Origin: Desulfovibrio aminophilus DSM 12254
Lineage (GTDB): Bacteria > Desulfobacterota > Desulfovibrionia > Desulfovibrionales > Desulfovibrionaceae
Reading direction: 5' to 3'
DNA length: 64,000 nucleotides
NCBI RefSeq assembly: GCF_000422565.1
Contig: NZ_AUMA01000017.1
Span: 1 to 64,000, forward strand
Both the position numbers and the translations under genes were made by a program. Below, in pieces: positions 1 through 64,000 of the stretch (position 1 is its first letter; each line of letters starts with the position of its first letter). The notes under the pieces were generated by a model that saw nothing but the letters and a program-made list of their open reading frames with translations, did not search any database and was not told the DNA's origin.

Positions 1-2
1 AG

Positions 3-110
3 GGTGCGCTTTCCGGGCATTGGTCCGTGAAGGTGTCCGGCAACTGGCGGCTGACCTTCCGCTTCGAGAACGGAGACGCCCACGTTGTGAACTATCAGGA
101 CTACCACTAG
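3..110 (+). CDS. higB: HigB-type toxin, C-terminal fragment (cut by window edge)
   Basis: The frame that is open from base 3 and stops at TAG 108-110 encodes the last 35 residues of a RelE/HigB-fold mRNA interferase, with the family's typical end: LSGHWSVKV, then NWRLTFRFENGDA and a final VNYQDYH. The start lies outside the window. HigB toxins cleave mRNA on the ribosome and are neutralised by the antitoxin encoded just downstream, here after a 10-base gap. The gene order toxin-antitoxin is the normal higBA order. The module sits at the edge of what looks like an integrated element. Confidence 0.85.
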   Translation, partial: GALSGHWSVKVSGNWRLTFRFENGDAHVVNYQDYH

Positions 111-120
111 GAGCCTCGCC

Positions 121-435
121 ATGAGCGCCAAAACCCGCAAGCCGACCCATCCCGGGGCTATCATCCTTCGGGACTACATGGAGCCGCTGAACCTGACCGT
201 AACCGCCCTTGCCGCGCACCTGGGAATCAGCCGCAAGCATCTTTCCCAGGTGATACATGAACGGGCCTGCATCACGTCGGGCATGGCCCTACGCCTTGCC
301 CGAGCCTTCAACACCACGCCGGAATTGTGGCTGAATCTCCAGCGCAAGCGCGACCTGTGGGAGGCCGAGCGGGAGACGCCGGGCTTGAAGGACGTTGCCC
401 CTCTTCCTGGCCTGCCGGAGAAGTACGCCGCATAG
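121..435 (+). CDS. higA: HigA-type antitoxin, XRE family
   Basis: A 104-residue protein with a single helix-turn-helix of the HigA type: HPGAIILRDYM near the N-terminus, the recognition region LGISRKHLSQVIHERACI at about residues 34-51, and the conserved tail ALRLARAFNTTPELWLNLQ. It should bind and neutralise the toxin encoded immediately upstream and repress the shared promoter. GAGCC lies just ahead of the ATG. With the toxin fragment it forms a complete type II toxin-antitoxin module, a common cargo of integrated elements, which fits the attachment-site remnant 140 bases downstream. Confidence 0.93.
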   Translation: MSAKTRKPTHPGAIILRDYMEPLNLTVTALAAHLGISRKHLSQVIHERACITSGMALRLARAFNTTPELWLNLQRKRDLWEAERETPGLKDVAPLPGLPEKYAA

Positions 436-498
436 GCTGGAACCGGGCAGGAGGCGGGCCTGTTCACCCTCCGGCAGGGTGGGGGAAGCCCTCCCCGA

Positions 499-522
499 AT
501 GGGGGTAGCTATGGGGGTAGCA
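499..522 (+). repeat. 12-bp tandem repeat next to attachment site
   Basis: Two adjacent 12-base units, ATGGGGGTAGCT and ATGGGGGTAGCA, lie about 50 bases to the left of the tRNA 3'-end remnant. They are in a non-coding, AT-rich stretch between higA and the remnant. Direct repeats beside an attachment core are often arm-type integrase binding sites; that role is inferred from position only. Confidence 0.6.
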
Positions 523-574
523 GCTATGACGCTCTCATATTTTCTTTAACTATAACAGCATATTGCGGTTTAAT

Positions 575-597
575 TTCGACTCCCGCCCTGGGCACCA
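575..597 (+). other. tRNA 3'-end remnant, probable attachment site (attR/attL core)
   Basis: The 23 bases run from the T-loop TTCGACT through the 3' T-stem strand CCCGC, an acceptor strand CCTGGGC, discriminator A and CCA. The 5' side cannot fold as a tRNA: the T-stem partner should be GCGGG but TTAAT is present, and no anticodon arm precedes it. The tRNA signature therefore begins abruptly inside the T-loop, as expected where a tyrosine integrase crossed over in the 3' end of a tRNA gene. The intact tRNA (5' acceptor strand GCCCAGG) should lie at the other end of the element, left of the window. Confidence 0.75.
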
Positions 598-656
598 CGT
601 TGTTAGCAGCCGCATGGACTTGACGGAACGCGCGGTCTGGTCTACCCCAGTCTTGT

Positions 657-692
657 GCCGCGCGGGACATGTGACCGCCGCGGCGCTTTTTT
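657..692 (+). terminator. Rho-independent terminator, probably of the displaced tRNA gene
   Basis: A GCCGCG/CGCGGC stem at 657-662 and 679-684 is followed by GC and six T residues. It lies 60 bases after the tRNA 3' end and before greA. The simplest reading is that it originally ended the tRNA transcript and was left on the chromosomal side when the element inserted. Confidence 0.6.
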
Positions 693-723
693 GTAACCCC
701 CCGAAATTGGATCAGGTGTGGAC

Positions 724-1212
724 ATGGAAAGCATCCCGATTTCCGTGGAAGGCTTCGAATTGCTCAAAAAGGAACTGGAGCGGCTCAAGAAGGAGCGCCC
801 GGCGGTCATCCAGGCCATCAAGGAAGCGCGCGAGGAAGGCGACCTGCGGGAAAACGCGGGTTACGACGCCGCCCGTGAGCGCCAGGGCATGCTGGAGGCC
901 AAGATCAATTACATCGAGTCGCGCATGGCGCGCTTCACGGTCATCGACCTGAAGAGCCTGGGCGGCAGCAAGATCAGCTACGGTGCCACGGTGGAAATCG
1001 AGGAAGTCGAGACCGGTGAGCGCCGCCGCTACACCCTGCTTGGCCCGGACGAGACCGCTTTCGTGCCGGGCAGCATCTCCGTGCTCTCGCCCATGGGACG
1101 GGCCCTGCTGGGCAAGGAGGAAGGGGACGACGCGGTGGTGGACGCCCCGCGCGGCAAGGTCGAATACGAGATACTCAGCGTCCACTTCGCGGAAGTGAGC
1201 ATCGGCTCCTGA
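724..1212 (+). CDS. greA: Transcription elongation factor GreA
   Basis: A 162-residue protein of normal GreA length that rescues backtracked RNA polymerase by stimulating transcript cleavage. The N-terminal coiled coil contains the hallmark EAREEGDLRENAGYDAARE (about residues 36-54), whose acidic tip enters the polymerase secondary channel. The C-terminal FKBP-like domain carries YGATVEIEE and SPMGRALLGKEEGDD. I chose ATG 724 over the in-frame GTG at 718 because AGGTG sits about 5 bases upstream and GreA proteins rarely carry the extra two residues. The gene is monocistronic, with a strong terminator after it. Confidence 0.97.
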   Translation: MESIPISVEGFELLKKELERLKKERPAVIQAIKEAREEGDLRENAGYDAARERQGMLEAKINYIESRMARFTVIDLKSLGGSKISYGATVEIEEVETGERRRYTLLGPDETAFVPGSISVLSPMGRALLGKEEGDDAVVDAPRGKVEYEILSVHFAEVSIGS

Positions 1213-1240
1213 ACGAAGACGACGATTTCCCGCAATGAAA

Positions 1241-1272
1241 AAGGCCGACGGTCGCACCGTCGGCCTTTTTTT
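1241..1272. terminator. Bidirectional terminator between greA and the kamA-like gene
   Basis: A GGCCGACGGT stem with loop CGC, closed by ACCGTCGGCC, has A residues on its left and seven T residues on its right. It can end greA from the left and the convergent radical SAM gene from the right. Confidence 0.9.
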
Positions 1273-1284
1273 CTCGGCGACCGT

Positions 1285-2418
1285 TCATTCCGGGCCGTAG
1301 CAATGGTAGCCGCGCCCAGGCCAGTGGGCCACCTCCCGTTCCACGTAGTCGTCGAACCAGAGTGCCTCGGGGTTGCCGCGAAAAACCATGAAACCGCTCT
1401 CGCGCTGGGGATCGGCCGCGCGGTGGTAGCGGAAGAAAATCTGATCCTCGGTGCGCCCCGCCACTTCGATCTTTCCAGACGAGTGCGACATGACGAGCTT
1501 GGCCCGCTTGGCCAGACCCGAGCAGTCCATTATGGCCCGCTGGAAGAGGTCGTAGGCACGCTCCACGGGCACGGTGAAACGCAGGTTTCCGGCCGTGGGG
1601 CGGCAAATGAAGACGTAATAGGGCGCGGCCCCGGCGAAGGACAGCTTGCGGAACAGCTCGGTGAGCACGGCCGAGTCGTCGTTGATCCCGCGCAGGATGG
1701 GCGTCTGATTGGCCACCACGACTCCGGCCCGTCCCAGCAGATCGATGGCGGCCACGGCCTGTTCGGTGAGTTCGCGCGGATGATTGAAATGGCTCATGAC
1801 GTACATCTTGCGGCCTGGACGGCTGTAACGGCTGAACATCTCCAGCAGCGACGGGTCTCCGAGCACCCGATAGGGATTGTAGGCCAGCATCTTGCTGCCG
1901 ATGCGCAGGATCTTCACATGGGGAATCTCGCGCAGTCTCCGCACCAGCGATTCCAGACGAGGCGTGGGCAGGAAAAGAGGGTCGCCGCCGGTGAGCAATA
2001 CGTTGGTCAGTTCGGGGTGCGTGCGCACATATTCCACGGCCGCGTCCAGGTCGCGCCCCTTGCCGGGGTCACGTTTCATGAACCCGCGCTTGCGGAAGCA
2101 GAAACGACAAATGGCCCCGCAGACTTCGCTGGCCAGGAGCAGGGCCGTCTCGCCGTACTTGTGCTGCAACCCCGGGACCAGGGTGTAGCGATGCTCTTCC
2201 GAGGCGTCGAGGTCGCCCCACTCTTCCAACTCGTCCGGGTGGGGCACCACGATGCGTCGTATGGGGTCTTCTGGATCATCCCAGTCGATGAGGGAGAGGT
2301 AATAATCGTTGGCGCGGAAGGGATACTTGTCGGCGACGTCCCGCAAGGCGTCACGCTCCCCCGGCGCCAGCCAGTCAAGATGCTCGATTTTTGTGATGAA
2401 ACGAGGATAGGCTTGCAT
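1285..2418 (-). CDS. KamA-family radical SAM aminomutase-like protein
   Basis: A 377-residue relative of lysine 2,3-aminomutase. The radical SAM cluster motif is CGAICRFCFRKR (about residues 99-110, CX3CX2C), followed by the KamA-specific LTGGDPLFL. A lysine in the context HSSGKIEV, near residue 316, aligns with the PLP-binding lysine of lysine aminomutases (PGGGGK in clostridial enzymes), so both cofactors may be present. Members act on free lysine, on EF-P lysine (EpmB) or on other amino acids; the substrate cannot be told here and no EF-P gene is nearby. AAGGAG precedes the ATG. Confidence 0.85.
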   Translation of the reverse strand: MQAYPRFITKIEHLDWLAPGERDALRDVADKYPFRANDYYLSLIDWDDPEDPIRRIVVPHPDELEEWGDLDASEEHRYTLVPGLQHKYGETALLLASEVCGAICRFCFRKRGFMKRDPGKGRDLDAAVEYVRTHPELTNVLLTGGDPLFLPTPRLESLVRRLREIPHVKILRIGSKMLAYNPYRVLGDPSLLEMFSRYSRPGRKMYVMSHFNHPRELTEQAVAAIDLLGRAGVVVANQTPILRGINDDSAVLTELFRKLSFAGAAPYYVFICRPTAGNLRFTVPVERAYDLFQRAIMDCSGLAKRAKLVMSHSSGKIEVAGRTEDQIFFRYHRAADPQRESGFMVFRGNPEALWFDDYVEREVAHWPGRGYHCYGPE

Positions 2419-2527
2419 CGGCAGCTCCTTGGATAGTGGTTTGCGGTGGGCGGGTGAACGACGGCTGAAGACCGATGGGCCTCGACGGGCCCGATCAGCG
2501 GCTTTTCCCTATCTGGCAGTATGCACG

Positions 2528-2560
2528 AAAAAGGCCCGCCGGGTCAAGCGAGGCGGCCCT
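2528..2560 (-). terminator. Probable terminator of the MazG-like gene
   Basis: On the minus strand a GGCCGCC arm pairs with GGCGGGCC across a single bulged G and is followed by five T residues. It lies about 40 bases after the pyrophosphohydrolase stop codon. Confidence 0.5.
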
Positions 2561-2601
2561 GTCGGCCGGGAAACGGCCGGTCGGCGAGGAAAATCAGACG
2601 G

Positions 2602-2955
2602 TCAGGGCTTGGGTGGCTTGTTCTTGAACGATTCCCGGGGATACTTGGCTTCGTTGCGGGCCATCTTGGCCCAGGCCGCGCGCGTCAGGTCCACATCCAG
2701 TTCGTCGGCCAGCCGCAGCAGATAGATGAACACGTCGGCCATCTCGGACTCCACGGCCGCCCGTTTCTCTCCGGCCAGGAAGCGGCTCTCCTCCTGCTCC
2801 AACCATTGGAACTGCTCCACCAGCTCACCGCATTCAGCGGCCAGGGCCATGACCAAATTCTTGGGCGTCTGGAAACGCTGCCAGCCACGTTCGGCCACGA
2901 ACGTCCGCAGGCGCTCCCTGACCATTTCGATGGTTGCTGATTCAACTTCATGCAT
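2602..2955 (-). CDS. MazG-like nucleotide pyrophosphohydrolase
   Basis: A 117-residue all-alpha NTP pyrophosphohydrolase of the single-domain MazG/iMazG type. The metal-binding helix motifs are visible: ECGELVEQFQWLE (about residues 41-53) and ESEMADVFIYLLRLAD (about 69-84), giving the EXXE..EXXD pattern that binds Mg2+. Such enzymes hydrolyse non-canonical or surplus (d)NTPs to the monophosphate, for house-cleaning. The Shine-Dalgarno GGAGGAG lies 10 bases ahead of the ATG. It follows mltA by about 30 bases on the same strand and is probably co-transcribed with it. Confidence 0.85.
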   Translation of the reverse strand: MHEVESATIEMVRERLRTFVAERGWQRFQTPKNLVMALAAECGELVEQFQWLEQEESRFLAGEKRAAVESEMADVFIYLLRLADELDVDLTRAAWAKMARNEAKYPRESFKNKPPKP

Positions 2956-2986
2956 GTCGTGAACACTCCTCCGACGCAGGAAAAAT

Positions 2987-4231
2987 TCACTTGCCGAGGC
3001 CCAGAACCCGCTTGCTCACCACAACCATGACCCGGGCCTGGGACTTGAGCCGGCCGGCCACGAACTCACCCCGTTCGTCCGAACCGCAGAAGAGGTCCAC
3101 CCGGGTCTGCTTGATGGCGCCGCCCGTGTCCTGGGCCAGCATGAGGCCCCGGAAGCGTTCCTCGCCCCCGGCGGGAACGGGCAACCGGGTATCCAGGGCG
3201 AAGACCGCCCCCAGGGGCATCACGCCCCGATCCACGGCGGCCGAGACGAAGGGGGTCAGCACTTGGCCCGCCGAGCCGTAGGGACCGTCGTCGGCCAAGC
3301 GGAAAAAGACGTAGCTCGGGTTGGTGTCCAGCAGTTCCCGCCGCAGATCCGGCCGCTCGGCCAAAAGGCTCCGGATGGCGGGCATGCTGGCCGCCTCGCG
3401 GGGCAACAGCCCCCGCTGATCCATGATCTTGGCCAGGGAGACATATTCCCGACCGTTCTTTCCGGCGTAGAGCACGTGCTTGACCCGGCCGTCCGGGAGC
3501 ACGAGCCTGCCGGAGCCCTGGATCTGGAGAAAGAACACGTCCACGGGATCACGGGTCCAGGCGATCTCGAGTCCTCGCCCGTTCAACGCGCCTCGTCCGT
3601 CGATGGCCGCGCGATCGTGATACGGCTCCAAGCGGCCGTTCACCAATCGGTAGGTCAGCTGCTGTCCCTGCCACTTGGGATGGAAACGTCCCAGGTCGAC
3701 CACCTGAAGGTCGTCGGGAGGGCCATACAGCGGCACGGGATAGCCGGGCGCCGGGGTCAGAGAGGCCTTCAGCCAGGGCTCATAGTAGCCGCTGAGCAGC
3801 GTCTCGGGAGCCAGTTGGAACCAGACGAACTCCCGGGCCAGGACCGCCGGGTCGCGGTCCAGTTCGGGCAACAGGCGCAACAGGTCTTCCAGGGTGGCGC
3901 GCAGATCCGCCCAGGTCAGGCGCAGGCCGGGACGGTCCACGGCCGTCGCCTCGGCGGGTCGGGAGGAGACGTAGGCCAGACTGCGGCGCAGCCCGGGCGC
4001 CAGCTCACGCCAGGAGGATAAGCCCTGGGCCGAGGGCGTCAGGCCGAGGGACAAAGAAGCGGCCTCGCTGCTGGGCAGTGGCTGGTAGCCTGGGGCTTCC
4101 AGCACGGGCGCGGGGAGCGCGGGCGGGCCCGAGGGGACTTTGGGGGCGCGGGGGGCGCAGCCGAAGATGATGACGAGCAGCGCCAGAGCCAGCGCCGCGC
4201 ACGAAAGAGGCGCACGGTGAAGCTGTCGCAA
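2987..4231 (-). CDS. mltA: MltA-type membrane-bound lytic murein transglycosylase
   Basis: A 414-residue lipoprotein that cleaves peptidoglycan glycan strands to 1,6-anhydro-muropeptides. The N-terminus is a lipoprotein signal ending in IIFGCAP (lipidated Cys near residue 25). The MltA barrel includes GYYEPWL, VFFLQIQGSGRL and YAGKNGREY; the C-terminal 3D domain has LAQDTGGAIK with the catalytic aspartate. The start is TTG: no ATG or GTG fits the signal peptide, and CGGAG lies 7 bases upstream. The stop of the preceding PerM-type gene lies just before this start, so the two genes are probably coupled. Confidence 0.92.
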   Translation of the reverse strand: MRQLHRAPLSCAALALALLVIIFGCAPRAPKVPSGPPALPAPVLEAPGYQPLPSSEAASLSLGLTPSAQGLSSWRELAPGLRRSLAYVSSRPAEATAVDRPGLRLTWADLRATLEDLLRLLPELDRDPAVLAREFVWFQLAPETLLSGYYEPWLKASLTPAPGYPVPLYGPPDDLQVVDLGRFHPKWQGQQLTYRLVNGRLEPYHDRAAIDGRGALNGRGLEIAWTRDPVDVFFLQIQGSGRLVLPDGRVKHVLYAGKNGREYVSLAKIMDQRGLLPREAASMPAIRSLLAERPDLRRELLDTNPSYVFFRLADDGPYGSAGQVLTPFVSAAVDRGVMPLGAVFALDTRLPVPAGGEERFRGLMLAQDTGGAIKQTRVDLFCGSDERGEFVAGRLKSQARVMVVVSKRVLGLGK

Positions 4232-4232
4232 A

Positions 4233-5348
4233 TCAGGACTCCGAATCGGATGAGGGGGGCTGACAGTTGCAGCGGTCGGAAAGCATGTCGCGGTACTCCT
4301 CGCCGTAGATGCGCAGCATGACCATCACGAAGGTCAACGTCAACGGGCCGTAGAGGATGCCCGCGATGCCGAAGGCCGAGATGCCGCCGAGCACGGCCAG
4401 GAAGACGAAGAAGGTCGAAACCTGGGACGCCTCGCGCAGCAGCAGCGGTCGGAGCACCGTGTCCACGCTGGTGACCAGGACGCCGCACCAGAGGGCCAGG
4501 AAGACGGCCCAACCGGTCTGCCCCTGGATAAGCAGCCAGCCTGCCGCAGGAACCCAGACGAGGCCGGTGCCGACCACCGGCACCAAGGCCGCCAGAGCCA
4601 TGACCCCGCCCCAGAACAGGGCCGGGAGACCCACGATGGCCAGGCCGATGCCGCCGAGGAGGCCCTGCAGCGCGGCGATGAAGAGCGTGCCCACCAGCAC
4701 GGAACGGGCCACACGCTGGATGTTCTCGATGATCAGATCCTCCTGCTCCGTGCGAAGCGGGCAGAGATAGCGCAGCTTCTCGACCATGTCCCGCCCGTCG
4801 CGCAGGAAATAGAAAACGATGAAGACGAGGAGCAGGAGGTGAAAGATGAGCCGGGCCGTGTTGGTGAACAGTTGGCGCCCGGCCTCCACGGCGATCTGGC
4901 CGAGGTTGCGGGAGAACTCCAGAAGCCGGGCCTGGATGTCCGAGGCGTCGAGCTGCACGAAGGGCAGCTGCTCACGCAGCCAGACGAGGTGCTGGTCCAG
5001 TTGATGGGCGTCCAGGAGCTTGGCGAAATCGGTCTCGCGGGCCCAAACGTTCAGGGCCTGGAAGGTGTCGCGGGCCTGAATCACCAGCCCGAAGGTCAGG
5101 AAGAACAGCGGCAGGCCGATGCAGACCACGATGATCAGTACCGTGATCAGGGCCGCGAGCGTGCGCCTCCCTCCGGTTCGGCGCTGGATGCGGTTGAACA
5201 GGGGTGAAAAGATGAGTGAGACGACCCCGGAAAAGACGATGGTGTGCAGAAACGGCCCGGCGATGACGTAGGTCAGGTAAAGGGCGAACAGAAGCATCGT
5301 CAGGAGGAAGTAGATGTATATCTTGTCCGTACGCGTGGGACCGCTCAT
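4233..5348 (-). CDS. AI-2E/PerM family membrane protein
   Basis: A 371-residue polytopic inner-membrane protein of the AI-2E transporter (PerM, YdiK, TqsA) superfamily. It begins with hydrophobic segments (YFLLTMLLFALYLTYVIAGP), has a central soluble region rich in DASDIQARLLEF-like helices, and then a block of membrane helices with GLVWVPAAGWLL and the family signature YGPLTLTFV near the C-terminus. Members export small molecules or ions; the substrate is unknown. Its ATG overlaps the stop of the preceding hybrid kinase (ATGA), so the two are translationally coupled. The frame stays open upstream, but that stretch is the kinase gene. Confidence 0.85.
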   Translation of the reverse strand: MSGPTRTDKIYIYFLLTMLLFALYLTYVIAGPFLHTIVFSGVVSLIFSPLFNRIQRRTGGRRTLAALITVLIIVVCIGLPLFFLTFGLVIQARDTFQALNVWARETDFAKLLDAHQLDQHLVWLREQLPFVQLDASDIQARLLEFSRNLGQIAVEAGRQLFTNTARLIFHLLLLVFIVFYFLRDGRDMVEKLRYLCPLRTEQEDLIIENIQRVARSVLVGTLFIAALQGLLGGIGLAIVGLPALFWGGVMALAALVPVVGTGLVWVPAAGWLLIQGQTGWAVFLALWCGVLVTSVDTVLRPLLLREASQVSTFFVFLAVLGGISAFGIAGILYGPLTLTFVMVMLRIYGEEYRDMLSDRCNCQPPSSDSES

Positions 5349-6973
5349 GCCGTGTCTCCGGAATGTTGCGCCGGGCGTTTCCCGGCAAGGGTGTTCAGAA
5401 GAACGCCCTCCAGGCGATCGATGTCCACGGGTTTGGCCACATAGGCGTCCATGCCCGCGTCCAGGCACCACTGCTCGTCCCCGGCCAGGGCGTGCGCCGT
5501 GAGCGCGACGATGGGCAGGGCCGGGTCCACCCCGGGCAGCCCCGCCCTGATGCGCCGCGTGGCCTCGATGCCGTCCAGCACAGGCATCTGCACGTCCATG
5601 ATCACGAGATCGCAGGGCGTTCCGGCCAGGAGATCCAGGAGTTCCCGGCCGTTCTCCACGGCCGTGACCCGGCAGCCCCGACGTTCCAGGCCGCGAATCA
5701 CGAACCGGCGGTTGACCAAGTTGTCCTCGGCCATGACCACGTGCCGCCCCTGGAGGGAGCCCGTGGCGGGCCTGGCCTGGTCGGTTGCCGGTTGCGGCCG
5801 CGCGCTGCCGTCCGGGCGCAGGAGAAAAGGAGCCGTGAAATGGAAAGAGCTGCCCCGCCCGACCACGCTCTCGGCCCACATGGCCCCGCCCATGAGGGCC
5901 ACCAGCTTGCGGCAGGTGGCCAGACCCAGGCCCAGACCGCCATGGCGGCGGGTCATGTAGTCCTCTACCTGGGTAAAGCTTTCGAAAATGTCCCCCAGGC
6001 GGTCGGCCGGGATGCCGGGGCCGGTGTCGGAAACCGTGAAATGCAGCCGGGCCCGCTCCCGCCCGGTTTCTGGGCAGCGCTCCGAAGCCGAGGCGTCACA
6101 CAGCGCAGCCTTCACGAGCACACGTCCCTCGGCGGTGTAGCGCACGGCGTTATGCAGCAAATGTCCCAATATCTGGCGCAGGCGGCCGTGATCCCCACGC
6201 AAGGCATGGGGCACGCCATCGTCGATCTCCACCGAGAGGCTCAATCCCTTGCGGCCGGCCGGCAGCCGATGGGGCGCGACCACGGAGTCGAGCACGTCCG
6301 ACAGTTCGAAATCGCCTTCCCGCAGTTCCAGAATTCGGGCCTCGATCTTGGAGTAGTCCAGAATCTGGTTGATGACCGTGAGCAGGGAGAGGGCCGAATC
6401 CTTGATGAGTTCCAGGTTCTCCTGGTGCTCCTCCGGCAGCCCGGAGAGGAGCATGAGGTCGGTCATGCCGAGGATGCCGTTGAGCGGGGTGCGCAGTTCG
6501 TGGCTGATGGTGGCCAGGAAGGAGGTCTTGGCCTCGTTGGCGGCCTCGGCGGCGCGCATGGCCCGCAGCAGCTCCCGCTCCATGCGCGACTTGTACAGGG
6601 CCAGCTCGATGGCGGTCTGGAGATCCCTATCCTCATATGGTTTCACCAGAAAAGCGTAGGGCCCGGACTGTTTGGCCCGGGCCACGGTGTCCTCGTCCCA
6701 AAAGGCCGTGAGGAAGATGATCGGGGTGTGGAACTGGCGGCTGATGTTCTCGGCGGCCTCGACTCCGTCCATCCGCCCCTTGAGCCGAACATCCATGAGT
6801 ACGAGGTCGGGCCGCTTTTCGCCGCATAGTCGAACCGCGTCCTCTCCGTTGTCGGCCAGCCCCGCCGAGGAATAGCCGAGCCGCGCAAGGGAAGCCGCCA
6901 GGGCCATGCCGATGACGCGCTCGTCGTCCACGACGAGAATGCTGGGGGGGCGTCCGCCGCCGTTCTGGGCCAT
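5345..6973 (-). CDS. Hybrid histidine kinase, REC-HisKA-HATPase-REC
   Basis: A soluble 542-residue phosphorelay protein with no membrane segment. It starts with a receiver domain (ILVVDDERVIG; phospho-acceptor in DLVLMDVRL), followed by a dimerisation helix with the phosphorylated His in FLATISHELRTPLNG, an HATPase domain with DTGPGIP and GGLGLGLATC, and a second receiver (MAEDNLVN; DLVIMDVQMPV). A receiver at the N-terminus means the kinase is itself likely an integrator of another system. ATG 6973 is chosen; an upstream GTG (6988) and TTG (7045) are in frame, without a better ribosome site. The output gene is not evident. Confidence 0.9.
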   Translation of the reverse strand: MAQNGGGRPPSILVVDDERVIGMALAASLARLGYSSAGLADNGEDAVRLCGEKRPDLVLMDVRLKGRMDGVEAAENISRQFHTPIIFLTAFWDEDTVARAKQSGPYAFLVKPYEDRDLQTAIELALYKSRMERELLRAMRAAEAANEAKTSFLATISHELRTPLNGILGMTDLMLLSGLPEEHQENLELIKDSALSLLTVINQILDYSKIEARILELREGDFELSDVLDSVVAPHRLPAGRKGLSLSVEIDDGVPHALRGDHGRLRQILGHLLHNAVRYTAEGRVLVKAALCDASASERCPETGRERARLHFTVSDTGPGIPADRLGDIFESFTQVEDYMTRRHGGLGLGLATCRKLVALMGGAMWAESVVGRGSSFHFTAPFLLRPDGSARPQPATDQARPATGSLQGRHVVMAEDNLVNRRFVIRGLERRGCRVTAVENGRELLDLLAGTPCDLVIMDVQMPVLDGIEATRRIRAGLPGVDPALPIVALTAHALAGDEQWCLDAGMDAYVAKPVDIDRLEGVLLNTLAGKRPAQHSGDTA

Positions 6974-7211
6974 GCCGTCGCGTTCCACGCCTGGTGATTC
7001 CTTCGTGCGGGTCAAATACAGGAATATTCCATTCTTACGCCCCAACCTCCGCGCAGGTCAAGACACGGCGGCTTCCCCGGAGGGGAAAAGCTTGCCACTT
7101 CAAGGCGCGGATAGTTGACGCTTCCCGCGTCTTGGTTGTAGTGGAAGGTCTTCACCGCCACAAGACCGGGAACCGTATCCAAAGTTTTCCAACCGCGATA
7201 TGGAGGACGCC

Positions 7212-8021
7212 ATGCTGAAAAAACTTTGCCTGCCTTTGCTCTTTGCGTTGCTTGCCCTGTCCCTGGCCGCCTGTGAGCAGAAGGCCGAGCAGAAGCCCGC
7301 CGCCGAGCAGAAGCCCGCCGCCGCCGAGGCCGCTCCCAAGAAGCTCATCGTCTTCGCCTCGGACTGCACCTGGCCTCCCATGGAGATGGTCGACGAGGCC
7401 ACCAAGCAGTGCAAGGGCTTCGGCCCCGACCTGGTCGCCGCCATCGCCAAGGCCGGCGGCTTCGACGTGAAGGTCGAGAACACCGCCTGGGACGGCATCT
7501 TCGCCGGTCTGGCCGCGGGCAAGTACCAGGCCATTTCCTCCTCGGTGTCCATCACCGACGAACGCAAGAAGACCATGGATTTCACCGATCCCTACTTCGA
7601 GGTCCAGCAGGGTGTCGTGGTGCCCAAGACGGCCACCGTGACGAGTCTGGCCGACCTGAAGGGCAAGACCATCGGCGCGCAGATCAACACCACCGGCCAC
7701 TTCACCGCCAAGAAGGTTGAGGGCGCCAAGGAAGTGAAGGGCTACGACGAAGTGGGTCTGGCCATGAAGGACCTGGTCAACGGCCGCCTCGACGCCGTCA
7801 TCTGCGACGACGCCGTGGCCACCGACTACGCGCTGAGCAATCCCGACTACTCCAAGACCCTGACCGTGGGCTTCCTGGTCAAGCCGGATTCTCCCGAATA
7901 CCTGGGCTTCGCCGTGCAGAAGGGCGACAAGGCGACCCTGGACCTGATCAACAAGGGCCTCGCGGCCGTCAAGGCCAGCGGCGAGTACGACAAGATCTAC
8001 GCCAAGTGGTTCAAGAAGTAG
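7212..8021 (+). CDS. Amino-acid ABC transporter substrate-binding lipoprotein
   Basis: A 269-residue family 3 solute-binding protein. The signal ends in the lipobox LAAC (Cys near residue 21), followed by a low-complexity linker with two repeats of EQKPAA. The mature domain shows polar amino-acid binding features: DCTWPPMEMVD, AWDGIFAGLAAGKYQ, SITDERKKTMDFTDPYF and NGRLDAVICDD. It delivers a polar or charged amino acid to the permease and ATPase encoded next. TGGAGG lies 6 bases upstream of the ATG. A terminator-like hairpin separates it from the permease gene, which would favour excess binding protein. Confidence 0.93.
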   Translation: MLKKLCLPLLFALLALSLAACEQKAEQKPAAEQKPAAAEAAPKKLIVFASDCTWPPMEMVDEATKQCKGFGPDLVAAIAKAGGFDVKVENTAWDGIFAGLAAGKYQAISSSVSITDERKKTMDFTDPYFEVQQGVVVPKTATVTSLADLKGKTIGAQINTTGHFTAKKVEGAKEVKGYDEVGLAMKDLVNGRLDAVICDDAVATDYALSNPDYSKTLTVGFLVKPDSPEYLGFAVQKGDKATLDLINKGLAAVKASGEYDKIYAKWFKK

Positions 8022-8042
8022 GCCCCATCGGCAGTCAATCCC

Positions 8043-8073
8043 GGGGGCCCGGGCGATCCCGGGCCCCCTTTTT
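8043..8073 (+). terminator. Intra-operon terminator/attenuating hairpin
   Basis: A perfect 11-bp stem, GGGGGCCCGGG with loop CGAT and CCCGGGCCCCC, is followed by five T residues. It lies between the binding-protein and permease genes. Partial termination or 3'-end protection here would give more binding protein than membrane components, as is usual for ABC importers. Confidence 0.85.
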
Positions 8074-8097
8074 CATGACCTTCAACCAGCACTAGCC

Positions 8098-8878
8098 ATG
8101 AGCACAACTCCCCTCTCCCTAGACGTCAGCGACGGCGCGGCCATTCCTCGCAAGAAAGACCGAGGGCTCTTCTCGGCCTGGTGGCTGTCCTTCATCGGCG
8201 CGCTGGCCATCACGGCCTTTCTCTGCATCACCCGGCCGGACCCCTATCTGCGCATCCTGGCCTTCGTCCCGGACGGCATCCTGGTGACCTTCCAGGTGAC
8301 CACCCTGTCCATTCTCCTGGCCCTGGTCCTGGGACTGATCACGGGGCTCGGGCGCATCTCGCGCAACCGGGCCCTGAACCTCATCGCCTCCACCTATGTG
8401 GAGGTGATCCGCGGCATCCCCCTGTTGGTGCAGCTTTTCTACATCTACTACGCCCTGGCCGCCATTCCCTACGTAAGCAAGCTGCCCCCCCTGGCCTCGG
8501 CCGTCATCGCCATGGGCTTCTGCTACGGCGCCTACATGGGCGAAGTCTTCCGGGCGGGCATCGAGTCCATCGACAAGGGCCAGACCGAGGCGGCCCGCTC
8601 ACTGGGCTTCAACCGCCGCCAGACCATGCTGCTGGTCATCCTGCCCCAGGCCTGGCGCACCATCCTGCCGCCGGTGGGCAACGAATTCATCGCCCTGCTC
8701 AAGGACAGCTCCCTGGTCTCCATCCTGGCCGTGGCCGACCTGCTGCGCCGGGGACGGGAGTTCGCCGGAGAGACCTTCTTCTACTTCGAGGCCTACACCA
8801 TCGTGGCCCTGGTCTATCTGGTCATCACGCTGGTTCTGTCCAAGGGCGTCAGCCACATGGAATCAAGGCTCAACTACT

Positions 8879-8892
<14 letters not shown>
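8098..8892 (+). CDS. Polar amino-acid ABC transporter permease
   Basis: A 264-residue inner-membrane permease of the His/Glu/Gln/Arg/opine family. The family-specific start of the transport domain, [19 protein letters not shown], is followed by [17 protein letters not shown] and the EAA coupling loop [22 protein letters not shown] (about residues 162-183), which contacts the ATPase. One permease gene is present, so it probably works as a homodimer. Its end overlaps the start of the ATPase gene by 14 bases, indicating coupled translation. Confidence 0.93.
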
Positions 8893-9619
<727 letters not shown>

Positions 9620-9624
9620 CGACG

Positions 9625-9665
9625 AAAAAGGAGCGGCGGGACATCGCGCCCCGCCGCTCCTTTCT
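9625..9665. terminator. Bidirectional terminator between ABC operon and fdhE
   Basis: The stem AAAGGAGCGGCGGG pairs with CCCGCCGCTCCTTT around a 9-base loop. A and T runs on either side let it end both the transporter operon and the convergent fdhABE operon. Confidence 0.85.
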
Positions 9666-9681
9666 CCTTCTTTCAACAAAC

Positions 9682-10587
9682 TCAAAGCACCGCATTCCAG
9701 GCGTGCCCCGCCAGGGGCGCGTAGCCCTGTTCGCGGGCCAGCACCTCCAGGGGCAGCATGGCCAGGGCGGCCATGTCCGGTTCCGGGACGTCCACCAACT
9801 CCCCCGTGTCCAGGCACAGGCAATAGGTCTTGCAGGACCGGCAGACGTCCACCCGCTCGAAGGGGCGCTCGGCCACATGCAGATGGAACAACTGATCCGG
9901 TTCCTCGACGCCGCAGGCCGGGCAGAAGACCCGCTTGCAACGCCATTGGGTCGAACAAGTGGCACACCGCATCCAGCGCTGGCCGCCGTGGGCCTGGATG
10001 AAATCCGACTCGTCACGCACCCGCACGAGTTGAGAATAGTTCGGCGCGCCGCCGCAGATCGGGCAAGAACCGCGCAGCCAGGGCAATCCCTTGATCCGCT
10101 CGGCCAGATCCCGCGCCTGGCGCTCCACGAACGGTTTGGCGATCTGGGCGGCGGCGAAGCCCAAGACATCCTCCGAAACTCCCGCCGGGGGCTGAACCTT
10201 GGCCTCGAACGCCAGGGCGAACAACGCGTCCGGCGGCATTGAGCCGTCGGCCAGACTCCGGCGCAATATCGCCAATTCTCCCGCCAGGGCGGGAAAAGCC
10301 CGCTCCATGACCGGCAGGAGCGTCGCGGCGGCCCCGCCCAGCGCGGGACCAGGATTCTGGAATCCCGAATCCGCCAGAAGCCAGACTCCCTGGCCGAACC
10401 GCGCGAGGTCCGGCTCCGGCGTCGCGCCGCGCCACCCCGGAGCCTGTTCACGAATCTCGGCCTGGGCGGCCAGAACCGGACCGAAGGCCGAAAACAAGGT
10501 CTCCAGGGCCGGGGCCTGACTCGCGAACCGCCGTGCATCGTTCAGAATGCGCCGTCCTTCCTCGGTCGTCTGCTCACCGCCGTGCAT
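9682..10587 (-). CDS. fdhE: Formate dehydrogenase accessory protein FdhE
   Basis: A 301-residue cytoplasmic protein needed to make active formate dehydrogenase; family members bind iron through CXXC motifs and act on the catalytic subunit before Tat export. Four such motifs are visible in the C-terminal half: CPICGGAP, CATCST, CPACGVEEP and CRSCKTYC. The start is taken as the ATG of MHGGEQ, because GAGGAG lies 7 bases upstream. It is the third gene of the Sec-containing fdh operon; the Cys-containing operon has no fdhE of its own, so this copy presumably serves both enzymes. Confidence 0.93.
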   Translation of the reverse strand: MHGGEQTTEEGRRILNDARRFASQAPALETLFSAFGPVLAAQAEIREQAPGWRGATPEPDLARFGQGVWLLADSGFQNPGPALGGAAATLLPVMERAFPALAGELAILRRSLADGSMPPDALFALAFEAKVQPPAGVSEDVLGFAAAQIAKPFVERQARDLAERIKGLPWLRGSCPICGGAPNYSQLVRVRDESDFIQAHGGQRWMRCATCSTQWRCKRVFCPACGVEEPDQLFHLHVAERPFERVDVCRSCKTYCLCLDTGELVDVPEPDMAALAMLPLEVLAREQGYAPLAGHAWNAVL

Positions 10588-10617
10588 CTGCTGTCTCCTC
10601 ATTGTGATCGAAGTGGG

Positions 10618-10650
10618 CGAGGCCGCCCGCGCCGGGGCGGGGCGGCCTCG
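10618..10650 (-). repeat. Intergenic hairpin between fdhB and fdhE
   Basis: A perfect 11-bp inverted repeat (CGAGGCCGCCC and GGGCGGCCTCG) with an 11-base loop lies between fdhB and fdhE. It has no T run, so it is more likely an mRNA-stability or processing element than a terminator. Confidence 0.7.
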
Positions 10651-10683
10651 CGACAACCGGGAACCGGAGGTGCCCCCGGGGAA

Positions 10684-11409
10684 TCAACCTTGAATGCTTC
10701 TCGCCATGCGCCTGAAGGGCGCCGCCACATTCGCCAGGAGCTGGCCCCGGGTGAAGAGTTGCGGAGCCTGGGCCACAGCGAACTTGTGGTACATCGCCGG
10801 TTCGTCCGTCACCAGATAGACCACGGCCAGATCGGCCGGGTTCAGCAACTGGGCCTTGGGCCACTCCTTCTTGACCGCCGCCAACCGGGCCTCGGCCTGC
10901 TTGAGGATCTCCTCGCGCTCACCGAAGCTCATGGCCCCCATGGCGCAGCTCTTGACGCACATGGGCAGCAGGTTGGCCTGGACGCGGTCGATGCACATAT
11001 CACACTTGACGATGCGCTTGGTGTCCGGATCCTGGCGGGGGATGTCGTAGGGACAGGCCCCGCGAATGACGTCGAAGTCCTCCTGAGCCGTCTTCTCCGT
11101 GTAGATCACCGCACCGGTGGCGGGATCCTGGATGATGGCCCCTTCCACGCTGGAGGCCATCTTGCAGGGGGCCTCCAGGCAATGGCGGCACTGGTCCGGG
11201 AAGAAGTACCAGGAGACCTTGCCGGTTTTATCCATGTGCTCGCTGAAACGCACGAGCTTCACGTTGTACGGATTGAGGTCCGGGGGATTCTGGTGTGTGC
11301 CCGTCTGCTTCGTGGGCACCGGAGGGAATCCCTTCCACTCCTTGCAGGCCACCTGGCAACCCCGGCAGGCCGTGCACTTCGTGGTGTCGATGAAAAACGC
11401 CTTGGGCAT
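10684..11409 (-). CDS. fdhB: Formate dehydrogenase iron-sulfur subunit (Sec operon)
   Basis: A 241-residue ferredoxin-like electron-transfer subunit. Cysteine groups for several [4Fe-4S] clusters are visible: CTACRGCQVACKEW (about residues 12-25), CRHCLEAPC, CDMCIDRVQ and LPMCVKSCAMGAM. It passes electrons from the catalytic subunit to periplasmic cytochromes. It has no signal peptide, and in the known Desulfovibrio enzymes it is carried through the Tat system by the signal of FdhA. AGGAG lies upstream of the ATG. It is almost identical in length and sequence to the subunit at 14761-15486. Confidence 0.95.
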   Translation of the reverse strand: MPKAFFIDTTKCTACRGCQVACKEWKGFPPVPTKQTGTHQNPPDLNPYNVKLVRFSEHMDKTGKVSWYFFPDQCRHCLEAPCKMASSVEGAIIQDPATGAVIYTEKTAQEDFDVIRGACPYDIPRQDPDTKRIVKCDMCIDRVQANLLPMCVKSCAMGAMSFGEREEILKQAEARLAAVKKEWPKAQLLNPADLAVVYLVTDEPAMYHKFAVAQAPQLFTRGQLLANVAAPFRRMARSIQG

Positions 11410-11429
11410 CTTCGTTCTCCTTGCTTGTT

Positions 11430-11461
11430 CCAGGGGCGGACGACGGAACGTCCGCCCCTGG
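11430..11461 (-). repeat. Strong hairpin in the fdhA-fdhB intergenic gap
   Basis: A perfect 13-bp inverted repeat, CCAGGGGCGGACG and CGTCCGCCCCTGG, with a 6-base loop fills the short gap between the Sec fdhA and its fdhB. The corresponding 18-base gap in the Cys operon has no such hairpin. There is no T run; a stability or translation role is inferred. Confidence 0.8.
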
Positions 11462-11467
11462 TTCGCC

Positions 11468-14400
11468 TTACAACTCGGTCACCTTGTCGGCCTTGCGCAG
11501 ATTGACCAGGCTGGCCTTGTACTCAGGAATGGTCGAGTTGGGATCGCCCACCGAGGGAATCAGCCGGTTCGCCGCGTCGCCGCACTTCGGCTTGGTCCAG
11601 CCGAAGCAGAACGGCATGCCCACCAAGTGCACGGTCTTGCCCGCCACCTTGAAGGGCTTGATGCGCACCGTGACCATGGCCACGGCCTCGACCTTGCCGC
11701 GCAGGCTCTCGACGATGACCACATCGCCGTTCTTGATGCCCTTTTCCTTGGCCAGTTGCGGGCTCATCTCCACGTACTGCTGAGGCTCAGCCTCCAGCAG
11801 CGCCGGGCCGTTGCGGGTTTCCGAACCCGAGCACCAGTGCTCGGTCAGGCAGTAGGTGGTGAGCACGATGGGATAGCGCGGGTCGCCGTTGGCGGCCAGG
11901 GCGTCCATGTCGCTGGTCACGGACTTGAAGCAGGGGTTGTTCATCTGTTTGGAGAACGGATTGGCCTTGAGCGGCGTCTCCACCGGCTCATAGTGCTCGG
12001 GGAACGGCCCGTCCTCGCGGCCGGGGCCGTAAAGCTGCGCCCGTCCCTCGGTGCACATGATGAAGGGATACTTGCCGCCTTCCATGGACATGGGGGAGGC
12101 CGGACCGTCCGGAACGTCGCCCACCCACTTGCCCTCCTCCCAGACGATGACCGCCTTGTCCGGATTGTAGGGCTTGCCGTTCATATCCACCGAGGCGCGG
12201 TTGTAGAGCACCCGGCGGTTCATGGGCCAAGCCCAGGCGAACTTGGGATACAGGCCGATCTTGGCCTGCATGGGCGTCTGGGTCAAATCCCGGCGCTTGG
12301 CCAGGTTGCCCTCGGCCTCGGTGTAGCCGCCGCAGTAGACCCAGCATAGACTCGAAGTAGAACCGTCATCCTTGAGGTTGGCGAAACCGGGCACGAGCTG
12401 GCCCTTCTTGTACTCCTTGTCCCCGATCTTCACGTCCTGGGTGAAGTAACCGTTGATCTTCTTGGTCATGGTCTCGGCGTCGAACTTCTCCGGGCAGTCC
12501 ATGTTCAGGACTCCCTCGGGGAAGACGCCGCCGTTCTTGGAGTAAAGGGCGCGCATGCGGTTGTTGATCTCCACGATCATGTCGCCCATGCTCCGGCTTT
12601 GGCCCAGGGGCTCCACGGCCTTGTAGTGCCACATGTGCCAGCGGCCCGAGTTGGAGATGGTGCCCTCCTTCTCGGCTCGGTAGGCCGAGGGCAGCAGGAA
12701 GACCTCGGTCTGGATGGAGGCCGGATCGGCACCGGGCTTGCGCCAGAAGTCCGTGGTCTCGTTGTGGTAGACGTCGGCCAACACGAGCCAATCCAGGTTG
12801 CCCAGGGCCTTGCGCACCTTGTTGCTGTTGGGGAAGCTCTGCGCCGGGTTGTGCCCGAAACAGAAACCGCCCTTGATCTGGCCCTTGTACATGCGGTCGA
12901 AGATGAACAGGTGGGAGTAGTCCACGCCCGGCTCCAACTTGGGGAACCACGCGTAGCCGAACCCGTTCTCCTTGGTGGCCTTGTCGCCGTACCAGGCCTT
13001 GAACAAGCTGACTATATACTTGGGACGGTTACCCCACCAGTTCACGCTCTTGGGATCCTTGCTCACGGGCGTGTTGGCCTTGATATACTCGTCCAGGGTA
13101 GCGAAGTTGGCCGTGGGCGCGTTGTGGTAGCCGGGGATGTAGCCATAAAGCAGGGCGTGGTCCGTGGAGCCCTGCACGTTGGGCTCGCCGCGCAGGGCGT
13201 TGATGCCGCCTCCCGCCACGCCGATGTTCCCCAACAGGAGTTGGATGATGGCCGAGAGCCGGATGTTCTGGACGCCCACGGTGTGCTGGGTCCATCCCAA
13301 CGCATAGAGAATGGTGCCCGCCTTGTCCGGTTTGCCAGTGGCGGCGAAGGCATCATAGACCTTGAGCAGGTCGGCCTTGGCCACGCCGGTGACGTCGGAA
13401 ACCTTGTCCAGGGTGTAGCGTGAATAGTGCTGTTTGAGCAGGTTCAGCACACAACGGGGATGCTTGAAGGTCGGATCGGTCTTGGGCAGACCGTTCTCGT
13501 CCTTCTCAAGAGCCCAGGCGCTCTTGTCATACTTGCGTTTCGTGGGATCGTAGCCGGAGAAGATGCCGTCCTTGAAGGCGAACTTCTCGCCCACGATGAA
13601 GGCCGCGTTCGTGTAGTTGTTGACGTATTCCGAGAAATACTTCTTGCTGTCCAGGAGATACTTGACCATGCCGCCCAGGAAGGCGATGTCCGTGCCGCTG
13701 CGCAGAGGCACGTGGAAGGTGCTCCGGGCCGAGGTGCGCGAGAACTTCGGGTCGACGTGGATCACCACGGCGCCCTTCTCCTTGGCCTTGAGCACCCACT
13801 TGAAGGCGATGGGATGGTGCTCGGCGGCGTTGCTGCCCATGATGAACACCACATCGGCGTTGCCGATGTCGGTGTAGTGATTCGTCATCGCTCCGCGTCC
13901 GACCGACTCTGCCAGAGCCGGCACAGTGGGGCTGTGTCAGACACGTGCCTGGTGGTCGAAATGGACCACTCCCAGGCCGCGCACGAATTGGTGGGTCACC
14001 GCGCATTCTTCATTGGACATCTGGGAACTGCCGAGATGGAACACCGACTCGAGCCGGTTCACGTCCTGGCCGGAGGCGTTCTTGAGCACGAAATCGCGAT
14101 CGCGGGTCTCCTTGACCTTGGTCGCGATGCGATCAAGCATCCAGTTCCAGTCCTTCTCCTCCCACTTGTCGCTGCCCGGGGCGCGATAGAGGGGTTTGGT
14201 CAGCCGGTTCTCGTTGACGTGCAGGGAGCGCAACGCCGCGCCCTTGGCGCACAAGCCGCCGCCGCTGATGGGATAGTCCGGGTCGCCCTCGATGTTGACG
14301 ATCTTGCCGTCCTTGACATGCACCAGCGTGTTGCAGCCGCAGGAGCAGAACGGACAGATGGAGATGACCTCCTTCGCCCCCTCGATCTTCAGCCCGGCCG

Positions 14401-14503
14401 CGTAGGCGCGGACCGGCCCGAGATCGAGCCCGAAGCGGCCCAGGGTCAGGCCCGCCAGGCCCGCCCCCGCGGCCTTCATGAACGTTCGCCGTGTAATGGC
14501 CAT
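11468..14503 (-). CDS. fdhA: Formate dehydrogenase catalytic subunit, selenocysteine form
   Basis: A 1011-residue molybdo/tungsto-pterin formate dehydrogenase, read through an in-frame TGA at 13937-13939 as selenocysteine 189. The reading frame continues unbroken on both sides, the context ...FDHQARV-U-HSPTV is the active-site loop of the family, and the paralogue at 15505-18540 has Cys (TGC) at exactly this codon. The N-terminus is a Tat signal (ITRRTFMKA, then a hydrophobic stretch), so the enzyme is periplasmic. Cys 50, 53, 57 and 85 can ligate the [4Fe-4S] cluster. ATG 14503 is chosen: AAGGAG lies 7 bases upstream; a GTG two codons earlier is also in frame. It heads the operon fdhA-fdhB-fdhE. 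Confidence 0.95.
13900..13939 (-). promoter_or_regulatory. UGA(Sec) codon and candidate bacterial SECIS hairpin
   Basis: Directly after the TGA at 13937-13939 the minus-strand RNA can fold as ACU-G-UGCC, loop GGCUCU, GGCA-G-AGU. The loop begins 17 bases after UGA, close to the 18 bases in E. coli fdhF, and starts with GG as there. This is where SelB would bind to insert selenocysteine. The fold is predicted by eye. Confidence 0.6.
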
Positions 14504-14529
14504 GCGCACTCTCCTTGAACGTTGTCTGT

Positions 14530-14577
14530 CCGGCCCGGGAGCCGCAAGGGACCGGAGTGATCAGAAGACGCGGCTCC
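14530..14577 (-). promoter_or_regulatory. fdh leader pseudoknot candidate, copy 1 (Sec operon)
   Basis: In the 5' leader of the Sec fdhA, GGAGCCGC (14570-14577 in plus coordinates) pairs with GCGGCTCC (14538-14545), an 8-bp stem with a 24-base loop. Loop bases CCGGTC (14550-14555) can pair with GGCCGG (14530-14535) just 3' of the stem, with one U-G wobble, giving an H-type pseudoknot that ends 26 bases before the start codon. The Cys operon has the same element with compensating changes. Not matched to any RNA family I can name. Confidence 0.6.
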
Positions 14578-14589
14578 TTTTCACCCCCG

Positions 14590-14670
14590 ATCCTGGCATG
14601 TCACGCGGCGGCAGGTCAACGTGAATGGTCAAAAAATACAGTAAGTTATTAATATTATCTTAAACATATA
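14590..14670 (-). promoter_or_regulatory. fdhA (Sec) promoter with upstream AT-rich box
   Basis: On the minus strand a -35-like TTGACC lies at 14614-14619; the best -10 is the weak CAGGAT 18 bases on. Ten bases upstream of the -35 is an AT-rich box (14630-14670) that matches the box in front of the Cys operon (18670-18710): both contain TGTTTAAG/TGTTTGAAG, TAATATT and TGTATTTTT. It may be an activator site or UP element. Confidence 0.6.
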
Positions 14671-14699
14671 GTCGTTTTGGCACCAGCCGCGGCATCCCG

Positions 14700-14736
14700 A
14701 AAAACAGCGGGGCCGCTCCCGAGGAAGCGGCCCCGC
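14700..14736 (-). terminator. Terminator of the Cys fdhAB operon
   Basis: On the minus strand GCGGGGCCGCT-type arms (14707-14717 and 14726-14736) form an 11-bp stem followed by TGTTTTT. It lies directly after fdhB of the Cys operon and upstream of the Sec fdhA promoter region, separating the two operons. Confidence 0.85.
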
Positions 14737-14760
14737 CCGATCACGTCGAGCGCGGCGCGC

Positions 14761-15486
14761 TCAACCGCGCAAGGCCCGGGCCACGCGCCGCAACGGCGAC
14801 GCCAGCCCGGCCAGCATCTGCTGGCGGGTCAGGAGCCCTGGCGCTTCGGCCACGGCGAATTCATGGTACTTCTTGGGCTCGTCCTCCACTAGGTAGATGA
14901 CCGAGACGTCGTCCGGGTTGCAGAGTTGGGCCTTGGGGAACTTCTTCTTGACCGCGGCCAGGCGGTCTCCGGCCATCTTGAGCATGGCCGCGCGCTCGCC
15001 GAAGTTCATGGCCCCCATGGCGCAGGACTTCACGCACATGGGCAGCAGGTTGGCCTGGACGCGGTCGATGCACATGTCGCACTTGACGATGCGCCTGGTG
15101 GCCGGGTCCAGCCTCGGGATGTCGTAGGGACAGGCCCCGTGAATCACCTCGAAGTCTTCCTGGGCCGTCTTCTCCGTGAAGATCACCGCTCCAGTGGCGG
15201 GATTCTGGATGATGGCCCCCTCCACGCCGGAGGCCTGCTTGCAGGGAGCCTCCAGGCAATGGCGGCACTGGTCCGGGAAGAAGTACCAGGAAACCACTCC
15301 GTTCTTGTCCATGTGCTCGCTGAAGCGCACGAGCTTGAAGTTGTTCGGATTGAGGTCCGGCGGATTCTGATGCGTGCCCGTCTGCTTCGTGGGCACGGCG
15401 GGCAGCCCCTTCCACTCCTTGCAGGCTACCTGGCAACCTCGGCAGGCCGTGCATTTCGTCGTATCGATGAAGAACGCCTTGGGCAT
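14761..15486 (-). CDS. fdhB: Formate dehydrogenase iron-sulfur subunit (Cys operon)
   Basis: A 241-residue polyferredoxin subunit, the same length as the copy at 10684-11409 and very similar along its length. The cluster cysteines CTACRGCQVACKEW, CRHCLEAPC, CDMCIDRVQ and LPMCVKSCAMGAM are all kept. The copies differ mostly in the C-terminal third, for example in PKAQLCNPDDVSVIYL. It starts 18 bases after the Cys fdhA stop with AGGAG upstream and closes this two-gene operon. Like its paralogue it should be exported with FdhA and pass electrons to cytochrome c3. Confidence 0.95.
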   Translation of the reverse strand: MPKAFFIDTTKCTACRGCQVACKEWKGLPAVPTKQTGTHQNPPDLNPNNFKLVRFSEHMDKNGVVSWYFFPDQCRHCLEAPCKQASGVEGAIIQNPATGAVIFTEKTAQEDFEVIHGACPYDIPRLDPATRRIVKCDMCIDRVQANLLPMCVKSCAMGAMNFGERAAMLKMAGDRLAAVKKKFPKAQLCNPDDVSVIYLVEDEPKKYHEFAVAEAPGLLTRQQMLAGLASPLRRVARALRG

Positions 15487-15504
15487 GGTCGTCGCTCCTT
15501 TAAG

Positions 15505-18500
15505 CTACAGCTCGGTCGCCTTGTCGGCCTTGCGCAGATTCACAAGGCAGGCCTTGTATTCCGGGATCGTGGTGTTGGGGTCGCCGATGGACACGGTGAC
15601 GCGGTTGGTGGAGTCGCCGCACTTGGGCTTGGTCCAGCCGAAGCAGAACGGCATGCCCACCAGGTGCACGGTCTTGCCCATGATGGTGAAGGGCTTGACG
15701 CGCACCGTGACCATGGCCACGGCCTCGGTCTTGCCGCGCAGACTCTCGATGATGACCACGTCGCCGTTCTTGACGCCCTTTTCCTTGGCCAGTTGTGGGC
15801 TCATCTCCACGTACTGCTGGGGTTCGGCCTCCAGCAGGGGCGGGGCGTTGCGGGTCTCCGAGCCGGAACACCAGTGCTCGGTGAGGCTGTAGGTGGTGAG
15901 TACGATGGGGAAGCGCGGGTCGCCGTTCTTGGCCAGCTCGTCCATGTCGCTCATGATGACCTTCATCACCGGGTTGTGCATCTGTTTGGAGAAGGGATTC
16001 ACCGAGAGCGGGGTCTCGGCCGGCTCATAGTGCTCGGGGAAGGGTCCGTCCTCGCGGCCCGGGCCGAAGAGCTGGGAGTGGCCCTCGGTGGTCATGATGA
16101 AGGGGTACTTGCCGCCCTCTTGGGCCATGGGCGGGTAGCCGCCGTCGGGCACGTCGCCCACCCACTTGCCGTTCTCCCAGGCGATGACCACCTTGTCCGG
16201 GTTGTAGGGCTTGCCGTTCTGGTCCACCGAGGCGCGGTTGTAGAGGATGCGCCGGTTCATGGGCCAGGCCCAGGCGAAGCCCGGGAACAGGCCGATCCTG
16301 GCCTGCATGGGGGTCTGGGTCAGGTCGCGGCGCTTGGCCAGGTTGCCGCCCTCCTCGGTGTAACCGCCGGTGTACACCCAGCACATGCTCGTGGTGGAGC
16401 CGTCGTCCTTGAGATTGGGGAAGCCGGGCACCAGTTGGCCCTTCTTGTATTCCTTGTCCCCGATCTTGGTGTCGCGGGTGAAGAAGCCGTTGACCCGCCG
16501 GGCCACGGCCTCGGCGTCGAACCTGTCCGGGTAGTCGGCCTTGGTGATGGGCTCGGGGAAGATCCCGCCCTCCTTGACGTAGAGGCCGCGCACCCGGTTC
16601 ATCATCTCCACGAACATCTCGCCCATGTTGCGGCTCTTGCCCAGGGGCTCCACGGCCTTGTAGTGCCACATGTGCCAGCGGCCCGAGTTGGAGATGGTCC
16701 CGTCCTTCTCGGCCCGGTAGGCCGAGGGCAGGAGGAAGACCTCGGTCTTGACGGTCTTGGGGTCCACGCCGGGCCTGCGCCAGTTGTCCGTGGTCTCGTT
16801 GTGGAAGACGTCGCCCATGACGAGCCAGTCCAGCTTGTCCCAGGCCTTGCGCACCTTGTGGGTGTTGGGGATGCTCTGGCAGGGGTTGTGGCCGAAGCAG
16901 AAGCCGCCCTTGATCTCGCCCTTGTACATGCGGTCGAAGATGTACAGGTGCGAGCAGTCCATGCCCACGTCCATCTTCGGCACCCAGGAGTAGCCGAAGT
17001 CGTTCTCCCTGGTGGCGTTCTCGCCGTACCAGGACTTGAGCAGGCTGACCACGTACTTGGGCCGATTGCCCCACCAGTTCACGCTCATGGGGTCCTTGGT
17101 GCCCGGGGTGTAGGCCTTGAGATACTCGTCCAGGGTCTGGTAGTTGGCCGTGGGCGTGCTGTGGTAGCCGGGCAGATAGCCGTAGAGCAGGGCGTGGTCC
17201 GTGGTGCCCTGGACATTGGGCTCGCCGCGCAGGGCCGCGATGCCGCCGCCGGCGATGCCCACGTTGCCCAGCAACTGCTGGATGATGCCCGAGAGACGGA
17301 TGTTCTGCACACCCACGCTGTGCTGGGTCCAGCCCAGGGCGTAGCAGAAGACGCCGGCCCGATCCGGCCTGCCCGTGGCGCAGAAGGCCTCGTAAACCTT
17401 GAGCAGGTTCTCCTTGCTCACGCCGGTGACCGAGGACACGCGGTCCAGGCTGTAGCGGTCGTAGTGGGCCTTCATCACGTTGATGACGCAGCGCGGGTGC
17501 TTGAGCGTCTTGTCGCGCTTGACCAGACCCTGCTCGTCCTTCTCAAAGGCCCAGGCGCTCTTGTCGTACTTGCCCTTGGCCGCGTCGAAGCCGGCGAACA
17601 TGCCGTCCTTGAAGGAGTACTTCTCGCCCACCAGGAAGCTCGCGTTGGTGTAGTTCAGCACGAACTCGGCGAAGTATTTCTTGTTCTCCAGAATGTACTT
17701 GACCATGCCGCCGAGCATGGCGATGTCGGTGCCGCTGCGGATCGGCACATGGAAGCTGCTGCGGGCCGAGGTGCGCGAGAACTTGGGGTCCACGTGGATG
17801 ACCACCGCGCCCTTCTCCTTGGCCTTGAGAATCCACTTGAAGGTCATGGGGTGGTGCTCGGCGCAGTTGCTGCCCATGATGAGCACGGCGTCGGCGTTGG
17901 CCAGGTCGTTGTAGTGGTTGGTCATGGCCCCGCGGCCGTAGCACTCGGCCAGGGCCGGCACCGAGGGACTGTGGCAGATGCGGGCCTGGTGGTCGAAGTG
18001 CACGATGCCGAAGGCGCGGATCATCTGGTGCAGGACCGCGGCCTCCTCGTTGGAGACCTGCGAGGAGCCCAGGTGGAAGACGCTCTCCAGGCGGTTGACC
18101 AGCTGGCCGGCGGCATTCTTCGGCAGGAAATCCTTGTCGCGCTGGTCCTTGATGCGTCGGGCGATGCGCTCCATCATCCAGTTCCAGTCCTTCTCCTCCC
18201 ACTTGTCGCTGCCGGGCGCCCGATACAAGGGCTTGGTCAGCCGCTCCGGGCTGATGTGCAGGGACTTGAGCGAGGCGCCCTTGGCGCAGAGGCCACCGCC
18301 GCTGATGGGGAAGTCCGGATCGCCCTCGATGTTGATGATCTTGCCGTCCTTGACGTGCACCAGCGTGTTGCAGCCGCAGGAGCAGAACGGACAGATGGAG
18401 ATGACCTCCTTGGCCCCCTCGATCTTCAATCCAGCCGCGTAGGCCCGAACCGGGCCGAGGTCCAGCCCCAACCTCCCCAGGGCCAAACCCGCCAGACCCG

Positions 18501-18540
18501 CTCCGGTCGCCTTGATGAACGTTCGCCTCGTGATGCTCAT
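15505..18540 (-). CDS. fdhA: Formate dehydrogenase catalytic subunit, cysteine form
   Basis: A 1011-residue paralogue of the Sec enzyme, co-linear throughout, with Cys 189 (TGC, 17974-17976) in the active-site context FDHQARI-C-HSPSV where the other copy uses selenocysteine. The Tat signal (SITRRTFIKATGAG), the [4Fe-4S] motif CPFCSCGC and the pterin-binding regions are intact. The ATG at 18540 is chosen because AAGGAGG lies 7 bases upstream; an ATG two codons earlier is too close to that site. Cys formate dehydrogenases are generally slower but do not need selenium, so this is plausibly the isoenzyme for selenium-poor conditions. Confidence 0.95.
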   Translation of the reverse strand: MSITRRTFIKATGAGLAGLALGRLGLDLGPVRAYAAGLKIEGAKEVISICPFCSCGCNTLVHVKDGKIINIEGDPDFPISGGGLCAKGASLKSLHISPERLTKPLYRAPGSDKWEEKDWNWMMERIARRIKDQRDKDFLPKNAAGQLVNRLESVFHLGSSQVSNEEAAVLHQMIRAFGIVHFDHQARICHSPSVPALAECYGRGAMTNHYNDLANADAVLIMGSNCAEHHPMTFKWILKAKEKGAVVIHVDPKFSRTSARSSFHVPIRSGTDIAMLGGMVKYILENKKYFAEFVLNYTNASFLVGEKYSFKDGMFAGFDAAKGKYDKSAWAFEKDEQGLVKRDKTLKHPRCVINVMKAHYDRYSLDRVSSVTGVSKENLLKVYEAFCATGRPDRAGVFCYALGWTQHSVGVQNIRLSGIIQQLLGNVGIAGGGIAALRGEPNVQGTTDHALLYGYLPGYHSTPTANYQTLDEYLKAYTPGTKDPMSVNWWGNRPKYVVSLLKSWYGENATRENDFGYSWVPKMDVGMDCSHLYIFDRMYKGEIKGGFCFGHNPCQSIPNTHKVRKAWDKLDWLVMGDVFHNETTDNWRRPGVDPKTVKTEVFLLPSAYRAEKDGTISNSGRWHMWHYKAVEPLGKSRNMGEMFVEMMNRVRGLYVKEGGIFPEPITKADYPDRFDAEAVARRVNGFFTRDTKIGDKEYKKGQLVPGFPNLKDDGSTTSMCWVYTGGYTEEGGNLAKRRDLTQTPMQARIGLFPGFAWAWPMNRRILYNRASVDQNGKPYNPDKVVIAWENGKWVGDVPDGGYPPMAQEGGKYPFIMTTEGHSQLFGPGREDGPFPEHYEPAETPLSVNPFSKQMHNPVMKVIMSDMDELAKNGDPRFPIVLTTYSLTEHWCSGSETRNAPPLLEAEPQQYVEMSPQLAKEKGVKNGDVVIIESLRGKTEAVAMVTVRVKPFTIMGKTVHLVGMPFCFGWTKPKCGDSTNRVTVSIGDPNTTIPEYKACLVNLRKADKATEL

Positions 18541-18567
18541 GCGCATGCCTCCTTGCACCCTTCCTGC

Positions 18568-18618
18568 CCGGTCCAAGAGCCGCCGAACGACCGGAGGGAT
18601 GAACACGACCGCGGCTCT
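18568..18618 (-). promoter_or_regulatory. fdh leader pseudoknot candidate, copy 2 (Cys operon)
   Basis: AGAGCCGC (18611-18618) pairs with GCGGCTCT (18576-18583), and loop bases CCGGTC (18589-18594) pair perfectly with GACCGG (18568-18573). Compared with copy 1, the outermost stem pair changes from G-C to A-U on both sides, and one pseudoknot pair changes from U-G to U-A. The element ends 27 bases before the start codon, against 26 in copy 1. Confidence 0.6.
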
Positions 18619-18650
18619 ATGTATTGATATTATTTTTCACAATACATAGA
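18616..18650 (-). promoter_or_regulatory. Perfect 11-bp inverted repeat over the Cys fdhA core promoter
   Basis: TCTATGTATTG (18616-18626) and CAATACATAGA (18640-18650) form a perfect dyad with a 13-base AT-rich spacer. It lies between the -35 and the leader hairpin, where a repressor would block RNA polymerase. The Sec operon has nothing similar. A ModE-type regulator gene lies just upstream. Confidence 0.65.
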
Positions 18651-18710
18651 CGTGGTCAATTCAATGAGGCGAAAAATACAATGATTTTAAAATATTACTT
18701 CAAACATAAT
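18634..18710 (-). promoter_or_regulatory. fdhA (Cys) promoter with upstream AT-rich box
   Basis: On the minus strand TTGACC (18654-18659) is a -35 candidate; AATAAT lies 19 bases further on. The AT-rich box 18670-18710 lies 10 bases upstream of the -35, exactly as in the Sec operon, and the distance from -35 to leader hairpin differs by only one base between the copies. Confidence 0.6.
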
Positions 18711-18746
18711 GAAGGTCTGGCACCGGGCGGCGCCAAATGGAATGGA

Positions 18747-19229
18747 TCAACGAAGAGGCGATTCGCCCCCGTCGTCCTGGAAACGACGCGCCGGGAAAGG
18801 AAATACTTCGGAAGCCGCATCCACGGCAGCGGACTCCACACGTTCGAACCAACGCTGGAACCATTCGGCCATGGCCCGCCCTTCCGGGGTGAGCACGATG
18901 CCCTGGCGGCGGCTGCCCCTCGACTCCACCAGCTTGAAGCCCAGGGCCTTTTCACTCCGCTGGATCTTGCCCCAGGCGGCCCGATAGGACATGCCCAGGC
19001 TCTCGGCGGCCTTCTTCAACGAACCGAGGCGTTCGACCTGGAACAGGAGTTGGGCGCGGCCCGCGCCGAAACACATGTCGCCGTCCCGCTCCAGCCATAA
19101 GTGCAGCCGCACGGTGGGGCTGGATGCGGACGCGGAGAGGCCCGCCATCGGCCGGGCAGCGTGCTCCGCCTTCCTGGCCTTCTCGCGCCTGCCGCGCTCT
19201 TCCGGCTCCCGGGCCATACCCTCGTCCAT
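18747..19229 (-). CDS. ModE-type winged-helix regulator without molybdate domain
   Basis: A 160-residue protein matching the N-terminal DNA-binding domain of ModE: LEKDG-like VRLHLWLERDGDMCFG, then VERLGSLKKAAESLGMSYRAAWGKIQ (in two parts, about residues 67-92), KALGFKLVES and GIVLTPEGRAM. It lacks the C-terminal Mop domains that bind molybdate in ModE, so any sensing must be indirect. A charged N-terminal extension of about 40 residues is not conserved in ModE. ATG 19229 has AGGGAG upstream. It lies upstream of, and in the same direction as, the Cys fdh operon and is a candidate regulator of it. Confidence 0.75.
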   Translation of the reverse strand: MDEGMAREPEERGRREKARKAEHAARPMAGLSASASSPTVRLHLWLERDGDMCFGAGRAQLLFQVERLGSLKKAAESLGMSYRAAWGKIQRSEKALGFKLVESRGSRRQGIVLTPEGRAMAEWFQRWFERVESAAVDAASEVFPFPARRFQDDGGESPLR

Positions 19230-19281
19230 GTCCACTCCCTTCGGCGCACGGACTCCCGTACGCTCGACACGATGCGGACAT

Positions 19282-19303
19282 GTTATGTCAAAAATGACAG
19301 AAC
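19282..19303. promoter_or_regulatory. Inverted repeat upstream of the ModE-type regulator
   Basis: GTTATGTCA and TGACAGAAC, separated by AAAA, form a 9-bp dyad with one mismatch about 53 bases before the regulator start. On the minus strand a TTGACA -35-like hexamer is embedded in it. It may be an autoregulatory operator. Confidence 0.45.
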
Positions 19304-19380
19304 GGCAGAAAAAGGGGATATGCGCCGATTTTGACACCAGATCACTTGTTCCCAAGCAACCGGGCCACGCGGAAAAACAG

Positions 19381-19575
19381 TTACTTCTTTCGTTCGCGGA
19401 GATTCTTGAAGGAAATGCCCGCCAGACAGCCCACCAGCGCGCCGAGGAGAAGCCCGCGCTCCAGGCTCATGATGCCGGTCCAGCCCGCCAGCAAGCCCAG
19501 GGAGCCGCCCACGAGAATGCCCTTGGCCAGGGCTTCGAGCCAGAGTTCCAGGTTCTTGTCGCGGTCGTCGGGCAT
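19381..19575 (-). CDS. Small two-helix membrane protein
   Basis: A 64-residue protein with a charged N-terminus (MPDDRDKNLELWLEALAK), then two hydrophobic glycine-rich segments, GILVGGSLGLLAGWTGI and GLLLGALVGCLAGISF, and a basic tail NLRERKK. That pattern predicts a small inner-membrane hairpin. I do not recognise a family with certainty. TAGGAG precedes the ATG, and the gene starts 8 bases after the stop of the PilZ gene, so the two form an operon and may act together. Confidence 0.7.
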   Translation of the reverse strand: MPDDRDKNLELWLEALAKGILVGGSLGLLAGWTGIMSLERGLLLGALVGCLAGISFKNLRERKK

Positions 19576-19583
19576 CTCGTCTC

Positions 19584-20288
19584 CTAGCGGGTAGTCGCGC
19601 GCGCGGACTGGAGCCACACGGGCGCGGAGTCTTCGAAGGCCACGCCGATTCCCGGCAACCGTCGCGAAACGCCCCAGGGTCGAAACCAGCGCACCACGCA
19701 CCGCACCGGGCCGCCCTGGTCCGGCGAATTCTCCTCGGGGAAGAGCAACCACAGTTTCTGCCCGACCTCGAACACGCCGAAGGCCACCATGAAACAGCCC
19801 GTGGCCGAGACATTGGTGGTGACGGCGCGCTCCCCTTGTTCTGATGCCTGATCAGGGCCGCGCAGAATCAGGGCACTGTGGCTCACGTCATGGCGGTCGC
19901 TCATGCGCAGCGGCCGGGGGTGGAAGCCGGCGCATTCCTTGAGCAGGAAACCGTCCATGTCCCGAGCCTGGCGTACCGTGGCGCCCAGGGACACTCCCCG
20001 GATGCCTCCCTGCTCCTGATTGTGCAGCAGCCGCAGCACTGGAAAATGCTCCAGCACGGCCTGAAGATTTTCCCGGTCACGGGCCGGGCAGCGGATCCAG
20101 GTGGGCAAGTCCAGCAGAATGCCGTTGTAAATCCGGCCCACGGCACCAGCAGGCCGGCCGCCGGGACCGTCGATGGCGTCGAAGGTCACGCCGAGACGCG
20201 CCAGCTCCTGTTCATAGGCGGAACGGGCGTCGCCGGGTTCAGCGACGAGAAGAACCCGGAGGCTGGCGATATCCGGCGGGCGTCTCAT
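19584..20288 (-). CDS. PilZ-domain protein with N-terminal receiver-like region
   Basis: A 234-residue protein. The C-terminal half is a PilZ domain, the c-di-GMP receptor fold: RAVTTNVSATGCFM holds the (D/N)XSXXG motif, and CVVRWF and GIGVAF follow as the usual strands. The N-terminal half (SLRVLLVAEPGDARSAYEQELARLG in outline) looks like a degenerate receiver-type Rossmann fold without a clear phospho-acceptor. It may link c-di-GMP, which the diguanylate cyclase at 38462 could make, to surface behaviour. The start at ATG 20288 is chosen over a longer frame without ribosome site. Confidence 0.75.
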   Translation of the reverse strand: MRRPPDIASLRVLLVAEPGDARSAYEQELARLGVTFDAIDGPGGRPAGAVGRIYNGILLDLPTWIRCPARDRENLQAVLEHFPVLRLLHNQEQGGIRGVSLGATVRQARDMDGFLLKECAGFHPRPLRMSDRHDVSHSALILRGPDQASEQGERAVTTNVSATGCFMVAFGVFEVGQKLWLLFPEENSPDQGGPVRCVVRWFRPWGVSRRLPGIGVAFEDSAPVWLQSARATTR

Positions 20289-20387
20289 GCGCGTTTCTTC
20301 TCGCACAGAATACGGACGGAAACAAGGCGGCCTGGGAAACTCCGCCGGGACGAGCATATTCCGATGACAATTTCTTCATTTTTCAAC

Positions 20388-20416
20388 TTGACAATGAAAT
20401 TCATTATCATTAAATC
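20388..20416 (+). promoter_or_regulatory. feo promoter with Fur box
   Basis: TTGACA (20388-20393), a 17-base spacer and TAAATC (20411-20416) form a promoter. GACAATGAAATTCATTATC (20390-20408) matches 16 of 19 positions of the consensus Fur box and covers the -35 to -10 interval, so Fe2+-Fur should block polymerase. This predicts iron-repressed transcription of the feo genes. Confidence 0.88.
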
Positions 20417-20454
20417 CTGACTCGCCGGGGACACCCGGAAAGGATGAAAGACCC

Positions 20455-20616
20455 ATGCTGGAAAACATCGTCGTCATCGTCATCGTGGCCGCAGCCCTGG
20501 TTTACGTCGTCAGCCGCTTCGTCCGCACGGGCAAGCCCGGCTCAGGGTGCGGCGGCTGCTCCAGCCGGGGCTCCTGCCCTTCAGCCGACCGACGCGGCCC
20601 TGGTAACGACTGCTGA
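20455..20616 (+). CDS. FeoB-associated Cys-rich membrane protein
   Basis: A 53-residue protein with one N-terminal membrane helix (IVVIVIVAAALVYVVSRF) and a cytoplasmic tail with a cysteine cluster, CGGCSS..SCPS and a final Cys. This is the layout of the small FeoB-associated Cys-rich proteins (FeoC-like in position). It is the first gene after the Fur-controlled promoter and is followed by feoA and feoB, so it probably helps ferrous-iron transport, perhaps by handling Fe2+ at the cytoplasmic face. AAAGGA lies about 10 bases upstream. Confidence 0.8.
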   Translation: MLENIVVIVIVAAALVYVVSRFVRTGKPGSGCGGCSSRGSCPSADRRGPGNDC

Positions 20617-20629
20617 ACCGAGGAGAGAC

Positions 20630-20890
20630 ATGAGCACGCACTTCTGCTTGAGACAGGCCCAGGTGAATCAACGGCTGCGCATCCGCACCATCACGGCCAA
20701 AGGCGAACTGGGGCGGCGAATCCGCGACATGGGGCTGATCCCCAACACGGAAATCCGGGTCATCGGCAAGGCCCCCCTGCATGATCCGGTGGCCCTGCGC
20801 CTGTTGGACTTCACCCTGACCCTGCGCAACAGCGAGGCCGACCACATCACCGTCGAGCCCCTGGCCGAGGAGGAAACCGTCCATGAGTAA
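20630..20890 (+). CDS. feoA: Ferrous iron transport protein FeoA
   Basis: An 86-residue SH3-like FeoA protein. The fold is indicated by RLRIRTITAKGELGRRIRDMGL, a match to the usual GE..RRL.DMGL pattern, followed by NTEIRVIGKAPLHDPVALRLLDF and TLRNSEADHITVE. FeoA binds FeoB and supports its transport activity. GAGGAG lies 5 bases ahead of the ATG. An in-frame extension towards base 20444 overlaps the Cys-rich gene and is rejected. It overlaps feoB by 8 bases. Confidence 0.95.
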   Translation: MSTHFCLRQAQVNQRLRIRTITAKGELGRRIRDMGLIPNTEIRVIGKAPLHDPVALRLLDFTLTLRNSEADHITVEPLAEEETVHE

Positions 20891-23147
20891 AGGCGAAGCC
20901 CGCGTGCTCCAGATGTCCGCCCAAGGCGGCGAGCAGCCCGTCCACGCCGGGAAGGACGACATGGTCATCGCCCTGGCCGGAAACCCCAACTGCGGCAAGA
21001 CCACCATGTTCAACGCCCTCACCGGCGCGCGGCAGCACGTGGGCAACTGGCCCGGCGTGACCGTGGAGAAGAAGACCGGCGTGCCCCATCTGGGCGATGC
21101 GGCCATGACCGTGGTGGATCTGCCCGGAACCTACTCGCTCACTGCCTACAGCGAGGAAGAGGTGGTCGCCCGCAACTTCCTGGTGAATGAGCGCCCCGAC
21201 GTGGTGGTGGACGTGCTCAACGCCGGAGCCCTGGAGCGCAACCTCTATCTCGCCGTGCAGTTCCTGGAGCTGGGGGTGCCGGTGGTCCTGGCCCTGAACA
21301 TGATGGACGAGGTGCGCAAGGAGGGCAGGGAAATCGACGTGGCCCTTCTGGAAAAGCTCACCGGCTGTCCGGCGGTGGAGACCGTGGCCCGCGCGGCCCA
21401 GGGCACACGGGAACTGCTGACGGCCGCCCGCGCCCTCTCCTCCTCCCGCAAGGGGGAGGCCTGGAACCATCCCCTGCGCATCACCTACGGCTCCGACCTG
21501 GACCCCGTGCTCGGCGAGATGGAATGCCTCGTGGAGCGCAAGGGCCTGTTCGCGGGCAAGCTCCCGGCCCGTTGGGTGGCGCTCAAGTATTTGGAGGGCG
21601 ACAGCCAGCTCGTGGCCATGGGCCGCGCCGCCAACCCCGCCCTGTCCGAGCGCCTGGAGGGCATGGTGACCAAGGTGGCCGATCACCTTCAGAAAACGCT
21701 CGACGCCACCCCCGACGCCATCATCGCCGACTACCGTTACGGTTGGATCGCGGGCATCGTGCGTCAGGCCGTGCGTCGCCCCGGAGTGGACGCCCAGCGC
21801 CTGTCCATCTCGGACCAGATGGACCGCGTCCTGACCCACCGGCTGGCCGGGCCGCTCATCATGATCGGCATCGTCTACCTCATCTACACCATCACCTTCA
21901 CCCTGGGCGAGGTGCCCATGGGCTGGGTGGAGAACTTCTTCGGCTGGCTGGGCGACACGGCCACGGCCATCCTGCCCGAGGGCCTGCTGCGTTCACTGGT
22001 GGTCTCCGGCGTCATCGACGGCGTGGGCGGCGTCATGGGCTTCGTGCCGCTCATCCTGATCATGTTCCTGCTCATCTCGGCCCTGGAGGACTCCGGCTAC
22101 ATCGCGCGCATGGCCTACATGCTCGACCGCGTCTTCCGCATCTTCGGCCTGCACGGCACATCGGTGCTGCCCTTCATCGTCTCCGGCGGCATCGCGGGCG
22201 GCTGCGCCGTGCCCGGCGTCATGGCCACGCGCACCCTGCGCAGTCCCAAGGAAAAGCTGGCCACCCTGCTGGTCTCCCCGTTCATGACCTGCGGCGCGAA
22301 GATCCCGGTCTTCCTCATGCTGGCCGCGGCCTTCTTCCCCGGCGCCGAGGCCGACGTCATGTTCGCCATCACTCTCGCGGCCTGGGCCTCGGCCCTGCTC
22401 GTGGCCCGGCTCCTGCGCTCGACCATCATCAAGGGCGAGGCCACGCCCTTCGTCATGGAACTGCCCCCCTACCGCATCCCGACCCTACGCGGCGTGCTCA
22501 TCCACACCTTCGAGCGCACCTACGAATACATCCGCAAGGCGGGCACGGTGATCCTGGCCATCTCCATCCTGCTATGGGCGGGCATGACCTTCCCCGCTTT
22601 GCCCGAGGAGACCGCGGCCGTCTTCCAGGACCGCCAGGCAGTCCTGGAGCAGCGCTTGGCCGAGGCCAAGACCGCGGGAGCCGCCGAGGAACAGGTGGCC
22701 GCCCTGGAACAGGAAAAGACCGCCGTGGCCGCCGCTGAAGCCGAAGCCGCCCTGGAGCACACCCTGGCCGGACGCCTGGGGCATGCCCTGGAGCCGATCT
22801 CCCGGCTGGCGGGCTTCAACTGGCGCGTGAACATCTCCCTGGTGGGCGGCTTCGCGGCCAAGGAAGTCATCGTTTCCACCCTGGGCACGGCCTACTCCCT
22901 GGGCGAGGTGGACGCCGAGGAGGCGACCCCGCTTTCCGAGAGCCTGGCCAACGACCCGGACTTCTCCAAGGCTTCCGCCATCGCGCTCATGGCCTTCACC
23001 CTGCTCTACGCCCCCTGCTTCGTGACCGTGGTGGCCATGGCCCGGGAATCGAGCTGGAAGTGGGCCGGATTCAGCATGGTCTTCAACACCTTGCTGGCCT
23101 TCGTGGTGGCCGTGGGGCTCTATCAGGCCTCCCGACTGGCTTTCTGA
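20883..23147 (+). CDS. feoB: Ferrous iron transporter FeoB
   Basis: A 754-residue inner-membrane Fe2+ importer. The N-terminal G domain has G1 GNPNCGKTT (about residues 37-45), G2/switch region VGNWPGVTVEKKTG, G3 DLPGTYSL and G4 LNMMDE; the helical domain follows. The membrane part contains paired gate regions, GVGGVMGFVPLI and VSGGIAGGCAVPGVMATR with conserved Cys, and MTCGAKIPVF. A coiled-coil insert rich in Glu and Ala (EQRLAEAKTAGAAEEQVA region) lies before the last membrane block. It is translationally coupled to feoA and ends at a terminator. Confidence 0.97.
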   Translation: MSKGEARVLQMSAQGGEQPVHAGKDDMVIALAGNPNCGKTTMFNALTGARQHVGNWPGVTVEKKTGVPHLGDAAMTVVDLPGTYSLTAYSEEEVVARNFLVNERPDVVVDVLNAGALERNLYLAVQFLELGVPVVLALNMMDEVRKEGREIDVALLEKLTGCPAVETVARAAQGTRELLTAARALSSSRKGEAWNHPLRITYGSDLDPVLGEMECLVERKGLFAGKLPARWVALKYLEGDSQLVAMGRAANPALSERLEGMVTKVADHLQKTLDATPDAIIADYRYGWIAGIVRQAVRRPGVDAQRLSISDQMDRVLTHRLAGPLIMIGIVYLIYTITFTLGEVPMGWVENFFGWLGDTATAILPEGLLRSLVVSGVIDGVGGVMGFVPLILIMFLLISALEDSGYIARMAYMLDRVFRIFGLHGTSVLPFIVSGGIAGGCAVPGVMATRTLRSPKEKLATLLVSPFMTCGAKIPVFLMLAAAFFPGAEADVMFAITLAAWASALLVARLLRSTIIKGEATPFVMELPPYRIPTLRGVLIHTFERTYEYIRKAGTVILAISILLWAGMTFPALPEETAAVFQDRQAVLEQRLAEAKTAGAAEEQVAALEQEKTAVAAAEAEAALEHTLAGRLGHALEPISRLAGFNWRVNISLVGGFAAKEVIVSTLGTAYSLGEVDAEEATPLSESLANDPDFSKASAIALMAFTLLYAPCFVTVVAMARESSWKWAGFSMVFNTLLAFVVAVGLYQASRLAF

Positions 23148-23163
23148 TCCATTCCCGTCGTCC

Positions 23164-23200
23164 AGGCCGGGACCGGCGTTGCCGTTCCCGGCCTTTTTTT
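23164..23200 (+). terminator. Terminator of the feo operon
   Basis: AGGCCGGGA pairs with TCCCGGCCT around a 13-base GC-rich loop and is followed by seven T residues, directly after feoB. Confidence 0.85.
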
Positions 23201-23272
23201 CCGCCCACGGCGCGGCTTCCCTTTCAGCGTGAAAATCCCTATGGTGCCCGCTGCCTGGAGGATTCACCGATC

Positions 23273-24244
23273 ATGAGCCGTGCCGCCGCCATCCTAACCG
23301 CCCTGCGCGACGTTCTGCGCAGCGGCGTCCGTCTGAGTCTCGATCTCTTCAAGATCATGATCCCGATCATCGTGGGTGTGAAGATCCTCAAGGAACTCGG
23401 ACTGATCGCCTACCTGGCCTGGCCTCTGAAGCCGGTCATGGCCCTGGTGGGGCTCCCCGCCGAGATGGGCCTGGTCTGGGCCACGGCCATGTTCAACAAC
23501 ATCTACTCCGCCTTCATCGTGCTCGCCTCCCTGGCCGAAGGCGTGCCGTTGAACCAGGCCCAGGTCACGGTGCTGGCCTGCCTCATGCTCGTGGCCCACA
23601 ACCTGCCCATCGAGCTGACCATCGTGCGCAAGTCGGGCCCGCGCCTGCCCTTCCAGTTCTTCACCCGGGTTCTGGGCGCCCTGGCCTTCGGCATGATCCT
23701 GAACCTCACCTATACGGCCACCGGCGCGCTCCAGGGGCCGGCCACGATCCTCTTCCAGGCGGCCGCTGGGCCGGAGCCCCTCTGGCGATGGGCCCTCGGC
23801 GAAATCCGCAATCTGGCCTCCATCTTCTGCATCATCACGAGCCTCATCGGACTCATGCGTCTGCTTCAGGCGCTGCGCCTGCTGGATCTCTGCAATGCGC
23901 TGCTGCGCCCCGTGCTGCGGATCATGGGCATCGGCCCCCGGGCGGCCACCATCACCATCGTCGGTTTGGTCATGGGGCTGGCGTACGGCGGCGGGCTCAT
24001 CATCCACGAAGCCCGCGAAGGCCAGGTCGAAGGCCGGGACGTCTTCGCCTCCCTGACCCTCATGGGCCTGTGCCACAGCCTCATCGAGGACACCCTGCTC
24101 ATGCTGCTCATCGGCACGCACCTGTCCGGCATCCTCTGGGGCCGACTGCTCTTTTCCCTGGTCGCCACGGCCCTGCTCGTACGTATCGGCGCGCGGCTCT
24201 CCAACACCGCGCAGAACCGCTACCTCTGGGCCGAGGCCCGCTGA
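23273..24244 (+). CDS. Nucleoside-recognition (GATE) domain membrane protein
   Basis: A 323-residue polytopic membrane protein with two Gate-type domains. The first contains LFKIMIPIIVGVKILKELG and FNNIYSAFIVLASLAEG; the second has GLVMGLAYGGGLIIHEAREG and GLCHSLIEDTLLMLLIG. This matches the uncharacterised nucleoside-recognition/spore-maturation-like family related to FeoB and NupC gates. GGAGG lies 11 bases before the ATG. It follows feoB after a terminator and is co-directional with ridA 14 bases downstream. A role in transport is likely; the substrate is unknown. Confidence 0.8.
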   Translation: MSRAAAILTALRDVLRSGVRLSLDLFKIMIPIIVGVKILKELGLIAYLAWPLKPVMALVGLPAEMGLVWATAMFNNIYSAFIVLASLAEGVPLNQAQVTVLACLMLVAHNLPIELTIVRKSGPRLPFQFFTRVLGALAFGMILNLTYTATGALQGPATILFQAAAGPEPLWRWALGEIRNLASIFCIITSLIGLMRLLQALRLLDLCNALLRPVLRIMGIGPRAATITIVGLVMGLAYGGGLIIHEAREGQVEGRDVFASLTLMGLCHSLIEDTLLMLLIGTHLSGILWGRLLFSLVATALLVRIGARLSNTAQNRYLWAEAR

Positions 24245-24258
24245 CACGGAGGAAAACG

Positions 24259-24648
24259 ATGGACGAGATCACGGTCATCCACACCGACAAGGCCCCGGCC
24301 GCCCTGGGACCATACTCCCAGGCCCTGGCCTGGAACGGACTGCTCGTCCTGAGCGGCCAGACCGGCCTGGACCCGGTCACGGGCGAACTCGTTTCCGATT
24401 TCGCCGGGCAGGTCCGGCAGGTGCTGGACAACCTCGGCGCGGTCCTGTCCCAGGCAGGGGCGGGCTTCGCCGACGTGCTGGCGGCGGATGTCTTCCTCAC
24501 GGACATGGGCCGCTTCGCGGAGTTCAACGCCATCTACGCCGAGTATTTCCGGGAGCACAAACCGGCCCGGACCACGGTGGCGGTCAGCGCCCTGCCAAAA
24601 AACGGGCAGGTCGAGATCAAATTCCTGGCCCGGCTGCCCCGATCCTGA
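24259..24648 (+). CDS. ridA: RidA family enamine/imine deaminase
   Basis: A 129-residue trimeric Rid protein that hydrolyses reactive 2-aminoacrylate and related enamines released by PLP enzymes. Family hallmarks are LGPYSQAL, LSGQTGLDP and the C-terminal ARTTVAVSALPKNGQVEIKF with the catalytic Arg. Its length is typical. AGGAG precedes the ATG. The gene follows the membrane protein by 14 bases, so they are probably one transcript, which would run on into the leader of the aromatic gene downstream. Confidence 0.95.
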   Translation: MDEITVIHTDKAPAALGPYSQALAWNGLLVLSGQTGLDPVTGELVSDFAGQVRQVLDNLGAVLSQAGAGFADVLAADVFLTDMGRFAEFNAIYAEYFREHKPARTTVAVSALPKNGQVEIKFLARLPRS

Positions 24649-24698
24649 TCCGCGCCGCCGCTTGACAAGGGAGCCTCGAGAGGCGTAAGCGCTTGCTC

Positions 24699-24776
24699 AT
24701 GCAGACCCGGACCGACAGCCGCTTCTTTTTCTTCTTTTTCTTTAGCAGCGCCTGTGGTCTGGGGGTGCGCGAGTAA
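24699..24776 (+). CDS. Phe-rich leader peptide of the ADH synthase gene
   Basis: A 25-codon reading frame whose codons 9-15 (24723-24743) are seven consecutive Phe codons, alternating TTC and TTT. After the Phe run it reads SSACGLGVRE and stops. Such a run is typical of attenuation leader peptides (compare PheL), where scarcity of charged tRNA-Phe stalls the ribosome. An in-frame TTG two codons upstream (24693) is an alternative start with AGAGG 9 bases before it, a better ribosome site than the ATG has. The T/C-rich tract stands out sharply in this GC-rich sequence. Confidence 0.8.
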   Translation: MQTRTDSRFFFFFFFSSACGLGVRE

Positions 24777-24843
24777 GGTCGAAAACGAACACGAAACGCT
24801 CCCGAAGGCCGCAGGCATACCGCCCGCGGCCTTCGTCGTTTCG
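24756..24843 (+). promoter_or_regulatory. Candidate Phe attenuator: competing antiterminator and 3:4 hairpin
   Basis: CGAAGGCCGC (24803-24812) pairs with GCGGCCTTCG (24826-24835), extended by CGAAACG (24792-24798) with CGTTTCG (24837-24843). The competing stem pairs GGTCTGGGGGTGCG (24756-24769, codons 20-24 of the leader peptide) with CGCTCCCGAAGGCC (24797-24810) at 11 of 14 positions. A ribosome stalled on the Phe codons leaves the first segment free; one at the stop codon covers it. No T run follows the 3:4 stem, so the release step is uncertain. Confidence 0.7.
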
Positions 24844-24881
24844 GTCGCGGCGGATTCGGGACAATCCCCTGGGAGGCCGAC

Positions 24882-25676
24882 ATGCAACTGGGCAAATCCA
24901 TCCGCATCGAGCGCATCATCAACCGCAACAACGGACGGACCATCATCGTCCCCCTGGACCACGGCGTCACCGTGGGCCCGCTGTACGGACTCGTGGACCT
25001 TCGAGCCACCGTGGACCAGATCGCCGACGGCGGGGCCAACGCCGTGCTCATGCACAAGGGGCTGCCACGCTGCTCCCATCGCGGACGCGGCCGCGACGTG
25101 GGCCTCATCATCCACCTCTCGGCCAGCACCACCCTCTCGCCCCATCCCAACGCCAAGGCCCTGGTTGGCACGGTGGAGGACGCACTGAAGCTCGGCGCGG
25201 ACGGCGTCTCCGTGCATATCAACATGGGCGACGAAACCGAGGGCCGCATGCTGGCCGACCTGGGCCAGATGGCGGCCAAGGCCAACGAATGGGGAATGCC
25301 GCTCCTGGCCATGATGTACGCGCGCGGACCGGCCATCAAGAACCCCTACGACCCGGATCTGGTGGCCCACTGCGCCCGGGTGGCCCTGGAACTGGGCGCG
25401 GACATCGTCAAGGTGCCCTACACCGGCGACCCCGAAAGTTTCGAACGCGTGGTTGAGGCCTGCTGCGTACCGGTGGTCATCGCCGGAGGGCCCAAGATGG
25501 ACGACACGCGCAGCCTGGTCCAGATGGTCCACGACTCGGTGCGGGCCGGAGGCGCCGGGCTTTCCGTGGGCCGCAACATCTTCCAGCACGAGCAGCCCGC
25601 CCGCCTGCTGGCGGCCCTGGGCAAGGTGGTGCATGAGGATTGGAGCGTGGATCAGGCCATGGCGCTGCTGGCCTGA
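24882..25676 (+). CDS. 2-amino-3,7-dideoxy-D-threo-hept-6-ulosonate (ADH) synthase
   Basis: A 264-residue class I aldolase of the DhnA type, closely resembling archaeal MJ0400. It condenses a DKFP-type sugar with L-aspartate semialdehyde, the first step of the alternative route to 3-dehydroquinate and aromatic amino acids. IIVPLDHGV (Asp 26, His 27), GGANAVLMHKG, and the Schiff-base Lys 177 in GADIVKVPYTGD are visible, as is GGPKMDD and GRNIFQH. The next enzyme, DHQ synthase II, is not adjacent. GGGAGG precedes the ATG. The upstream leader peptide and hairpins suggest control by phenylalanine supply. Confidence 0.92.
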   Translation: MQLGKSIRIERIINRNNGRTIIVPLDHGVTVGPLYGLVDLRATVDQIADGGANAVLMHKGLPRCSHRGRGRDVGLIIHLSASTTLSPHPNAKALVGTVEDALKLGADGVSVHINMGDETEGRMLADLGQMAAKANEWGMPLLAMMYARGPAIKNPYDPDLVAHCARVALELGADIVKVPYTGDPESFERVVEACCVPVVIAGGPKMDDTRSLVQMVHDSVRAGGAGLSVGRNIFQHEQPARLLAALGKVVHEDWSVDQAMALLA

Positions 25677-25861
25677 CGCTGTTCAGCGGGCGGCGGCTCG
25701 CTGGGAATTCCCGCAGTCGCCGCCCCTGAGCCCTTGGCCTGGGCCGGTTTGATTTTTTTCTCCCGGCGGATTGTCTTTCCAGCGGGAAATATGTATCCAT
25801 CCCCGAGGATTGCCGTTCAATCAGGGCGATGGCGCGGACCACGCCAGCAGGGAGGGAGCCG

Positions 25862-26245
25862 ATGCCTTACGACAAAAACATGCGCATCCTGGTGGTGGAC
25901 GACTTCTCCACCATGCGCAAGATCATCAAGAACATCCTGCGCCAGCTGGAACTGACCAACGTGGTCGAAGCCGACGACGGCACCACGGCCTGGGAGGTTC
26001 TCAACCGGGACAACATCGATTTCATCGTCTCGGACTGGAACATGCCCAAGATGAGCGGCATCGAACTGCTGCGCAAGGTCCGGGCCAGCGAGGAATACGC
26101 GGCCACGCCATTCCTCATGGTCACGGCCGAGGCCCAGCAGGAGAACATCATCGAGGCTGTCCAAGCCAAGGTTTCCAACTACATCGTCAAACCCTTCACC
26201 CCCGAGACCCTGGCCCAGAAGATCGACAAGATTTTCGGCAAATAG
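25862..26245 (+). CDS. cheY: CheY-type single-domain response regulator
   Basis: A 127-residue receiver domain of the chemotaxis type. The acidic pair is Asp 13-14 in LVVDDFSTMRK, the phospho-acceptor is Asp 58 in VSDWNMPKMSG, and Thr 88 and Lys 110 (NYIVKPF) complete the site. DDFSTMRKII and SDWNMP are signatures of true CheY, which binds FliM to switch flagellar rotation. GGGAGG lies upstream of the ATG. It stands convergent to an HPt gene, which might be part of its phosphorelay. No cheA is in the window. Confidence 0.93.
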   Translation: MPYDKNMRILVVDDFSTMRKIIKNILRQLELTNVVEADDGTTAWEVLNRDNIDFIVSDWNMPKMSGIELLRKVRASEEYAATPFLMVTAEAQQENIIEAVQAKVSNYIVKPFTPETLAQKIDKIFGK

Positions 26246-26248
26246 AAA

Positions 26249-26274
26249 AGGCGGGGCCGCACGGCCCCGCCTTC
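26249..26274. terminator. Terminator between cheY and the HPt gene
   Basis: AAGGCGGGGCC, loop GCAC and GGCCCCGCCTT form an 11-bp stem. The following T run is short on the plus strand (TTCATTTC), while AAAA on the left gives TTTT for the opposite strand, so it can serve both convergent genes. Confidence 0.75.
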
Positions 26275-26301
26275 ATTTCATATTCCGTCCCGCCGCCGTG
26301 T

Positions 26302-26604
26302 TCAGGTGTATTCCACCCGGACGGCATCCAAATATTCCCGCAGCCGCCGCGCCAGTTCCCGGGCAGCCGAGGCCTCGCCGCGTCCGGCTGCGGTTTCCAA
26401 TTCCCCGCCGAGGTCGCGCAGGCCCAAGAAGCCGTATGCGGCTCCGGCGCCTTTGGCGCTGTGTCCGATGCGCCGGGCGGTATCCAGGTCGTCCGCGTCC
26501 AGGGCCCGCTCCAGCGCCTCCTGGTCCCGCCGGGAACATTCCAGAAACCGGTCCACCAACTCGGCCAGATCCGCGTCGATGCGTTCCACCACGTCCCTGC
26601 CCAT
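26302..26604 (-). CDS. Histidine phosphotransfer (HPt) protein
   Basis: A 100-residue four-helix HPt domain standing alone. The phosphorylated residue is His 48 in RRIGHSAKGAGAAYG, and the following helix LGLRDLGGELETAAG is characteristic. It relays phosphate between a hybrid kinase and a response regulator. AAGGAG lies 6 bases before the ATG. It follows the 116-residue gene after a terminator and faces cheY, so partners could be that CheY or the receiver at 32943. Confidence 0.9.
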   Translation of the reverse strand: MGRDVVERIDADLAELVDRFLECSRRDQEALERALDADDLDTARRIGHSAKGAGAAYGFLGLRDLGGELETAAGRGEASAARELARRLREYLDAVRVEYT

Positions 26605-26691
26605 GGTCGCTCCTTCGCTTTCGTCAGCATAGTCCCATCCCGATGGAAAATGAAGCGGCCGCGAATGGAGGCCCCGATCCGGGCGGCGACG

Positions 26692-26721
26692 AAAAAAACC
26701 GGCCGGGATACCCGGCCGGTT
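26692..26721 (-). terminator. Terminator of the GT9-unknown-unknown operon
   Basis: On the minus strand ACCGGCCGGG, loop TAT and CCCGGCCGGT are followed by seven T residues, just after the 116-residue gene. Confidence 0.9.
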
Positions 26722-26744
26722 CGCGTCCTGTCGTCCCGGAATGA

Positions 26745-27095
26745 TCAGCCTTGGCGGGAAATGAAGCGATTGGAGACCGGAGGAGCCACCCTCGAACCGT
26801 CCTTGTAGGCGGAAAAACGCTGGTTCTCGAGACGGACCCGCTGGAGGTCGGCTTTGAGGGCCGCATGCAGACGTCGGGCTTCCTGGGTGATCTGCCCCTG
26901 GAGAGCCTTCAGCTGGGTCAGCTTGTCGAGTACGCTGTCCAGATCCACGCGCTTTCCGTTTTCGATGGAGGCGGTGAGGCGTCCACGATCCTGAGCCAGC
27001 TGTTCGGCTTCGAACACGTCCCCGGCGATGAGAAAGCCCAGTTCCTTGTGGCCCATCTCGATGGCCTGGTCGAGCAGCGTCACCATGTCGGACAT
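26745..27095 (-). CDS. Helical protein of unknown function, FlgN/FliT-like in character
   Basis: A 116-residue, almost entirely helical protein: MSDMVTLLDQAIEMGHKELG, then EAEQLAQDRGRL, LDKLTQLKALQGQITQEARRL and LQRVRLENQRFSAYKDG. Length, charge and helical layout resemble flagellar export chaperones such as FlgN or FliT, but no decisive motif is seen. It lies 4 bases after the 201-residue gene, with AAGGAG 7 bases before the ATG at 27095, and ends at a strong terminator. A flagellar or surface role fits the neighbouring cheY and glycosyltransferase, as inference only. Confidence 0.6.
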   Translation of the reverse strand: MSDMVTLLDQAIEMGHKELGFLIAGDVFEAEQLAQDRGRLTASIENGKRVDLDSVLDKLTQLKALQGQITQEARRLHAALKADLQRVRLENQRFSAYKDGSRVAPPVSNRFISRQG

Positions 27096-27099
27096 GATC

Positions 27100-27705
27100 T
27101 TACTCCTTGCGCGCCAAGCGAATGTCCTCGCGCAGTTCGGCGATGACCTTCTTCCAGCGGTCCACGGCCGGAAGGAACTCATACTCCAGCAGATCGGAAA
27201 GCAGAATCCAGTCCTCGTTCTCCAACACCTCGGACATCTCGCCGAAAAGATCGTTGAATTCGTCGGCGGCGGCGCGGAAGGTGTCGTGGTCCTTGAGCGA
27301 AAATTCGTCGCGCAGGCTGCCGATCATGCCCAGGAAGTCCCGGGTCACGTCCAGAAGATCCTGATAGAGATCCAGCGCCTCGGCGTCGTCGGCCTGACGG
27401 AAGAGTCCGGCCACGCGGGATCCGCCCTCGCCCATCAGGTTGACCACCTTGTAGAGCTCACGGGTGATGTCCACGGCCATTTCCTTGACCGGCACGGACT
27501 TGATCTCCACGCTCTCTATGTTGCCGGTCTCGATGTCCTCGGCCTGGTGCGGGTATATCTCGGTGAAGGGCTCGTTGTTCACGAGCACGTCGGTGACAAC
27601 GCGGTCGGTGAAGACGCCGTCTTCCATGACCTTGTTGAAAATCTGCTCCAGGTTCTCGAAATTCTTCACGGCCAGATCGCTGCGCCGTCCGTCGATGACG
27701 ATCAT
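27100..27705 (-). CDS. Conserved-looking protein of unknown function
   Basis: A 201-residue acidic cytoplasmic protein. The N-terminal part has a repeated strand-loop pattern (MIVIDGRRSDLAVKNFENL; FTDRVVTDVLVNNEPF; ESVEIKSVPVKEMAVDI) and the C-terminal part is helical (DLYQDLLDVTRDFLGMIG; LENEDWILLSDLLEYEFLP; WKKVIAELREDIRLARKE). No signal peptide or membrane helix. I do not recognise the family. AGGAGG lies 8 bases upstream of the ATG. It is co-transcribed with the small helical protein after it and probably with the GT9 gene before it. Confidence 0.65.
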   Translation of the reverse strand: MIVIDGRRSDLAVKNFENLEQIFNKVMEDGVFTDRVVTDVLVNNEPFTEIYPHQAEDIETGNIESVEIKSVPVKEMAVDITRELYKVVNLMGEGGSRVAGLFRQADDAEALDLYQDLLDVTRDFLGMIGSLRDEFSLKDHDTFRAAADEFNDLFGEMSEVLENEDWILLSDLLEYEFLPAVDRWKKVIAELREDIRLARKE

Positions 27706-27780
27706 GAAAACGAACCTCCTGCTGCGGCTGAAATTTCCGGGTTAGGGTCCACGATCAACCGCATTCAAGAAACATGCCGA

Positions 27781-29340
27781 CTAGCGAAAGAGGATCAGGA
27801 AGGCGTCGCAGAGCTGATGGTGGCGGGCGATGAGCGCGCGCAGGAAGGCCAAGTCACGGGCGGCCTCCTGGGACTGGAAGCGCCAGAGCCCGCCGAGCAC
27901 GCTCAATCGGGGGTCTTCGGCCAGAATCGTTTGCAGTCGCTCGCAATTGGCCAGGAACTTGGTCTTCAGCGTAGGCCTGGGATCGCGGGGCAGCAGCGCG
28001 GCCTGTTGACCCAGCAGATGCAGAAGTCCCGAAGCGCTCTCCAGTGATTGGCGGGTGGCGTGGGCGCCCTCCCGGTCGTCCCAGGACAGCGGCCGCTCTC
28101 CGACGGCCGGATCCTCGCCGTCAAGAAATCGACGATACACGCGCCGCAGGGCCGCCAGCCAGCGGGCCCGGTCGGAACCCCCGTGGCCGGTAAGCGATTC
28201 CAGATCCAAAAAACCGTCCGCGCCCATGTTTGTGCGCCAGATGCGGACTCCGGACGGCGCGCCGGGGTCCATTCCGGGCTCCAACAGCGCACGGACGCAG
28301 GCCAGGACGGCCTCCGGGCTCACGACCCGGCGGCATTCCTCGTTACGGGGGCAGTCCTTGCCGAAGCCGCAGGGATGACACGGCAGGTCCGGCTCCAGGC
28401 AGAGGCAGCCCGGTCGATAGGGGCCCGTGTCCACGGGCTGGGCCGTGGCCAGAAACACGGCCGCCACGGGCACGCCCAGTCCGGCCGCCAAATGCATGGT
28501 GCCGGTGTCGTTGGTCACCAGGAGGTCGCAGAGTGAGAGCGCGGCGGCCAATGTCCGCAGTTCAGTGCGGCCGGAGAGGTCGCGGCAGGGCACATCCGGC
28601 GCGGCCTGCCGGAAACGGTCGGCCAGCGGCCGTTCCTGGGGCGAGCCTAGGAGTACGGGCAGGCGGCCGTGTTCGGCCCATAGCCGCCGCGCCAAAACCG
28701 CGAAGGAGGCCACGGGCCAACGCCGCCGGTCTTCGCTGGCCCCCAGCTGCAGGGCCGCGAAACCGCGCGCGCCGGGAACCCCGCCGCCCTCCTCCAGCAG
28801 CGCTCGGGCCGCGTCGCGCTCACCGTCCGAGGGCCGCAGGAGGTCCAGGGGCGCGCCCGGGCCGTCCAGTCCGGCCACGCGCCGGAAAAGGTCGACCACG
28901 TTGAACGGGCTCTGGCCCCGACAGGCCGAGGCCTGTTGCAGGAAGGCCGCCCAGTCCGAGGAATCGCCGTTGAAGCCGAAGGAGTCCAGGCCGAAGCCGC
29001 GCACCTCCGGCGCGCCGATGAGACGGGTCAAGAGACGGGCCGAGAGCGAGGGGGTGAGGTTGACGAGCACGTCCGGTGGGAAGTCACGGCGCAGATCCGC
29101 CAGGAAGCCGTCCAGTTCGCCCAGACCGCCGCGCCAGTCCTCGCCCTCCAGGCGGGCCAGGAGACGGGCGCCGCGCAGGGGCGCGACGTGGTCCAGGTCG
29201 CGCAACAGTCCGGCGGCCTGGGAAAAATTCTCCAGGCAGACCAAGCCGGTGCGGCATCCCGAGGCCTTGAGGCCGGAGAAGACCGGCTGGGTCTGGAGCA
29301 GGTCGCCGAAGCGGGTCAGGCTGAGCACGAGCACGTTCAC
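27781..29340 (-). CDS. GT9-family (heptosyltransferase-like) glycosyltransferase with C-terminal extension
   Basis: A 519-residue protein. The first 330 or so residues match ADP-heptose LPS heptosyltransferases: VLVLSLTRFGDLLQTQPVF at the N-terminus, the nucleotide-sugar site VTNDTGTMHLAAGLGVPVAAVF, and a final LPCHPCGFGKDCPRNEEC cysteine region. The remaining 170 residues form a helical extension not typical of GT9. GTG 29340 is chosen, because AAGG precedes it and the longer frame starts with TTG without a ribosome site. In this setting it may glycosylate a surface or flagellar protein rather than LPS; that is inference. Confidence 0.8.
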   Translation of the reverse strand: MNVLVLSLTRFGDLLQTQPVFSGLKASGCRTGLVCLENFSQAAGLLRDLDHVAPLRGARLLARLEGEDWRGGLGELDGFLADLRRDFPPDVLVNLTPSLSARLLTRLIGAPEVRGFGLDSFGFNGDSSDWAAFLQQASACRGQSPFNVVDLFRRVAGLDGPGAPLDLLRPSDGERDAARALLEEGGGVPGARGFAALQLGASEDRRRWPVASFAVLARRLWAEHGRLPVLLGSPQERPLADRFRQAAPDVPCRDLSGRTELRTLAAALSLCDLLVTNDTGTMHLAAGLGVPVAAVFLATAQPVDTGPYRPGCLCLEPDLPCHPCGFGKDCPRNEECRRVVSPEAVLACVRALLEPGMDPGAPSGVRIWRTNMGADGFLDLESLTGHGGSDRARWLAALRRVYRRFLDGEDPAVGERPLSWDDREGAHATRQSLESASGLLHLLGQQAALLPRDPRPTLKTKFLANCERLQTILAEDPRLSVLGGLWRFQSQEAARDLAFLRALIARHHQLCDAFLILFR

Positions 29341-29396
29341 GCGGGAAACCTTGTCCTGTTCGCGCCGGTCTTGCAAGTACGGGTCCGCTCCGTCCC

Positions 29397-29425
29397 TTGA
29401 CAGGCCGGAACCGAGTCCCTACTTA
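29397..29425 (+). promoter_or_regulatory. Probable promoter of the 116-residue plus-strand gene
   Basis: TTGACA (29397-29402), a 17-base spacer and TACTTA (29420-29425) lie 33 bases before the start codon at 29459. The -35 is perfect; the -10 is moderate. Confidence 0.6.
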
Positions 29426-29458
29426 CAGGGGGCTTCATTCCAACCCAAGGAGACGAGC

Positions 29459-29809
29459 ATGGCCTACGACATCCGGCTGGTGAAACTCATCACCGGCGAC
29501 CTGGTCCTCGGCAAGTGGAGCCAGGACGGCAGCAAGATCGAGGATCCGGCGCAGCTTCAGACCATTCCCACCCAGCAGGGCGTGCAGATGGTCCTTCTGC
29601 CCTTCGGCTATCCCTTCGAGACCGACATGACCGGCGTGATCGACACCCGCCACGTGCTGTACGAATACAAGAAGTTCCCTGAGGAACTCAAGACCAAGTA
29701 CATGGAGGCCTCCACCAACCTGACCCTGTCCACCCCCGGCGACCTGCGGAACCTCCAGGGCATGATGGGCGGTGCGGGCGGGGACATCTCCAGCCTGCTG
29801 AAAAAGTAG
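29459..29809 (+). CDS. Small LSM-like conserved protein
   Basis: A 116-residue soluble protein. The N-terminal part has a beta-rich Sm/LSM-like pattern: IRLVKLITGDLVLGKW (a strand pair with the GD...G turn), then DPAQLQTIPTQQGVQMVLLPFGYPF. The C-terminal part is a flexible tail with GMMGGAGGDISSLLKK. I infer an Hfq/LSM-like fold, perhaps RNA-binding, from the pattern only. AAGGAG lies 6 bases before the ATG. It is a single gene with its own promoter and terminator. Confidence 0.6.
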   Translation: MAYDIRLVKLITGDLVLGKWSQDGSKIEDPAQLQTIPTQQGVQMVLLPFGYPFETDMTGVIDTRHVLYEYKKFPEELKTKYMEASTNLTLSTPGDLRNLQGMMGGAGGDISSLLKK

Positions 29810-29840
29810 CTTCCCGTCCGGGACGCGAAACGGTACACGC

Positions 29841-29875
29841 AGGGGGTGGTTTCGCTGGGAACCACTCCCTTTTTT
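29841..29875 (+). terminator. Terminator of the LSM-like gene
   Basis: AGGGGGTGGTT pairs with AACCACTCCCT (11 bp, one G-T wobble) and is followed by a run of six T residues. It lies between the small gene and the radical SAM gene. Confidence 0.85.
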
Positions 29876-29902
29876 CGTTTTTCATCGGAGGATACCCCGA
29901 TC

Positions 29903-32506
29903 ATGCGGGAACTGCTTCCGCTTCTGCCCAAGCCCAGCCGCTACGCCGGGCGCGAATGGGGCGTGACCACCAAGGATCCGGCCAAAATCCGGGCGCGCGT
30001 GGCCCTCGCCTTTCCCGATCTCTACGACGTGGGCATGTCCTACCTGGGACAGCGCATTCTCCTGCACTGCGTGGACCGCCGGCCGGAATTCCTGGCCGAG
30101 CGGGTCTACGCCCCCTGCGACGACGCGGCCCGAGTCCTGCGTGAACACAACGCGCCCCTGTGCACCCTGGAGTCGGACACGCCCCTGGCGGAGATGGACG
30201 TGCTGGCCTTCAGTCTGACCCACGAACTCTGCTACACGAATGTCCTGTACATGCTCGACCTGGCGGGCATCCCCGCCCGCGCCTCCGAGCGCGGCCCGGA
30301 GCATCCCCTGGTCCTGGCCGGAGGCGGAGCCTGCTTCAACGCCGAACCCCTGGCCGACTTCCTGGACTGCATGCTCCTGGGCGACGGCGAGGAAGCCCTG
30401 CCGCGCATCCTGGAGGAAGTGGCCCGCGCCCGCGACGAGGGGCTGGACCGGCGCGGCCTGCTTCTGCGGCTCAAGGACATCCCAGGCCTCTACGTGCCTT
30501 CCTTCTTCGCCCCCCAGGGACCGGGCGAACCGCTCCTGCCCCTGGTTCCGGGCTACCAACACGTGGAAAAGGCCCTGGTGGAGGACTTGGACCGGACGCC
30601 CTTCCCCACCCTCTCGCCCGTGGCCTTCGGCCAGGCCGTGCATGACCGCCTGACCCTGGAGATCGCCCGGGGCTGCACCCGCGGCTGCCGCTTCTGCCAG
30701 GCGGGCGTCATCTACCGCCCGGTGCGCGAACGCAGCCTGGAACGCATCGAATCCCTGCTCGGCGATGCCCTGGCGGCCACGGGCTACGAGGAGGTTTCCT
30801 TCCTCTCCCTGTCCACGGGCGATTTCTCGGCCCTGGACACCCTCTTCGCCCGGACCTTCGACCGCTGCGCCGCCGAGCAGGTGGCCATCTCCCTGCCCTC
30901 GCTGCGCGTGGGTTCGGTGTCCCCGGCCATCATGGAACGCATCGCCAGCATCCGGCGCACCGGCGCGACCCTGGCCCCGGAGGCCGGAAGCCAGCGCCTG
31001 CGCGACGTGATCAACAAGGGCATCACCGAGGAACAGCTTCTGGACCACGTGCGCCATCTCTTCGAGCACGGCTGGCAGCACGTGAAGCTCTATTTCATGA
31101 TCGGCCTGCCCACGGAGACACCCGAGGATATGGAGGCCATCGTGGACCTCTGCCGCAAGGTGCGCGACGCCGCAGGCTGGCAGATCAAGCGTCTGCAGGT
31201 CACGGCCGCGGTCTCGCCCTTCGTGCCCAAGTCGCACACCCCGTTCCAGTGGGAGCGCCAGATCGGGCCGGAGGAGATCCGCGCGCGCGTGAATCTGCTG
31301 CGCGACCTCATGCGCCGCCACAAGCGGCTCATGCTCAAGTTCCACGAGCCGAGGATGAGCTTCCTGGAAGGCATCTTCTCGCGCGGGGACCGCGCCCTGG
31401 GCCCGGTGCTCGAAGAGGCCTACCGCGCCGGAGCCCTGTTCTCCAGCTGGAAGGACCACCTCGACCTGGAGCCGTATCTGGAGGCCATGCGGGACAACGG
31501 CCTGAAGCCCGAGGACTATCTGGCCGAACGCGACGTGAACGCGCCTCTGCCCTGGGATCATCTGGACTGCGGCGTGTCCCGGGCCTTTCTGCTGCGCGAA
31601 CGCAAACGCGCCCTGGAAGCCCGCACCACCGAGGACTGCCGCTATGAGGGCTGCTCGGGTTGCGGTGTCTGCAACCTGGACGGCCGCGTCTCACGCCTGA
31701 GCGCCCAGTCGCCGGGCAAGGACATCCGACCCCGCGTGCTTCTGGCCCAACGGGACCAGACCGACGCGCCTCTGCCGCCTCCGGCCGGGGACAAGCCGGA
31801 CCTGCACGCCCAGGCCGCGCGCTACCGGATCTGGTACGAGAAGACCGGCCCGGCCGCCGCGCTGAGCCAGCTTGAGCTGCAAAGCGTGTTCGAGCGGGCC
31901 CTGCGCCGCGCCCGTCTGCCGCTGTCCTTCAGCGCCGGATTCCACCCCCTGCCCCGGCTGTCCTTCGGCATGGCCCTGCCCGTGGGTGTGGAGAGCCACT
32001 GCGAATGGCTCGTACTGGGCCTGCGCGAGGATATTCCGGCCGAGGCCGTGGCCGGGGCCCTGGGGCCGAACATGCCCGACGGATTGGCCCTGACCTCGGT
32101 GGAACATCTGGCTCCGGGAAAAAAGAAGGCCATGCGGGCGGCCAACGAAACCTACCGTTTGGTTCTGCGCGGCGACGCGGCCGTCCGGGCGGAACGCGCC
32201 ACCCGCTGGCGGGAGTTCCTGGGCAAGAAGGAATTCCTGGTGGAGCGCAAGACCAAACGGGGCCTGAAGCCCTTCGACCTTCGGCCGCTGCTGGCCGAGG
32301 TTCGGGAGGACGGAGACGCCCTTGTCCTGCGGTTCGACTGGACTGCGGGCTACATCAGCCCGCTGACGCTGGCGCGGGCGGTCATGGGCCCGTGTGAACT
32401 GACGGAATTCGGCCTGATCAAGATCGCTCAGGAATTCGACTTGGCGGCCGAGGGCTCGGCGGCCGGAGATTCGGCCGCTCCCGCCGAAACGGACACCGAG
32501 CGATAG
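29903..32506 (+). CDS. Radical SAM protein of the TIGR03960 type with DUF2344 domain
   Basis: An 867-residue fusion. The N-terminal part is a B12-binding-like domain (LAFPDLYDVGMSYLGQRIL), then a radical SAM core with CTRGCRFCQAGVIYRP (about residues 259-274) and LAPEAGSQRLRDVINK. A second Cys cluster, CRYEGCSGCGVC, follows near residue 585. The last 230 residues are the DUF2344 type (WYEKTGPAAALSQLEL; FSAGFHPLPRLSFG), which elsewhere is a separate gene. The substrate is unknown; in many bacteria this pair sits beside RNase G and translation genes, suggesting RNA or ribosome modification. GGAGG precedes ATG 29903. Its 3' end overlaps the convergent lipoprotein gene by 79 bases. Confidence 0.88.
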   Translation: MRELLPLLPKPSRYAGREWGVTTKDPAKIRARVALAFPDLYDVGMSYLGQRILLHCVDRRPEFLAERVYAPCDDAARVLREHNAPLCTLESDTPLAEMDVLAFSLTHELCYTNVLYMLDLAGIPARASERGPEHPLVLAGGGACFNAEPLADFLDCMLLGDGEEALPRILEEVARARDEGLDRRGLLLRLKDIPGLYVPSFFAPQGPGEPLLPLVPGYQHVEKALVEDLDRTPFPTLSPVAFGQAVHDRLTLEIARGCTRGCRFCQAGVIYRPVRERSLERIESLLGDALAATGYEEVSFLSLSTGDFSALDTLFARTFDRCAAEQVAISLPSLRVGSVSPAIMERIASIRRTGATLAPEAGSQRLRDVINKGITEEQLLDHVRHLFEHGWQHVKLYFMIGLPTETPEDMEAIVDLCRKVRDAAGWQIKRLQVTAAVSPFVPKSHTPFQWERQIGPEEIRARVNLLRDLMRRHKRLMLKFHEPRMSFLEGIFSRGDRALGPVLEEAYRAGALFSSWKDHLDLEPYLEAMRDNGLKPEDYLAERDVNAPLPWDHLDCGVSRAFLLRERKRALEARTTEDCRYEGCSGCGVCNLDGRVSRLSAQSPGKDIRPRVLLAQRDQTDAPLPPPAGDKPDLHAQAARYRIWYEKTGPAAALSQLELQSVFERALRRARLPLSFSAGFHPLPRLSFGMALPVGVESHCEWLVLGLREDIPAEAVAGALGPNMPDGLALTSVEHLAPGKKKAMRAANETYRLVLRGDAAVRAERATRWREFLGKKEFLVERKTKRGLKPFDLRPLLAEVREDGDALVLRFDWTAGYISPLTLARAVMGPCELTEFGLIKIAQEFDLAAEGSAAGDSAAPAETDTER

Positions 32507-32883
32507 ATCTCCGGCGCGCTGTTCTTCTCCCAAGGGCGACGGATGCGGATCTCCACTGTGGTGGAGCCCTCCTTGAGCGCGGTGAAGACGAAATAGGCCC
32601 GGCCGAAGTCTCCGGGCTTCGGGTCGCTCGGCGGCTCGGTCCAGAACTTGTCCAGCCGGAGGACGGCCGGGTCGAAGCTCGCGCCGCTGAACTGGTAGCC
32701 CCCGTCTCCGGGGTGGCGCATCTCCAGAAGCAGGGTTTCGCCGGGCAGGAGCGCGGTGGCCGGGACGCCCTCACCATCCAGGTCCAGGTGTCGCGTGGCC
32801 CCCCCGGAACCGCCGGAGAACAGCCCGCAACCGGACAAAAACAACAGAATCAGCAGAATCGAGGCGAGACGCGCGGGGCCCAC
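32428..32883 (-). CDS. Lipoprotein with chagasin-like (MEROPS I42) inhibitor domain
   Basis: A 151-residue lipoprotein. The signal ends in LFLSGCG. The domain follows the chagasin plan: a first loop near PGETLLLEMRHPGDGGYQF (in place of NPTTGY), a central loop KPGDFGRAYFVFTALKEGS, and the third loop RRPWEKN, where RPW is the conserved tip of these cysteine-protease inhibitors. The start is GTG 32883, with GAGGAGG 5 bases upstream. The last 79 bases run antisense to the radical SAM gene end. Function as a protease inhibitor is inferred from the pattern. Confidence 0.6.
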   Translation of the reverse strand: MGPARLASILLILLFLSGCGLFSGGSGGATRHLDLDGEGVPATALLPGETLLLEMRHPGDGGYQFSGASFDPAVLRLDKFWTEPPSDPKPGDFGRAYFVFTALKEGSTTVEIRIRRPWEKNSAPEIYRSVSVSAGAAESPAAEPSAAKSNS

Positions 32884-32942
32884 GGGAACCTCCTCGGCAT
32901 CCTTCCGGCGCGACCCGTCGCGCACCGGAAGAGGACGAATGC

Positions 32943-33338
32943 TCAGGGGATGATCTTGTTGACCCGCAACTCGTTCAGGACCGCCTCGCGTTCGAAGGGC
33001 TTGACGATGTAGCAGGAGGCGAAGCCCTTGAAGAAGGCCTTGCTCAAGTTGCGGGTGTCGGACAGGGCCGTGATCATGACCAGCTTGAACTCTCCGCCGT
33101 TTTCGCGCCCGCGCTCCAGTTCCCGCAGACGCGCGGCCACGGCGTGCCCATCCATGCCGGGCATGAGGATGTCCAGAAAGACGGTGTCGTAAGGCTCCCC
33201 ACCAGGCGCCAGGGAATGTTCGAACAGCTCGATGGCCCTGGCCCCGTCCAACGCCGAATCCGTCGCGGCGAACGGCTCCAGGATATCCTTGAGATAGAGA
33301 TGAATGCTCTCGTCGTCGTCGACCAGCAGGTACTTCAC
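32943..33338 (-). CDS. Single-domain response regulator
   Basis: A 131-residue receiver domain: LLVDDDESIHLYL holds the acidic pocket, TVFLDILMPGMDG the phospho-acceptor Asp, MITALSD the switch Thr, and YIVKPF the Lys. There is no output domain. It resembles receivers used as phosphorelay intermediates rather than CheY. The start is GTG 33338, 7 bases after GGAGGG. No kinase is adjacent; the stand-alone HPt at 26302 is a possible partner. Confidence 0.9.
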   Translation of the reverse strand: MKYLLVDDDESIHLYLKDILEPFAATDSALDGARAIELFEHSLAPGGEPYDTVFLDILMPGMDGHAVAARLRELERGRENGGEFKLVMITALSDTRNLSKAFFKGFASCYIVKPFEREAVLNELRVNKIIP

Positions 33339-33464
33339 GAAAAGCCCTCCCTTCGGCTTGTTCCCTCCGAAGATAGAGCCCCTTTTCCGCACGCTGTCAA
33401 CCGCGGTCCGGAATCCCGGCCGCGCGGGCGCATTCGCCGGTACAGCGCGGCGCGGGAGTTTTCG

Positions 33465-33977
33465 TCAAACCGCCGCGCCCGCGCGCGCCAGGATGTCGGC
33501 CACCTTCCCTTCCAGGAACGCGGCGGCGGCCTCCACGTCGGCCCGGGACATGACCGGCACCCGGGTCGCCAGTCCCTCCACCTCGTCCTCGCCGAGGCCG
33601 GAAGCCTTGGACACGAGAAAGGACTCCACCTCGCCGTCCGCGGGCAGGCGGCCGCAGCCGCCCACGATGCCGATCAACGCGCCGTCCACGATCACGGGCA
33701 CGGTGATGACCACGAGTCCGGCGTCGCAGGCGTCGATCACGGTTCGCCCCTCGCGGGCGGCCTGGGCCGTCAGGGCGGCGTTGGCCACCGAGCATACCGC
33801 TCCCACGCCGCCGGGCGTGGCCCGTAGCGCCGGACAAAGGGGGTTGCTCCAGAGCCGCTCGTCGGTGATTCCGGCCCCGGTTTCGTCATAGACCCGGGGA
33901 TTCATGCCGAAGCGCTCATGAAACTCCCGTTCCAGCGCGGCCCACTCCTCCCGGGTCGCCAGGTCGGTCATCTTCAT
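33465..33977 (-). CDS. PocR-type sensory domain protein
   Basis: A 170-residue stand-alone ligand-sensing domain of the PocR type. Typical features are NPLCPALRA (Cys in the usual position), ACDAGLVVITVPVIVDGALIGIVGGCG and the surrounding helices. In other proteins this domain is fused to kinases or AraC-type regulators and binds small hydrocarbon derivatives; here there is no output domain, so it must act through a partner. It follows the aminotransferase gene closely on the same strand and may share its transcript. Confidence 0.78.
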   Translation of the reverse strand: MKMTDLATREEWAALEREFHERFGMNPRVYDETGAGITDERLWSNPLCPALRATPGGVGAVCSVANAALTAQAAREGRTVIDACDAGLVVITVPVIVDGALIGIVGGCGRLPADGEVESFLVSKASGLGEDEVEGLATRVPVMSRADVEAAAAFLEGKVADILARAGAAV

Positions 33978-34002
33978 GCGTTGGTCCCCCGACGCGCCGG
34001 AC

Positions 34003-35211
34003 TCAGGCGCCGACCGCGGCCGCACGGCAAGGGGGAGTCAGGTACTCCTTGAGGCTCTCGCCCAGGCGGCGGATGCCCTCCTCGATGTGCTCGGCGTCGG
34101 AATTGGAATAGTTCAGGCGCAAGGTGTTCTCGCCCGTCCCGTCCACATAGAACGGCCGGCCCGGCACGAAGGCGACCTTCCGCGCAATGGCCCGCTCGAA
34201 AAGCTCCATGGAGACGCAGCCCTCGGGCAAGGCGGCCCAGAGGAACATGCCGCCCTCGGGCCGGGTGCAGCGCACCTCCTCCGGGAAGTGCCGCTCGATG
34301 GCCTCGACCATGACCTGGCGTTGTTCGCCGTAACACTTGCGGATGCGCGCGATGTGCGCGTCGATGTCGTAGTCGCGCAGGTAGCGCACGAGAATCCGCT
34401 GCACCAGGGTGCTCGTATGCAGATCCGCGGCCTGCTTGGCGATGACGAGCTTTTCGCGGTAGCGCTTGGGAGCCACCACCCAGCCGATGCGGAATCCCGG
34501 GGCCGCGATCTTGGAGAAGGTGCCCAGGAGCAGAGCGCCGTCGCGCATCAGCGCGGACACGGGCTGCTGGTCCTGACCCAGGAAACGCAATTCTCCGTAG
34601 GGGTCGTCCTCCACCAGGGTCACCCTGTTCTCGCGCAGAAGGTCGGCCACGGCGCGACGTTTCTCGGCGCTGTAGGTCACGCCGGAGGGATTCTGGAAGT
34701 TGGGCACCGCGTAGAAGAATCGCGGCTTTTCACCTCGCAGGGCCCTGGCCAGCCCGTCCAGGTCCGGGCCGTCGTCGGTCATCTCCACGGTGCGGTAGAC
34801 TGGGCCGAAGAAGGAAAAGGCCTGAATGGCCCCGAGATAGCCCGGACGTTCCAGGATGATGGGCGACCCCCGGTCGATGAGCACCTTGCCCACCAGATCC
34901 AGGCACTGCTGTGAGCCCGTGGTGATGAGGATGTCGTCGGGGGCCACGTCCAGGCCCTTCTTAGCCTTGTAGCGTTCGGCGATGCGGGCCCGCAGTTCGG
35001 GGTCGCCCTCGGTGGTGGAGTATTGCAGGGCGGAGCGTCCCTGGTCGCGGAGCACCGCGGCGGCGACTTCGGCCATCTCCTCAACGGGGAACAGGGCCGG
35101 ATTGGGCAGCCCTCCGGCAAAGGAGATGATCTCGGGATTCGCGGTGACCTTGAGAATCTCACGGATAAAAGACGGCTGCACCCCGTCCAGGCGGGTGGCG
35201 AACTGTGGCAT
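34003..35211 (-). CDS. PLP-dependent class I/II aminotransferase (LysN-like)
   Basis: A 402-residue fold type I aminotransferase related to 2-aminoadipate and branched or aromatic amino-acid transaminases of the MocR-related group. ISFAGGLPNPALFP near the N-terminus is typical of that group. PNFQNPSGV, EDDPYGELRF and the PLP-lysine motif GTFSKIAAPGFRIGW (Lys near residue 235) are present, with the substrate Arg in LRLNYSN. Substrate range is usually broad. AGGAAA lies upstream of the ATG. It heads a short minus-strand pair with the PocR protein. Confidence 0.9.
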   Translation of the reverse strand: MPQFATRLDGVQPSFIREILKVTANPEIISFAGGLPNPALFPVEEMAEVAAAVLRDQGRSALQYSTTEGDPELRARIAERYKAKKGLDVAPDDILITTGSQQCLDLVGKVLIDRGSPIILERPGYLGAIQAFSFFGPVYRTVEMTDDGPDLDGLARALRGEKPRFFYAVPNFQNPSGVTYSAEKRRAVADLLRENRVTLVEDDPYGELRFLGQDQQPVSALMRDGALLLGTFSKIAAPGFRIGWVVAPKRYREKLVIAKQAADLHTSTLVQRILVRYLRDYDIDAHIARIRKCYGEQRQVMVEAIERHFPEEVRCTRPEGGMFLWAALPEGCVSMELFERAIARKVAFVPGRPFYVDGTGENTLRLNYSNSDAEHIEEGIRRLGESLKEYLTPPCRAAAVGA

Positions 35212-35275
35212 GGATTTCCTCCGGGTAAGCGGAAATTGCTAGCGCGAATGGCCGCCCCTGGCAAGGGCGAAGTCC

Positions 35276-36709
35276 TCACCCGCGGCGCGATTTCGGCGGT
35301 GGCCCGAGCCGGGCCGGGGAGGCCAGAGGCAGGGTCACGACGAAGATCGTTCCCCGCTCGGGAGCGCTTTCCACCTCCACCCTTCCCCCGTGGGCCGTGA
35401 GCACCGCCCGCACCAGGGACAGGCCCAGGCCCAGGCCGCGCACGGAGCGGCTCTTGTCGCAACGGAACAGGCGGTCGAAGATGCGCGGCTGATCCGCCGA
35501 AGCGATGCCGGGACCGTCGTCGCGCACCCGGATTACGGCCCGGTCGGTGAATCCCTCCAGGGAAATCTCGACGTTTCCGCCCGGCGGCGTGTATTTCACG
35601 GCGTTGTCCAGCAGATTGGCCAAGGCCTGGCGGATGCGTCCGGCGTCGGCGGTGACGCTCACCGGCTCCGGCAGCCGGGCGCTCAGGGCCACCCCCTTCT
35701 CCTCGGCGATGTAGCCGTAGGTCTCGGCCACCTCGGCGACCAGGGCCGTCAGGTCCACCTCGCGCAACGTGAGCTGCATGACGCCGGTTTCCGCCTCGGA
35801 GATGTCCATGAGCGTGTCCAGCATGGTCGCGATCCGTTCGCACTCCTCGGCGCAGTCCGCCAGAGCCTCCCTGTCGCCCTTGCCGCCGTCCCGGTCACGC
35901 AGGGCGGCCTCGATGCCCATGCGCATGCGGGTGATGGGCGTGCGCAGATCGTGGGCCGCGTTGTCCAGGGTCTCGCGCATGCCCGTGACCAGTGTGCGGA
36001 TGCGGTCGAGCATGGCGTTGAACAACCGCACCAGGCCGTCCAGCTCGTCGCCGCCGCCGCGCATGGGAACCCGCGCATCCAGCTTGCCCTTCTCGATGGC
36101 CGTGAGCGTCCGAATGAGATCGCTGACGGGGCGCAGGGTACGCCGGGCCAAGAGCGTGCCCCCGATGACGCCGAGGATGCCGGTGAAGAGGATGATGCTC
36201 AAAAAGACCGTTTGGAAGGTGCCCAGCAGTTCCTCGGTGTCGGAACGGTCCCGGCCCACCAGAAGCACTGCCCCGCCGGCGATGCGCCGCGCGCCGAGCA
36301 CGAGTTCGCTCTCCAGCTCGTCGGAGCGCCAGGAAAACCAATGCACGCTCTCGTCCAGGTTCACCGAGGCGATGTCCGGGGGCACGTCCTCCCACCACAG
36401 CGGCGCGGCCTGGGCCAGGACGTTTCCCTGGGAATCGAGCAGGCGCAGAAAGAAGTCCGTGGAGACCTCGTATTCGGCCTCCTGGCGGATCACGTACAAC
36501 AGCACGTCCAGACCCTGGTTCTGGGCGATGGCCGCATAATCCATGATCTTTCCGCTGACGATGCGGCGTTCCTGCTCCCGCACCGTGGCGGAAAGAAAGG
36601 AGAAGGTCAGGCCGAACAGCAGAACGGAGCTGAAAAAGAAGACCGCGGCGTACCAGGCGGTCAGCCGAAGGCTCGTGGAGCGCCAGCGCGCCTCACGGCT
36701 TGAGGACAT
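35276..36709 (-). CDS. Membrane sensor histidine kinase (HAMP)
   Basis: A 477-residue CusS-like kinase. Two membrane helices (WYAAVFFFSSVLLFGLTF near the start, and FLSIILFTGILGVIGGTLL near residue 165) flank a periplasmic sensor region of about 125 residues. A HAMP segment (RRTLRPVSDLI...), the His box DNAAHDLRTPITRMRM and HATPase motifs (NLLDNAVKYTP, DDGPGI, GLGLGLSLV) follow. It overlaps its response regulator gene by 17 bases, so the two are one operon. The signal is not evident from sequence. Confidence 0.93.
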   Translation of the reverse strand: MSSSREARWRSTSLRLTAWYAAVFFFSSVLLFGLTFSFLSATVREQERRIVSGKIMDYAAIAQNQGLDVLLYVIRQEAEYEVSTDFFLRLLDSQGNVLAQAAPLWWEDVPPDIASVNLDESVHWFSWRSDELESELVLGARRIAGGAVLLVGRDRSDTEELLGTFQTVFLSIILFTGILGVIGGTLLARRTLRPVSDLIRTLTAIEKGKLDARVPMRGGGDELDGLVRLFNAMLDRIRTLVTGMRETLDNAAHDLRTPITRMRMGIEAALRDRDGGKGDREALADCAEECERIATMLDTLMDISEAETGVMQLTLREVDLTALVAEVAETYGYIAEEKGVALSARLPEPVSVTADAGRIRQALANLLDNAVKYTPPGGNVEISLEGFTDRAVIRVRDDGPGIASADQPRIFDRLFRCDKSRSVRGLGLGLSLVRAVLTAHGGRVEVESAPERGTIFVVTLPLASPARLGPPPKSRRG

Positions 36710-37367
36710 ACCCCACGCCCCGCAGGGTGTGCAGCATCTTGTGCTCGTAATCCTTGTCCAGCTTGGAACGCAGACGGCAGATCAGGACGTCCACCACGTT
36801 GGTTTGGGGGTCGAAGTCATAGTCCCAGACGCTTTCCAGAATCATGCTCTTGGAGAGCACCGCCCCGCTGTGACGCATGAGATATTCGAGCAAGGCGAAC
36901 TCCCGGGGTTGCAGCACGATGGGCGTCCCGGCCCGGGTCACTTCGCGGCTCAGGCGATTCATGCGCAGTTCGCCCACACACATCTCCACCGGCTCCGCGC
37001 TGGAACGGGAGGAGCGACGGACCAGGGCTTGCACCCGGGCCAGCAACTCGGCGAAGGCGAACGGCTTGGGCAGGTAGTCGTCGCCCCCCGCGCGCAGTCC
37101 CCGCACACGGTCATCCACGGTACGCTTGGCCGAAAGGATGATGACCGGCGTCTCGCGGCCAACGGCCCGCATTTCCTCAATGAGCCGCAGTCCGTCCATG
37201 CCCGGCAGCATGATGTCGATCACGGCCGCGTCATGATTTTTCGCCTTGGCCAGGCGCAGCCCCTCCGGCCCGGTGGTCGCGTGCTCCACCTCATATCCGC
37301 TCTCACGCATGCCCGCGATGATGAATTCCGCGATCTTGGCGTCGTCCTCGACGAGCAACAACTCCAT
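36693..37367 (-). CDS. OmpR-family response regulator
   Basis: A 224-residue regulator: receiver domain with phospho-acceptor Asp 51 (VIDIMLPGMDG), Lys in YLPKPF, and a winged-helix output domain with LQPREFALLEYLMRHSGAVLSKS and VVDVLICRLRSKLD. It is of the CusR/CopR sub-type. GGAGG lies 6 bases before the ATG at 37367. A 14-base near-palindrome lies about 80 bases upstream between this operon and the divergent small secreted protein gene and may be its binding site. Confidence 0.95.
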   Translation of the reverse strand: MELLLVEDDAKIAEFIIAGMRESGYEVEHATTGPEGLRLAKAKNHDAAVIDIMLPGMDGLRLIEEMRAVGRETPVIILSAKRTVDDRVRGLRAGGDDYLPKPFAFAELLARVQALVRRSSRSSAEPVEMCVGELRMNRLSREVTRAGTPIVLQPREFALLEYLMRHSGAVLSKSMILESVWDYDFDPQTNVVDVLICRLRSKLDKDYEHKMLHTLRGVGYVLKP

Positions 37368-37444
37368 GACAAACCTCCATGGGCCGGACGCCCGGACGAA
37401 ACCTAGCATGCCGAACAACGGCGTCAATCCGGCGCACGGGAACT

Positions 37445-37458
37445 TACCCAGGTGTAAT
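37445..37458. promoter_or_regulatory. Near-palindrome between two-component operon and secreted protein gene
   Basis: TTACCCAGGTGTAA reads as TTACNCNNGNGTAA, symmetrical at 10 of 14 positions. It sits in the 174-base divergent intergenic region. A binding site for the OmpR-type regulator is possible but unsupported beyond position. Confidence 0.4.
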
Positions 37459-37541
37459 CCTGGCGCAAGGCGCTTGCAATATGTGTGCAGTAGAAGCGTT
37501 GAAAACATGCGCGCACCCGCCGCGCGAAGGAGTCCGAAAAC

Positions 37542-37727
37542 ATGAAGAAGACCATCGTGTTCGCCATGATCTTGAGCCTGCTCTGCGCCGCCCCGGCCTT
37601 CGCCGCCACCAAGAAGGCCGACCCCACGGCCGCCTGTGAGAAACTGGCCGCCAAGAAACACATCCCCGAGGACAAAAAGGCGGATTATGTGAACAAGTGC
37701 GTCAAGAAACGCCAGGCGAAGAAGTAG
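37542..37727 (+). CDS. Small secreted PsiF-like protein
   Basis: A 61-residue protein with a clear Sec signal peptide (MKKTIVFAMILSLLCAAPAFA, cleaved after AFA) and a short mature part rich in lysine. Two cysteines in the spacing AACEKLAAKKHIPEDKKADYV..C match the repeat of PsiF, a phosphate-starvation periplasmic protein of unknown function. GGAG lies 9 bases upstream of the ATG. It is divergent from a two-component operon and could be its target. A 10-bp hairpin at 37800-37828 follows without a T run. Confidence 0.7.
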   Translation: MKKTIVFAMILSLLCAAPAFAATKKADPTAACEKLAAKKHIPEDKKADYVNKCVKKRQAKK

Positions 37728-37850
37728 AAGCCTCCGGGCGTTCGCCTGCGTTTCCCCGCCATGCGCCCGCGGGCAGCGGACATGGCCTCCTCCCCCCGCC
37801 GGGAACCGTATGCGACGGACGGTTCCCGGCCCTCTTCGCGAAATGAGAAC

Positions 37851-37874
37851 GGGGGGCCGGTCGACCGGCCCCCC
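37851..37874 (-). terminator. Perfect 24-base palindrome, probable terminator
   Basis: GGGGGGCCGG-TCGA-CCGGCCCCCC is a perfect palindrome 30 bases after the stop of the minus-strand 117-residue gene. On that strand it is followed by GTTCTCATTT, a weak T run. Confidence 0.6.
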
Positions 37875-37903
37875 GCGCGAGGAGAGTGGATGGAGTGGAG
37901 GGA

Positions 37904-38257
37904 TCAATTGGAAAGTTGGTTCTTCAGCCAAGTCTTCACTTCCTCGTTGGGCGGGAACACACCCTTGAGGTGCCCGACGTCGTCCAGGAAACGCTCCCTC
38001 AGCCCCTCGGGAAGGTCCATGCTCAACAACTCACGGGCCTCCTCCGAGTTGCGTCGGACCAGTATCACACGCGGCACCTCGTCCCAGGTGTAAACCACGA
38101 AATAGTTGCTGTAGTCCTCCTTGGAGCGCACGGGTTGCCGGACGCCGCTGTCGCCGTTCCAGCAGTTGTTGCCCCACTCCAGGTAGAGCGTCACGGCATC
38201 CCAAGGAGTCATGTTCCAGTCGATCTCGAGATTGCGGTATTCGTTCAGGGCGTTCAT
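37904..38257 (-). CDS. Small conserved Desulfovibrio-type protein (DVU0772-like)
   Basis: A 117-residue acidic soluble protein: NLEIDWNMTPWDAVTLYLEWGNNCW near the N-terminus, then YFVVYTWDEVPRVILVRR and a C-terminal helix with PPNEEVKTWLKNQL. I recall similar small proteins from Desulfovibrio genomes (the DVU0772 group) with the same WDMTP..AVTLYLEWGN motif, but could not check. No function is known to me. It is a single gene on the minus strand, with a GGGAG-like site before the ATG. Confidence 0.7.
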   Translation of the reverse strand: MNALNEYRNLEIDWNMTPWDAVTLYLEWGNNCWNGDSGVRQPVRSKEDYSNYFVVYTWDEVPRVILVRRNSEEARELLSMDLPEGLRERFLDDVGHLKGVFPPNEEVKTWLKNQLSN

Positions 38258-38461
38258 GGCTTTCTCCCTTGCCGCCCCTTGCGAAGCGGCTTTTCTCGTT
38301 CACGTGATAATATCAATAACTGTTCTTAATTAAATGTCAAGCTCAAAAGAAGCAGAAAAAACAGCTCGCCTGGCGGCTGTCGAAAATCATTGCGTTTTCA
38401 ACGGGCTGCTGTGAAACTGCCACCCGTTTCGCACCACCACGATCCAAGCTTTGGAGTGCAG

Positions 38462-39898
38462 ATGCAAAATAAACGGCGGCTCATCACTCTGATCTGCCTG
38501 TTGCTGGGATTCGGATACGCCGGAATCAGCCTGATCAACTATCAGACCGCGCGAACCGCCATCCGCGAGGCCATCGTCGGCGCGGAACTGCCGTTGACCT
38601 CGGACAACATCTATTCCGAGATTCAGAAGGATCTCATCCGTCCCGTCTTCGTCTCCTCCATGATGGCTCATGACACCTTCGTACGCGACTGGGTTCTGGC
38701 CGGGGAAAAGGACGTGGATCGAATGACCCGCTACCTGGCGGAGGTCCGCGCCCGCTACGGAACCATCACCAGCTTCTTCGTCTCGGATCAGAGCCACGTC
38801 TACTACCACGCGGACGGCGTTCTCAAACACGTGCGCCAGGGGGAATGGCGCGACGAATGGTACTTCCGCGTTCGCACCCTGCGTGAACCCTATGAAATCA
38901 ACGTGGATGTGGATATGGCCAACCGGGACGCCCTGACCATCTTCGTCAACCACCGCGTGGCGGACTACGAGGGGCATTTCATCGGCGCCACGGGCGTGGG
39001 CCTGACCGTCCACTCCGTCCGCCGTCTCATCGACGTCTATCAGCTGCGCTACAACCGGGGCATCCTCTTCGTGGCTCCCGACGGCAAGGTCATGCTCTCC
39101 ACGCGGGGCGGCCCGCCTGCCGGCGCGGACCTGCACAAGATCGAAGGATTTTCCTCCATCGCCGATTCCGTTCTCAAGGAAAAACGCGGCAGCTTCCAGT
39201 ACACGAAGAACGGCCGGGAATACCTGGTCAACGCGCGATTCATCCCCGAGCTGAACTGGTACCTGTTGGTGGAGAAATGGGAGGACGAAGCCCTGGCCGA
39301 CATCCGCCGCGTCCTCGTCGTCAACCTGGGGTTGTGCGCCGTGATCACGGCCTTGGTGATCCTGGCCGTGAGCCTGACCATCAACCGCTATCAGAGCCGC
39401 CTGGAGGAAATGGCCACCGTGGACAAGCTCACGGGCCTGGCCAACCGGCAGGCTTTCGACATCCTCCTGGAGCAGGCTTTCAAGGAGGCCCGGCGCGACG
39501 GCACGCCCCTGTCCCTGCTGCTGGTGGATATCGACGACTTCAAGGACATCAACGACCAACATGGGCACTTGGCCGGAGACGCCGTCATCCGCCATGTGGC
39601 CGAGATCGCCCGCCAGTGCGTGCGCGAATCCGACCTTCTCTGCCGCTGGGGCGGCGAAGAATACCTGGCGGCGCTACGCGGCTGCGGCCGAGAACAGGCA
39701 CTGACTCTGGCGGAGAGCATCCGCGCCCGGATTCAACAGGCCGGGGAGGACGAACCGGGCCCCTTCCAAGGCCTGACCGTGAGCATCGGCGTGGCGACCC
39801 TGCATACGGGCGACACGCCGGACAGCCTGTTCCGGCGTTCCGACTCGGCGCTCTATGCGGCCAAGGCCGACGGACGCAACAAGGTCCGCGCGGCCTGA
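38462..39898 (+). CDS. Diguanylate cyclase with periplasmic Cache-type sensor
   Basis: A 478-residue membrane enzyme that makes c-di-GMP. An N-terminal helix (LITLICLLLGFGYAGISLI) and a second near residue 285 (NLGLCAVITALVILAVSL) flank a periplasmic dCache-like domain. The GGDEF domain has DKLTGLANRQAF, the metal site LLVDIDDFKDIND and the active-site motif RWGGEEYL. The product-inhibition site RESD lies five residues before GGEE, so feedback control by c-di-GMP is expected. GGAG precedes the ATG. The PilZ protein at 19584 is a possible receptor. Confidence 0.93.
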   Translation: MQNKRRLITLICLLLGFGYAGISLINYQTARTAIREAIVGAELPLTSDNIYSEIQKDLIRPVFVSSMMAHDTFVRDWVLAGEKDVDRMTRYLAEVRARYGTITSFFVSDQSHVYYHADGVLKHVRQGEWRDEWYFRVRTLREPYEINVDVDMANRDALTIFVNHRVADYEGHFIGATGVGLTVHSVRRLIDVYQLRYNRGILFVAPDGKVMLSTRGGPPAGADLHKIEGFSSIADSVLKEKRGSFQYTKNGREYLVNARFIPELNWYLLVEKWEDEALADIRRVLVVNLGLCAVITALVILAVSLTINRYQSRLEEMATVDKLTGLANRQAFDILLEQAFKEARRDGTPLSLLLVDIDDFKDINDQHGHLAGDAVIRHVAEIARQCVRESDLLCRWGGEEYLAALRGCGREQALTLAESIRARIQQAGEDEPGPFQGLTVSIGVATLHTGDTPDSLFRRSDSALYAAKADGRNKVRAA

Positions 39899-39914
39899 AG
39901 CCCTGGACGGGGGG

Positions 39915-40082
39915 CTATTCCTTGTCCGGGGACCAGTCGGGATCGTGGTACTTGGCGGGATTGTAGAGGCGCCAGTCGGACTTGTCCTCGTACTTCTCGT
40001 CGGCTCCCGGGAAAGGGACGTAGACGCGATGTTCGGAAGACTGGGATTCCTGTTCGGCGGCGCAATCTGGACGGTCGTTCAT
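39915..40082 (-). CDS. Small hydrophilic protein of unknown function
   Basis: A 55-residue acidic protein (MNDRPDCAAEQESQSSEHRV, ending in ADEKYEDKSDWRLYNPAKYH...). It has no membrane segment or recognisable motif. GAGG lies 9 bases before the ATG. It lies beyond the terminator of the fumarase operon, so it is probably expressed alone. Coding status rests on the ribosome site and codon pattern only. Confidence 0.5.
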   Translation of the reverse strand: MNDRPDCAAEQESQSSEHRVYVPFPGADEKYEDKSDWRLYNPAKYHDPDWSPDKE

Positions 40083-40119
40083 CGGAAACCTCGAAGACTC
40101 CTGGACCAAGGCATGTCGT

Positions 40120-40152
40120 AAAAAAAGGGCGACCCAACCGGCGGGCCGCCCT
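40120..40152 (-). terminator. Terminator of the frd-fum operon
   Basis: On the minus strand AGGGCGGCCC pairs with GGGTCGCCCT with one mismatch and is followed by six T residues, directly after the fumarase beta-subunit gene. Confidence 0.85.
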
Positions 40153-40165
40153 CTTCATGTCGCGC

Positions 40166-40720
40166 TTACCCCGCGCTGTCAAGCTTCGGTTTGGCGTAGA
40201 GTTCGCCCCCGAAGGCGTCATTGACCACAAGCAGGGGAAAGTCCTTCACTTTCATGGCCCGCACCGCTTCCGGCCCGAGATCTTCGTAGGCGATGACCCT
40301 GGAGGCCTCGATGCGCTGAGACAACAGCGCGCCGGCGCCGCCCGTGGCCCCCAGATACACGGCTCTATGCTCACGCAGGGCCTGCTTGACCTCTTCGCTG
40401 CGCTTGCCCTTGCCTATCGTGGCTTTGAGGCCCAGGGCATGCAGCCTGGGAGCGTAGGAGTCCATGCGGTAGCTGGTGGTGGGACCGGCCGAACCGATGG
40501 GGCGGCCCGGAGGCGCGGGAGAGGGGCCCACGTAGTAGATGGCCGCGCCCTCGATGGGGAACGGCGACTCCTCGCCCCGGTCCAGGGCCTCCATGATCTT
40601 CTTGTGCGCCGCGTCGCGCGCGGAATAGATCACCCCGGACAGGAGCACCACGTCCCCGGCCCGAAGCTTCAGGATGTCCTCGTCGTTCAGCGGCGTCTGG
40701 AGCCTGTGCGTCGTGCTCAC
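40166..40720 (-). CDS. Class I fumarate hydratase, beta (C-terminal) subunit
   Basis: A 184-residue subunit equal to the C-terminal half of FumA/FumB. Features are LNDEDILKLRAGDVVLLSG, ARDAAHKKIMEAL, YVGPSPA-type loop, GSAGPTTSYRMD and ATGGAGALLS. It assembles with the alpha subunit to hydrate fumarate reversibly to malate. The start is GTG 40720, overlapping the alpha-subunit stop (GTGA) with GAGGAGG 7 bases upstream, so translation is coupled. Tartrate dehydratase is the alternative, but the fumarate reductase genes upstream favour fumarase. Confidence 0.92.
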   Translation of the reverse strand: MSTTHRLQTPLNDEDILKLRAGDVVLLSGVIYSARDAAHKKIMEALDRGEESPFPIEGAAIYYVGPSPAPPGRPIGSAGPTTSYRMDSYAPRLHALGLKATIGKGKRSEEVKQALREHRAVYLGATGGAGALLSQRIEASRVIAYEDLGPEAVRAMKVKDFPLLVVNDAFGGELYAKPKLDSAG

Positions 40721-41553
40721 AGTTCCACCTCCTCGTGACGGGCCGAGTGGCACTGCACATTCACGGCCAGCGGCAGACTGGCGATGTGGCAGGGGGCCAC
40801 GGCGATCTTCACGGCCAGCACCGTGGTCTCGCCACCCAGGCCCATGGGGCCGATGCCGAGCTTGTTCACCTCGGCCAGCAGCTCCTTCTCCATTTCCGCG
40901 ATCTTCGAATCCGGATGCACGTCGTCGAGCTTGCGCAAGAGCGCCTTCTTGGCCAGCTTGGGCGCCAGCTCGAAGTTTCCGCCGATGCCGATGCCCAGGA
41001 TGGTCGGCGGGCAGGGATTGGGTCCGGCCTCGGCCACGCGCTGGATCACGAACTTCTTGATCCCTTCCCAACCCTGGGCCGGGGCCAGGAAGGTCATCCG
41101 GCTCATGTTCTCCGCGCCGCCGCCCTTGGCCATGAAGGCGATTCTGAGATGGTCGCCGGGCGTCAGATCCAGGTTGATCACGGCCGGGGAGTTGTCGCCG
41201 GTATTCTCGCGGCTCAACGGATCGCAGGAGGACTTGCGCAGGTAGCCCTCGCGGTAGCCCCGACGCATGCCCTCCTCGATGGCCTCGTTCAGGCCGCCCC
41301 CGATGATCTTCACATCCTCGCCCAACTCCACGAAAAACACGGCAAGGCCGGTGTCCTGGCACAGGGGGAGTCTGGTCTCCAGGGCCAGATCCGCGTTCTC
41401 CAGCAACTGCCGAAATATCTCCTTGGCCGCACCCGTTTCCCGGGAATGACACTCCTCAAGCTTTCGGCGCACGTCCTCGGGCAGTCGGGTGTTGGCCGAC
41501 ACGCACATCCGCGCCACGGCCGCCGCGATGTCCGACGCCTTGACCTCTCGCAT
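40717..41553 (-). CDS. Class I fumarate hydratase, alpha (N-terminal) subunit
   Basis: A 278-residue [4Fe-4S] subunit equal to the N-terminal half of FumA. Cluster cysteines are in RLPLCQDTGLA, GPNPCPPTILG and VNVQCHSARH. The motif SRENTGDNSPAVI and GGGAENMS are also typical. Class I fumarases are oxygen-sensitive, as expected for an anaerobe. AAAGGAG lies upstream of the ATG. It lies 28 bases downstream of frdB and is probably in the same transcript. Confidence 0.93.
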   Translation of the reverse strand: MREVKASDIAAAVARMCVSANTRLPEDVRRKLEECHSRETGAAKEIFRQLLENADLALETRLPLCQDTGLAVFFVELGEDVKIIGGGLNEAIEEGMRRGYREGYLRKSSCDPLSRENTGDNSPAVINLDLTPGDHLRIAFMAKGGGAENMSRMTFLAPAQGWEGIKKFVIQRVAEAGPNPCPPTILGIGIGGNFELAPKLAKKALLRKLDDVHPDSKIAEMEKELLAEVNKLGIGPMGLGGETTVLAVKIAVAPCHIASLPLAVNVQCHSARHEEVEL

Positions 41554-41581
41554 GGGATCTCCTTTTTCCAGTGACGTCCCG

Positions 41582-42319
41582 CTACTTCCTGAAGATGTTC
41601 TTCAGGGCGGTGATGCCCATCTTCCGGCGCAGGAAGCCGAGTTGGTTCTGCAAGGGCAGGTGCTTGGGGCAGACGTCCTCGCAGGCCAGCAGGCCCATGC
41701 AGCCGAATATGCCGTGATCGTTGCCGATGATGTCGTAGTACTCCTGATCAGTGCGCTCGTCGCGGGGGTCGATGACGAAGCGGGCGATGCGGTTCAGCGC
41801 CACAGCGCCGAGAAAGTCCTGGCGCATGCGAGCCGTGCCGCAGGCGGACACGCAGCAGCCGCACTCCACGCAGCGGTCCAGCTCGTAGATGCCCTCAGCC
41901 GTGGCGTTGTCCATGCGCTCTTCCAGGGCCGAGGGATCAAAGGTCTTCTTGGTGTGGATCCAGGATTCCACGGTGTTGTACATCTCGCGGAACCAGGAGC
42001 CGGTGTCCACCGAGAGATCGCCCACCAGGCGGAATACGGGCAGCGGCAGAAGCGTCACGTCCGTGGCCAGATCCTTGGTCTTGGTGTGGCAGGCCAGACC
42101 GGGACGGCCGTTGATGACCATGCCGCAAGAGCCGCAGATGCCTGCCCGGCAGCAGAAATCGAATTGCAGGGAGGAGTCCTGTTCCTCGCGGATGCGGTTG
42201 AGCGCGATGAACAGGGTCATGGAATCCGTCTCCTCCAGGACGAAGGTGTCGGTATGCGGCACGGACTCCGGATCCTGGGGGTTGTAACGGAAGATGTTGA
42301 ACTGGAGCAGTCGGCCCAT
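41582..42319 (-). CDS. frdB: Fumarate reductase/succinate dehydrogenase iron-sulfur subunit
   Basis: A 245-residue subunit with an N-terminal [2Fe-2S] ferredoxin domain (CCRAGICGSCGMVINGRPGLAC, shown here as about residues 56-77) and a C-terminal domain with CVECGCCVSAC and CMGLLACEDVCP for the [4Fe-4S] and [3Fe-4S] clusters. It carries electrons between the cytochrome b subunit and FrdA. It lies 3 bases downstream of frdA, with AAGGAG before its ATG. The domain order and spacing match the epsilon-proteobacterial-type enzyme. Confidence 0.95.
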   Translation of the reverse strand: MGRLLQFNIFRYNPQDPESVPHTDTFVLEETDSMTLFIALNRIREEQDSSLQFDFCCRAGICGSCGMVINGRPGLACHTKTKDLATDVTLLPLPVFRLVGDLSVDTGSWFREMYNTVESWIHTKKTFDPSALEERMDNATAEGIYELDRCVECGCCVSACGTARMRQDFLGAVALNRIARFVIDPRDERTDQEYYDIIGNDHGIFGCMGLLACEDVCPKHLPLQNQLGFLRRKMGITALKNIFRK

Positions 42320-42322
42320 GGG

Positions 42323-44158
42323 TTACTCCTTCTTGCTCTCGGCGCTGATGACGTCGGTTTTGCCGTAGCCCCGGTCTCCGGGCGGAATCTCGAAGACCTG
42401 GGTGGCGGGCTCGTAGGCCAGCGTCGGCAGCGTGTCCTCCGGGCTCTTCCAGGTGGCCAGGGTGCGCACGAGCCAGTCGCGGTCGTTGCGCGCCGGGAAG
42501 TCCTCGCGGTTGTGGCTGCCGCGCGACTCGGTGCGCTGGAGCGCGCCATGCGCCACCATCAGGGCCATCTTGACCTGGCCCTCGATCTTCAGCGCGGCGG
42601 CCAGCTCGGGGCTGGCCCCCAGGCCGGAGGACTTGAGGCCCACCTCGCGGGCGCGGCCGAGCACGTCCTGCAAGGTGGCCACGCAGGCCTCCAGGTCCGC
42701 GGCGTTGCGGAAGATGTTCGCGCCCTTGTTCAGGGCCTCCTGCATGGCCGCGCGGACCTTGTAGACGCTCTGTGAGCCGTTCTTGCCGGAGATGAGCGCC
42801 TGGATGCGCTCCTCCTGGGCCCTGGCCTCGCCGTCGATGACCGTGGACTTGAAGATGACCTCCGCGCCCAGGGCGTACTCGGCCATCTTGCGGCCCACGA
42901 TGCCCCCGGCCACCACGGTCTCGGCCAGGGAGTTGCCGCCCAGGCGGTTGAAGCCGTGCATGTCCCAGCAGGCGGCCTCGCCCGCGCTGAACAGGCCCTT
43001 GAGGCCGTAGGCCGCGCCGTCCTTGTTCGTGCGCACGCCGCCCATGCTGTAGTGATGGGTGGGCCGCACGGGAATGAGCTGGTGGATGGGATTGATGCCC
43101 AGGAACGAGGTGCAGATCTCGTAGACCTCGCGGAGCTTGCCGGTGATGTGCTTCTCGCCCAGGTGGCGGATGTCCAGCCAGAGGTGCTCGCCGTAGGGCG
43201 AGGGCACGCCCTTGCCCTGGCGGATGTGGTGGGTCATCCAGCGGGAGACCACGTCGCGCGAGGCCAACTCGGCCTTCTCCGGCTCGTAGATGTGCATGAA
43301 GCGCTCCTGGTTCACGTCCAGGAGCGTGCCGCCGTCGCCCCGGCAGCCCTCCGTGACCAGGATGTCCGTGGGCACGATGCCGGTGGGATGGAACTGCACG
43401 GCCTCCATGTTGCCCATGGGCACCGCCCCGGTGTTCACGGCCAGGATGTGGCCTCCGCCGTCGCAGATGACCGCGTTGGTGGTGTTCGGATAGATGCGGC
43501 CGAAGCCGCCGGTGGCGATCATGGTGGCCTTGGCCAGGTAGACGCGCAGTTCGCCGGTCTTCAGGCAGCGGGCCACCGCGCCGAAACAGGTCTCGCCGTC
43601 ATGGATGAGCGAGACGGCCTCGGTCTTGTCGTGGACCTCCACGCCGAGTTGGGCGCAGCGGTTGTCCATGGTGAAGAGCACGGAGTGGCCGGTGCCGTCG
43701 GAGACGTAGCAGGTGCGCCACTTGGCCGTGCCGCCGAAGGCGCGGGCCGTGATCAGGCCCTTGTTCTCCTCCTTCTCCTCCTTCTCGTACTTCTGGCCGC
43801 CCTTGAAATAGCTCGACTTGCCGGGGACGACCCGGTTCCAGGGCACGCCCCAGAAGGCCAGCCGGCGCATTTCCACGGGCGCGGTGTCCACGAAAAGCCG
43901 CGCCACCTCCTGGTCGCAGCCCCAGTCAGAGCCCTTGACCGTGTCGGCGAAGTGCACGTCCGGACCATCGCCCGCGCCCATGGCGCAGTTGCCCAAGGCC
44001 GCCTGCATGCCGCCCTGGGCCGCCGAAGAGTGCGAACGGCGGGCCGGGACGACGGACAGGCAGATGGTGGACAACCCCGCGTCGGCGCACTCCAGCGCGG
44101 CGCGTTCACCGGCCAGGCCGGCGCCGATGACGAGCACATCCGTGTAGACTGTCTGCAT
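42323..44158 (-). CDS. frdA: Fumarate reductase/succinate dehydrogenase flavoprotein
   Basis: A 611-residue flavoprotein that reduces fumarate or oxidises succinate. The FAD-binding start is VLVIGAGLAGERAALE; the covalent FAD attachment His lies in RRSHSSAAQGGMQAAL; the active-site region HPTGIVPTDILVTEGCRGDGG and PVRPTHHYSMGGVRTN are intact, as is FNRLGGNSLAE. A lysine/glutamate-rich stretch KYEKEEKEENKG near residue 125 replaces a loop seen in the Wolinella enzyme. GGAGGA precedes the ATG. Gene order C-A-B and the diheme cytochrome partner indicate a menaquinone-linked enzyme. Confidence 0.96.
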   Translation of the reverse strand: MQTVYTDVLVIGAGLAGERAALECADAGLSTICLSVVPARRSHSSAAQGGMQAALGNCAMGAGDGPDVHFADTVKGSDWGCDQEVARLFVDTAPVEMRRLAFWGVPWNRVVPGKSSYFKGGQKYEKEEKEENKGLITARAFGGTAKWRTCYVSDGTGHSVLFTMDNRCAQLGVEVHDKTEAVSLIHDGETCFGAVARCLKTGELRVYLAKATMIATGGFGRIYPNTTNAVICDGGGHILAVNTGAVPMGNMEAVQFHPTGIVPTDILVTEGCRGDGGTLLDVNQERFMHIYEPEKAELASRDVVSRWMTHHIRQGKGVPSPYGEHLWLDIRHLGEKHITGKLREVYEICTSFLGINPIHQLIPVRPTHHYSMGGVRTNKDGAAYGLKGLFSAGEAACWDMHGFNRLGGNSLAETVVAGGIVGRKMAEYALGAEVIFKSTVIDGEARAQEERIQALISGKNGSQSVYKVRAAMQEALNKGANIFRNAADLEACVATLQDVLGRAREVGLKSSGLGASPELAAALKIEGQVKMALMVAHGALQRTESRGSHNREDFPARNDRDWLVRTLATWKSPEDTLPTLAYEPATQVFEIPPGDRGYGKTDVISAESKKE

Positions 44159-44167
44159 GGTGTCCTC

Positions 44168-44821
44168 CTAGATCGCCAGGAACGAGAACCGCAACAACGT
44201 CAGCAGGCTGAGGCCCACACAGACGAGCACCAGGATGGTCACGAAGCGCTTGAACCGGGCGCGCCCCTCCTGGCCCACGAACCCCCACTTCACCCCGATG
44301 CGGTACAGGCCGATGCCGAGATGCACATGCACCAGGGGACCGAACAGCAGGTAGAACAGCAGCCAGCCGCTGCGCTTCTGCAGAACCTCCGCGCTCTTGG
44401 CCGCTGTGATGGGCAAATCGGTGAGCACCACCCACATGTGGATCGTGCCCATGAGCAGGAGGAGCATGGCCGTGACCACCTGCACGAGCCAGAGCCAAGT
44501 GTCCTGGTGGTGCAGCATGGTGGCGTGGGACCAGAAGGTCTTCTGGCGGTCGAAACGGAAGGGCACCTTGCGCGCGGCCAGGAGGAAATGCCCCAGGAAG
44601 AGCAGGAAGATGAGCGGGCCGCCCACCTGCGCCAGCCCCGTGGCCTCGAAGAAGCCCGCGATGGCGTTCATCACGCCGGGACCGATGATGACGCTCGCGA
44701 CCAGGAGCATGTGCGCCCATATGAACAGGATGAGCGCCGCCCCAGAGAGCATCTGGAGCCAGTCCAGAAGACCATCCCACTTGGTCGGCCTGCCGGCGAA
44801 CACTGTGGTGTCGATGCCCAT
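44168..44821 (-). CDS. frdC: Fumarate reductase diheme cytochrome b subunit
   Basis: A 217-residue membrane anchor with about five hydrophobic helices. Histidines in membrane context are suited to bind two b hemes as in Wolinella FrdC: His 37 (FIWAHMLL), His 78 (LFLGHFLL), His 127 (MGTIHMWV) and His 164 or 166 (LVHVHLGIG). It transfers electrons between menaquinone and FrdB. GAGGAGG lies upstream of the ATG. It is the first gene of the frdCAB-fumarase operon. Confidence 0.94.
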   Translation of the reverse strand: MGIDTTVFAGRPTKWDGLLDWLQMLSGAALILFIWAHMLLVASVIIGPGVMNAIAGFFEATGLAQVGGPLIFLLFLGHFLLAARKVPFRFDRQKTFWSHATMLHHQDTWLWLVQVVTAMLLLLMGTIHMWVVLTDLPITAAKSAEVLQKRSGWLLFYLLFGPLVHVHLGIGLYRIGVKWGFVGQEGRARFKRFVTILVLVCVGLSLLTLLRFSFLAI

Positions 44822-44931
44822 GGTTCCCTCCTCGGAACGGATGCGGAAAGGGCCTTCCCAGGCTGGAAAGACGTACTCGCTTCTTCGCTCACCCGAATTG
44901 TTTTGTCAATCAGGTTTTCATTCTAACGCAC

Positions 44932-44955
44932 GTTGAAATAAAGAGTTTTTTCAAC
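44932..44955. promoter_or_regulatory. Inverted repeat in the frd upstream region
   Basis: The 282 bases between frdC and the exporter gene are AT-richer than the surroundings and should hold the frd promoter. GTTGAAA (44932-44938) and TTTCAAC (44949-44955) form a 7-bp dyad. On the minus strand TTGACA lies downstream of it, near the start codon. I could not place a convincing -10. Confidence 0.35.
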
Positions 44956-45025
44956 TCCGGCAGCTAACTCACTCCCACCATTAGAGGAAAGGATGAGCGA
45001 AAGCGGGGTCCATTCCCGCGGCGAA

Positions 45026-45058
45026 GAAAAAACGCCCGGACCGAAGGACGGCCCGGGC
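45026..45058 (-). terminator. Terminator of the TauE/SafE gene
   Basis: On the minus strand GCCCGG ... CCGGGC, with inner pairing CCG/CGG, is followed by G and six T residues, 45 bases after the exporter stop codon. Confidence 0.7.
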
Positions 45059-45103
45059 CGGGAAGCGGCTTCCACGCGGGACGACGCGGAAGCGGGACGA
45101 CGA

Positions 45104-45904
45104 TCAGAACAGGGTCCAGACCATGCGCGCGCCCATGACGTAGAGCAGAACGGCGAAGGCCCGTTTGAGCTTGGCCACGGGCAGCTTGTGGGCGATGGAG
45201 GCTCCCAGCGGGGCGGTCAGGATGCTGGTGGCGGCGATGCCCACCAGGGCCGGAATGTAAAGGAAGCCCAGGCTCATGGACGGCAGGTCGGCGGAAACCT
45301 TGAGGCCGTTGATCAGATAACCCGCAGCCCCGGCCACGGCGATGGGAAAGCCGATGGCCGCCGAGGTGCCCACGGCGTTGTGCATGGTCATGTTGCACCA
45401 GACCATGAAGGGCACCGAGAGCGTCCCCCCGCCGATGCCCACGAGGCTGGAGACCACGCCGATGACGCCGCCCACGCCGGACATCCCGGCCATGCCGGGC
45501 AAGTGGCGGCTGGCCTTGGGCTTGAAGTTGAGGAGCATCTGGGTGGCCACGTAGAACAGGAACACGGCGAAGAAACCCTTGAGGAACCGGGTGGAGAGTT
45601 GTGCCGCCAGCCAGGAGCCCGCCAGGGTTCCCACCAGGATGCCCAGAGTGACGCGGCGGACCACGCTCCAGTTCACGGCGCCGTGCTTGTGGTGGGCCCG
45701 GAAGCTGGAGATGGAGGTGAACATGATGGTCCCCAGGGAGGTGCCCAGGGCCATGTGCTGGATATAGTGGGACGGCAGCCCCTGCAATTCGAAGGCGATG
45801 CTCAGCATGGGCACGATGACGATGCCGCCGCCCACGCCCAGCAGACCGGCGAGGACGCCGGCCACCAGGCCCAGGGCCGCGTAGATGATCCAGGCCAGCA
45901 ACAT
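45104..45904 (-). CDS. TauE/SafE family anion exporter
   Basis: A 266-residue membrane protein with the duplicated TauE/SafE plan: GVLAGLLGVGGGIVIVPML in the first half and VSSLVGIGGGTLSVPFMVW in the second, each followed by TSLGTIMFTS- and GTSAAIGFPIAV-type helices. Members export sulfite, sulfoacetate or other organic anions, or act with other oxyanion systems. GGAG lies 9 bases before the ATG. The gene follows the FadR-type regulator by 19 bases, so it is likely its target; an organic acid or sulfonate substrate is inferred. Confidence 0.9.
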   Translation of the reverse strand: MLLAWIIYAALGLVAGVLAGLLGVGGGIVIVPMLSIAFELQGLPSHYIQHMALGTSLGTIMFTSISSFRAHHKHGAVNWSVVRRVTLGILVGTLAGSWLAAQLSTRFLKGFFAVFLFYVATQMLLNFKPKASRHLPGMAGMSGVGGVIGVVSSLVGIGGGTLSVPFMVWCNMTMHNAVGTSAAIGFPIAVAGAAGYLINGLKVSADLPSMSLGFLYIPALVGIAATSILTAPLGASIAHKLPVAKLKRAFAVLLYVMGARMVWTLF

Positions 45905-45923
45905 GACGATGCTCCAGACTCGG

Positions 45924-46679
45924 TTAAGGTTGGTCGACGTCCGGCAGGTCCGGGAGGCTGAACAAATTCTCCTCCACCGCGTCGAGGTGCTCACGCATGG
46001 CCGTCCGCGCCTCCTCCGGATTCCGGCCTTCCAGGGCCTTGAGGATTCGACGGTGGGAGACCAGCGAGACCGCGCGACGCGACGGGCCGCGCAAGGATTC
46101 CGCGCGGCATTCGGCCAGCACATCCTGCACGGCGGTGAAGACGCTCAGGAACACGCCGTTGCGCCCGGCTCTGGCCAGAAGACGATGGAACTCCGCGTCC
46201 AGGTCGGCGTCGTCGCGGCCGTGCTCCACGCTCTCCGCCTGCTCGGCCAGCACGGCGGCCAAGCGCCGCAACTCGGACTCCGTGGCGTTGCGCGCGGCCA
46301 GGGCCGCCACTTCAGGCTCCAGGGCGCGACGGAAAGCCAGGATGTCCGCCAGCCTCTTGCGCCGCGAACGCACGGCTCCAGCCAGCGGAGGTTCGAAGGT
46401 CACCGACCCGGGGTCCGAAACATAGGTGCCGTCGCCCCGGCGGCTGACCACCCACCCCTGATCCTCCAGCGCGCGGATGGCCTCACGCACGGAATTGCGG
46501 GACACGCCGAAAATCCGGGCCAGTTCGCGCTCGGGCGGCAGGCGATCGCCAGAGCCCAGCCGTCCGGATTCCAGCAGTTCCCGAAATTGGCCGAGAATCT
46601 GCTCGGAAAGCTTGCGCCGCACCGCCGGACGGAAGGGCGCCCCACTCCGGGCGAAGTCGTGCTCCTCATCAATGACCAT
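45924..46679 (-). CDS. GntR/FadR-family transcriptional regulator (LldR/PdhR-like)
   Basis: A 251-residue repressor. The winged helix has SGRLGSGDRLPPERELARIFGVSRN in outline and SVREAIRALEDQGWV; the C-terminal FCD domain binds a carboxylate (FRRALEPEVAALAARNA; DAEFHRLLARAGRN; SHRRILKALEGRN with the metal His). A perfect LldR/PdhR-type operator lies directly at its start codon, indicating autoregulation. There is no ribosome site ahead of the ATG, and the predicted transcript start is about 5 bases upstream, so the mRNA may be leaderless. Lactate, pyruvate or a similar acid is the likely effector. Confidence 0.88.
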   Translation of the reverse strand: MVIDEEHDFARSGAPFRPAVRRKLSEQILGQFRELLESGRLGSGDRLPPERELARIFGVSRNSVREAIRALEDQGWVVSRRGDGTYVSDPGSVTFEPPLAGAVRSRRKRLADILAFRRALEPEVAALAARNATESELRRLAAVLAEQAESVEHGRDDADLDAEFHRLLARAGRNGVFLSVFTAVQDVLAECRAESLRGPSRRAVSLVSHRRILKALEGRNPEEARTAMREHLDAVEENLFSLPDLPDVDQP

Positions 46680-46719
46680 ATTGGTTGGACCAATAATCCA
46701 ATCACTTTCACACTGTCAA
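46680..46719 (-). promoter_or_regulatory. Promoter and LldR/PdhR-type operator
   Basis: ATTGGT-TGG-ACCAAT (46680-46694) is a perfect palindrome matching the E. coli PdhR box and LldR sites. On the minus strand TTGACA (46714-46719), a 17-base spacer and TTATTG form a promoter whose -10 overlaps the operator. Repressor binding would exclude RNA polymerase. Confidence 0.8.
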
Positions 46720-46845
46720 TCCCCGGGACGGCCCCAAAGACTTGCCTTCTCCCCGCTCGGCATTATCCTTACGGATCGCCGCCCGGAGGGCGTCGCCAAC
46801 CGAAGCGCCGAAGACGCTTCTTCAGGAGCACACAGGAGTGACCTC

Positions 46846-49509
46846 ATGCGCCGTTTCCTTCTCTGTATCGGAGTCCTGCTCATGACCCTCGGCTGCGTCC
46901 ACGCCCAAAACTCCGTCCCGCGACCGGCCGATGTTCCGCCGTCCGCCCCGCTCACCGGCGACGGCCCTCATGTGGTCCGCCTGAAAAACGGCCTGACCGT
47001 GCTCGTCAAGCGCGACGACCGTTTCCCCCTGGCCAATGTGCGGCTTTACGTGCGCACCGGCTCGGCCTACGAAAATCCGGCCCAGGCGGGCATCAGCCAC
47101 CTGCTGGAACACATGGTCTTCAAGGGCACCGAGAAGCTCGGTCCGGGCGAGGCGGCCAAGCGCATCGAGTCCGCGGGCGGAGACATGAACGCCGCCACCA
47201 GTTTCGACTACACGGTCTACTACGTGGAAGTCCCGGACAAGGACTGGAGCCTGGGCCTGGACACGATCACGGACATGGCCCTGCACGCCCGCATCGACCC
47301 CAAGGAACTGGCCTCGGAAAAACAGGTGGTCCTCTCCGAGTTGGCCCGGGGCGAGGACACGCCGGGCTCCCGCCTGTTCGAGAGCTTCCAGGGCATGCTC
47401 TTCAAGGGCACGAGCTACGAGTGGCCGATCATCGGCTTCCGCGACACGGTATCCAAGATCACCGAGGCGGACATCCACCGCTACGTGGCCGAGCACTACC
47501 AGCCGCAATCCATGCTCCTCAGCGTGGTCGGCAAGGTCGACCCCCAGGCCGTTCTGGCCCGGGCCGAGGCCGTGTTCGGCGGCATGGCCAACACCACCGC
47601 CGAGATCGAGGCCCAGCCCTTCCCCCTGCGCGACATCCAGGGCCCCAAGGTGACCCTGGTGCCCGGCAAGTGGAACAAGGTCTACCTGGGCGTGGCCTTT
47701 CCCCTGCCGGACCAGAACTCGGCCCAGACTCCGGGATTGGAGCTGCTGGCCCAGGTTCTGGGCGGAGACGAGACCTCCCGGCTCTATCGCGAATTCAAGT
47801 ACGAACGCCGCATGGTGGACGAAATCGACTGCCAGGCCATGACCTTGGCCCGGGGCGGCTTCCTTTACGTCTCCGCCACGCTTGACCGGGACAAGGTGGA
47901 GCCCTTCTGGAAGGCCCTGGCCGCTTCTCTGGCGGCCTTGGACCCGGCGACCTTCACCGACGACGAACTGGCCCGAGCCAAGCTGAACCTGGAAAGCTCC
48001 CTGCTGCTGACCAAGGAAACCCTCTCCGGGCTGGCCTCGAAGCTGGGGTACTTCCAATTCCAGGGCGGCGGGCTGCGCGCCGAGGATGTCTACCTCCGCG
48101 CCCTGGCCGACACGGGCCGGGACCAGCTCAAGGAACTGGCCCACGACTATCTGCGTCCCGATCGCATGGCCGCCGTGCTCCTCGTCCCCGAAAACTCCGG
48201 TCTCTCGACGGAATCCTTGGAACAGGCCGCGCGCAAGGCCTGGCCCGCCCCGGTCAAGGCCAAGGCCCTGGCCGACGCGGAAGCGGACAAGCAGGAAGTC
48301 CTGGACCTGCCCGGCGGCTCCAAGCTGGTGCTCCTGCCGGACCCCACCCTGCCCTACGCCTCACTCTCCCTGGCCTGGCCGGGCGGCGACTCGCTGGTGG
48401 ATGCCGAACGCCAGGGCCTGCCCGCCCTGGCCGCCCGCGTGCTCACGCGCGGCACCAAGAAACGCAACGCCACGCGCATCGAGGACTTCCTCTCGGACCG
48501 GGCCGCCGAACTTTCGGCCTCGGCTGGACGCGGAACCTTCGCGGTGAGCGCCAAGTACCCCAGCCGCTTCTCCGAGGACATCCTGGGGCTGCTGCGCGAG
48601 ATGCTCACCGGGCCCACCTGGCCGGCCAAGGAACTGGCTCTGGCCAAGCAGGATCAGGCCGCGCGCATCCATCGCGGCGAGGACCAGCCCATCGGCCTGC
48701 TCTTCCGCAACGTGCACCCCTTTCTCTTCGCCTCGGGGCCCTATTCCTATTATCAACTGGGCAAGCCCGAGCAGTTCGACGCCTTCACGGTGCAGGATCT
48801 GCGGCGCTTCTGGGCCAAGCAGTCGCGGCAACCCTTCGTCCTGGCCCTCTGCGGCCAATTCGACGCGGAGCGGGTGCGGGACTTCGCCGCCACCCTGGCC
48901 AAGTCCCTGGAGGGACAGGCCACGGCCGTGGACACCGCGACTCCGACCTGGGGCGGGATTCGGGAAAAGGCCCTGCGCTTGCCCGGCCGCAGCCAGGCCC
49001 ATCTGCTGACCGTGTTCCCGACCCCAGGCCGCGACGACCTGGAGACCGGCGCGGGCCTCTCGGTGCTGCGGGCCGCCCTGGCCGGACAAAGCGGTCTGCT
49101 TTTCCGCGACCTGCGCGACAAACAAGGTCTGGGTTACACCGTCACGGCCTTCCTCTGGCAGGCGCCCAAGGCCGGTTTCATGGCCTTCTACATCGGCACG
49201 GAACCGGACAAGCTGGACCAGGCCCGGCAGGGCTTCCACAAGGTGGTGGAGGCGCTGCGCGCCGCCCCCCTGCCCGCCGAGGAGGTGGAACGGGCCCGGA
49301 ACATCCTCTCCGGCGAGTACTACCAGGAACATCAGAGTCTGGCCTCGCGCGGCGGCGAGGCCGCCGGGCTCCTGGCCCAAGGTTACGAGCTGGATCGCGA
49401 GCGCAAGCTCATCCAGACGGCCCAGTCCGTGACGCCCGAGCAACTGCGTGACCTGGCGCGCCGCTGGCTGAACTGGGACCGGGCCTACGAAATGCGGGTT
49501 GAGCCGTAA
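46846..49509 (+). CDS. M16-family zinc metalloprotease, two-domain
   Basis: An 887-residue exported protease of the pitrilysin/PqqL group. An N-terminal signal (RRFLLCIGVLLMTLGCVHA) leads to the first M16 pair, where HLLEHMVF gives the inverted zinc motif with His 85, Glu 88 and His 89, and a distal Glu in the following helix. The second half repeats the fold without zinc site and carries the substrate-binding LRDKQGLGYTVTAF motif. It probably degrades peptides in the periplasm. AGGAG precedes the ATG at 46846; the frame is open further upstream, but that is the regulator's region. Confidence 0.92.
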   Translation: MRRFLLCIGVLLMTLGCVHAQNSVPRPADVPPSAPLTGDGPHVVRLKNGLTVLVKRDDRFPLANVRLYVRTGSAYENPAQAGISHLLEHMVFKGTEKLGPGEAAKRIESAGGDMNAATSFDYTVYYVEVPDKDWSLGLDTITDMALHARIDPKELASEKQVVLSELARGEDTPGSRLFESFQGMLFKGTSYEWPIIGFRDTVSKITEADIHRYVAEHYQPQSMLLSVVGKVDPQAVLARAEAVFGGMANTTAEIEAQPFPLRDIQGPKVTLVPGKWNKVYLGVAFPLPDQNSAQTPGLELLAQVLGGDETSRLYREFKYERRMVDEIDCQAMTLARGGFLYVSATLDRDKVEPFWKALAASLAALDPATFTDDELARAKLNLESSLLLTKETLSGLASKLGYFQFQGGGLRAEDVYLRALADTGRDQLKELAHDYLRPDRMAAVLLVPENSGLSTESLEQAARKAWPAPVKAKALADAEADKQEVLDLPGGSKLVLLPDPTLPYASLSLAWPGGDSLVDAERQGLPALAARVLTRGTKKRNATRIEDFLSDRAAELSASAGRGTFAVSAKYPSRFSEDILGLLREMLTGPTWPAKELALAKQDQAARIHRGEDQPIGLLFRNVHPFLFASGPYSYYQLGKPEQFDAFTVQDLRRFWAKQSRQPFVLALCGQFDAERVRDFAATLAKSLEGQATAVDTATPTWGGIREKALRLPGRSQAHLLTVFPTPGRDDLETGAGLSVLRAALAGQSGLLFRDLRDKQGLGYTVTAFLWQAPKAGFMAFYIGTEPDKLDQARQGFHKVVEALRAAPLPAEEVERARNILSGEYYQEHQSLASRGGEAAGLLAQGYELDRERKLIQTAQSVTPEQLRDLARRWLNWDRAYEMRVEP

Positions 49510-49587
49510 GGAATCCCCGGGGCTTGCGGGGGAGTGGCCGCTGGGCTACAACTCCGCAAGCCCCGAACCCGAACCGAGGAATGGCGA

Positions 49588-49923
49588 ATGGCTCTTCTTT
49601 TCGGCGCACCGACCCGCAAGCTCTCCAAGACCGACGACGGCCAGGACGTCCGGCTGGCCCAGGCCCGCGAAGCCTATCTGGCCGGCAAGATCAAGATCGT
49701 GACCACGGACATGGTGCCCAACCAGGAAGTGGCCGGAACCTTCGGCCTCATCGTCTGCCGGGGCTTCGTCTTCGATAACGCCTTCCACGGCCTCATCGCC
49801 CAGGCCTTGGACGTGAACGCGGACGCCATCGTGGCCTACCGCGAGTCCGTGGCCTTCCACCCCGAGGGCGACCGCTACTACTCCTGCTACGGCACCGCCG
49901 TGCGGCTCAAGATCAAGAAGTAG
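49588..49923 (+). CDS. YbjQ/DUF74-like small protein
   Basis: A 111-residue protein resembling the YbjQ (UPF0145) family: KIKIVTTDMVPNQEVAGTFGLIVCRG matches the usual start (two strands around TTD.(I/V)PG), followed by the pattern AFHGLIAQALDVNADAIVAYR, in which the family's GL..A..LGADAVV segment is visible, and a final strand GTAVRLKIKK. The family forms pentameric rings of unknown function, sometimes called heavy-metal-binding. AGGA precedes ATG 49588. It shares a terminator with the convergent aroC. Confidence 0.75.
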   Translation: MALLFGAPTRKLSKTDDGQDVRLAQAREAYLAGKIKIVTTDMVPNQEVAGTFGLIVCRGFVFDNAFHGLIAQALDVNADAIVAYRESVAFHPEGDRYYSCYGTAVRLKIKK

Positions 49924-49941
49924 TCCCGGCCCTGCAAACAC

Positions 49942-49978
49942 AAACGCCCCGGAAACTCAACCTCCGGGGCGTTTTTTT
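49942..49978. terminator. Bidirectional terminator between the YbjQ-like gene and aroC
   Basis: AACGCCCCGGA pairs with TCCGGGGCGTT around a 9-base loop, followed by seven T residues on the plus strand. A-rich sequence on the left gives a weaker tail for the minus strand. Confidence 0.88.
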
Positions 49979-49992
49979 CTTCGGCGCTCCCG

Positions 49993-51054
49993 TCAGCGTT
50001 CCCGGCCGAGCCGACGGTCCAGCAGGAGCAGGTCGGCGCAGGCCAGGGCGGTCATGGCCTTGAGCACGGGCACGATGCGCGGGATGGCGCAGATGTCATG
50101 GCGACCGCCCACCCGGATGGTCGTGGCTTGGCCCTGGGCGGTGACGGTGTGTTGCTCCAGGGCGATGGACGGGATGGGCTTGACGAAGGCCCGAGCCACC
50201 ACGGGCTGGCCCGAGGACAGGCCGCCCAGGATGCCGCCCGCGTTGTTGGAGGCGAAACCCTCGGGGGTCATGGGGTCGTTGTTCCGGCTGCCGGTGAGCC
50301 GCGCGGCCGCCGTTCCCGCGCCGATCTCCACGCCCTTGACCGCGCCCACGCCCATGAGGGCGTACGCCAGCCGGGCGTCCAGCTTGTCGAAGACCGGTTC
50401 GCCGATGCCCGGCGGCAGGCCCAGGACCTGGACCTCCACCACCCCGCCCAGGGTGTCGCCCTGGGCCTTGACCTCGCGGATGCGCTCCTCGAAACGCGCC
50501 GGGGCCTCGGGGTCCGGACTGAAGAACGGCCGAGCCTGGGCCCCCTCGGGGTCCAGCACGCGGGCCTCGATCCCGCCCAGTTCCACGGTGTAGGCCAACA
50601 CGCTCACGCCCTCGGCGCGCAGAATTTCCTGGGCGATGGCCCCTCCGGCGACCCGGGACGCTGTTTCCCGGCCCGAGGAACGGCCGCCGCCCCGGTGGTC
50701 GCGCAGGCCGAACTTGGCCTGGTAGCCGAAATCGGCGTGCCCCGGCCGGAAGACGTCCTTGAGCGCGTCGTAGTCCTTGGAGTGCTGGTCCGAATTCTCA
50801 ATGGCGAAGCCGATGGGCGTGCCCGTGGTCCGACCCTCGAACACGCCGGAGAGCAGGCGCACCCGATCGGCCTCCTTGCGCGCCGTGGAGGCGATGCCCC
50901 CGCCGGGCTTGCGTCGGTCCAACTCAGCCTGGATCACCGCCTCGTCCAGTTCCAGGCCCGAGGGGCAGCCGTCCAGCACGCCGCCCAGGGCCGCGCCGTG
51001 GGACTCGCCGAAAGTGGTCAGCCGCAGGACCGCGCCGAAGGTGTTGCCGCTCAT
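49993..51054 (-). CDS. aroC: Chorismate synthase
   Basis: A 353-residue FMN-dependent enzyme that converts EPSP to chorismate, the last common step of aromatic biosynthesis. Signatures are GNTFGAVLRLTTFGESHG at the N-terminus, GRSSGRETASRVAGGAIA, and GSRNNDPMTPEGFASNNAGG. The His and Asp of the active site (FGESHG and RHDICAIPR) are present. GGAG precedes the ATG at 51054. It is the last gene of the run aroK-ktrB-ktrA-aroC and starts 8 bases after the ktrA stop, so it depends on that transcript. Confidence 0.96.
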   Translation of the reverse strand: MSGNTFGAVLRLTTFGESHGAALGGVLDGCPSGLELDEAVIQAELDRRKPGGGIASTARKEADRVRLLSGVFEGRTTGTPIGFAIENSDQHSKDYDALKDVFRPGHADFGYQAKFGLRDHRGGGRSSGRETASRVAGGAIAQEILRAEGVSVLAYTVELGGIEARVLDPEGAQARPFFSPDPEAPARFEERIREVKAQGDTLGGVVEVQVLGLPPGIGEPVFDKLDARLAYALMGVGAVKGVEIGAGTAAARLTGSRNNDPMTPEGFASNNAGGILGGLSSGQPVVARAFVKPIPSIALEQHTVTAQGQATTIRVGGRHDICAIPRIVPVLKAMTALACADLLLLDRRLGRER

Positions 51055-51062
51055 GGAATCTC

Positions 51063-51719
51063 CTAGTGGGGCAGTTCGAGGACGTCCTCGGCGTGGCCGA
51101 GCAGGACCAGGACGTCGCCCTCGTTGAGCACCTGATCGGGCCGGGGAACGAAGCTGAAGCGCGACTCGCCCTCGCGCTTCACGGCCACCACCTGGACCCG
51201 ATGCGTGGCGGGCAGATTCAGGTCGCGCAGGGATTTGCCCGCCCAACGCTCGACCTTGATTTCCTGGACCAGGACGCCCTCGCCCAGGGGCAGATAGTCG
51301 AGGATGCCGGGCACGGCCATGCGATGGGCCAGCTGCCGGGCCACGAACTGCTCCGGAAAGACCACGAAGTGCACCCCCAGACGCTTGAGCACCTTTTCGT
51401 GCTCCGGGCTGATGGCCTTGACCCAGATGTTCTTGACCCCCAGTTCCTGAAGGTTCATGGCCACAAGAATGCTGGCCTCCATGGACTTGCCGATGGAAAC
51501 CACCACGTAGTCCAGATTCTGAAAGCCGAGCTGCTCCAGAACCTTCTTGTCCGTGCCGTCGGCCTGGAACACCTGATCCAGCACGGTCTGAGCGCGGCGC
51601 ACCATGGCCTCGTCAGCGTCCACGCCAACGGCCACATGCCCCAGCTCCTTCACGGACTCGGCCAGGGCGTATCCGAACTTGCCCAGCCCCACCACGCCGA
51701 TTTCGATCTTCTTGGCCAT
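51063..51719 (-). CDS. ktrA: Ktr/Trk potassium uptake regulatory subunit
   Basis: A 218-residue RCK protein that gates the potassium channel encoded just upstream. The N-terminal Rossmann domain has GVVGLGKFGYALAESV and a nucleotide-binding acidic end at VGVDADE, with ADGTDKKVLEQLG; the C-terminal RCK_C domain contains GKSLRDLNLPATHRVQVVAV and EGDVLVLLG. It should bind ATP/ADP or NAD. GAGGA lies 5 bases before ATG 51719. It is 17 bases downstream of ktrB. Confidence 0.93.
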   Translation of the reverse strand: MAKKIEIGVVGLGKFGYALAESVKELGHVAVGVDADEAMVRRAQTVLDQVFQADGTDKKVLEQLGFQNLDYVVVSIGKSMEASILVAMNLQELGVKNIWVKAISPEHEKVLKRLGVHFVVFPEQFVARQLAHRMAVPGILDYLPLGEGVLVQEIKVERWAGKSLRDLNLPATHRVQVVAVKREGESRFSFVPRPDQVLNEGDVLVLLGHAEDVLELPH

Positions 51720-51736
51720 GCCTTTCCTCGAATCCC

Positions 51737-53107
51737 CTAGCCCAGGGGCAGGTCGTTCTCCGGCACCCGGTATCTGATGTCCGTCTGCCAGCTTTGCAGG
51801 GCGGTGAGGAGCCAGATGGGCCCCAGGCGTCCCACGAACATGAGCATGATGATAACAAGCTTGCCTCCGGTCGTCAGCCGGGGGGTGATCCCCAGGGACA
51901 GGCCGACCGTGCCGAAGGCCGAGGTCGCTTCGAAGAGGTTTTCCAAAAACTGTCCCTGGGCCCGGAAGTAGGGCACGTCGCCCCCCTCGGTCACGGTGAG
52001 CAGCAAGGCCCCGCCCAGGACCAGAAGAGAGGAAAAGATGAGCAGGGTCAGGGCCCGGTTCAGCGAGGCGGGGCTCAGGGCGTACCAGCCCACCCGCGTC
52101 TGTGAACGCCCCTTCACCTGGGCCAGGATGAAGCCGATCCAGGCCCGGAAGGTGGTGGTCTTCACGCCGCCAGCGCAGGAGCCGGGGGAACCGCCGATGA
52201 ACATGAGCAGGAGCATGAGCACCAGGGAAATGTTCGTCATCCGGGCCATGTCCAGAGTGTTGAACCCCGCAGTGCGACAGGTCACGGACTGAAACAGGCT
52301 GGCCAGAAGGGTCTCGGACCAAGTGCCGTGCCCTTCGCCGCCGAGCATCTCGGCCCCGAAGATGAGCAGGCCGCCACCCAGGGAAAGCATGAGGCTCGTT
52401 TCCAGCACCAGCCGCGAATGCCAGGTGAGCAGATGAGAGCGCCGTCGCAGATCCTTGCGACGCAGCACGAAGAGCTTCTTGACCATCGAGGCCAAGTCAT
52501 TGATGACATAGAAGCCCAGTCCCCCCAGAGTGATGAGGAGCATGATCGTCAGGCTCACGCCCCAGTCGCCGCGCCAAGCCATGAGGCTGTCCGGATAGAG
52601 CGAAAAGCCCGCGTTACAGAAGGCGGAGACGGCATGAAACAAGGCATGGAAGGGGGGAAAGCCATTGGGATCGGCCAGATGCAGAAGCAGGGCCCCCGTG
52701 CCCTCCACGGCCACGGCCCCGAGAACCACGCGCAGGAGAAAACGGCCCAGATGGAAGGAAGGGTCGTGCAGCAGGCTCTGGCCCACGGCGATGCGGTCCG
52801 TGAGCGTCACGCGGCGGCCCATGAGGTACACGGCCAGGCTCGTGTAGGTCATGATGCCCAGGCCGCCGAGCTGGATGAGCAGGAGGATGGCCGACTGCCC
52901 GAAACGGGTGAAGTGCGTGCCCGTGTCCACCACGCCCAGGCCCGTGACGCAGACAGCCGATGTCGCCGTGAACAGGGCGTCCACCCAGGAGATGTCCACG
53001 CCGTTCAGGCTGGCGCGGGTGGAGAGCGTCACCGCCCCTGCCCCGATGACTCCGGCGAAGAGCCAGATCGGCAGCCAGAATGGAAGAGATGCCTTGGTGC
53101 GGCGCAT
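51737..53107 (-). CDS. ktrB: Ktr/Trk potassium uptake membrane subunit
   Basis: A 456-residue K+ (Na+-dependent in some species) transporter of the TrkH/KtrB family with four M1-P-M2 repeats. Selectivity-filter segments are visible as SAVCVTGLGVVDTG, SAFCNAGFSLYPDS, SVTCRTAGFNTLDM and SAFGTVGLSLGITP. The pore loop region GGSPGSCAGGVKTTTF is typical. ATG 53107 (AAGG upstream) gives normal KtrB length; an in-frame GTG at 53170 would add an unlikely basic leader. It sits between shikimate kinase and ktrA. Confidence 0.94.
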   Translation of the reverse strand: MRRTKASLPFWLPIWLFAGVIGAGAVTLSTRASLNGVDISWVDALFTATSAVCVTGLGVVDTGTHFTRFGQSAILLLIQLGGLGIMTYTSLAVYLMGRRVTLTDRIAVGQSLLHDPSFHLGRFLLRVVLGAVAVEGTGALLLHLADPNGFPPFHALFHAVSAFCNAGFSLYPDSLMAWRGDWGVSLTIMLLITLGGLGFYVINDLASMVKKLFVLRRKDLRRRSHLLTWHSRLVLETSLMLSLGGGLLIFGAEMLGGEGHGTWSETLLASLFQSVTCRTAGFNTLDMARMTNISLVLMLLLMFIGGSPGSCAGGVKTTTFRAWIGFILAQVKGRSQTRVGWYALSPASLNRALTLLIFSSLLVLGGALLLTVTEGGDVPYFRAQGQFLENLFEATSAFGTVGLSLGITPRLTTGGKLVIIMLMFVGRLGPIWLLTALQSWQTDIRYRVPENDLPLG

Positions 53108-53182
53108 GCGGGCCTTGTACCCCGAGACCCGTCGTCCGGCAAGACGGGCGGAAAACAAAGGGGCACACACCGGCGGCGCGTT

Positions 53183-53707
53183 TCAGGAATGCGACACGGA
53201 ATCCAGAACGGCCAGGGCCCTCTTCAGGATATCCTCCAATGGAAGTGCGGCGTCCAGAACGGCCAGGGCCGAGGCCCGATACAGGGGCTCGCGCTCGGCC
53301 AGAATCTCGGCCACCTCCTCCAGCAGGGGCTTGCCGGTGAGCGAAGGACGTTGCGCCTCGGCCGGGTCGCGGGCCAGACGCGCGGCCAACACGGAGGGCT
53401 CGGCCAGGAGCGCCAGGGTCAGTCCCCGGGACAGCAGCTCGCGGTTGCGCGGACGCAGGACCATGCCGCCGCCGCAGGCGACCACCCGGCCGGGAGCGCG
53501 GTCCACGGCCTCCAGGATTCGGGTCTCCTCGTCGCGGAAGGCGTCCCAGCCGCGTTCGGCCACGAAATCCGCGATGCTCCGGCCCCACTTCTGGACGAAG
53601 AGGGCGTCTGTGTCCGCGAAGTCGCGCCCCAGCTCACGGGCCAGGGCCCGGCCCAGGGTGGTCTTGCCCCCGGCGCGGGGGCCGACAAGGTAGATGTTCA
53701 GCCGCAT
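53183..53707 (-). CDS. aroK: Shikimate kinase
   Basis: A 174-residue P-loop kinase that phosphorylates shikimate at O3. Walker A is GPRAGGKTT (about residues 9-17), an unusual R in place of the common M or L after GP/GF; the shikimate-binding DTD, FRDEE with the key Arg, and CGGGMVLRPRNR follow. The lid has LARDPAEAQRPSL with Arg. It resembles AroL more than AroK. It heads the minus-strand run aroK-ktrB-ktrA-aroC; no clear ribosome site is seen before the ATG. Confidence 0.92.
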   Translation of the reverse strand: MRLNIYLVGPRAGGKTTLGRALARELGRDFADTDALFVQKWGRSIADFVAERGWDAFRDEETRILEAVDRAPGRVVACGGGMVLRPRNRELLSRGLTLALLAEPSVLAARLARDPAEAQRPSLTGKPLLEEVAEILAEREPLYRASALAVLDAALPLEDILKRALAVLDSVSHS

Positions 53708-53820
53708 GGTCCGGCGAATGTAGGCCAAGCCGGTGCCGTGCGCAACGCCTGTGGCCGCGCTTTGCTTCCGCGCCGATCCCTGGTACACAGGCAACCAATC
53801 CGAACGCATTCGAGGAGCCC

Positions 53821-54834
53821 ATGAAAACAGCCATTTTTGGTTTTTCCGGGTCCGGCAAGACGGACCTCTTCGCGGCCCTGGCCGGTGAGAAGGCCGCCCA
53901 GGCGGGCAACCGGGCCATGGTCAAGGTGCCCGAACCCCGACTGGAGCCCCTGGCCGCCTTGTTCAGCCCCAAGAAGATCACCTGCAGCGAGATCGAATAC
54001 CTGGACATCCCCGGCGGCGGTGGCAAGGGGCAGGGACTCGGGGAGCGCGTGCTCAACGAAATCCGGCCCTACGACTGCCTGCTCGGGGTGCTGGACGCCT
54101 TCTCCGGCCTCTCCGACCCCAAGCAGCAATGGCGGGCCTGCGAGGCCGATCTCCTCATCGCTGACTTGGCCGTGGTGGAGAAGCGCCAGGAGCGCCTGGC
54201 CTCGGACAAGAAGAAAAACAAGGATCTGGTGAACCCCAAGGAGGAGGAACTCCTGGAGCGCTGCCGGGCCATGCTCGAGGCCGAGACGCCCCTGCGCGCC
54301 GACCCGGAGCTGGCCGGAGACCCGGTGCTGCGCGGTTTCCGCTTCCTTTCGGCCAAGTCCGTGCTCTACGCCTGGAACTGCACCGAGTCGGACTTCGGCG
54401 CCTTCGAGGTTCCGGCCGACGAAACCGGCCAGACCCATCTGGCGGTGTCGGCCAAGCTGGAGCGCGAACTGGCCCAGATCACGGATCCGGCCGAACGCGA
54501 GATGTTCTTCACCGACCTGGGCATCAGCGAGTCGGTGCTCGACCGCGTCATCGCCCGCACCTACAAGCTTCTCGGCCTGATCTCCTTCCTCACGGCCGGT
54601 CCCGACGAGGTGCGGTCCTGGGCCGTGCGCGCCGGGGCCAAGGCCCCGGAGGCCGCCGGAGTCATCCACTCCGACTTCCAGAAGGGCTTCATCCGGGCCG
54701 AGGTGCTCGGCTGGGCCGACTTCCTCACGGCCGGGGACTTCAAGAAAGCCAAGGAACTGGGCCTGACCCGCCTGGAAGGCAAGGAATACGTGGTGGCCGA
54801 CGGCGACATCATCGAATTCCGCTTCAACGTCTAG
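53821..54834 (+). CDS. YchF/OLA1-like P-loop protein, divergent paralogue
   Basis: A 337-residue protein with the YchF plan: P-loop GFSGSGKTDLFAAL, a G3-like DIPGGGGKGQGLGERVLN, a coiled-coil hairpin insertion (ERLASDKKKNKDLVNPKEEE), and the C-terminal TGS/DUF933 domain LISFLTAGPDEVRSWAVRAGAKAPEAAG..IHSDFQKGFIRAE. It differs from standard YchF, whose P-loop is NVGKST, and the canonical NXXE nucleotide-base motif is not visible. It is probably an ATPase acting near the ribosome, distinct from the housekeeping YchF expected elsewhere. The ATG follows GAGGAGCCC. Confidence 0.82.
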   Translation: MKTAIFGFSGSGKTDLFAALAGEKAAQAGNRAMVKVPEPRLEPLAALFSPKKITCSEIEYLDIPGGGGKGQGLGERVLNEIRPYDCLLGVLDAFSGLSDPKQQWRACEADLLIADLAVVEKRQERLASDKKKNKDLVNPKEEELLERCRAMLEAETPLRADPELAGDPVLRGFRFLSAKSVLYAWNCTESDFGAFEVPADETGQTHLAVSAKLERELAQITDPAEREMFFTDLGISESVLDRVIARTYKLLGLISFLTAGPDEVRSWAVRAGAKAPEAAGVIHSDFQKGFIRAEVLGWADFLTAGDFKKAKELGLTRLEGKEYVVADGDIIEFRFNV

Positions 54835-54843
54835 GCGCGTGGC

Positions 54844-55779
54844 GTGGCGCGGATTCTCTACCTCGCCCACGATACGCCCACACCCTCGGGAGGCGTGCGG
54901 ACCATCTACCGCCACGTCTCCATCCTGCGGAAGCACGGCCTGGACGCCTTCGTGGTCCACGCCGAGCCGGGCTACCGCTATCCCTTCGCGACCTCGGACG
55001 CGCCCGTGCTGGCCCAGCGGCCCGGTCTGGCCCTGCGGCGGGACGACGTGCTCGTGGTGCCGGAGAACTTCCCCCTGGAGAACCTGCCCCAGGTTCCGGG
55101 CCTGCGCTGCGTGGTCTTCCTGCAAAGCTGGTCCCTGGCCTTCCAGGGCCTCTCCGACCCCCTGGCCTGGGAGCGTCTGCCCGTGCGTCGGGCGCTCTGC
55201 GCCTCCGAACTGCTCCTGGAGTTCGCCACGGACTTTCTGGGCCTGAGCGAGGCCCGCCTCGCGCCCGACGCCGTGGACCCGCTCTTCCATCCCCGGCCCA
55301 AGAAGCTCCGGATCGCCTGCATGCCCCGGCGCATGCCCGAGGTGGCGGCCCTGATCCGCGACCTCTTCCGCCTGCGCCATCCCCTGCTGCGCCACGTGCC
55401 ATGGCTGGAGATCGACGGCGTAAGCGAAGAGGAAGCCGCCGCCCTGCTCAGCGAGTCCGCCCTGTTCCTCTGTCTCGGCCGCCTGGAGGGACTGGGGCTG
55501 CCGGGCCTGGAGGCCCTGGCCTCGGGCTGCCTGGTGACGGGCTTCCACGGCCTGGGCGGCCGGGAATACGCCCGGCCGGACAACGGGCTGTGGTGCGGCC
55601 AGGAGGATGTGCCGGACTGCGTCCGCAAACTCGGCGCGGCCGTGGACATGCTCCAACGCGACGATCCCCGCGCCGGGGCCATGATCGAGGCCGGAATCCG
55701 CACCGCCGCGGCCTACACGCCCGAGCGCCAGGAACGGGAATTGGCGGCCATCTGGGACTCCTGGCTTCGGGAGAACTGA
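54844..55779 (+). CDS. GT4-type glycosyltransferase
   Basis: A 311-residue glycosyltransferase of the GT-B fold. The N-terminal ILYLAHDTPTPSGGVRTIYRHV and the C-terminal nucleotide-sugar site EGLGLPGLEALASGCLVTG with GGREYA are characteristic of GT4 enzymes. The acceptor is unknown. The start is GTG 54844, 9 bases after the stop of the YchF-like gene, without a strong ribosome site, so it may be coupled. It is followed 44 bases later by a second glycosyltransferase gene. Confidence 0.82.
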   Translation: MARILYLAHDTPTPSGGVRTIYRHVSILRKHGLDAFVVHAEPGYRYPFATSDAPVLAQRPGLALRRDDVLVVPENFPLENLPQVPGLRCVVFLQSWSLAFQGLSDPLAWERLPVRRALCASELLLEFATDFLGLSEARLAPDAVDPLFHPRPKKLRIACMPRRMPEVAALIRDLFRLRHPLLRHVPWLEIDGVSEEEAAALLSESALFLCLGRLEGLGLPGLEALASGCLVTGFHGLGGREYARPDNGLWCGQEDVPDCVRKLGAAVDMLQRDDPRAGAMIEAGIRTAAAYTPERQERELAAIWDSWLREN

Positions 55780-55823
55780 CCGGGCGGCTTGAGCCCGGAC
55801 GGCCTTTGCCCTAGCATGCGTCC

Positions 55824-57497
55824 ATGCCCGGACCCTACGACGCGACTCCCCTCTTCCAGAACGGCCGCCTGACGGACGTGGCCGTGCGCCAGGACGGCAA
55901 GACCCGGCATCTCTGGGGCCGGGGCGGGCCGGAGGCCGAGCGGTCCTTCGTCCTCAAGGCCCTTCAGGCCCACGGACTGCCGGTTTTTCTCGGCGCGGGC
56001 CTGGGCGTGGGCATCGAGGCGGCCCTGGCCGTAGGCCGCGCGCCCTTGGCCGTGGTGGACCGGGAGACTCCCATCCTGGCGGCCACGGGCTGCCGCGAAC
56101 GCTTCGCCGCCGATCCGCGCGTGCTCTGGCTGGACCAGGGCGAACCGTCGGGCATCCTGGAACGCCTGCGGGCCTGGAGCCGGGACAACGGCGCTCCCCT
56201 GCTGCCGGTGGCCCCGCCCTTCTACCAGCGCCTGGACCGCGCCTTCTACGGCGGCCTGCTCCAGGCCCTGGAGCGTCCAGCCGGGGGCGACTTCTTCGCC
56301 CGCATGGCCTACGCCAAGTTCCGCGACACCCTGCCCCGGGTGCTCGTGCTCGGCAGCCGTTACTTCATCATGGGCGAGGTGCTCAACGCCCTGACCGCCC
56401 TGGGCGCGCCCTTCCGGCTCTTCGACCTGCACGCCCGCCGGGAAGAGGCCGATTACGGCCGCGATCTGCTCACGGCGATCGCCGAGTTCCGGCCGGACAT
56501 GCTCTTCACGGTGAACCACTTCGGCTTCGACCGGGGCGGAACCCTGGCCAACCTGCTGGAACGGCTGCGCCTGCCCGCCGCGTCCTGGTTCGTGGACAAC
56601 GCCGCCCTGAACCTGGCGCTCTTCGAGCAGGCCCGCTCACCCTGGACGCTCATCTGCGCCCACGACTCCGACGACGCCGAACGTCTCGAAGCCCAGGGCT
56701 TCCCGCACGTCCTGCGGCTGCCCCTGGCCACGGACCCGACCATCTTCCACCCGGGAGCCCCGCATCGCCCGGGCTGGGACTTCGACGCCTCCTTCGTGGG
56801 CGACTCGAAGGCCGTGCTGGTGGGCGAACGGCTGAAGACCGGACGCTTTCCCCGGCCTCTGCTGCTGGGATACCGCCACGCGGCGGAAACCTTCCTGGAA
56901 TCCCCGGGCGGCGACGTGCGACGGCACCTGGAGATCCGGCACCCCGATCTGGCCGCCCAGGTGGACGCCCTGCCCGAGCCGGATCGGCGCATGTGGTTCG
57001 AGAGTCTCGTACTGCGCGAGGCCGGCCGCCTCTACCGCCTGCGCTGCCTGCGCGGCCTCCTGCCCTTGCACCCGGCGGTTGCCGGCGACCGGCACTGGCG
57101 ACGGGCCCTGGGCGACGCCCCGGGCTGGACCTGGCTCGAACGCCTGGACTACTATGAGGATCTGCCCGCCCTGTACCGGGCCAGTCGGGTGAACTTCAAC
57201 TGCACCAGCGCCCAGATGAAGGGCGCACCCAACCAGCGGATCTTCGACGTGCCCGCCTGCGGCGGCTTCCTGCTCACGGATATGCGGGAACAGGTGGCGG
57301 CCCTGTTCGAGCCGGAACGGGAGGTGGTCTTCTTCCGCGAGCCCGGGGAAATCGCCGAGCTGGCGCGACGCTGGCTGACTGACGAACCCGCGCGGCTGCG
57401 CGTGGCACGAGCGGCCCGAGCCAGGATTCTGGCCGAGCACACCTACGCGCACCGGCTGCGCACGCTGTTCACGGCCATGCGCCGGATCTTCAACTAG
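55824..57497 (+). CDS. CgeB/DUF3880-like glycosyltransferase
   Basis: A 557-residue protein. An N-terminal region with FLGAGLGVGIEAALAVG resembles the Maf-type or methyltransferase-like domain seen in flagellin and spore-coat glycosylation proteins. The middle has VLVLGSRYFIMGEVLNALTALG and SWFVDNAALNLALF (DUF3880-like), and the C-terminus has NQRIFDVPACGGFLLTDMRE with EREVVFF, the CgeB-type sugar-nucleotide site. It probably glycosylates a surface protein. Its stop overlaps the stop of the convergent lipoprotein gene (CTAG). Confidence 0.8.
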   Translation: MPGPYDATPLFQNGRLTDVAVRQDGKTRHLWGRGGPEAERSFVLKALQAHGLPVFLGAGLGVGIEAALAVGRAPLAVVDRETPILAATGCRERFAADPRVLWLDQGEPSGILERLRAWSRDNGAPLLPVAPPFYQRLDRAFYGGLLQALERPAGGDFFARMAYAKFRDTLPRVLVLGSRYFIMGEVLNALTALGAPFRLFDLHARREEADYGRDLLTAIAEFRPDMLFTVNHFGFDRGGTLANLLERLRLPAASWFVDNAALNLALFEQARSPWTLICAHDSDDAERLEAQGFPHVLRLPLATDPTIFHPGAPHRPGWDFDASFVGDSKAVLVGERLKTGRFPRPLLLGYRHAAETFLESPGGDVRRHLEIRHPDLAAQVDALPEPDRRMWFESLVLREAGRLYRLRCLRGLLPLHPAVAGDRHWRRALGDAPGWTWLERLDYYEDLPALYRASRVNFNCTSAQMKGAPNQRIFDVPACGGFLLTDMREQVAALFEPEREVVFFREPGEIAELARRWLTDEPARLRVARAARARILAEHTYAHRLRTLFTAMRRIFN

Positions 57498-58735
57498 TTT
57501 CCGGCCGCGAACCTCGCGACCCAATCCTGGTCCAGCACCCGGCCGTATTCCCCGGCCATGTCCGGCACGGCCGAGACGCCGAGCGCGCCGAACGGCAGCG
57601 TGGCCTTGCCCAGCTTGGTGCCAACGATCCGACTCTGGGTTTCCTGCGGCAGGAGCGTCACGTCCACCGCCGGAAAATCACCCCAGACGCGTGGATCGAA
57701 CTTGGAGAGCTGGGCCTCGGGCGAAAGGATGAGGTCGGCCGTGACCATGGCCCCCGGCTTATTGGGCGCGTTGAAGGGAATGAGCGTGGAGCTGAGGCCG
57801 AACACGGACCCCTCGCGCGGGACGAAGGTGCGCACCGTGTCCTTGTAGCGTCCGGCCAGGATTTCGTGCTGGGCGTGCAGGGGTTTCAGGGACACGGCCA
57901 AGTCCACCTCCCCCTGGGCCAGAAGCGCGGCCAAGGCCGCAGCGTCCTTGGGCTGTGTCTTGCCCGCGTTCCAGAGCAACGGCCGCAGTTCCTCGAGATA
58001 GGCCCAGAGCAGGACCGCGCGGTCGCGATACAAGCCTTCGTTGAACGGCCCGGCGTACTGCTCCCCTCCCCCGGACAAGGCGCACAGGGTCTGACGCAGG
58101 AAGGCCGAGCCGACGGGGTCCGGAGGCGCGGGGTAGGTGAAGCGGCCAGGATGCTCCCGGCACCAGTCCAGGAGCCCGGCGAAGGTGTCCGGCGGGTTCT
58201 TGACCCTGGCGGAGTCGTACTCGAAGACGAACTGATTCCATCCGGCCGGAACTTCGAAGCCCTCCGTGGGCAGCCCCATGTCCGTGGCGGCCACCTCGCG
58301 GTTCACGTAGGCCTGGACATTGGGCAACTTGTCCGAGAAGGGTCCGAACAGCGCCCCGGCCCGCTTCAGATCGCGGAAGCCCGCCCCGCCGGTCCAGAAC
58401 AGATCCACGCCGCCGGTCGAGGTTCCGGCCGCCTTCTCGGCCGCGAGGGTCCGCGCCAGCGCGACGCCGCCGCTCACGCGCACCAGGGTGATGCCGTGAC
58501 GGCGCTTGAGTTCCGGGGCCAGCCATGTGTCCACCCAATGAGCGGCGGCCTCGGAATCATCCTCCAGGGCCAAGCGCACCGTGGTCTCCCGGGCGGCTTC
58601 CACGGCGGCCGGAAAGTCGCGCCGCAGCCAATCCACCTCGGGTTTCTTCTCGGGCTCCTCCTTGGAACAGGCGGCCAGGAGGCAGATCAAAGCCAAGGCG
58701 CAGACCAGAACCAGGGCGAGGGGCGGTCGTTTCAT
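57494..58735 (-). CDS. Solitary ABC-type substrate-binding lipoprotein (YnjB-like)
   Basis: A 413-residue periplasmic binding protein attached by a lipobox, LLAACSKE (Cys near residue 23). The architecture matches YnjB and related type II binding proteins: VDLFWTGGAGFRDLKRAGALFGPF, TEGFEVPAGWNQFVFEYDS and GSVFGLSSTLIPFNAPNKPG. These are thought to bind thiamine-like or anionic ligands; YnjB works with YnjC and YnjD, but no permease or ATPase gene is adjacent here. AAGGAG precedes the ATG at 58735. It follows the HSDR_N-like gene on the same strand. Confidence 0.78.
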   Translation of the reverse strand: MKRPPLALVLVCALALICLLAACSKEEPEKKPEVDWLRRDFPAAVEAARETTVRLALEDDSEAAAHWVDTWLAPELKRRHGITLVRVSGGVALARTLAAEKAAGTSTGGVDLFWTGGAGFRDLKRAGALFGPFSDKLPNVQAYVNREVAATDMGLPTEGFEVPAGWNQFVFEYDSARVKNPPDTFAGLLDWCREHPGRFTYPAPPDPVGSAFLRQTLCALSGGGEQYAGPFNEGLYRDRAVLLWAYLEELRPLLWNAGKTQPKDAAALAALLAQGEVDLAVSLKPLHAQHEILAGRYKDTVRTFVPREGSVFGLSSTLIPFNAPNKPGAMVTADLILSPEAQLSKFDPRVWGDFPAVDVTLLPQETQSRIVGTKLGKATLPFGALGVSAVPDMAGEYGRVLDQDWVARFAAGN

Positions 58736-58772
58736 GCGGAAGATCTCCTTGCGGGGCGACGGGAGCGGCGGA

Positions 58773-59348
58773 TCAGCTTCCGCTCCGGCGCTTGGGCGGC
58801 AGGGAACAGGATTCGGAGCAGCAGGCGCCGAACAGAAAGCCGCAGTAGGTGTGAAAGATGCGCGTGAGTTTGGCCCGCTGAGTCGTGGTCGGTGGAACGC
58901 GGACCACGTCGCGGGTATGGGCCAGAAGGTCGCCCCAGGAGGGCACCGAGGCCATGCCCGAGGCCAGAACCTCGCCGGATGCCGTGCCCAGGAGCTGGGC
59001 TTGCATGGTGTCCGTGACCAGGGCCAGCGGAACCGGGCCGCCGGGAAAGAGCCGCGCCGCAACCATGGTCTCGCGCTCGTAGGAGCCCACGTCGCCGGAG
59101 CTGAAGAAGACCAGGAGCGCGGGACGGTCCTCGGGGTCGTAGGCCACCAGATCCACGCGCCGGGAATAGGCCTCGCCGTCCACCTCGTAGGGCAGTTCCA
59201 CCTTGGCCCGCAGCCGGTCACGGGGATAGCCCCGCTCCTCCACGAGAAGCCGCGCCAGGGCCTGGCGGAACTCCTCATAGGTGGTCTCCTCGATCTCCTC
59301 GCCGGTGAGGTAGTCGCGCAGCGTGCCGCCGAGACTGGTTTCGTGCAT
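58773..59348 (-). CDS. HsdR N-terminal-like protein with degenerate nuclease site
   Basis: A 191-residue protein matching the N-terminal domain of type I restriction R subunits (HSDR_N_2 type): LRDYLTGEEIEETTYEEFRQAL, RGYPRDRLRAKVELPYEVDG and RRVDLVAYDPEDRPALLVFF. In nuclease members the last strand ends in VECK, giving the PD-(D/E)XK triad; here VFFSSG stands in its place, so catalysis is probably lost. The C-terminus is cysteine-rich (CGFLFGACCSESC). ATG 59348 follows AGGAAG. No other restriction genes are near. Confidence 0.72.
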   Translation of the reverse strand: MHETSLGGTLRDYLTGEEIEETTYEEFRQALARLLVEERGYPRDRLRAKVELPYEVDGEAYSRRVDLVAYDPEDRPALLVFFSSGDVGSYERETMVAARLFPGGPVPLALVTDTMQAQLLGTASGEVLASGMASVPSWGDLLAHTRDVVRVPPTTTQRAKLTRIFHTYCGFLFGACCSESCSLPPKRRSGS

Positions 59349-59521
59349 GAAGCTCACCTTCCTGGGCCGTCAATAGCACGTTTCGACTTGGAGACCAACG
59401 CCTCAGCGGCTGGCCGGTCCTAGACAGGGACAGGGAAAAGCGCCAGAACAAAGGCGATGATCGGAACGGCCACGAAGGCCGGAAACACGCCGCCGCGCGT
59501 TCGGGCGGCAGGGAGCGAGGC

Positions 59522-60250
59522 ATGAAATCAAGCCTGCTGGAGGAAATCCGCGCCCGGACCCTGGCGGTCTGGGCTGAAAACGGCCTGCTGGAGGAACCCA
59601 TCACCGTACGCGCCCGGACCCTGAGCGTGGAGGAGGCCATCGGCAATCCCGAGGGCGACGACTTCCCGCTGCAGAAGGGCAAGGAGCGGCTTATGGAGGC
59701 GGAGTTCCGGGGGGCGCGGGGCCAAGCCTTCACCGACCGTTTCGGCGACTTCACCGGCACCCTGGCGGACGTGGCCCGCATGCCCCTGGAGAACAATTTC
59801 AGGCGGGCGGTCCTCATCGCGGCCTGCAACGCCACCCTGCGCGCCCTGGGCCGTTGCGACCGCACGGTCCACTGCAAGGACTCCGGCCCCGGCGAGTGCG
59901 CCGCCCTGCTGCGTGACCATCTGCTGGCGAAATATCCCGGAGCGCGGATCACCCAGGTGGGCTATCAGCCCAAGATCGTCCAGGCCGTGGCCGGGAGCTT
60001 CGCCCTGCGCGTCCTGGATCTGGACCCGGACAACGTGGGGCAGGAACGCCACGGCGTGCGCATCGAGGGCCCCGAAACGGCGCGGGAGGCGTTGGACCGG
60101 GCCGACCTGCTCCTGGTCACGGGCTCGACCCTGACCAACGACAGTCTGGGAGGTTTTCTCCTCGGCAAGCCGGTGATCTTCTACGGCACGACCATCGCCG
60201 GAGCCGCCGCGCTCATGGGCTGGGAACGCTTCTGCGCCCGCTCGGCCTGA
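59522..60250 (+). CDS. DUF364/DUF4213-like Rossmann protein
   Basis: A 242-residue cytoplasmic protein with an N-terminal DUF4213-like segment (LLEEIRARTLAVWAENGLLEE) and a C-terminal Rossmann-like DUF364 domain: ITQVGYQPKIVQAVAG, LRVLDLDPDNVGQ, ADLLLVTGSTLTNDSLGGFLLG and VIFYGTTIAGAAALMG. In the family this domain is often linked to metal or molybdenum-type ABC transport and is suspected to bind a metal chelate. Here it stands alone with GGGAG before the ATG, and its terminator is shared with nuoN. Confidence 0.78.
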   Translation: MKSSLLEEIRARTLAVWAENGLLEEPITVRARTLSVEEAIGNPEGDDFPLQKGKERLMEAEFRGARGQAFTDRFGDFTGTLADVARMPLENNFRRAVLIAACNATLRALGRCDRTVHCKDSGPGECAALLRDHLLAKYPGARITQVGYQPKIVQAVAGSFALRVLDLDPDNVGQERHGVRIEGPETAREALDRADLLLVTGSTLTNDSLGGFLLGKPVIFYGTTIAGAAALMGWERFCARSA

Positions 60251-60265
60251 CTACCGGGCAAAGGA

Positions 60266-60300
60266 CGAAAAAAGAGGGGGCCGCGAGGCCCCCTCTTCGT
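60266..60300. terminator. Bidirectional terminator between the DUF364-like gene and nuoN
   Basis: AGAGGGGGCC, loop GCGA, GGCCCCCTCT form a 10-bp stem. A run of A residues on the left gives TTTTTT for the nuo operon; TTCGTTT on the right gives a weaker plus-strand tail. Confidence 0.88.
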
Positions 60301-60317
60301 TTGCGGTACCGGTGAAG

Positions 60318-61754
60318 CTACTTGAGCAGCCCCTCGCCGGCGGCGATGGCGAACTCGAAGACCGGACTCGGAACCATGCCCAGCACCAGGACAACGGCCG
60401 CCAGAAGTCCCGCGCCCACCACGCTGAACACGCTCGTGTCCGGGACGGCCGCGCCTTCGATCACGGTCTCCTCGGTGTAGGCGTGGCGCACCAGGGAGAG
60501 GTAGTAGTAGATGGCGAAGGCGCTGTTCACGGCCAGGGTGATGACCAGCCAGTTGTAGCCGTGGTCCCAGGCCGCCGTGATGAGGAAGAACTTGCCGATG
60601 AAGCCCACGGTCGGCGGCAGGCCCACCAGGGCGAAGGCTCCCACGCCCAGGGAGAAGGCCAGGGACGGGGCGCGCTTGTACAGGCCGTTCAAATCTTCCA
60701 GCATGAGGTTGCGGCCGTCGGAGGCCACCCGGCTGACGACCCAGAAGGCCAGCAGATTCATGGCCACGTAGGCCAGGGAATAGAAGGCCGCGGCGGCCAG
60801 TCCCTGGGCCGTGCCGGCCACGAGTCCGACCATGACGTAGCCCGCGTGGGCCACGGAGGAGAAGCCGAGGATGCGCTTCACGTCCCGCTGGGCCAGGGCG
60901 CAGAGGTTGCCGAAGGTCATGGAGATGGCGCCGAGCCAGGCCAGGGTCGTGGTGATCTCCAGGCCGGGCTTGAGCAGCGTGGCCAGGCGCACCAGGACGA
61001 CCACCGCGCCGAGCTTGGGCAGGGTGGCGACGAAGGCGGCGGTCTCGTTGCTGGCCCCCTGATAGACGTCCGGGCACCAGAAGTGGAACGGGAACAGGGC
61101 CAGCTTGTAGAACATGCCCGCCAGGAAGAGCGAGAGCCCGATGACGGCCATGGGAGAATCGGCCCAGGCCCAGGACTTGCCCGCCAGTTCGGCGATGTAG
61201 GTGGTGTGCTGCGCGGCCAGGACGTAGGACAGGCCGTAGAGTGCCAGGGCCGTGGCCACCGCTCCGAAGAGGATGTACTTGATGCCGGCCTCGGCGGCGC
61301 GCTTATCGGTCGCCCGCAGGGGGATGAGCGTGTACAGGCTGTAGGAGGAAAGCTCCAGGGCCAGGTAGATGGTGAAGAGTTCCGTGGCCGAGGACAGGAG
61401 CATCAGGCCCCAGGCCGAAAGGGCCAGGAACATGTAGTAGTCGCTCCTCTTCTCCCCTTCCAGGGTGGGCTGGCGCGTGGCGTTGAGCACGGCCACGAAG
61501 AAGCCCGCCGCGATGGCGATCTTGAAGAACTGGGAGAGCATGTCCAGCTTGTAGACGCCATAGAACATGACGCCGCTCGCCTTGAAGGAGACGATGGACA
61601 CGAAGAAACCCAGTCCCGCGAAGAGGGGCAGCCACTTCTCCACATGGGGCTCCCAGTCCCTGTTGCCGAGGCTCTGGATGAACAGAGCCATGATCAGCAT
61701 GAACTGGAAGAGTTCCGGTACGACCAGAGTCGGGCTGAAGTTCACGTCCGCCAC
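60318..61754 (-). CDS. nuoN: NADH-quinone oxidoreductase subunit N (complex I-like)
   Basis: A 478-residue polytopic proton channel subunit. Typical features are the ELFTIYLALELSSYSLYTLI region with the conserved Glu, the AGIKYILFGAVATALALYG Lys helix, FHFWCPDVYQGA and RDVKRILGFSSVAHAGYV. It follows nuoM by 3 bases. The first GTG (61754) is close to the ribosome site; a GTG three codons further on, 8 bases after AGGGAG, is a better fit and would shorten the protein by three residues. It ends the operon at a strong terminator. Confidence 0.93.
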   Translation of the reverse strand: MADVNFSPTLVVPELFQFMLIMALFIQSLGNRDWEPHVEKWLPLFAGLGFFVSIVSFKASGVMFYGVYKLDMLSQFFKIAIAAGFFVAVLNATRQPTLEGEKRSDYYMFLALSAWGLMLLSSATELFTIYLALELSSYSLYTLIPLRATDKRAAEAGIKYILFGAVATALALYGLSYVLAAQHTTYIAELAGKSWAWADSPMAVIGLSLFLAGMFYKLALFPFHFWCPDVYQGASNETAAFVATLPKLGAVVVLVRLATLLKPGLEITTTLAWLGAISMTFGNLCALAQRDVKRILGFSSVAHAGYVMVGLVAGTAQGLAAAAFYSLAYVAMNLLAFWVVSRVASDGRNLMLEDLNGLYKRAPSLAFSLGVGAFALVGLPPTVGFIGKFFLITAAWDHGYNWLVITLAVNSAFAIYYYLSLVRHAYTEETVIEGAAVPDTSVFSVVGAGLLAAVVLVLGMVPSPVFEFAIAAGEGLLK

Positions 61755-61757
61755 TCC

Positions 61758-63299
61758 CTAGTTCTTCGCTTCCGCGATGCCGTTCATCAGCTCGCGGGCC
61801 GCGGTTTGCATCGGTTGCTCCGTCTGGACCTGGGCCACCTGCTTGCGCGAGTGGTAGTCGGCCAGCAGCTTTTCGATGGAGGGATCGATCATCCGGAAGA
61901 ACAGTCCCGGGGCCAAGCCGATGTAGAAGACCATCACCGCCGGGATGAGCAGGTAGATCCACTCGCGGGTGCGCAGGTCGCTCCAGGTCTTGGCCGAGGA
62001 CGGTTCGCCCCAGGCCAGCTTGAGGCCGACGCGGAACATGTAGGCCGCGCCCAGAAGCGCGCCGGGCACGATCAGGAAGCCTATGGGCAGGCTGGCCTGG
62101 AAGGCGCCCACGAAGACCAGGGCCTCGCCCACGAATCCGTTGGTTCCGGGGAAGCCGAAGGAGGCCAGGGAGTACAGACCCCAGAAGAACATGAAGGCCG
62201 GCATGTACTTGCCCAGGCCGAGGTTCTTTCCGATGTCGCGGCTGTGGCTGCGCTCATAGACCGTGCCGATCATCATGAACAGCCCGCCGGTGATGATGCC
62301 GTGGTTGAGCATCTGAAACAGGGCCCCTTCCACGCCGCGCTGGTTGAAGAGGAAGATGCCCAGGGTCACGAAGCCCATGTGCCCCACCGAGGAGTAGGCC
62401 ACCAGTTTCTTGATGTCCGTCTGCCCCAGGGCCACCGCGCCGCCGTAGAGGATGGAGGCGATGGAGATGGCGATCATCATCGGCGCGAAGTACTCGCTGG
62501 CCGCGGGGGTCAGGGGCAGGCAGAAACGCAGGAAGCCGTAGGTGCCCATCTTGAGCAGGATGGCCGCCAGGATGACCGAGCCCGCCGAGGGCGCCTGCAC
62601 GTGCGCCGCCGGGAGCCAGGTATGGAACGGGAACATGGGCACCTTGATGGCGAAGGCCAGGGCCATGGCCAGGAAGCACCAGAACTGGAAGCGGAAGCTG
62701 AAGGTCTGCTGCATCAGGGCCGGGATGGAGAAGGTGCCGCCCTCGATGCGGAAGGCCACGATGGCCACCAGAAGGAGAGTCGAGCCCGCCAGGGTGTACA
62801 GGAAGAACTTGATCGAGGCGTACTTGCGCTCGTCACCGCCCCAGACCGCGATGAGCAGGTACATGGGGATGAGCATGGCCTCCCAGAAGACATAGAAGAG
62901 CACCAGGTCCATCGCCGTGAACACGCCCACGCAGGCCGCGGTCATGAACAGCAGGCAGAAGTGGAATTCCTTGATCCGCTTGGAGATGTAGGTCCACGAG
63001 CAGAGTACGCACAGAGGCAGGGTGAAGAGCGTCAGCCACACCATGAGGATGCTGATGCCGTCCACCGCCAAGTGGTATTCCAGCCCCCAGCGGGACACCC
63101 AGGAAATGCGCTCCACGAACTGAAAGTCCGCGTTGAACTTGTAGCTCAGGAGCGGGATCGCCAGGACGATCTCGAAGAGGGAGGCGGCCAATGTGTATCC
63201 CCGCACAACCGTCTCGCCGCGGATGATGAACAGGCCCGCGGCGGCCAGAAGCGGGAAGACGACCAGACTGCTCAGAACCGGATAGCCGTAGTCCAACAC
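61758..63299 (-). CDS. nuoM: NADH-quinone oxidoreductase subunit M (complex I-like)
   Basis: A 513-residue polytopic proton channel subunit. VDGISILMVWLTLFTLPLC, DLVLFYVFWEAMLIPMYLLI (with the conserved Glu), IKFFLYTLAGSTLLLVAIV (Lys), FHTWLPAAHVQAPSAGSV and LVAYSSVGHMGFVTLGIF are the family signatures. The start is GTG with GGAGT upstream. A charged C-terminal tail follows the last helix. With nuoN and the NuoL/MrpD-like gene it makes the antiporter-type arm of a complex I-like enzyme. Confidence 0.94.
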   Translation of the reverse strand: MLDYGYPVLSSLVVFPLLAAAGLFIIRGETVVRGYTLAASLFEIVLAIPLLSYKFNADFQFVERISWVSRWGLEYHLAVDGISILMVWLTLFTLPLCVLCSWTYISKRIKEFHFCLLFMTAACVGVFTAMDLVLFYVFWEAMLIPMYLLIAVWGGDERKYASIKFFLYTLAGSTLLLVAIVAFRIEGGTFSIPALMQQTFSFRFQFWCFLAMALAFAIKVPMFPFHTWLPAAHVQAPSAGSVILAAILLKMGTYGFLRFCLPLTPAASEYFAPMMIAISIASILYGGAVALGQTDIKKLVAYSSVGHMGFVTLGIFLFNQRGVEGALFQMLNHGIITGGLFMMIGTVYERSHSRDIGKNLGLGKYMPAFMFFWGLYSLASFGFPGTNGFVGEALVFVGAFQASLPIGFLIVPGALLGAAYMFRVGLKLAWGEPSSAKTWSDLRTREWIYLLIPAVMVFYIGLAPGLFFRMIDPSIEKLLADYHSRKQVAQVQTEQPMQTAARELMNGIAEAKN

Positions 63300-63323
63300 A
63301 GCGACTCCGTTACGTTTGTCGGT

Positions 63324-64000
63324 CTAACCGAAGTACCAGACCAGTCCGAACACACACAGCGCCAGCACGGCGGCCAGGGCCAAGTAGTCCTGGAGGTTGC
63401 CGTTCTGGACCTTGGCCCCGGCGCGACCGATGTTGCGCACCGTGTAGGCCGAGCCGTCCACCACCGTATCAATGCCCTTCTTGTCGAACCAGACCGCGCC
63501 GGCCGCCAGAAGCAACAGGCCGCGCAGACCGGCGACCCTGTAGGCCTCGGTCCAGCGGTCGTCGATCCAGGCCACGGGGCGGCACACCAGCCGGAGGACG
63601 CCCCGGCCGATGAGTCGGTAGAAGTAGTCGAGGTCCAGGTTGAGCTTGGCGTGCGGCGTGATGATCTCACGCATGAAGTAGAAGGCCAGCCCCGAGAAAC
63701 CGAGGAGCAGGAGCGACTGAAGCACGTGCCAGGCGGTCCAGGGCACGTAGGCGTGCTCCACGTGGTACGGCAGGTAGCGGTAGAGCATCTCCGGGTAGAG
63801 GCCCTGGGCGATGCACAGACCGGCGGCCAGCGCCATGCCCGCGTACATGTTCCACGGAATGGGCTTGAGCTTCATTTCCCAGTTGGTGGGCTTGCGGCCC
63901 CAGAAGGCGAAGTACGGCAGCTTGATGCCCACCGAGATGAACGTGCCCACCGCCGCGATCTCCAGGCCCAGGGCCAGGATGGTGCGATGCGCCTCGGCGG
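63324..64000 (-). CDS. NuoL/MrpD-like antiporter subunit, C-terminal part (cut by window edge)
   Basis: The frame is open to the right edge of the window and stops at 63324-63326, so only the last 225 residues are seen. They include membrane segments (ILALGLEIAAVGTFISVGI, NMYAGMALAAGLCIAQGL, VLQSLLLLGFSGLAFYFM) and a C-terminal extension with a final helix, LALAAVLALCVFGLVWYF. The fragment resembles the proton-conducting D/L subunits annotated in Desulfovibrio beside nuoM and nuoN. The extension after YFYRLIGRGVLRL is unlike standard NuoL. It is first in the order L-M-N. Confidence 0.8.
   Translation of the reverse strand, partial: AEAHRTILALGLEIAAVGTFISVGIKLPYFAFWGRKPTNWEMKLKPIPWNMYAGMALAAGLCIAQGLYPEMLYRYLPYHVEHAYVPWTAWHVLQSLLLLGFSGLAFYFMREIITPHAKLNLDLDYFYRLIGRGVLRLVCRPVAWIDDRWTEAYRVAGLRGLLLLAAGAVWFDKKGIDTVVDGSAYTVRNIGRAGAKVQNGNLQDYLALAAVLALCVFGLVWYFG

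Follow-up and report, generated by a model that had tools for sequence, protein, structure and literature searches.

A short leader frame with seven consecutive Phe codons, located upstream of a gene for 2-amino-3,7-dideoxy-D-threo-hept-6-ulosonate synthase (ADH synthase) in the 64-kb stretch of DNA analyzed here (in the following, the window), is very probably a real switch that would halt transcription of this gene when phenylalanine is plentiful. In all likelihood, expression of this stand-alone ADH synthase would be set by the supply of charged tRNA-Phe via a ribosome-mediated transcription attenuator.

Leader Region, Downstream Gene, and Alternative Helices

A first-pass annotation of the window had described a 25-codon frame with seven consecutive Phe codons, which is present as described at 24699–24776 (Table 1). 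No other run of at least five Phe codons occurs in the 64 kb, both strands considered, and Markov shuffles gave an expected number of 0.0. That annotation had also named ADH synthase as the controlled gene, and the curated cutoff of TIGR01949 confirmed the assignment, as the deduced product (24882–25676) scored 394.3 bits compared to a cutoff of 299.45. Since feoB and a RidA-family gene are located upstream and a CheY-like gene downstream, this ADH synthase stands alone. The RidA-family gene (24262–24648) ends just 5′ of the attenuator promoter.

Table 1. Features of the putative attenuator and of the ADH synthase gene in the window.
Feature	Position	Strand	Remarks
−35 hexamer TTGACA	24662–24667	+	37 nt before leader ATG; additional to the first-pass annotation
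Probable −10 region TAAGCG	24686–24691	+	Poor match; spacer 18; not called by consensus scan
Leader peptide ORF MQTRTDSRFFFFFFFSSACGLGVRE	24699–24776	+	25 codons plus TAA; probably leaderless or nearly so
Segment 1	24706–24723	+	Codons 3–9; pairs with 24747–24763, Phe codons in loop (1:2 hairpin)
Control codons (seven consecutive Phe codons)	24723–24743	+	Read from sequence
Segment 2, antiterminator 5′ strand	24750–24769	+	Within leader codons A-C-G-L-G-V-R; 17 of 20 positions paired with 24797–24816
Outer extension CGAAACG × CGTTTCG around terminator	24792–24843	+	7 bp, 24792–24798 × 24837–24843
Segment 3, antiterminator 3′ strand	24797–24816	+	Overlaps 5′ arm of terminator
Terminator hairpin (3:4)	24803–24835	+	Stem 24803–24812 × 24826–24835 plus inner helix
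GGGAGG, likely ribosome-binding site of ADH synthase	24872–24877	+	From sequence; outside hairpin
ADH synthase, stand-alone Phe-type isozyme	24882–25676	+	TIGR01949

Segments 1:2, 2:3, and 3:4 of the window leader complete the classical attenuator layout. The 1:2 pairing, which had not been among the features annotated before, appears as a hairpin when the complete leader is folded to its minimum free energy. For the antiterminator, a duplex of 24756–24769 with 24797–24810 had been proposed, and its 11 paired of 14 positions were found again; its extent had to be corrected, as the same register continues outward for another 6 nt, giving a helix of 20 positions of which this duplex is the inner (3′) part. 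The outer part of this helix, GCCTGTGG × CCGCAGGC, forms the conserved core of the antiterminator and is its best-conserved piece. The perfect 10-bp terminator stem and its 7-bp extension, both noted earlier, are present. Folding of the terminator with its outer extension resulted in −33.5 kcal/mol (z −6.2), which is close to the value of the antiterminator folded alone (−34.5 kcal/mol, z −3.3).

For transcription of the element, its start site, its termination, and its tRNA dependence, we infer the following course. Transcription would begin at the leader AUG or directly beside it, with a ribosome trailing the RNA polymerase. With Phe-tRNA scarce, this ribosome would wait in the seven Phe codons and leave segment 2 free to pair with segment 3, whereby the terminator would be blocked and ADH synthase transcribed. 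With Phe-tRNA plentiful, the ribosome would reach the stop codon and cover segment 2, and segments 3 and 4 would pair as the terminator, while without any translation segment 1 would pair with segment 2, leading to termination as well.

Conservation and Covariation in the Desulfovibrionales

As a test of the attenuator, the first-pass annotation had suggested a search for conserved Phe runs and covarying stems upstream of the gene in other Desulfovibrionales, and its outcome was positive. Named GTDB contigs and whole genomes of the order together provided 195 ADH synthase sites. Upstream frames rich in Phe, Tyr, or Trp were present at 170 sites, a terminator-like hairpin came next in 158 of the 195 (122 of them non-redundant), and both helices covary. 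A strict leader detector was positive in 145 of 193 upstream regions, compared to 2 of 1128 control windows taken from these loci.

Since leaders were admitted to the alignment only with a terminator hairpin, the pair count for the terminator is partly circular; the antiterminator was not used in selection. In the antiterminator columns, standard pairs were found in 94.9% of the cells, including 48 double-change cells, and none of 500 shuffles was as good, while slid registers revealed at most 43.5% pairs. Clear compensatory exchanges were detected, namely ACCTGCGG/CCGCAGGT, GCCCGTGG/CCGCGGGC, and GCCAGCGG/CCGCTGGC, and one antiterminator double change separates L163 from L165, two closely related loci. 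Covariation was found in both mutually exclusive helices, which share a strand. One column of this strand (column 115) pairs with the leader in the antiterminator (T-A 51, C-G 33, T-G 26, A-T 4) but is often mismatched with its terminator partner (G.G 37, A.G 33), which argues that the base is kept for the antiterminator. Antiterminator duplexes formed from a leader's own strands were also more stable than those from swapped strands (−31.6 vs. −26.8 kcal/mol; 0 of 5000 permutations), which holds within context classes. The corresponding values for segments 1:2 were −24.5 (own), −19.9 (swapped), and −19.6 kcal/mol (composition-shuffled), which is a family statistic and not pair-by-pair covariation. 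Conservation of the peptide tail, A-C-G-L-G or variants of it, reflects base pairing in disguise. The leader stop is located 8–13 codons past the control codons in 112 of the 122 non-redundant leaders, a position from which a terminating ribosome would cover segment 2. Altogether, comparative sequence analysis established the leader with its control codons and its tie to the gene, as well as the two alternative helices and the covariation in each of them.

When a ribosome was masked onto the control codons, the antiterminator formed on the nascent RNA of all 158 leaders, and when it was masked at the stop codon, the terminator formed in all 158. At full length, the ground state was the terminator in 151 of 158, even with a stalled ribosome; the choice must therefore be kinetic and co-transcriptional, as in the trp and phe attenuators.

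Promoter and Leaderless Start

A TTGACA-like hexamer (at least five of six positions) precedes 148 of the 158 leaders and lies 35–40 nt before the ATG in 141 of these. In relatives aligned on this −35 box, only a TA step is kept at −10 (T 0.67, A 0.80), about 12 nt before the leader ATG, and a Shine-Dalgarno core was detected in just 26 of the 158 leaders. Based on the promoter placement and the lack of a Shine-Dalgarno sequence in most relatives, a leaderless leader is suggested, and transcription should begin at the leader AUG or within a few nt of it. A transcript starting at the leader AUG was described for trpL of Sinorhizobium meliloti (PMC7298713). A consensus scan of the window called neither promoter nor terminator, both of which it missed because the −10 region is poor and the U tract is weak.

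Amino Acids Read by the Leaders and Gene Context

The genome of the window harbors two ADH synthases. Its second copy (G000 C3) heads the genes aroB′-pheA-aroA-tyrA-trpE-G-D-C-F-B, which were named by sequence from the ORF list, and is preceded by a leader with a T6 terminator (MNFSKPQANSFFTYWYYWRTRACGHGRGAL) that reads Phe, Tyr, and Trp. The proposed Phe specificity is thus restricted to the window isozyme, as the leader of the other ADH synthase of this genome reads the three amino acids together. An aroFGH-type DAHP synthase was not found in the window genome, where the single match to TIGR01361 scored far below the cutoff, so that the two ADH synthases are likely the only entry to the aromatic pathway.

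This division was also seen among 96 non-redundant leader-bearing copies, in which Trp is read along with Phe and Tyr by 48 of 49 operon-linked leaders compared to 3 of 47 stand-alone ones, the latter mostly reading Phe or Tyr. Among the stand-alone copies that were examined as possible rule-breakers, six follow the context rule after all, since each opens a tandem pair of ADH synthases before aroB′. Tandem duplicates in this position are located at L026, L036, L121, and L131–L133, with a leader on the first copy only. The window gene belongs to a 27-row clade (98% support) in which all leaders are Phe-only or Phe-dominated, while Tyr-type stand-alone leaders fall into a clade with Solidesulfovibrio. 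Independent contrasts of leader type and context were concordant in four of four pairs on supported branches (p 0.125); with so few contrasts, the Fisher value, although strong, does not count as independent evidence. The context rule therefore suggests a function, though counting does not prove the rule.

Some stand-alone copies have no leader. A third ADH synthase forming its own clade (L152, L154, L158, L160, L162, L164, L166, and L168) occurs without one in Pseudodesulfovibrio-like genomes and relatives, and the stand-alone ADH synthase of Humidesulfovibrio (L040, L188) is instead directly preceded by a tRNA-like sequence, apparently a tRNA-Ser as judged by eye.

Related Leaders Upstream of Other Genes

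A covariance model was built from the leaders and used to search genomes. It gave exactly two full matches in the window genome, both before ADH synthases, and, within the order, matched 98 of 100 genomes. Ribosome stalling on Phe as a means of attenuation, as the first-pass annotation had it, is thus supported by the leaders, by covariation in the alternative helices, and by these matches.

In 14 of the genomes, extra matches with Phe-rich leaders (e.g., MNTNQNRFGFFFFFSFRFFRSACGLGVCN) precede a sodium:solute symporter (PF00474). Such a leader predicts a Phe-regulated, perhaps Phe-specific, symporter, i.e., a putative phenylalanine transporter in this family. The symporter leaders (L228–L235, L238–L242, and L244) come from Pseudodesulfovibrio-like and other genera and end about 240 nt upstream of the gene, which encodes a symporter of about 535 aa; L236 and L237 are ADH synthase loci. 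An orthologue with 61% identity was identified in the window genome (L248, C23:297915–299498), and no leader was seen upstream of it.

Related leaders were also detected in other orders of the phylum, where they are located upstream of ADH synthases as well as of DAHP synthases of two types, aroFGH-type and B. subtilis-type (L212, L213, L219, L222, L223, and L225). At this level, family searches identified the downstream gene for ten matches, the others were judged by eye, and some look spurious (L211, L220, and L226). A further aromatic leader (MAKKSFVFFNNYFVYYFFGFISVRGPD) was found before a gene for a PLP-dependent aminotransferase (L215:1501–2855), possibly an aromatic aminotransferase.

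It seems probable that the Desulfovibrionales place the feedback on aromatic entry in leaders, with duplicated ADH synthases each carrying an attenuator for Phe, Tyr, or Phe, Tyr, and Trp, with a Phe-reading copy before a sodium:solute symporter that would be a Phe transporter, and with leaderless transcripts; elsewhere in the phylum, related leaders before DAHP synthases would fulfill the same purpose.

Weak U Tract and Alternative Explanations

The missing T run after the terminator stem had been regarded as a weakness from the start, and rightly so: while the hairpin is strong with respect to the requirements of an intrinsic terminator, the tail TCGTCGTTT is a weak, degenerate U tract within 24833–24843. 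Most relatives possess a tract of T5–T8, most other terminators seen in the genome of the window carry longer T tails, and the sole sampled congener, a sister species, shows nearly the same weak tract as the window. The element could thus terminate less well here than in its relatives. It is possible, if unlikely, that the family is real but that the degenerate tract of this genus has left a decayed attenuator with poor termination and little regulatory effect now. However, the element has kept its Phe run, both helices, and its −35 box intact, and the congener shares them in nearly identical form. In addition, the very stable hairpin possesses a matching outer stem, and broken U tracts were also found in some other leaders of the family (e.g., L047, L122, and L056).

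The weak tract would also fit a translational attenuation, in which access to the ribosome-binding site of ADH synthase would depend on which of the alternative helices has formed. We consider this very unlikely, as neither helix includes this site, which lies about 30 nt past the hairpin, and clear T runs follow the stem in relatives. Even less probable is a reading without attenuation, in which a functional small protein would be made from the frame, or the TTC/TTT run would be a mere pyrimidine-rich stretch. Leader peptides of Sinorhizobium can indeed act in trans (PMC7298713), but base pairing accounts for the conserved A-C-G of the peptide tail, which covaries with the terminator arm, and paralogous leaders carry Tyr (TAT/TAC) or a Phe/Tyr/Trp mix in place of the run, so that the amino acid is kept and not the pyrimidines. 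A chance Phe run near a hairpin, for which nothing was found in favor, is practically negligible and already refuted by the comparative evidence, given the detector counts in upstream and control regions and just two full model matches in the window genome, both at ADH synthases.

Comparison with Known Systems

The transcription attenuator proposed here resembles the leader-peptide attenuators of pheA (pheL) and pheST (pheM) of enterobacteria, represented in Rfam by Phe_leader (RF01859), in its Phe-run leader peptide, its 1:2, 2:3, and 3:4 helices, and its logic. It differs in that it controls ADH synthase and appears to be leaderless. In the window region, RF01859 remained without a match up to an E-value of 10, and the best-scoring relative (L093, 30.6 bits) stayed below the gathering score of 55. 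No other Rfam family fits the window RNA either, whether at the gathering threshold or by E-value. In the attenuators of ilvGMEDA and thrA, several amino acids are read in one leader; the operon copy of the window genome is likewise multi-product, though for aromatic instead of branched-chain amino acids, while the window leader reads Phe only. E. coli possesses separate first-step isozymes, AroF, AroG, and AroH, which answer different aromatic products by allostery and by TyrR/TrpR. Specialized isozymes are common to both cases, but in the Desulfovibrionales the specialization apparently works via leader codons; our results point to these rather than to allostery or repressors. The mechanism and the suggested start at the AUG resemble those of proteobacterial trp attenuators, including the leaderless trpL of S. 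meliloti (PMC7298713), from which the window element differs by Phe instead of Trp codons, by its target, and by its sequence.

The earlier remark that no case of attenuation was described on this pathway holds for the openly searchable literature, in which we found no attenuator on the ADH synthase pathway or in Desulfovibrio. The element is also not reported in surveys of delta-proteobacterial regulation (PMC545781), premature terminators (PMC2965389), and actinobacterial attenuators (PMC1262725). Its nearest reported relative by target is the uORFC-13-1 motif before aroF in Acholeplasma, a Phe-coding uORF followed by a terminator (PMC8632094). Both precede a first-step aromatic enzyme, but the target in Acholeplasma is a DAHP synthase, and RNA and phylum are different.

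The attenuator would provide a concrete control point for the alternative (ADH/DHQ synthase II) bacterial entry to the aromatic amino acids, for which no described regulation in bacteria was found in the literature searched. RNA-seq of D. hydrothermalis showed that the ADH synthase-aro-trp cluster responds to pressure as a single block, and an attenuator is not mentioned in that study (PMC4162548). Attenuators distributed across the order may account for this regulation of the ADH synthase-aroB′-pheA-aroA-tyrA-trp block, which was reported without a mechanism. Overall, the mechanism is known from pheA/pheST and trp, the target pathway is new, and the order-wide division of labor among isozymes is unusual.
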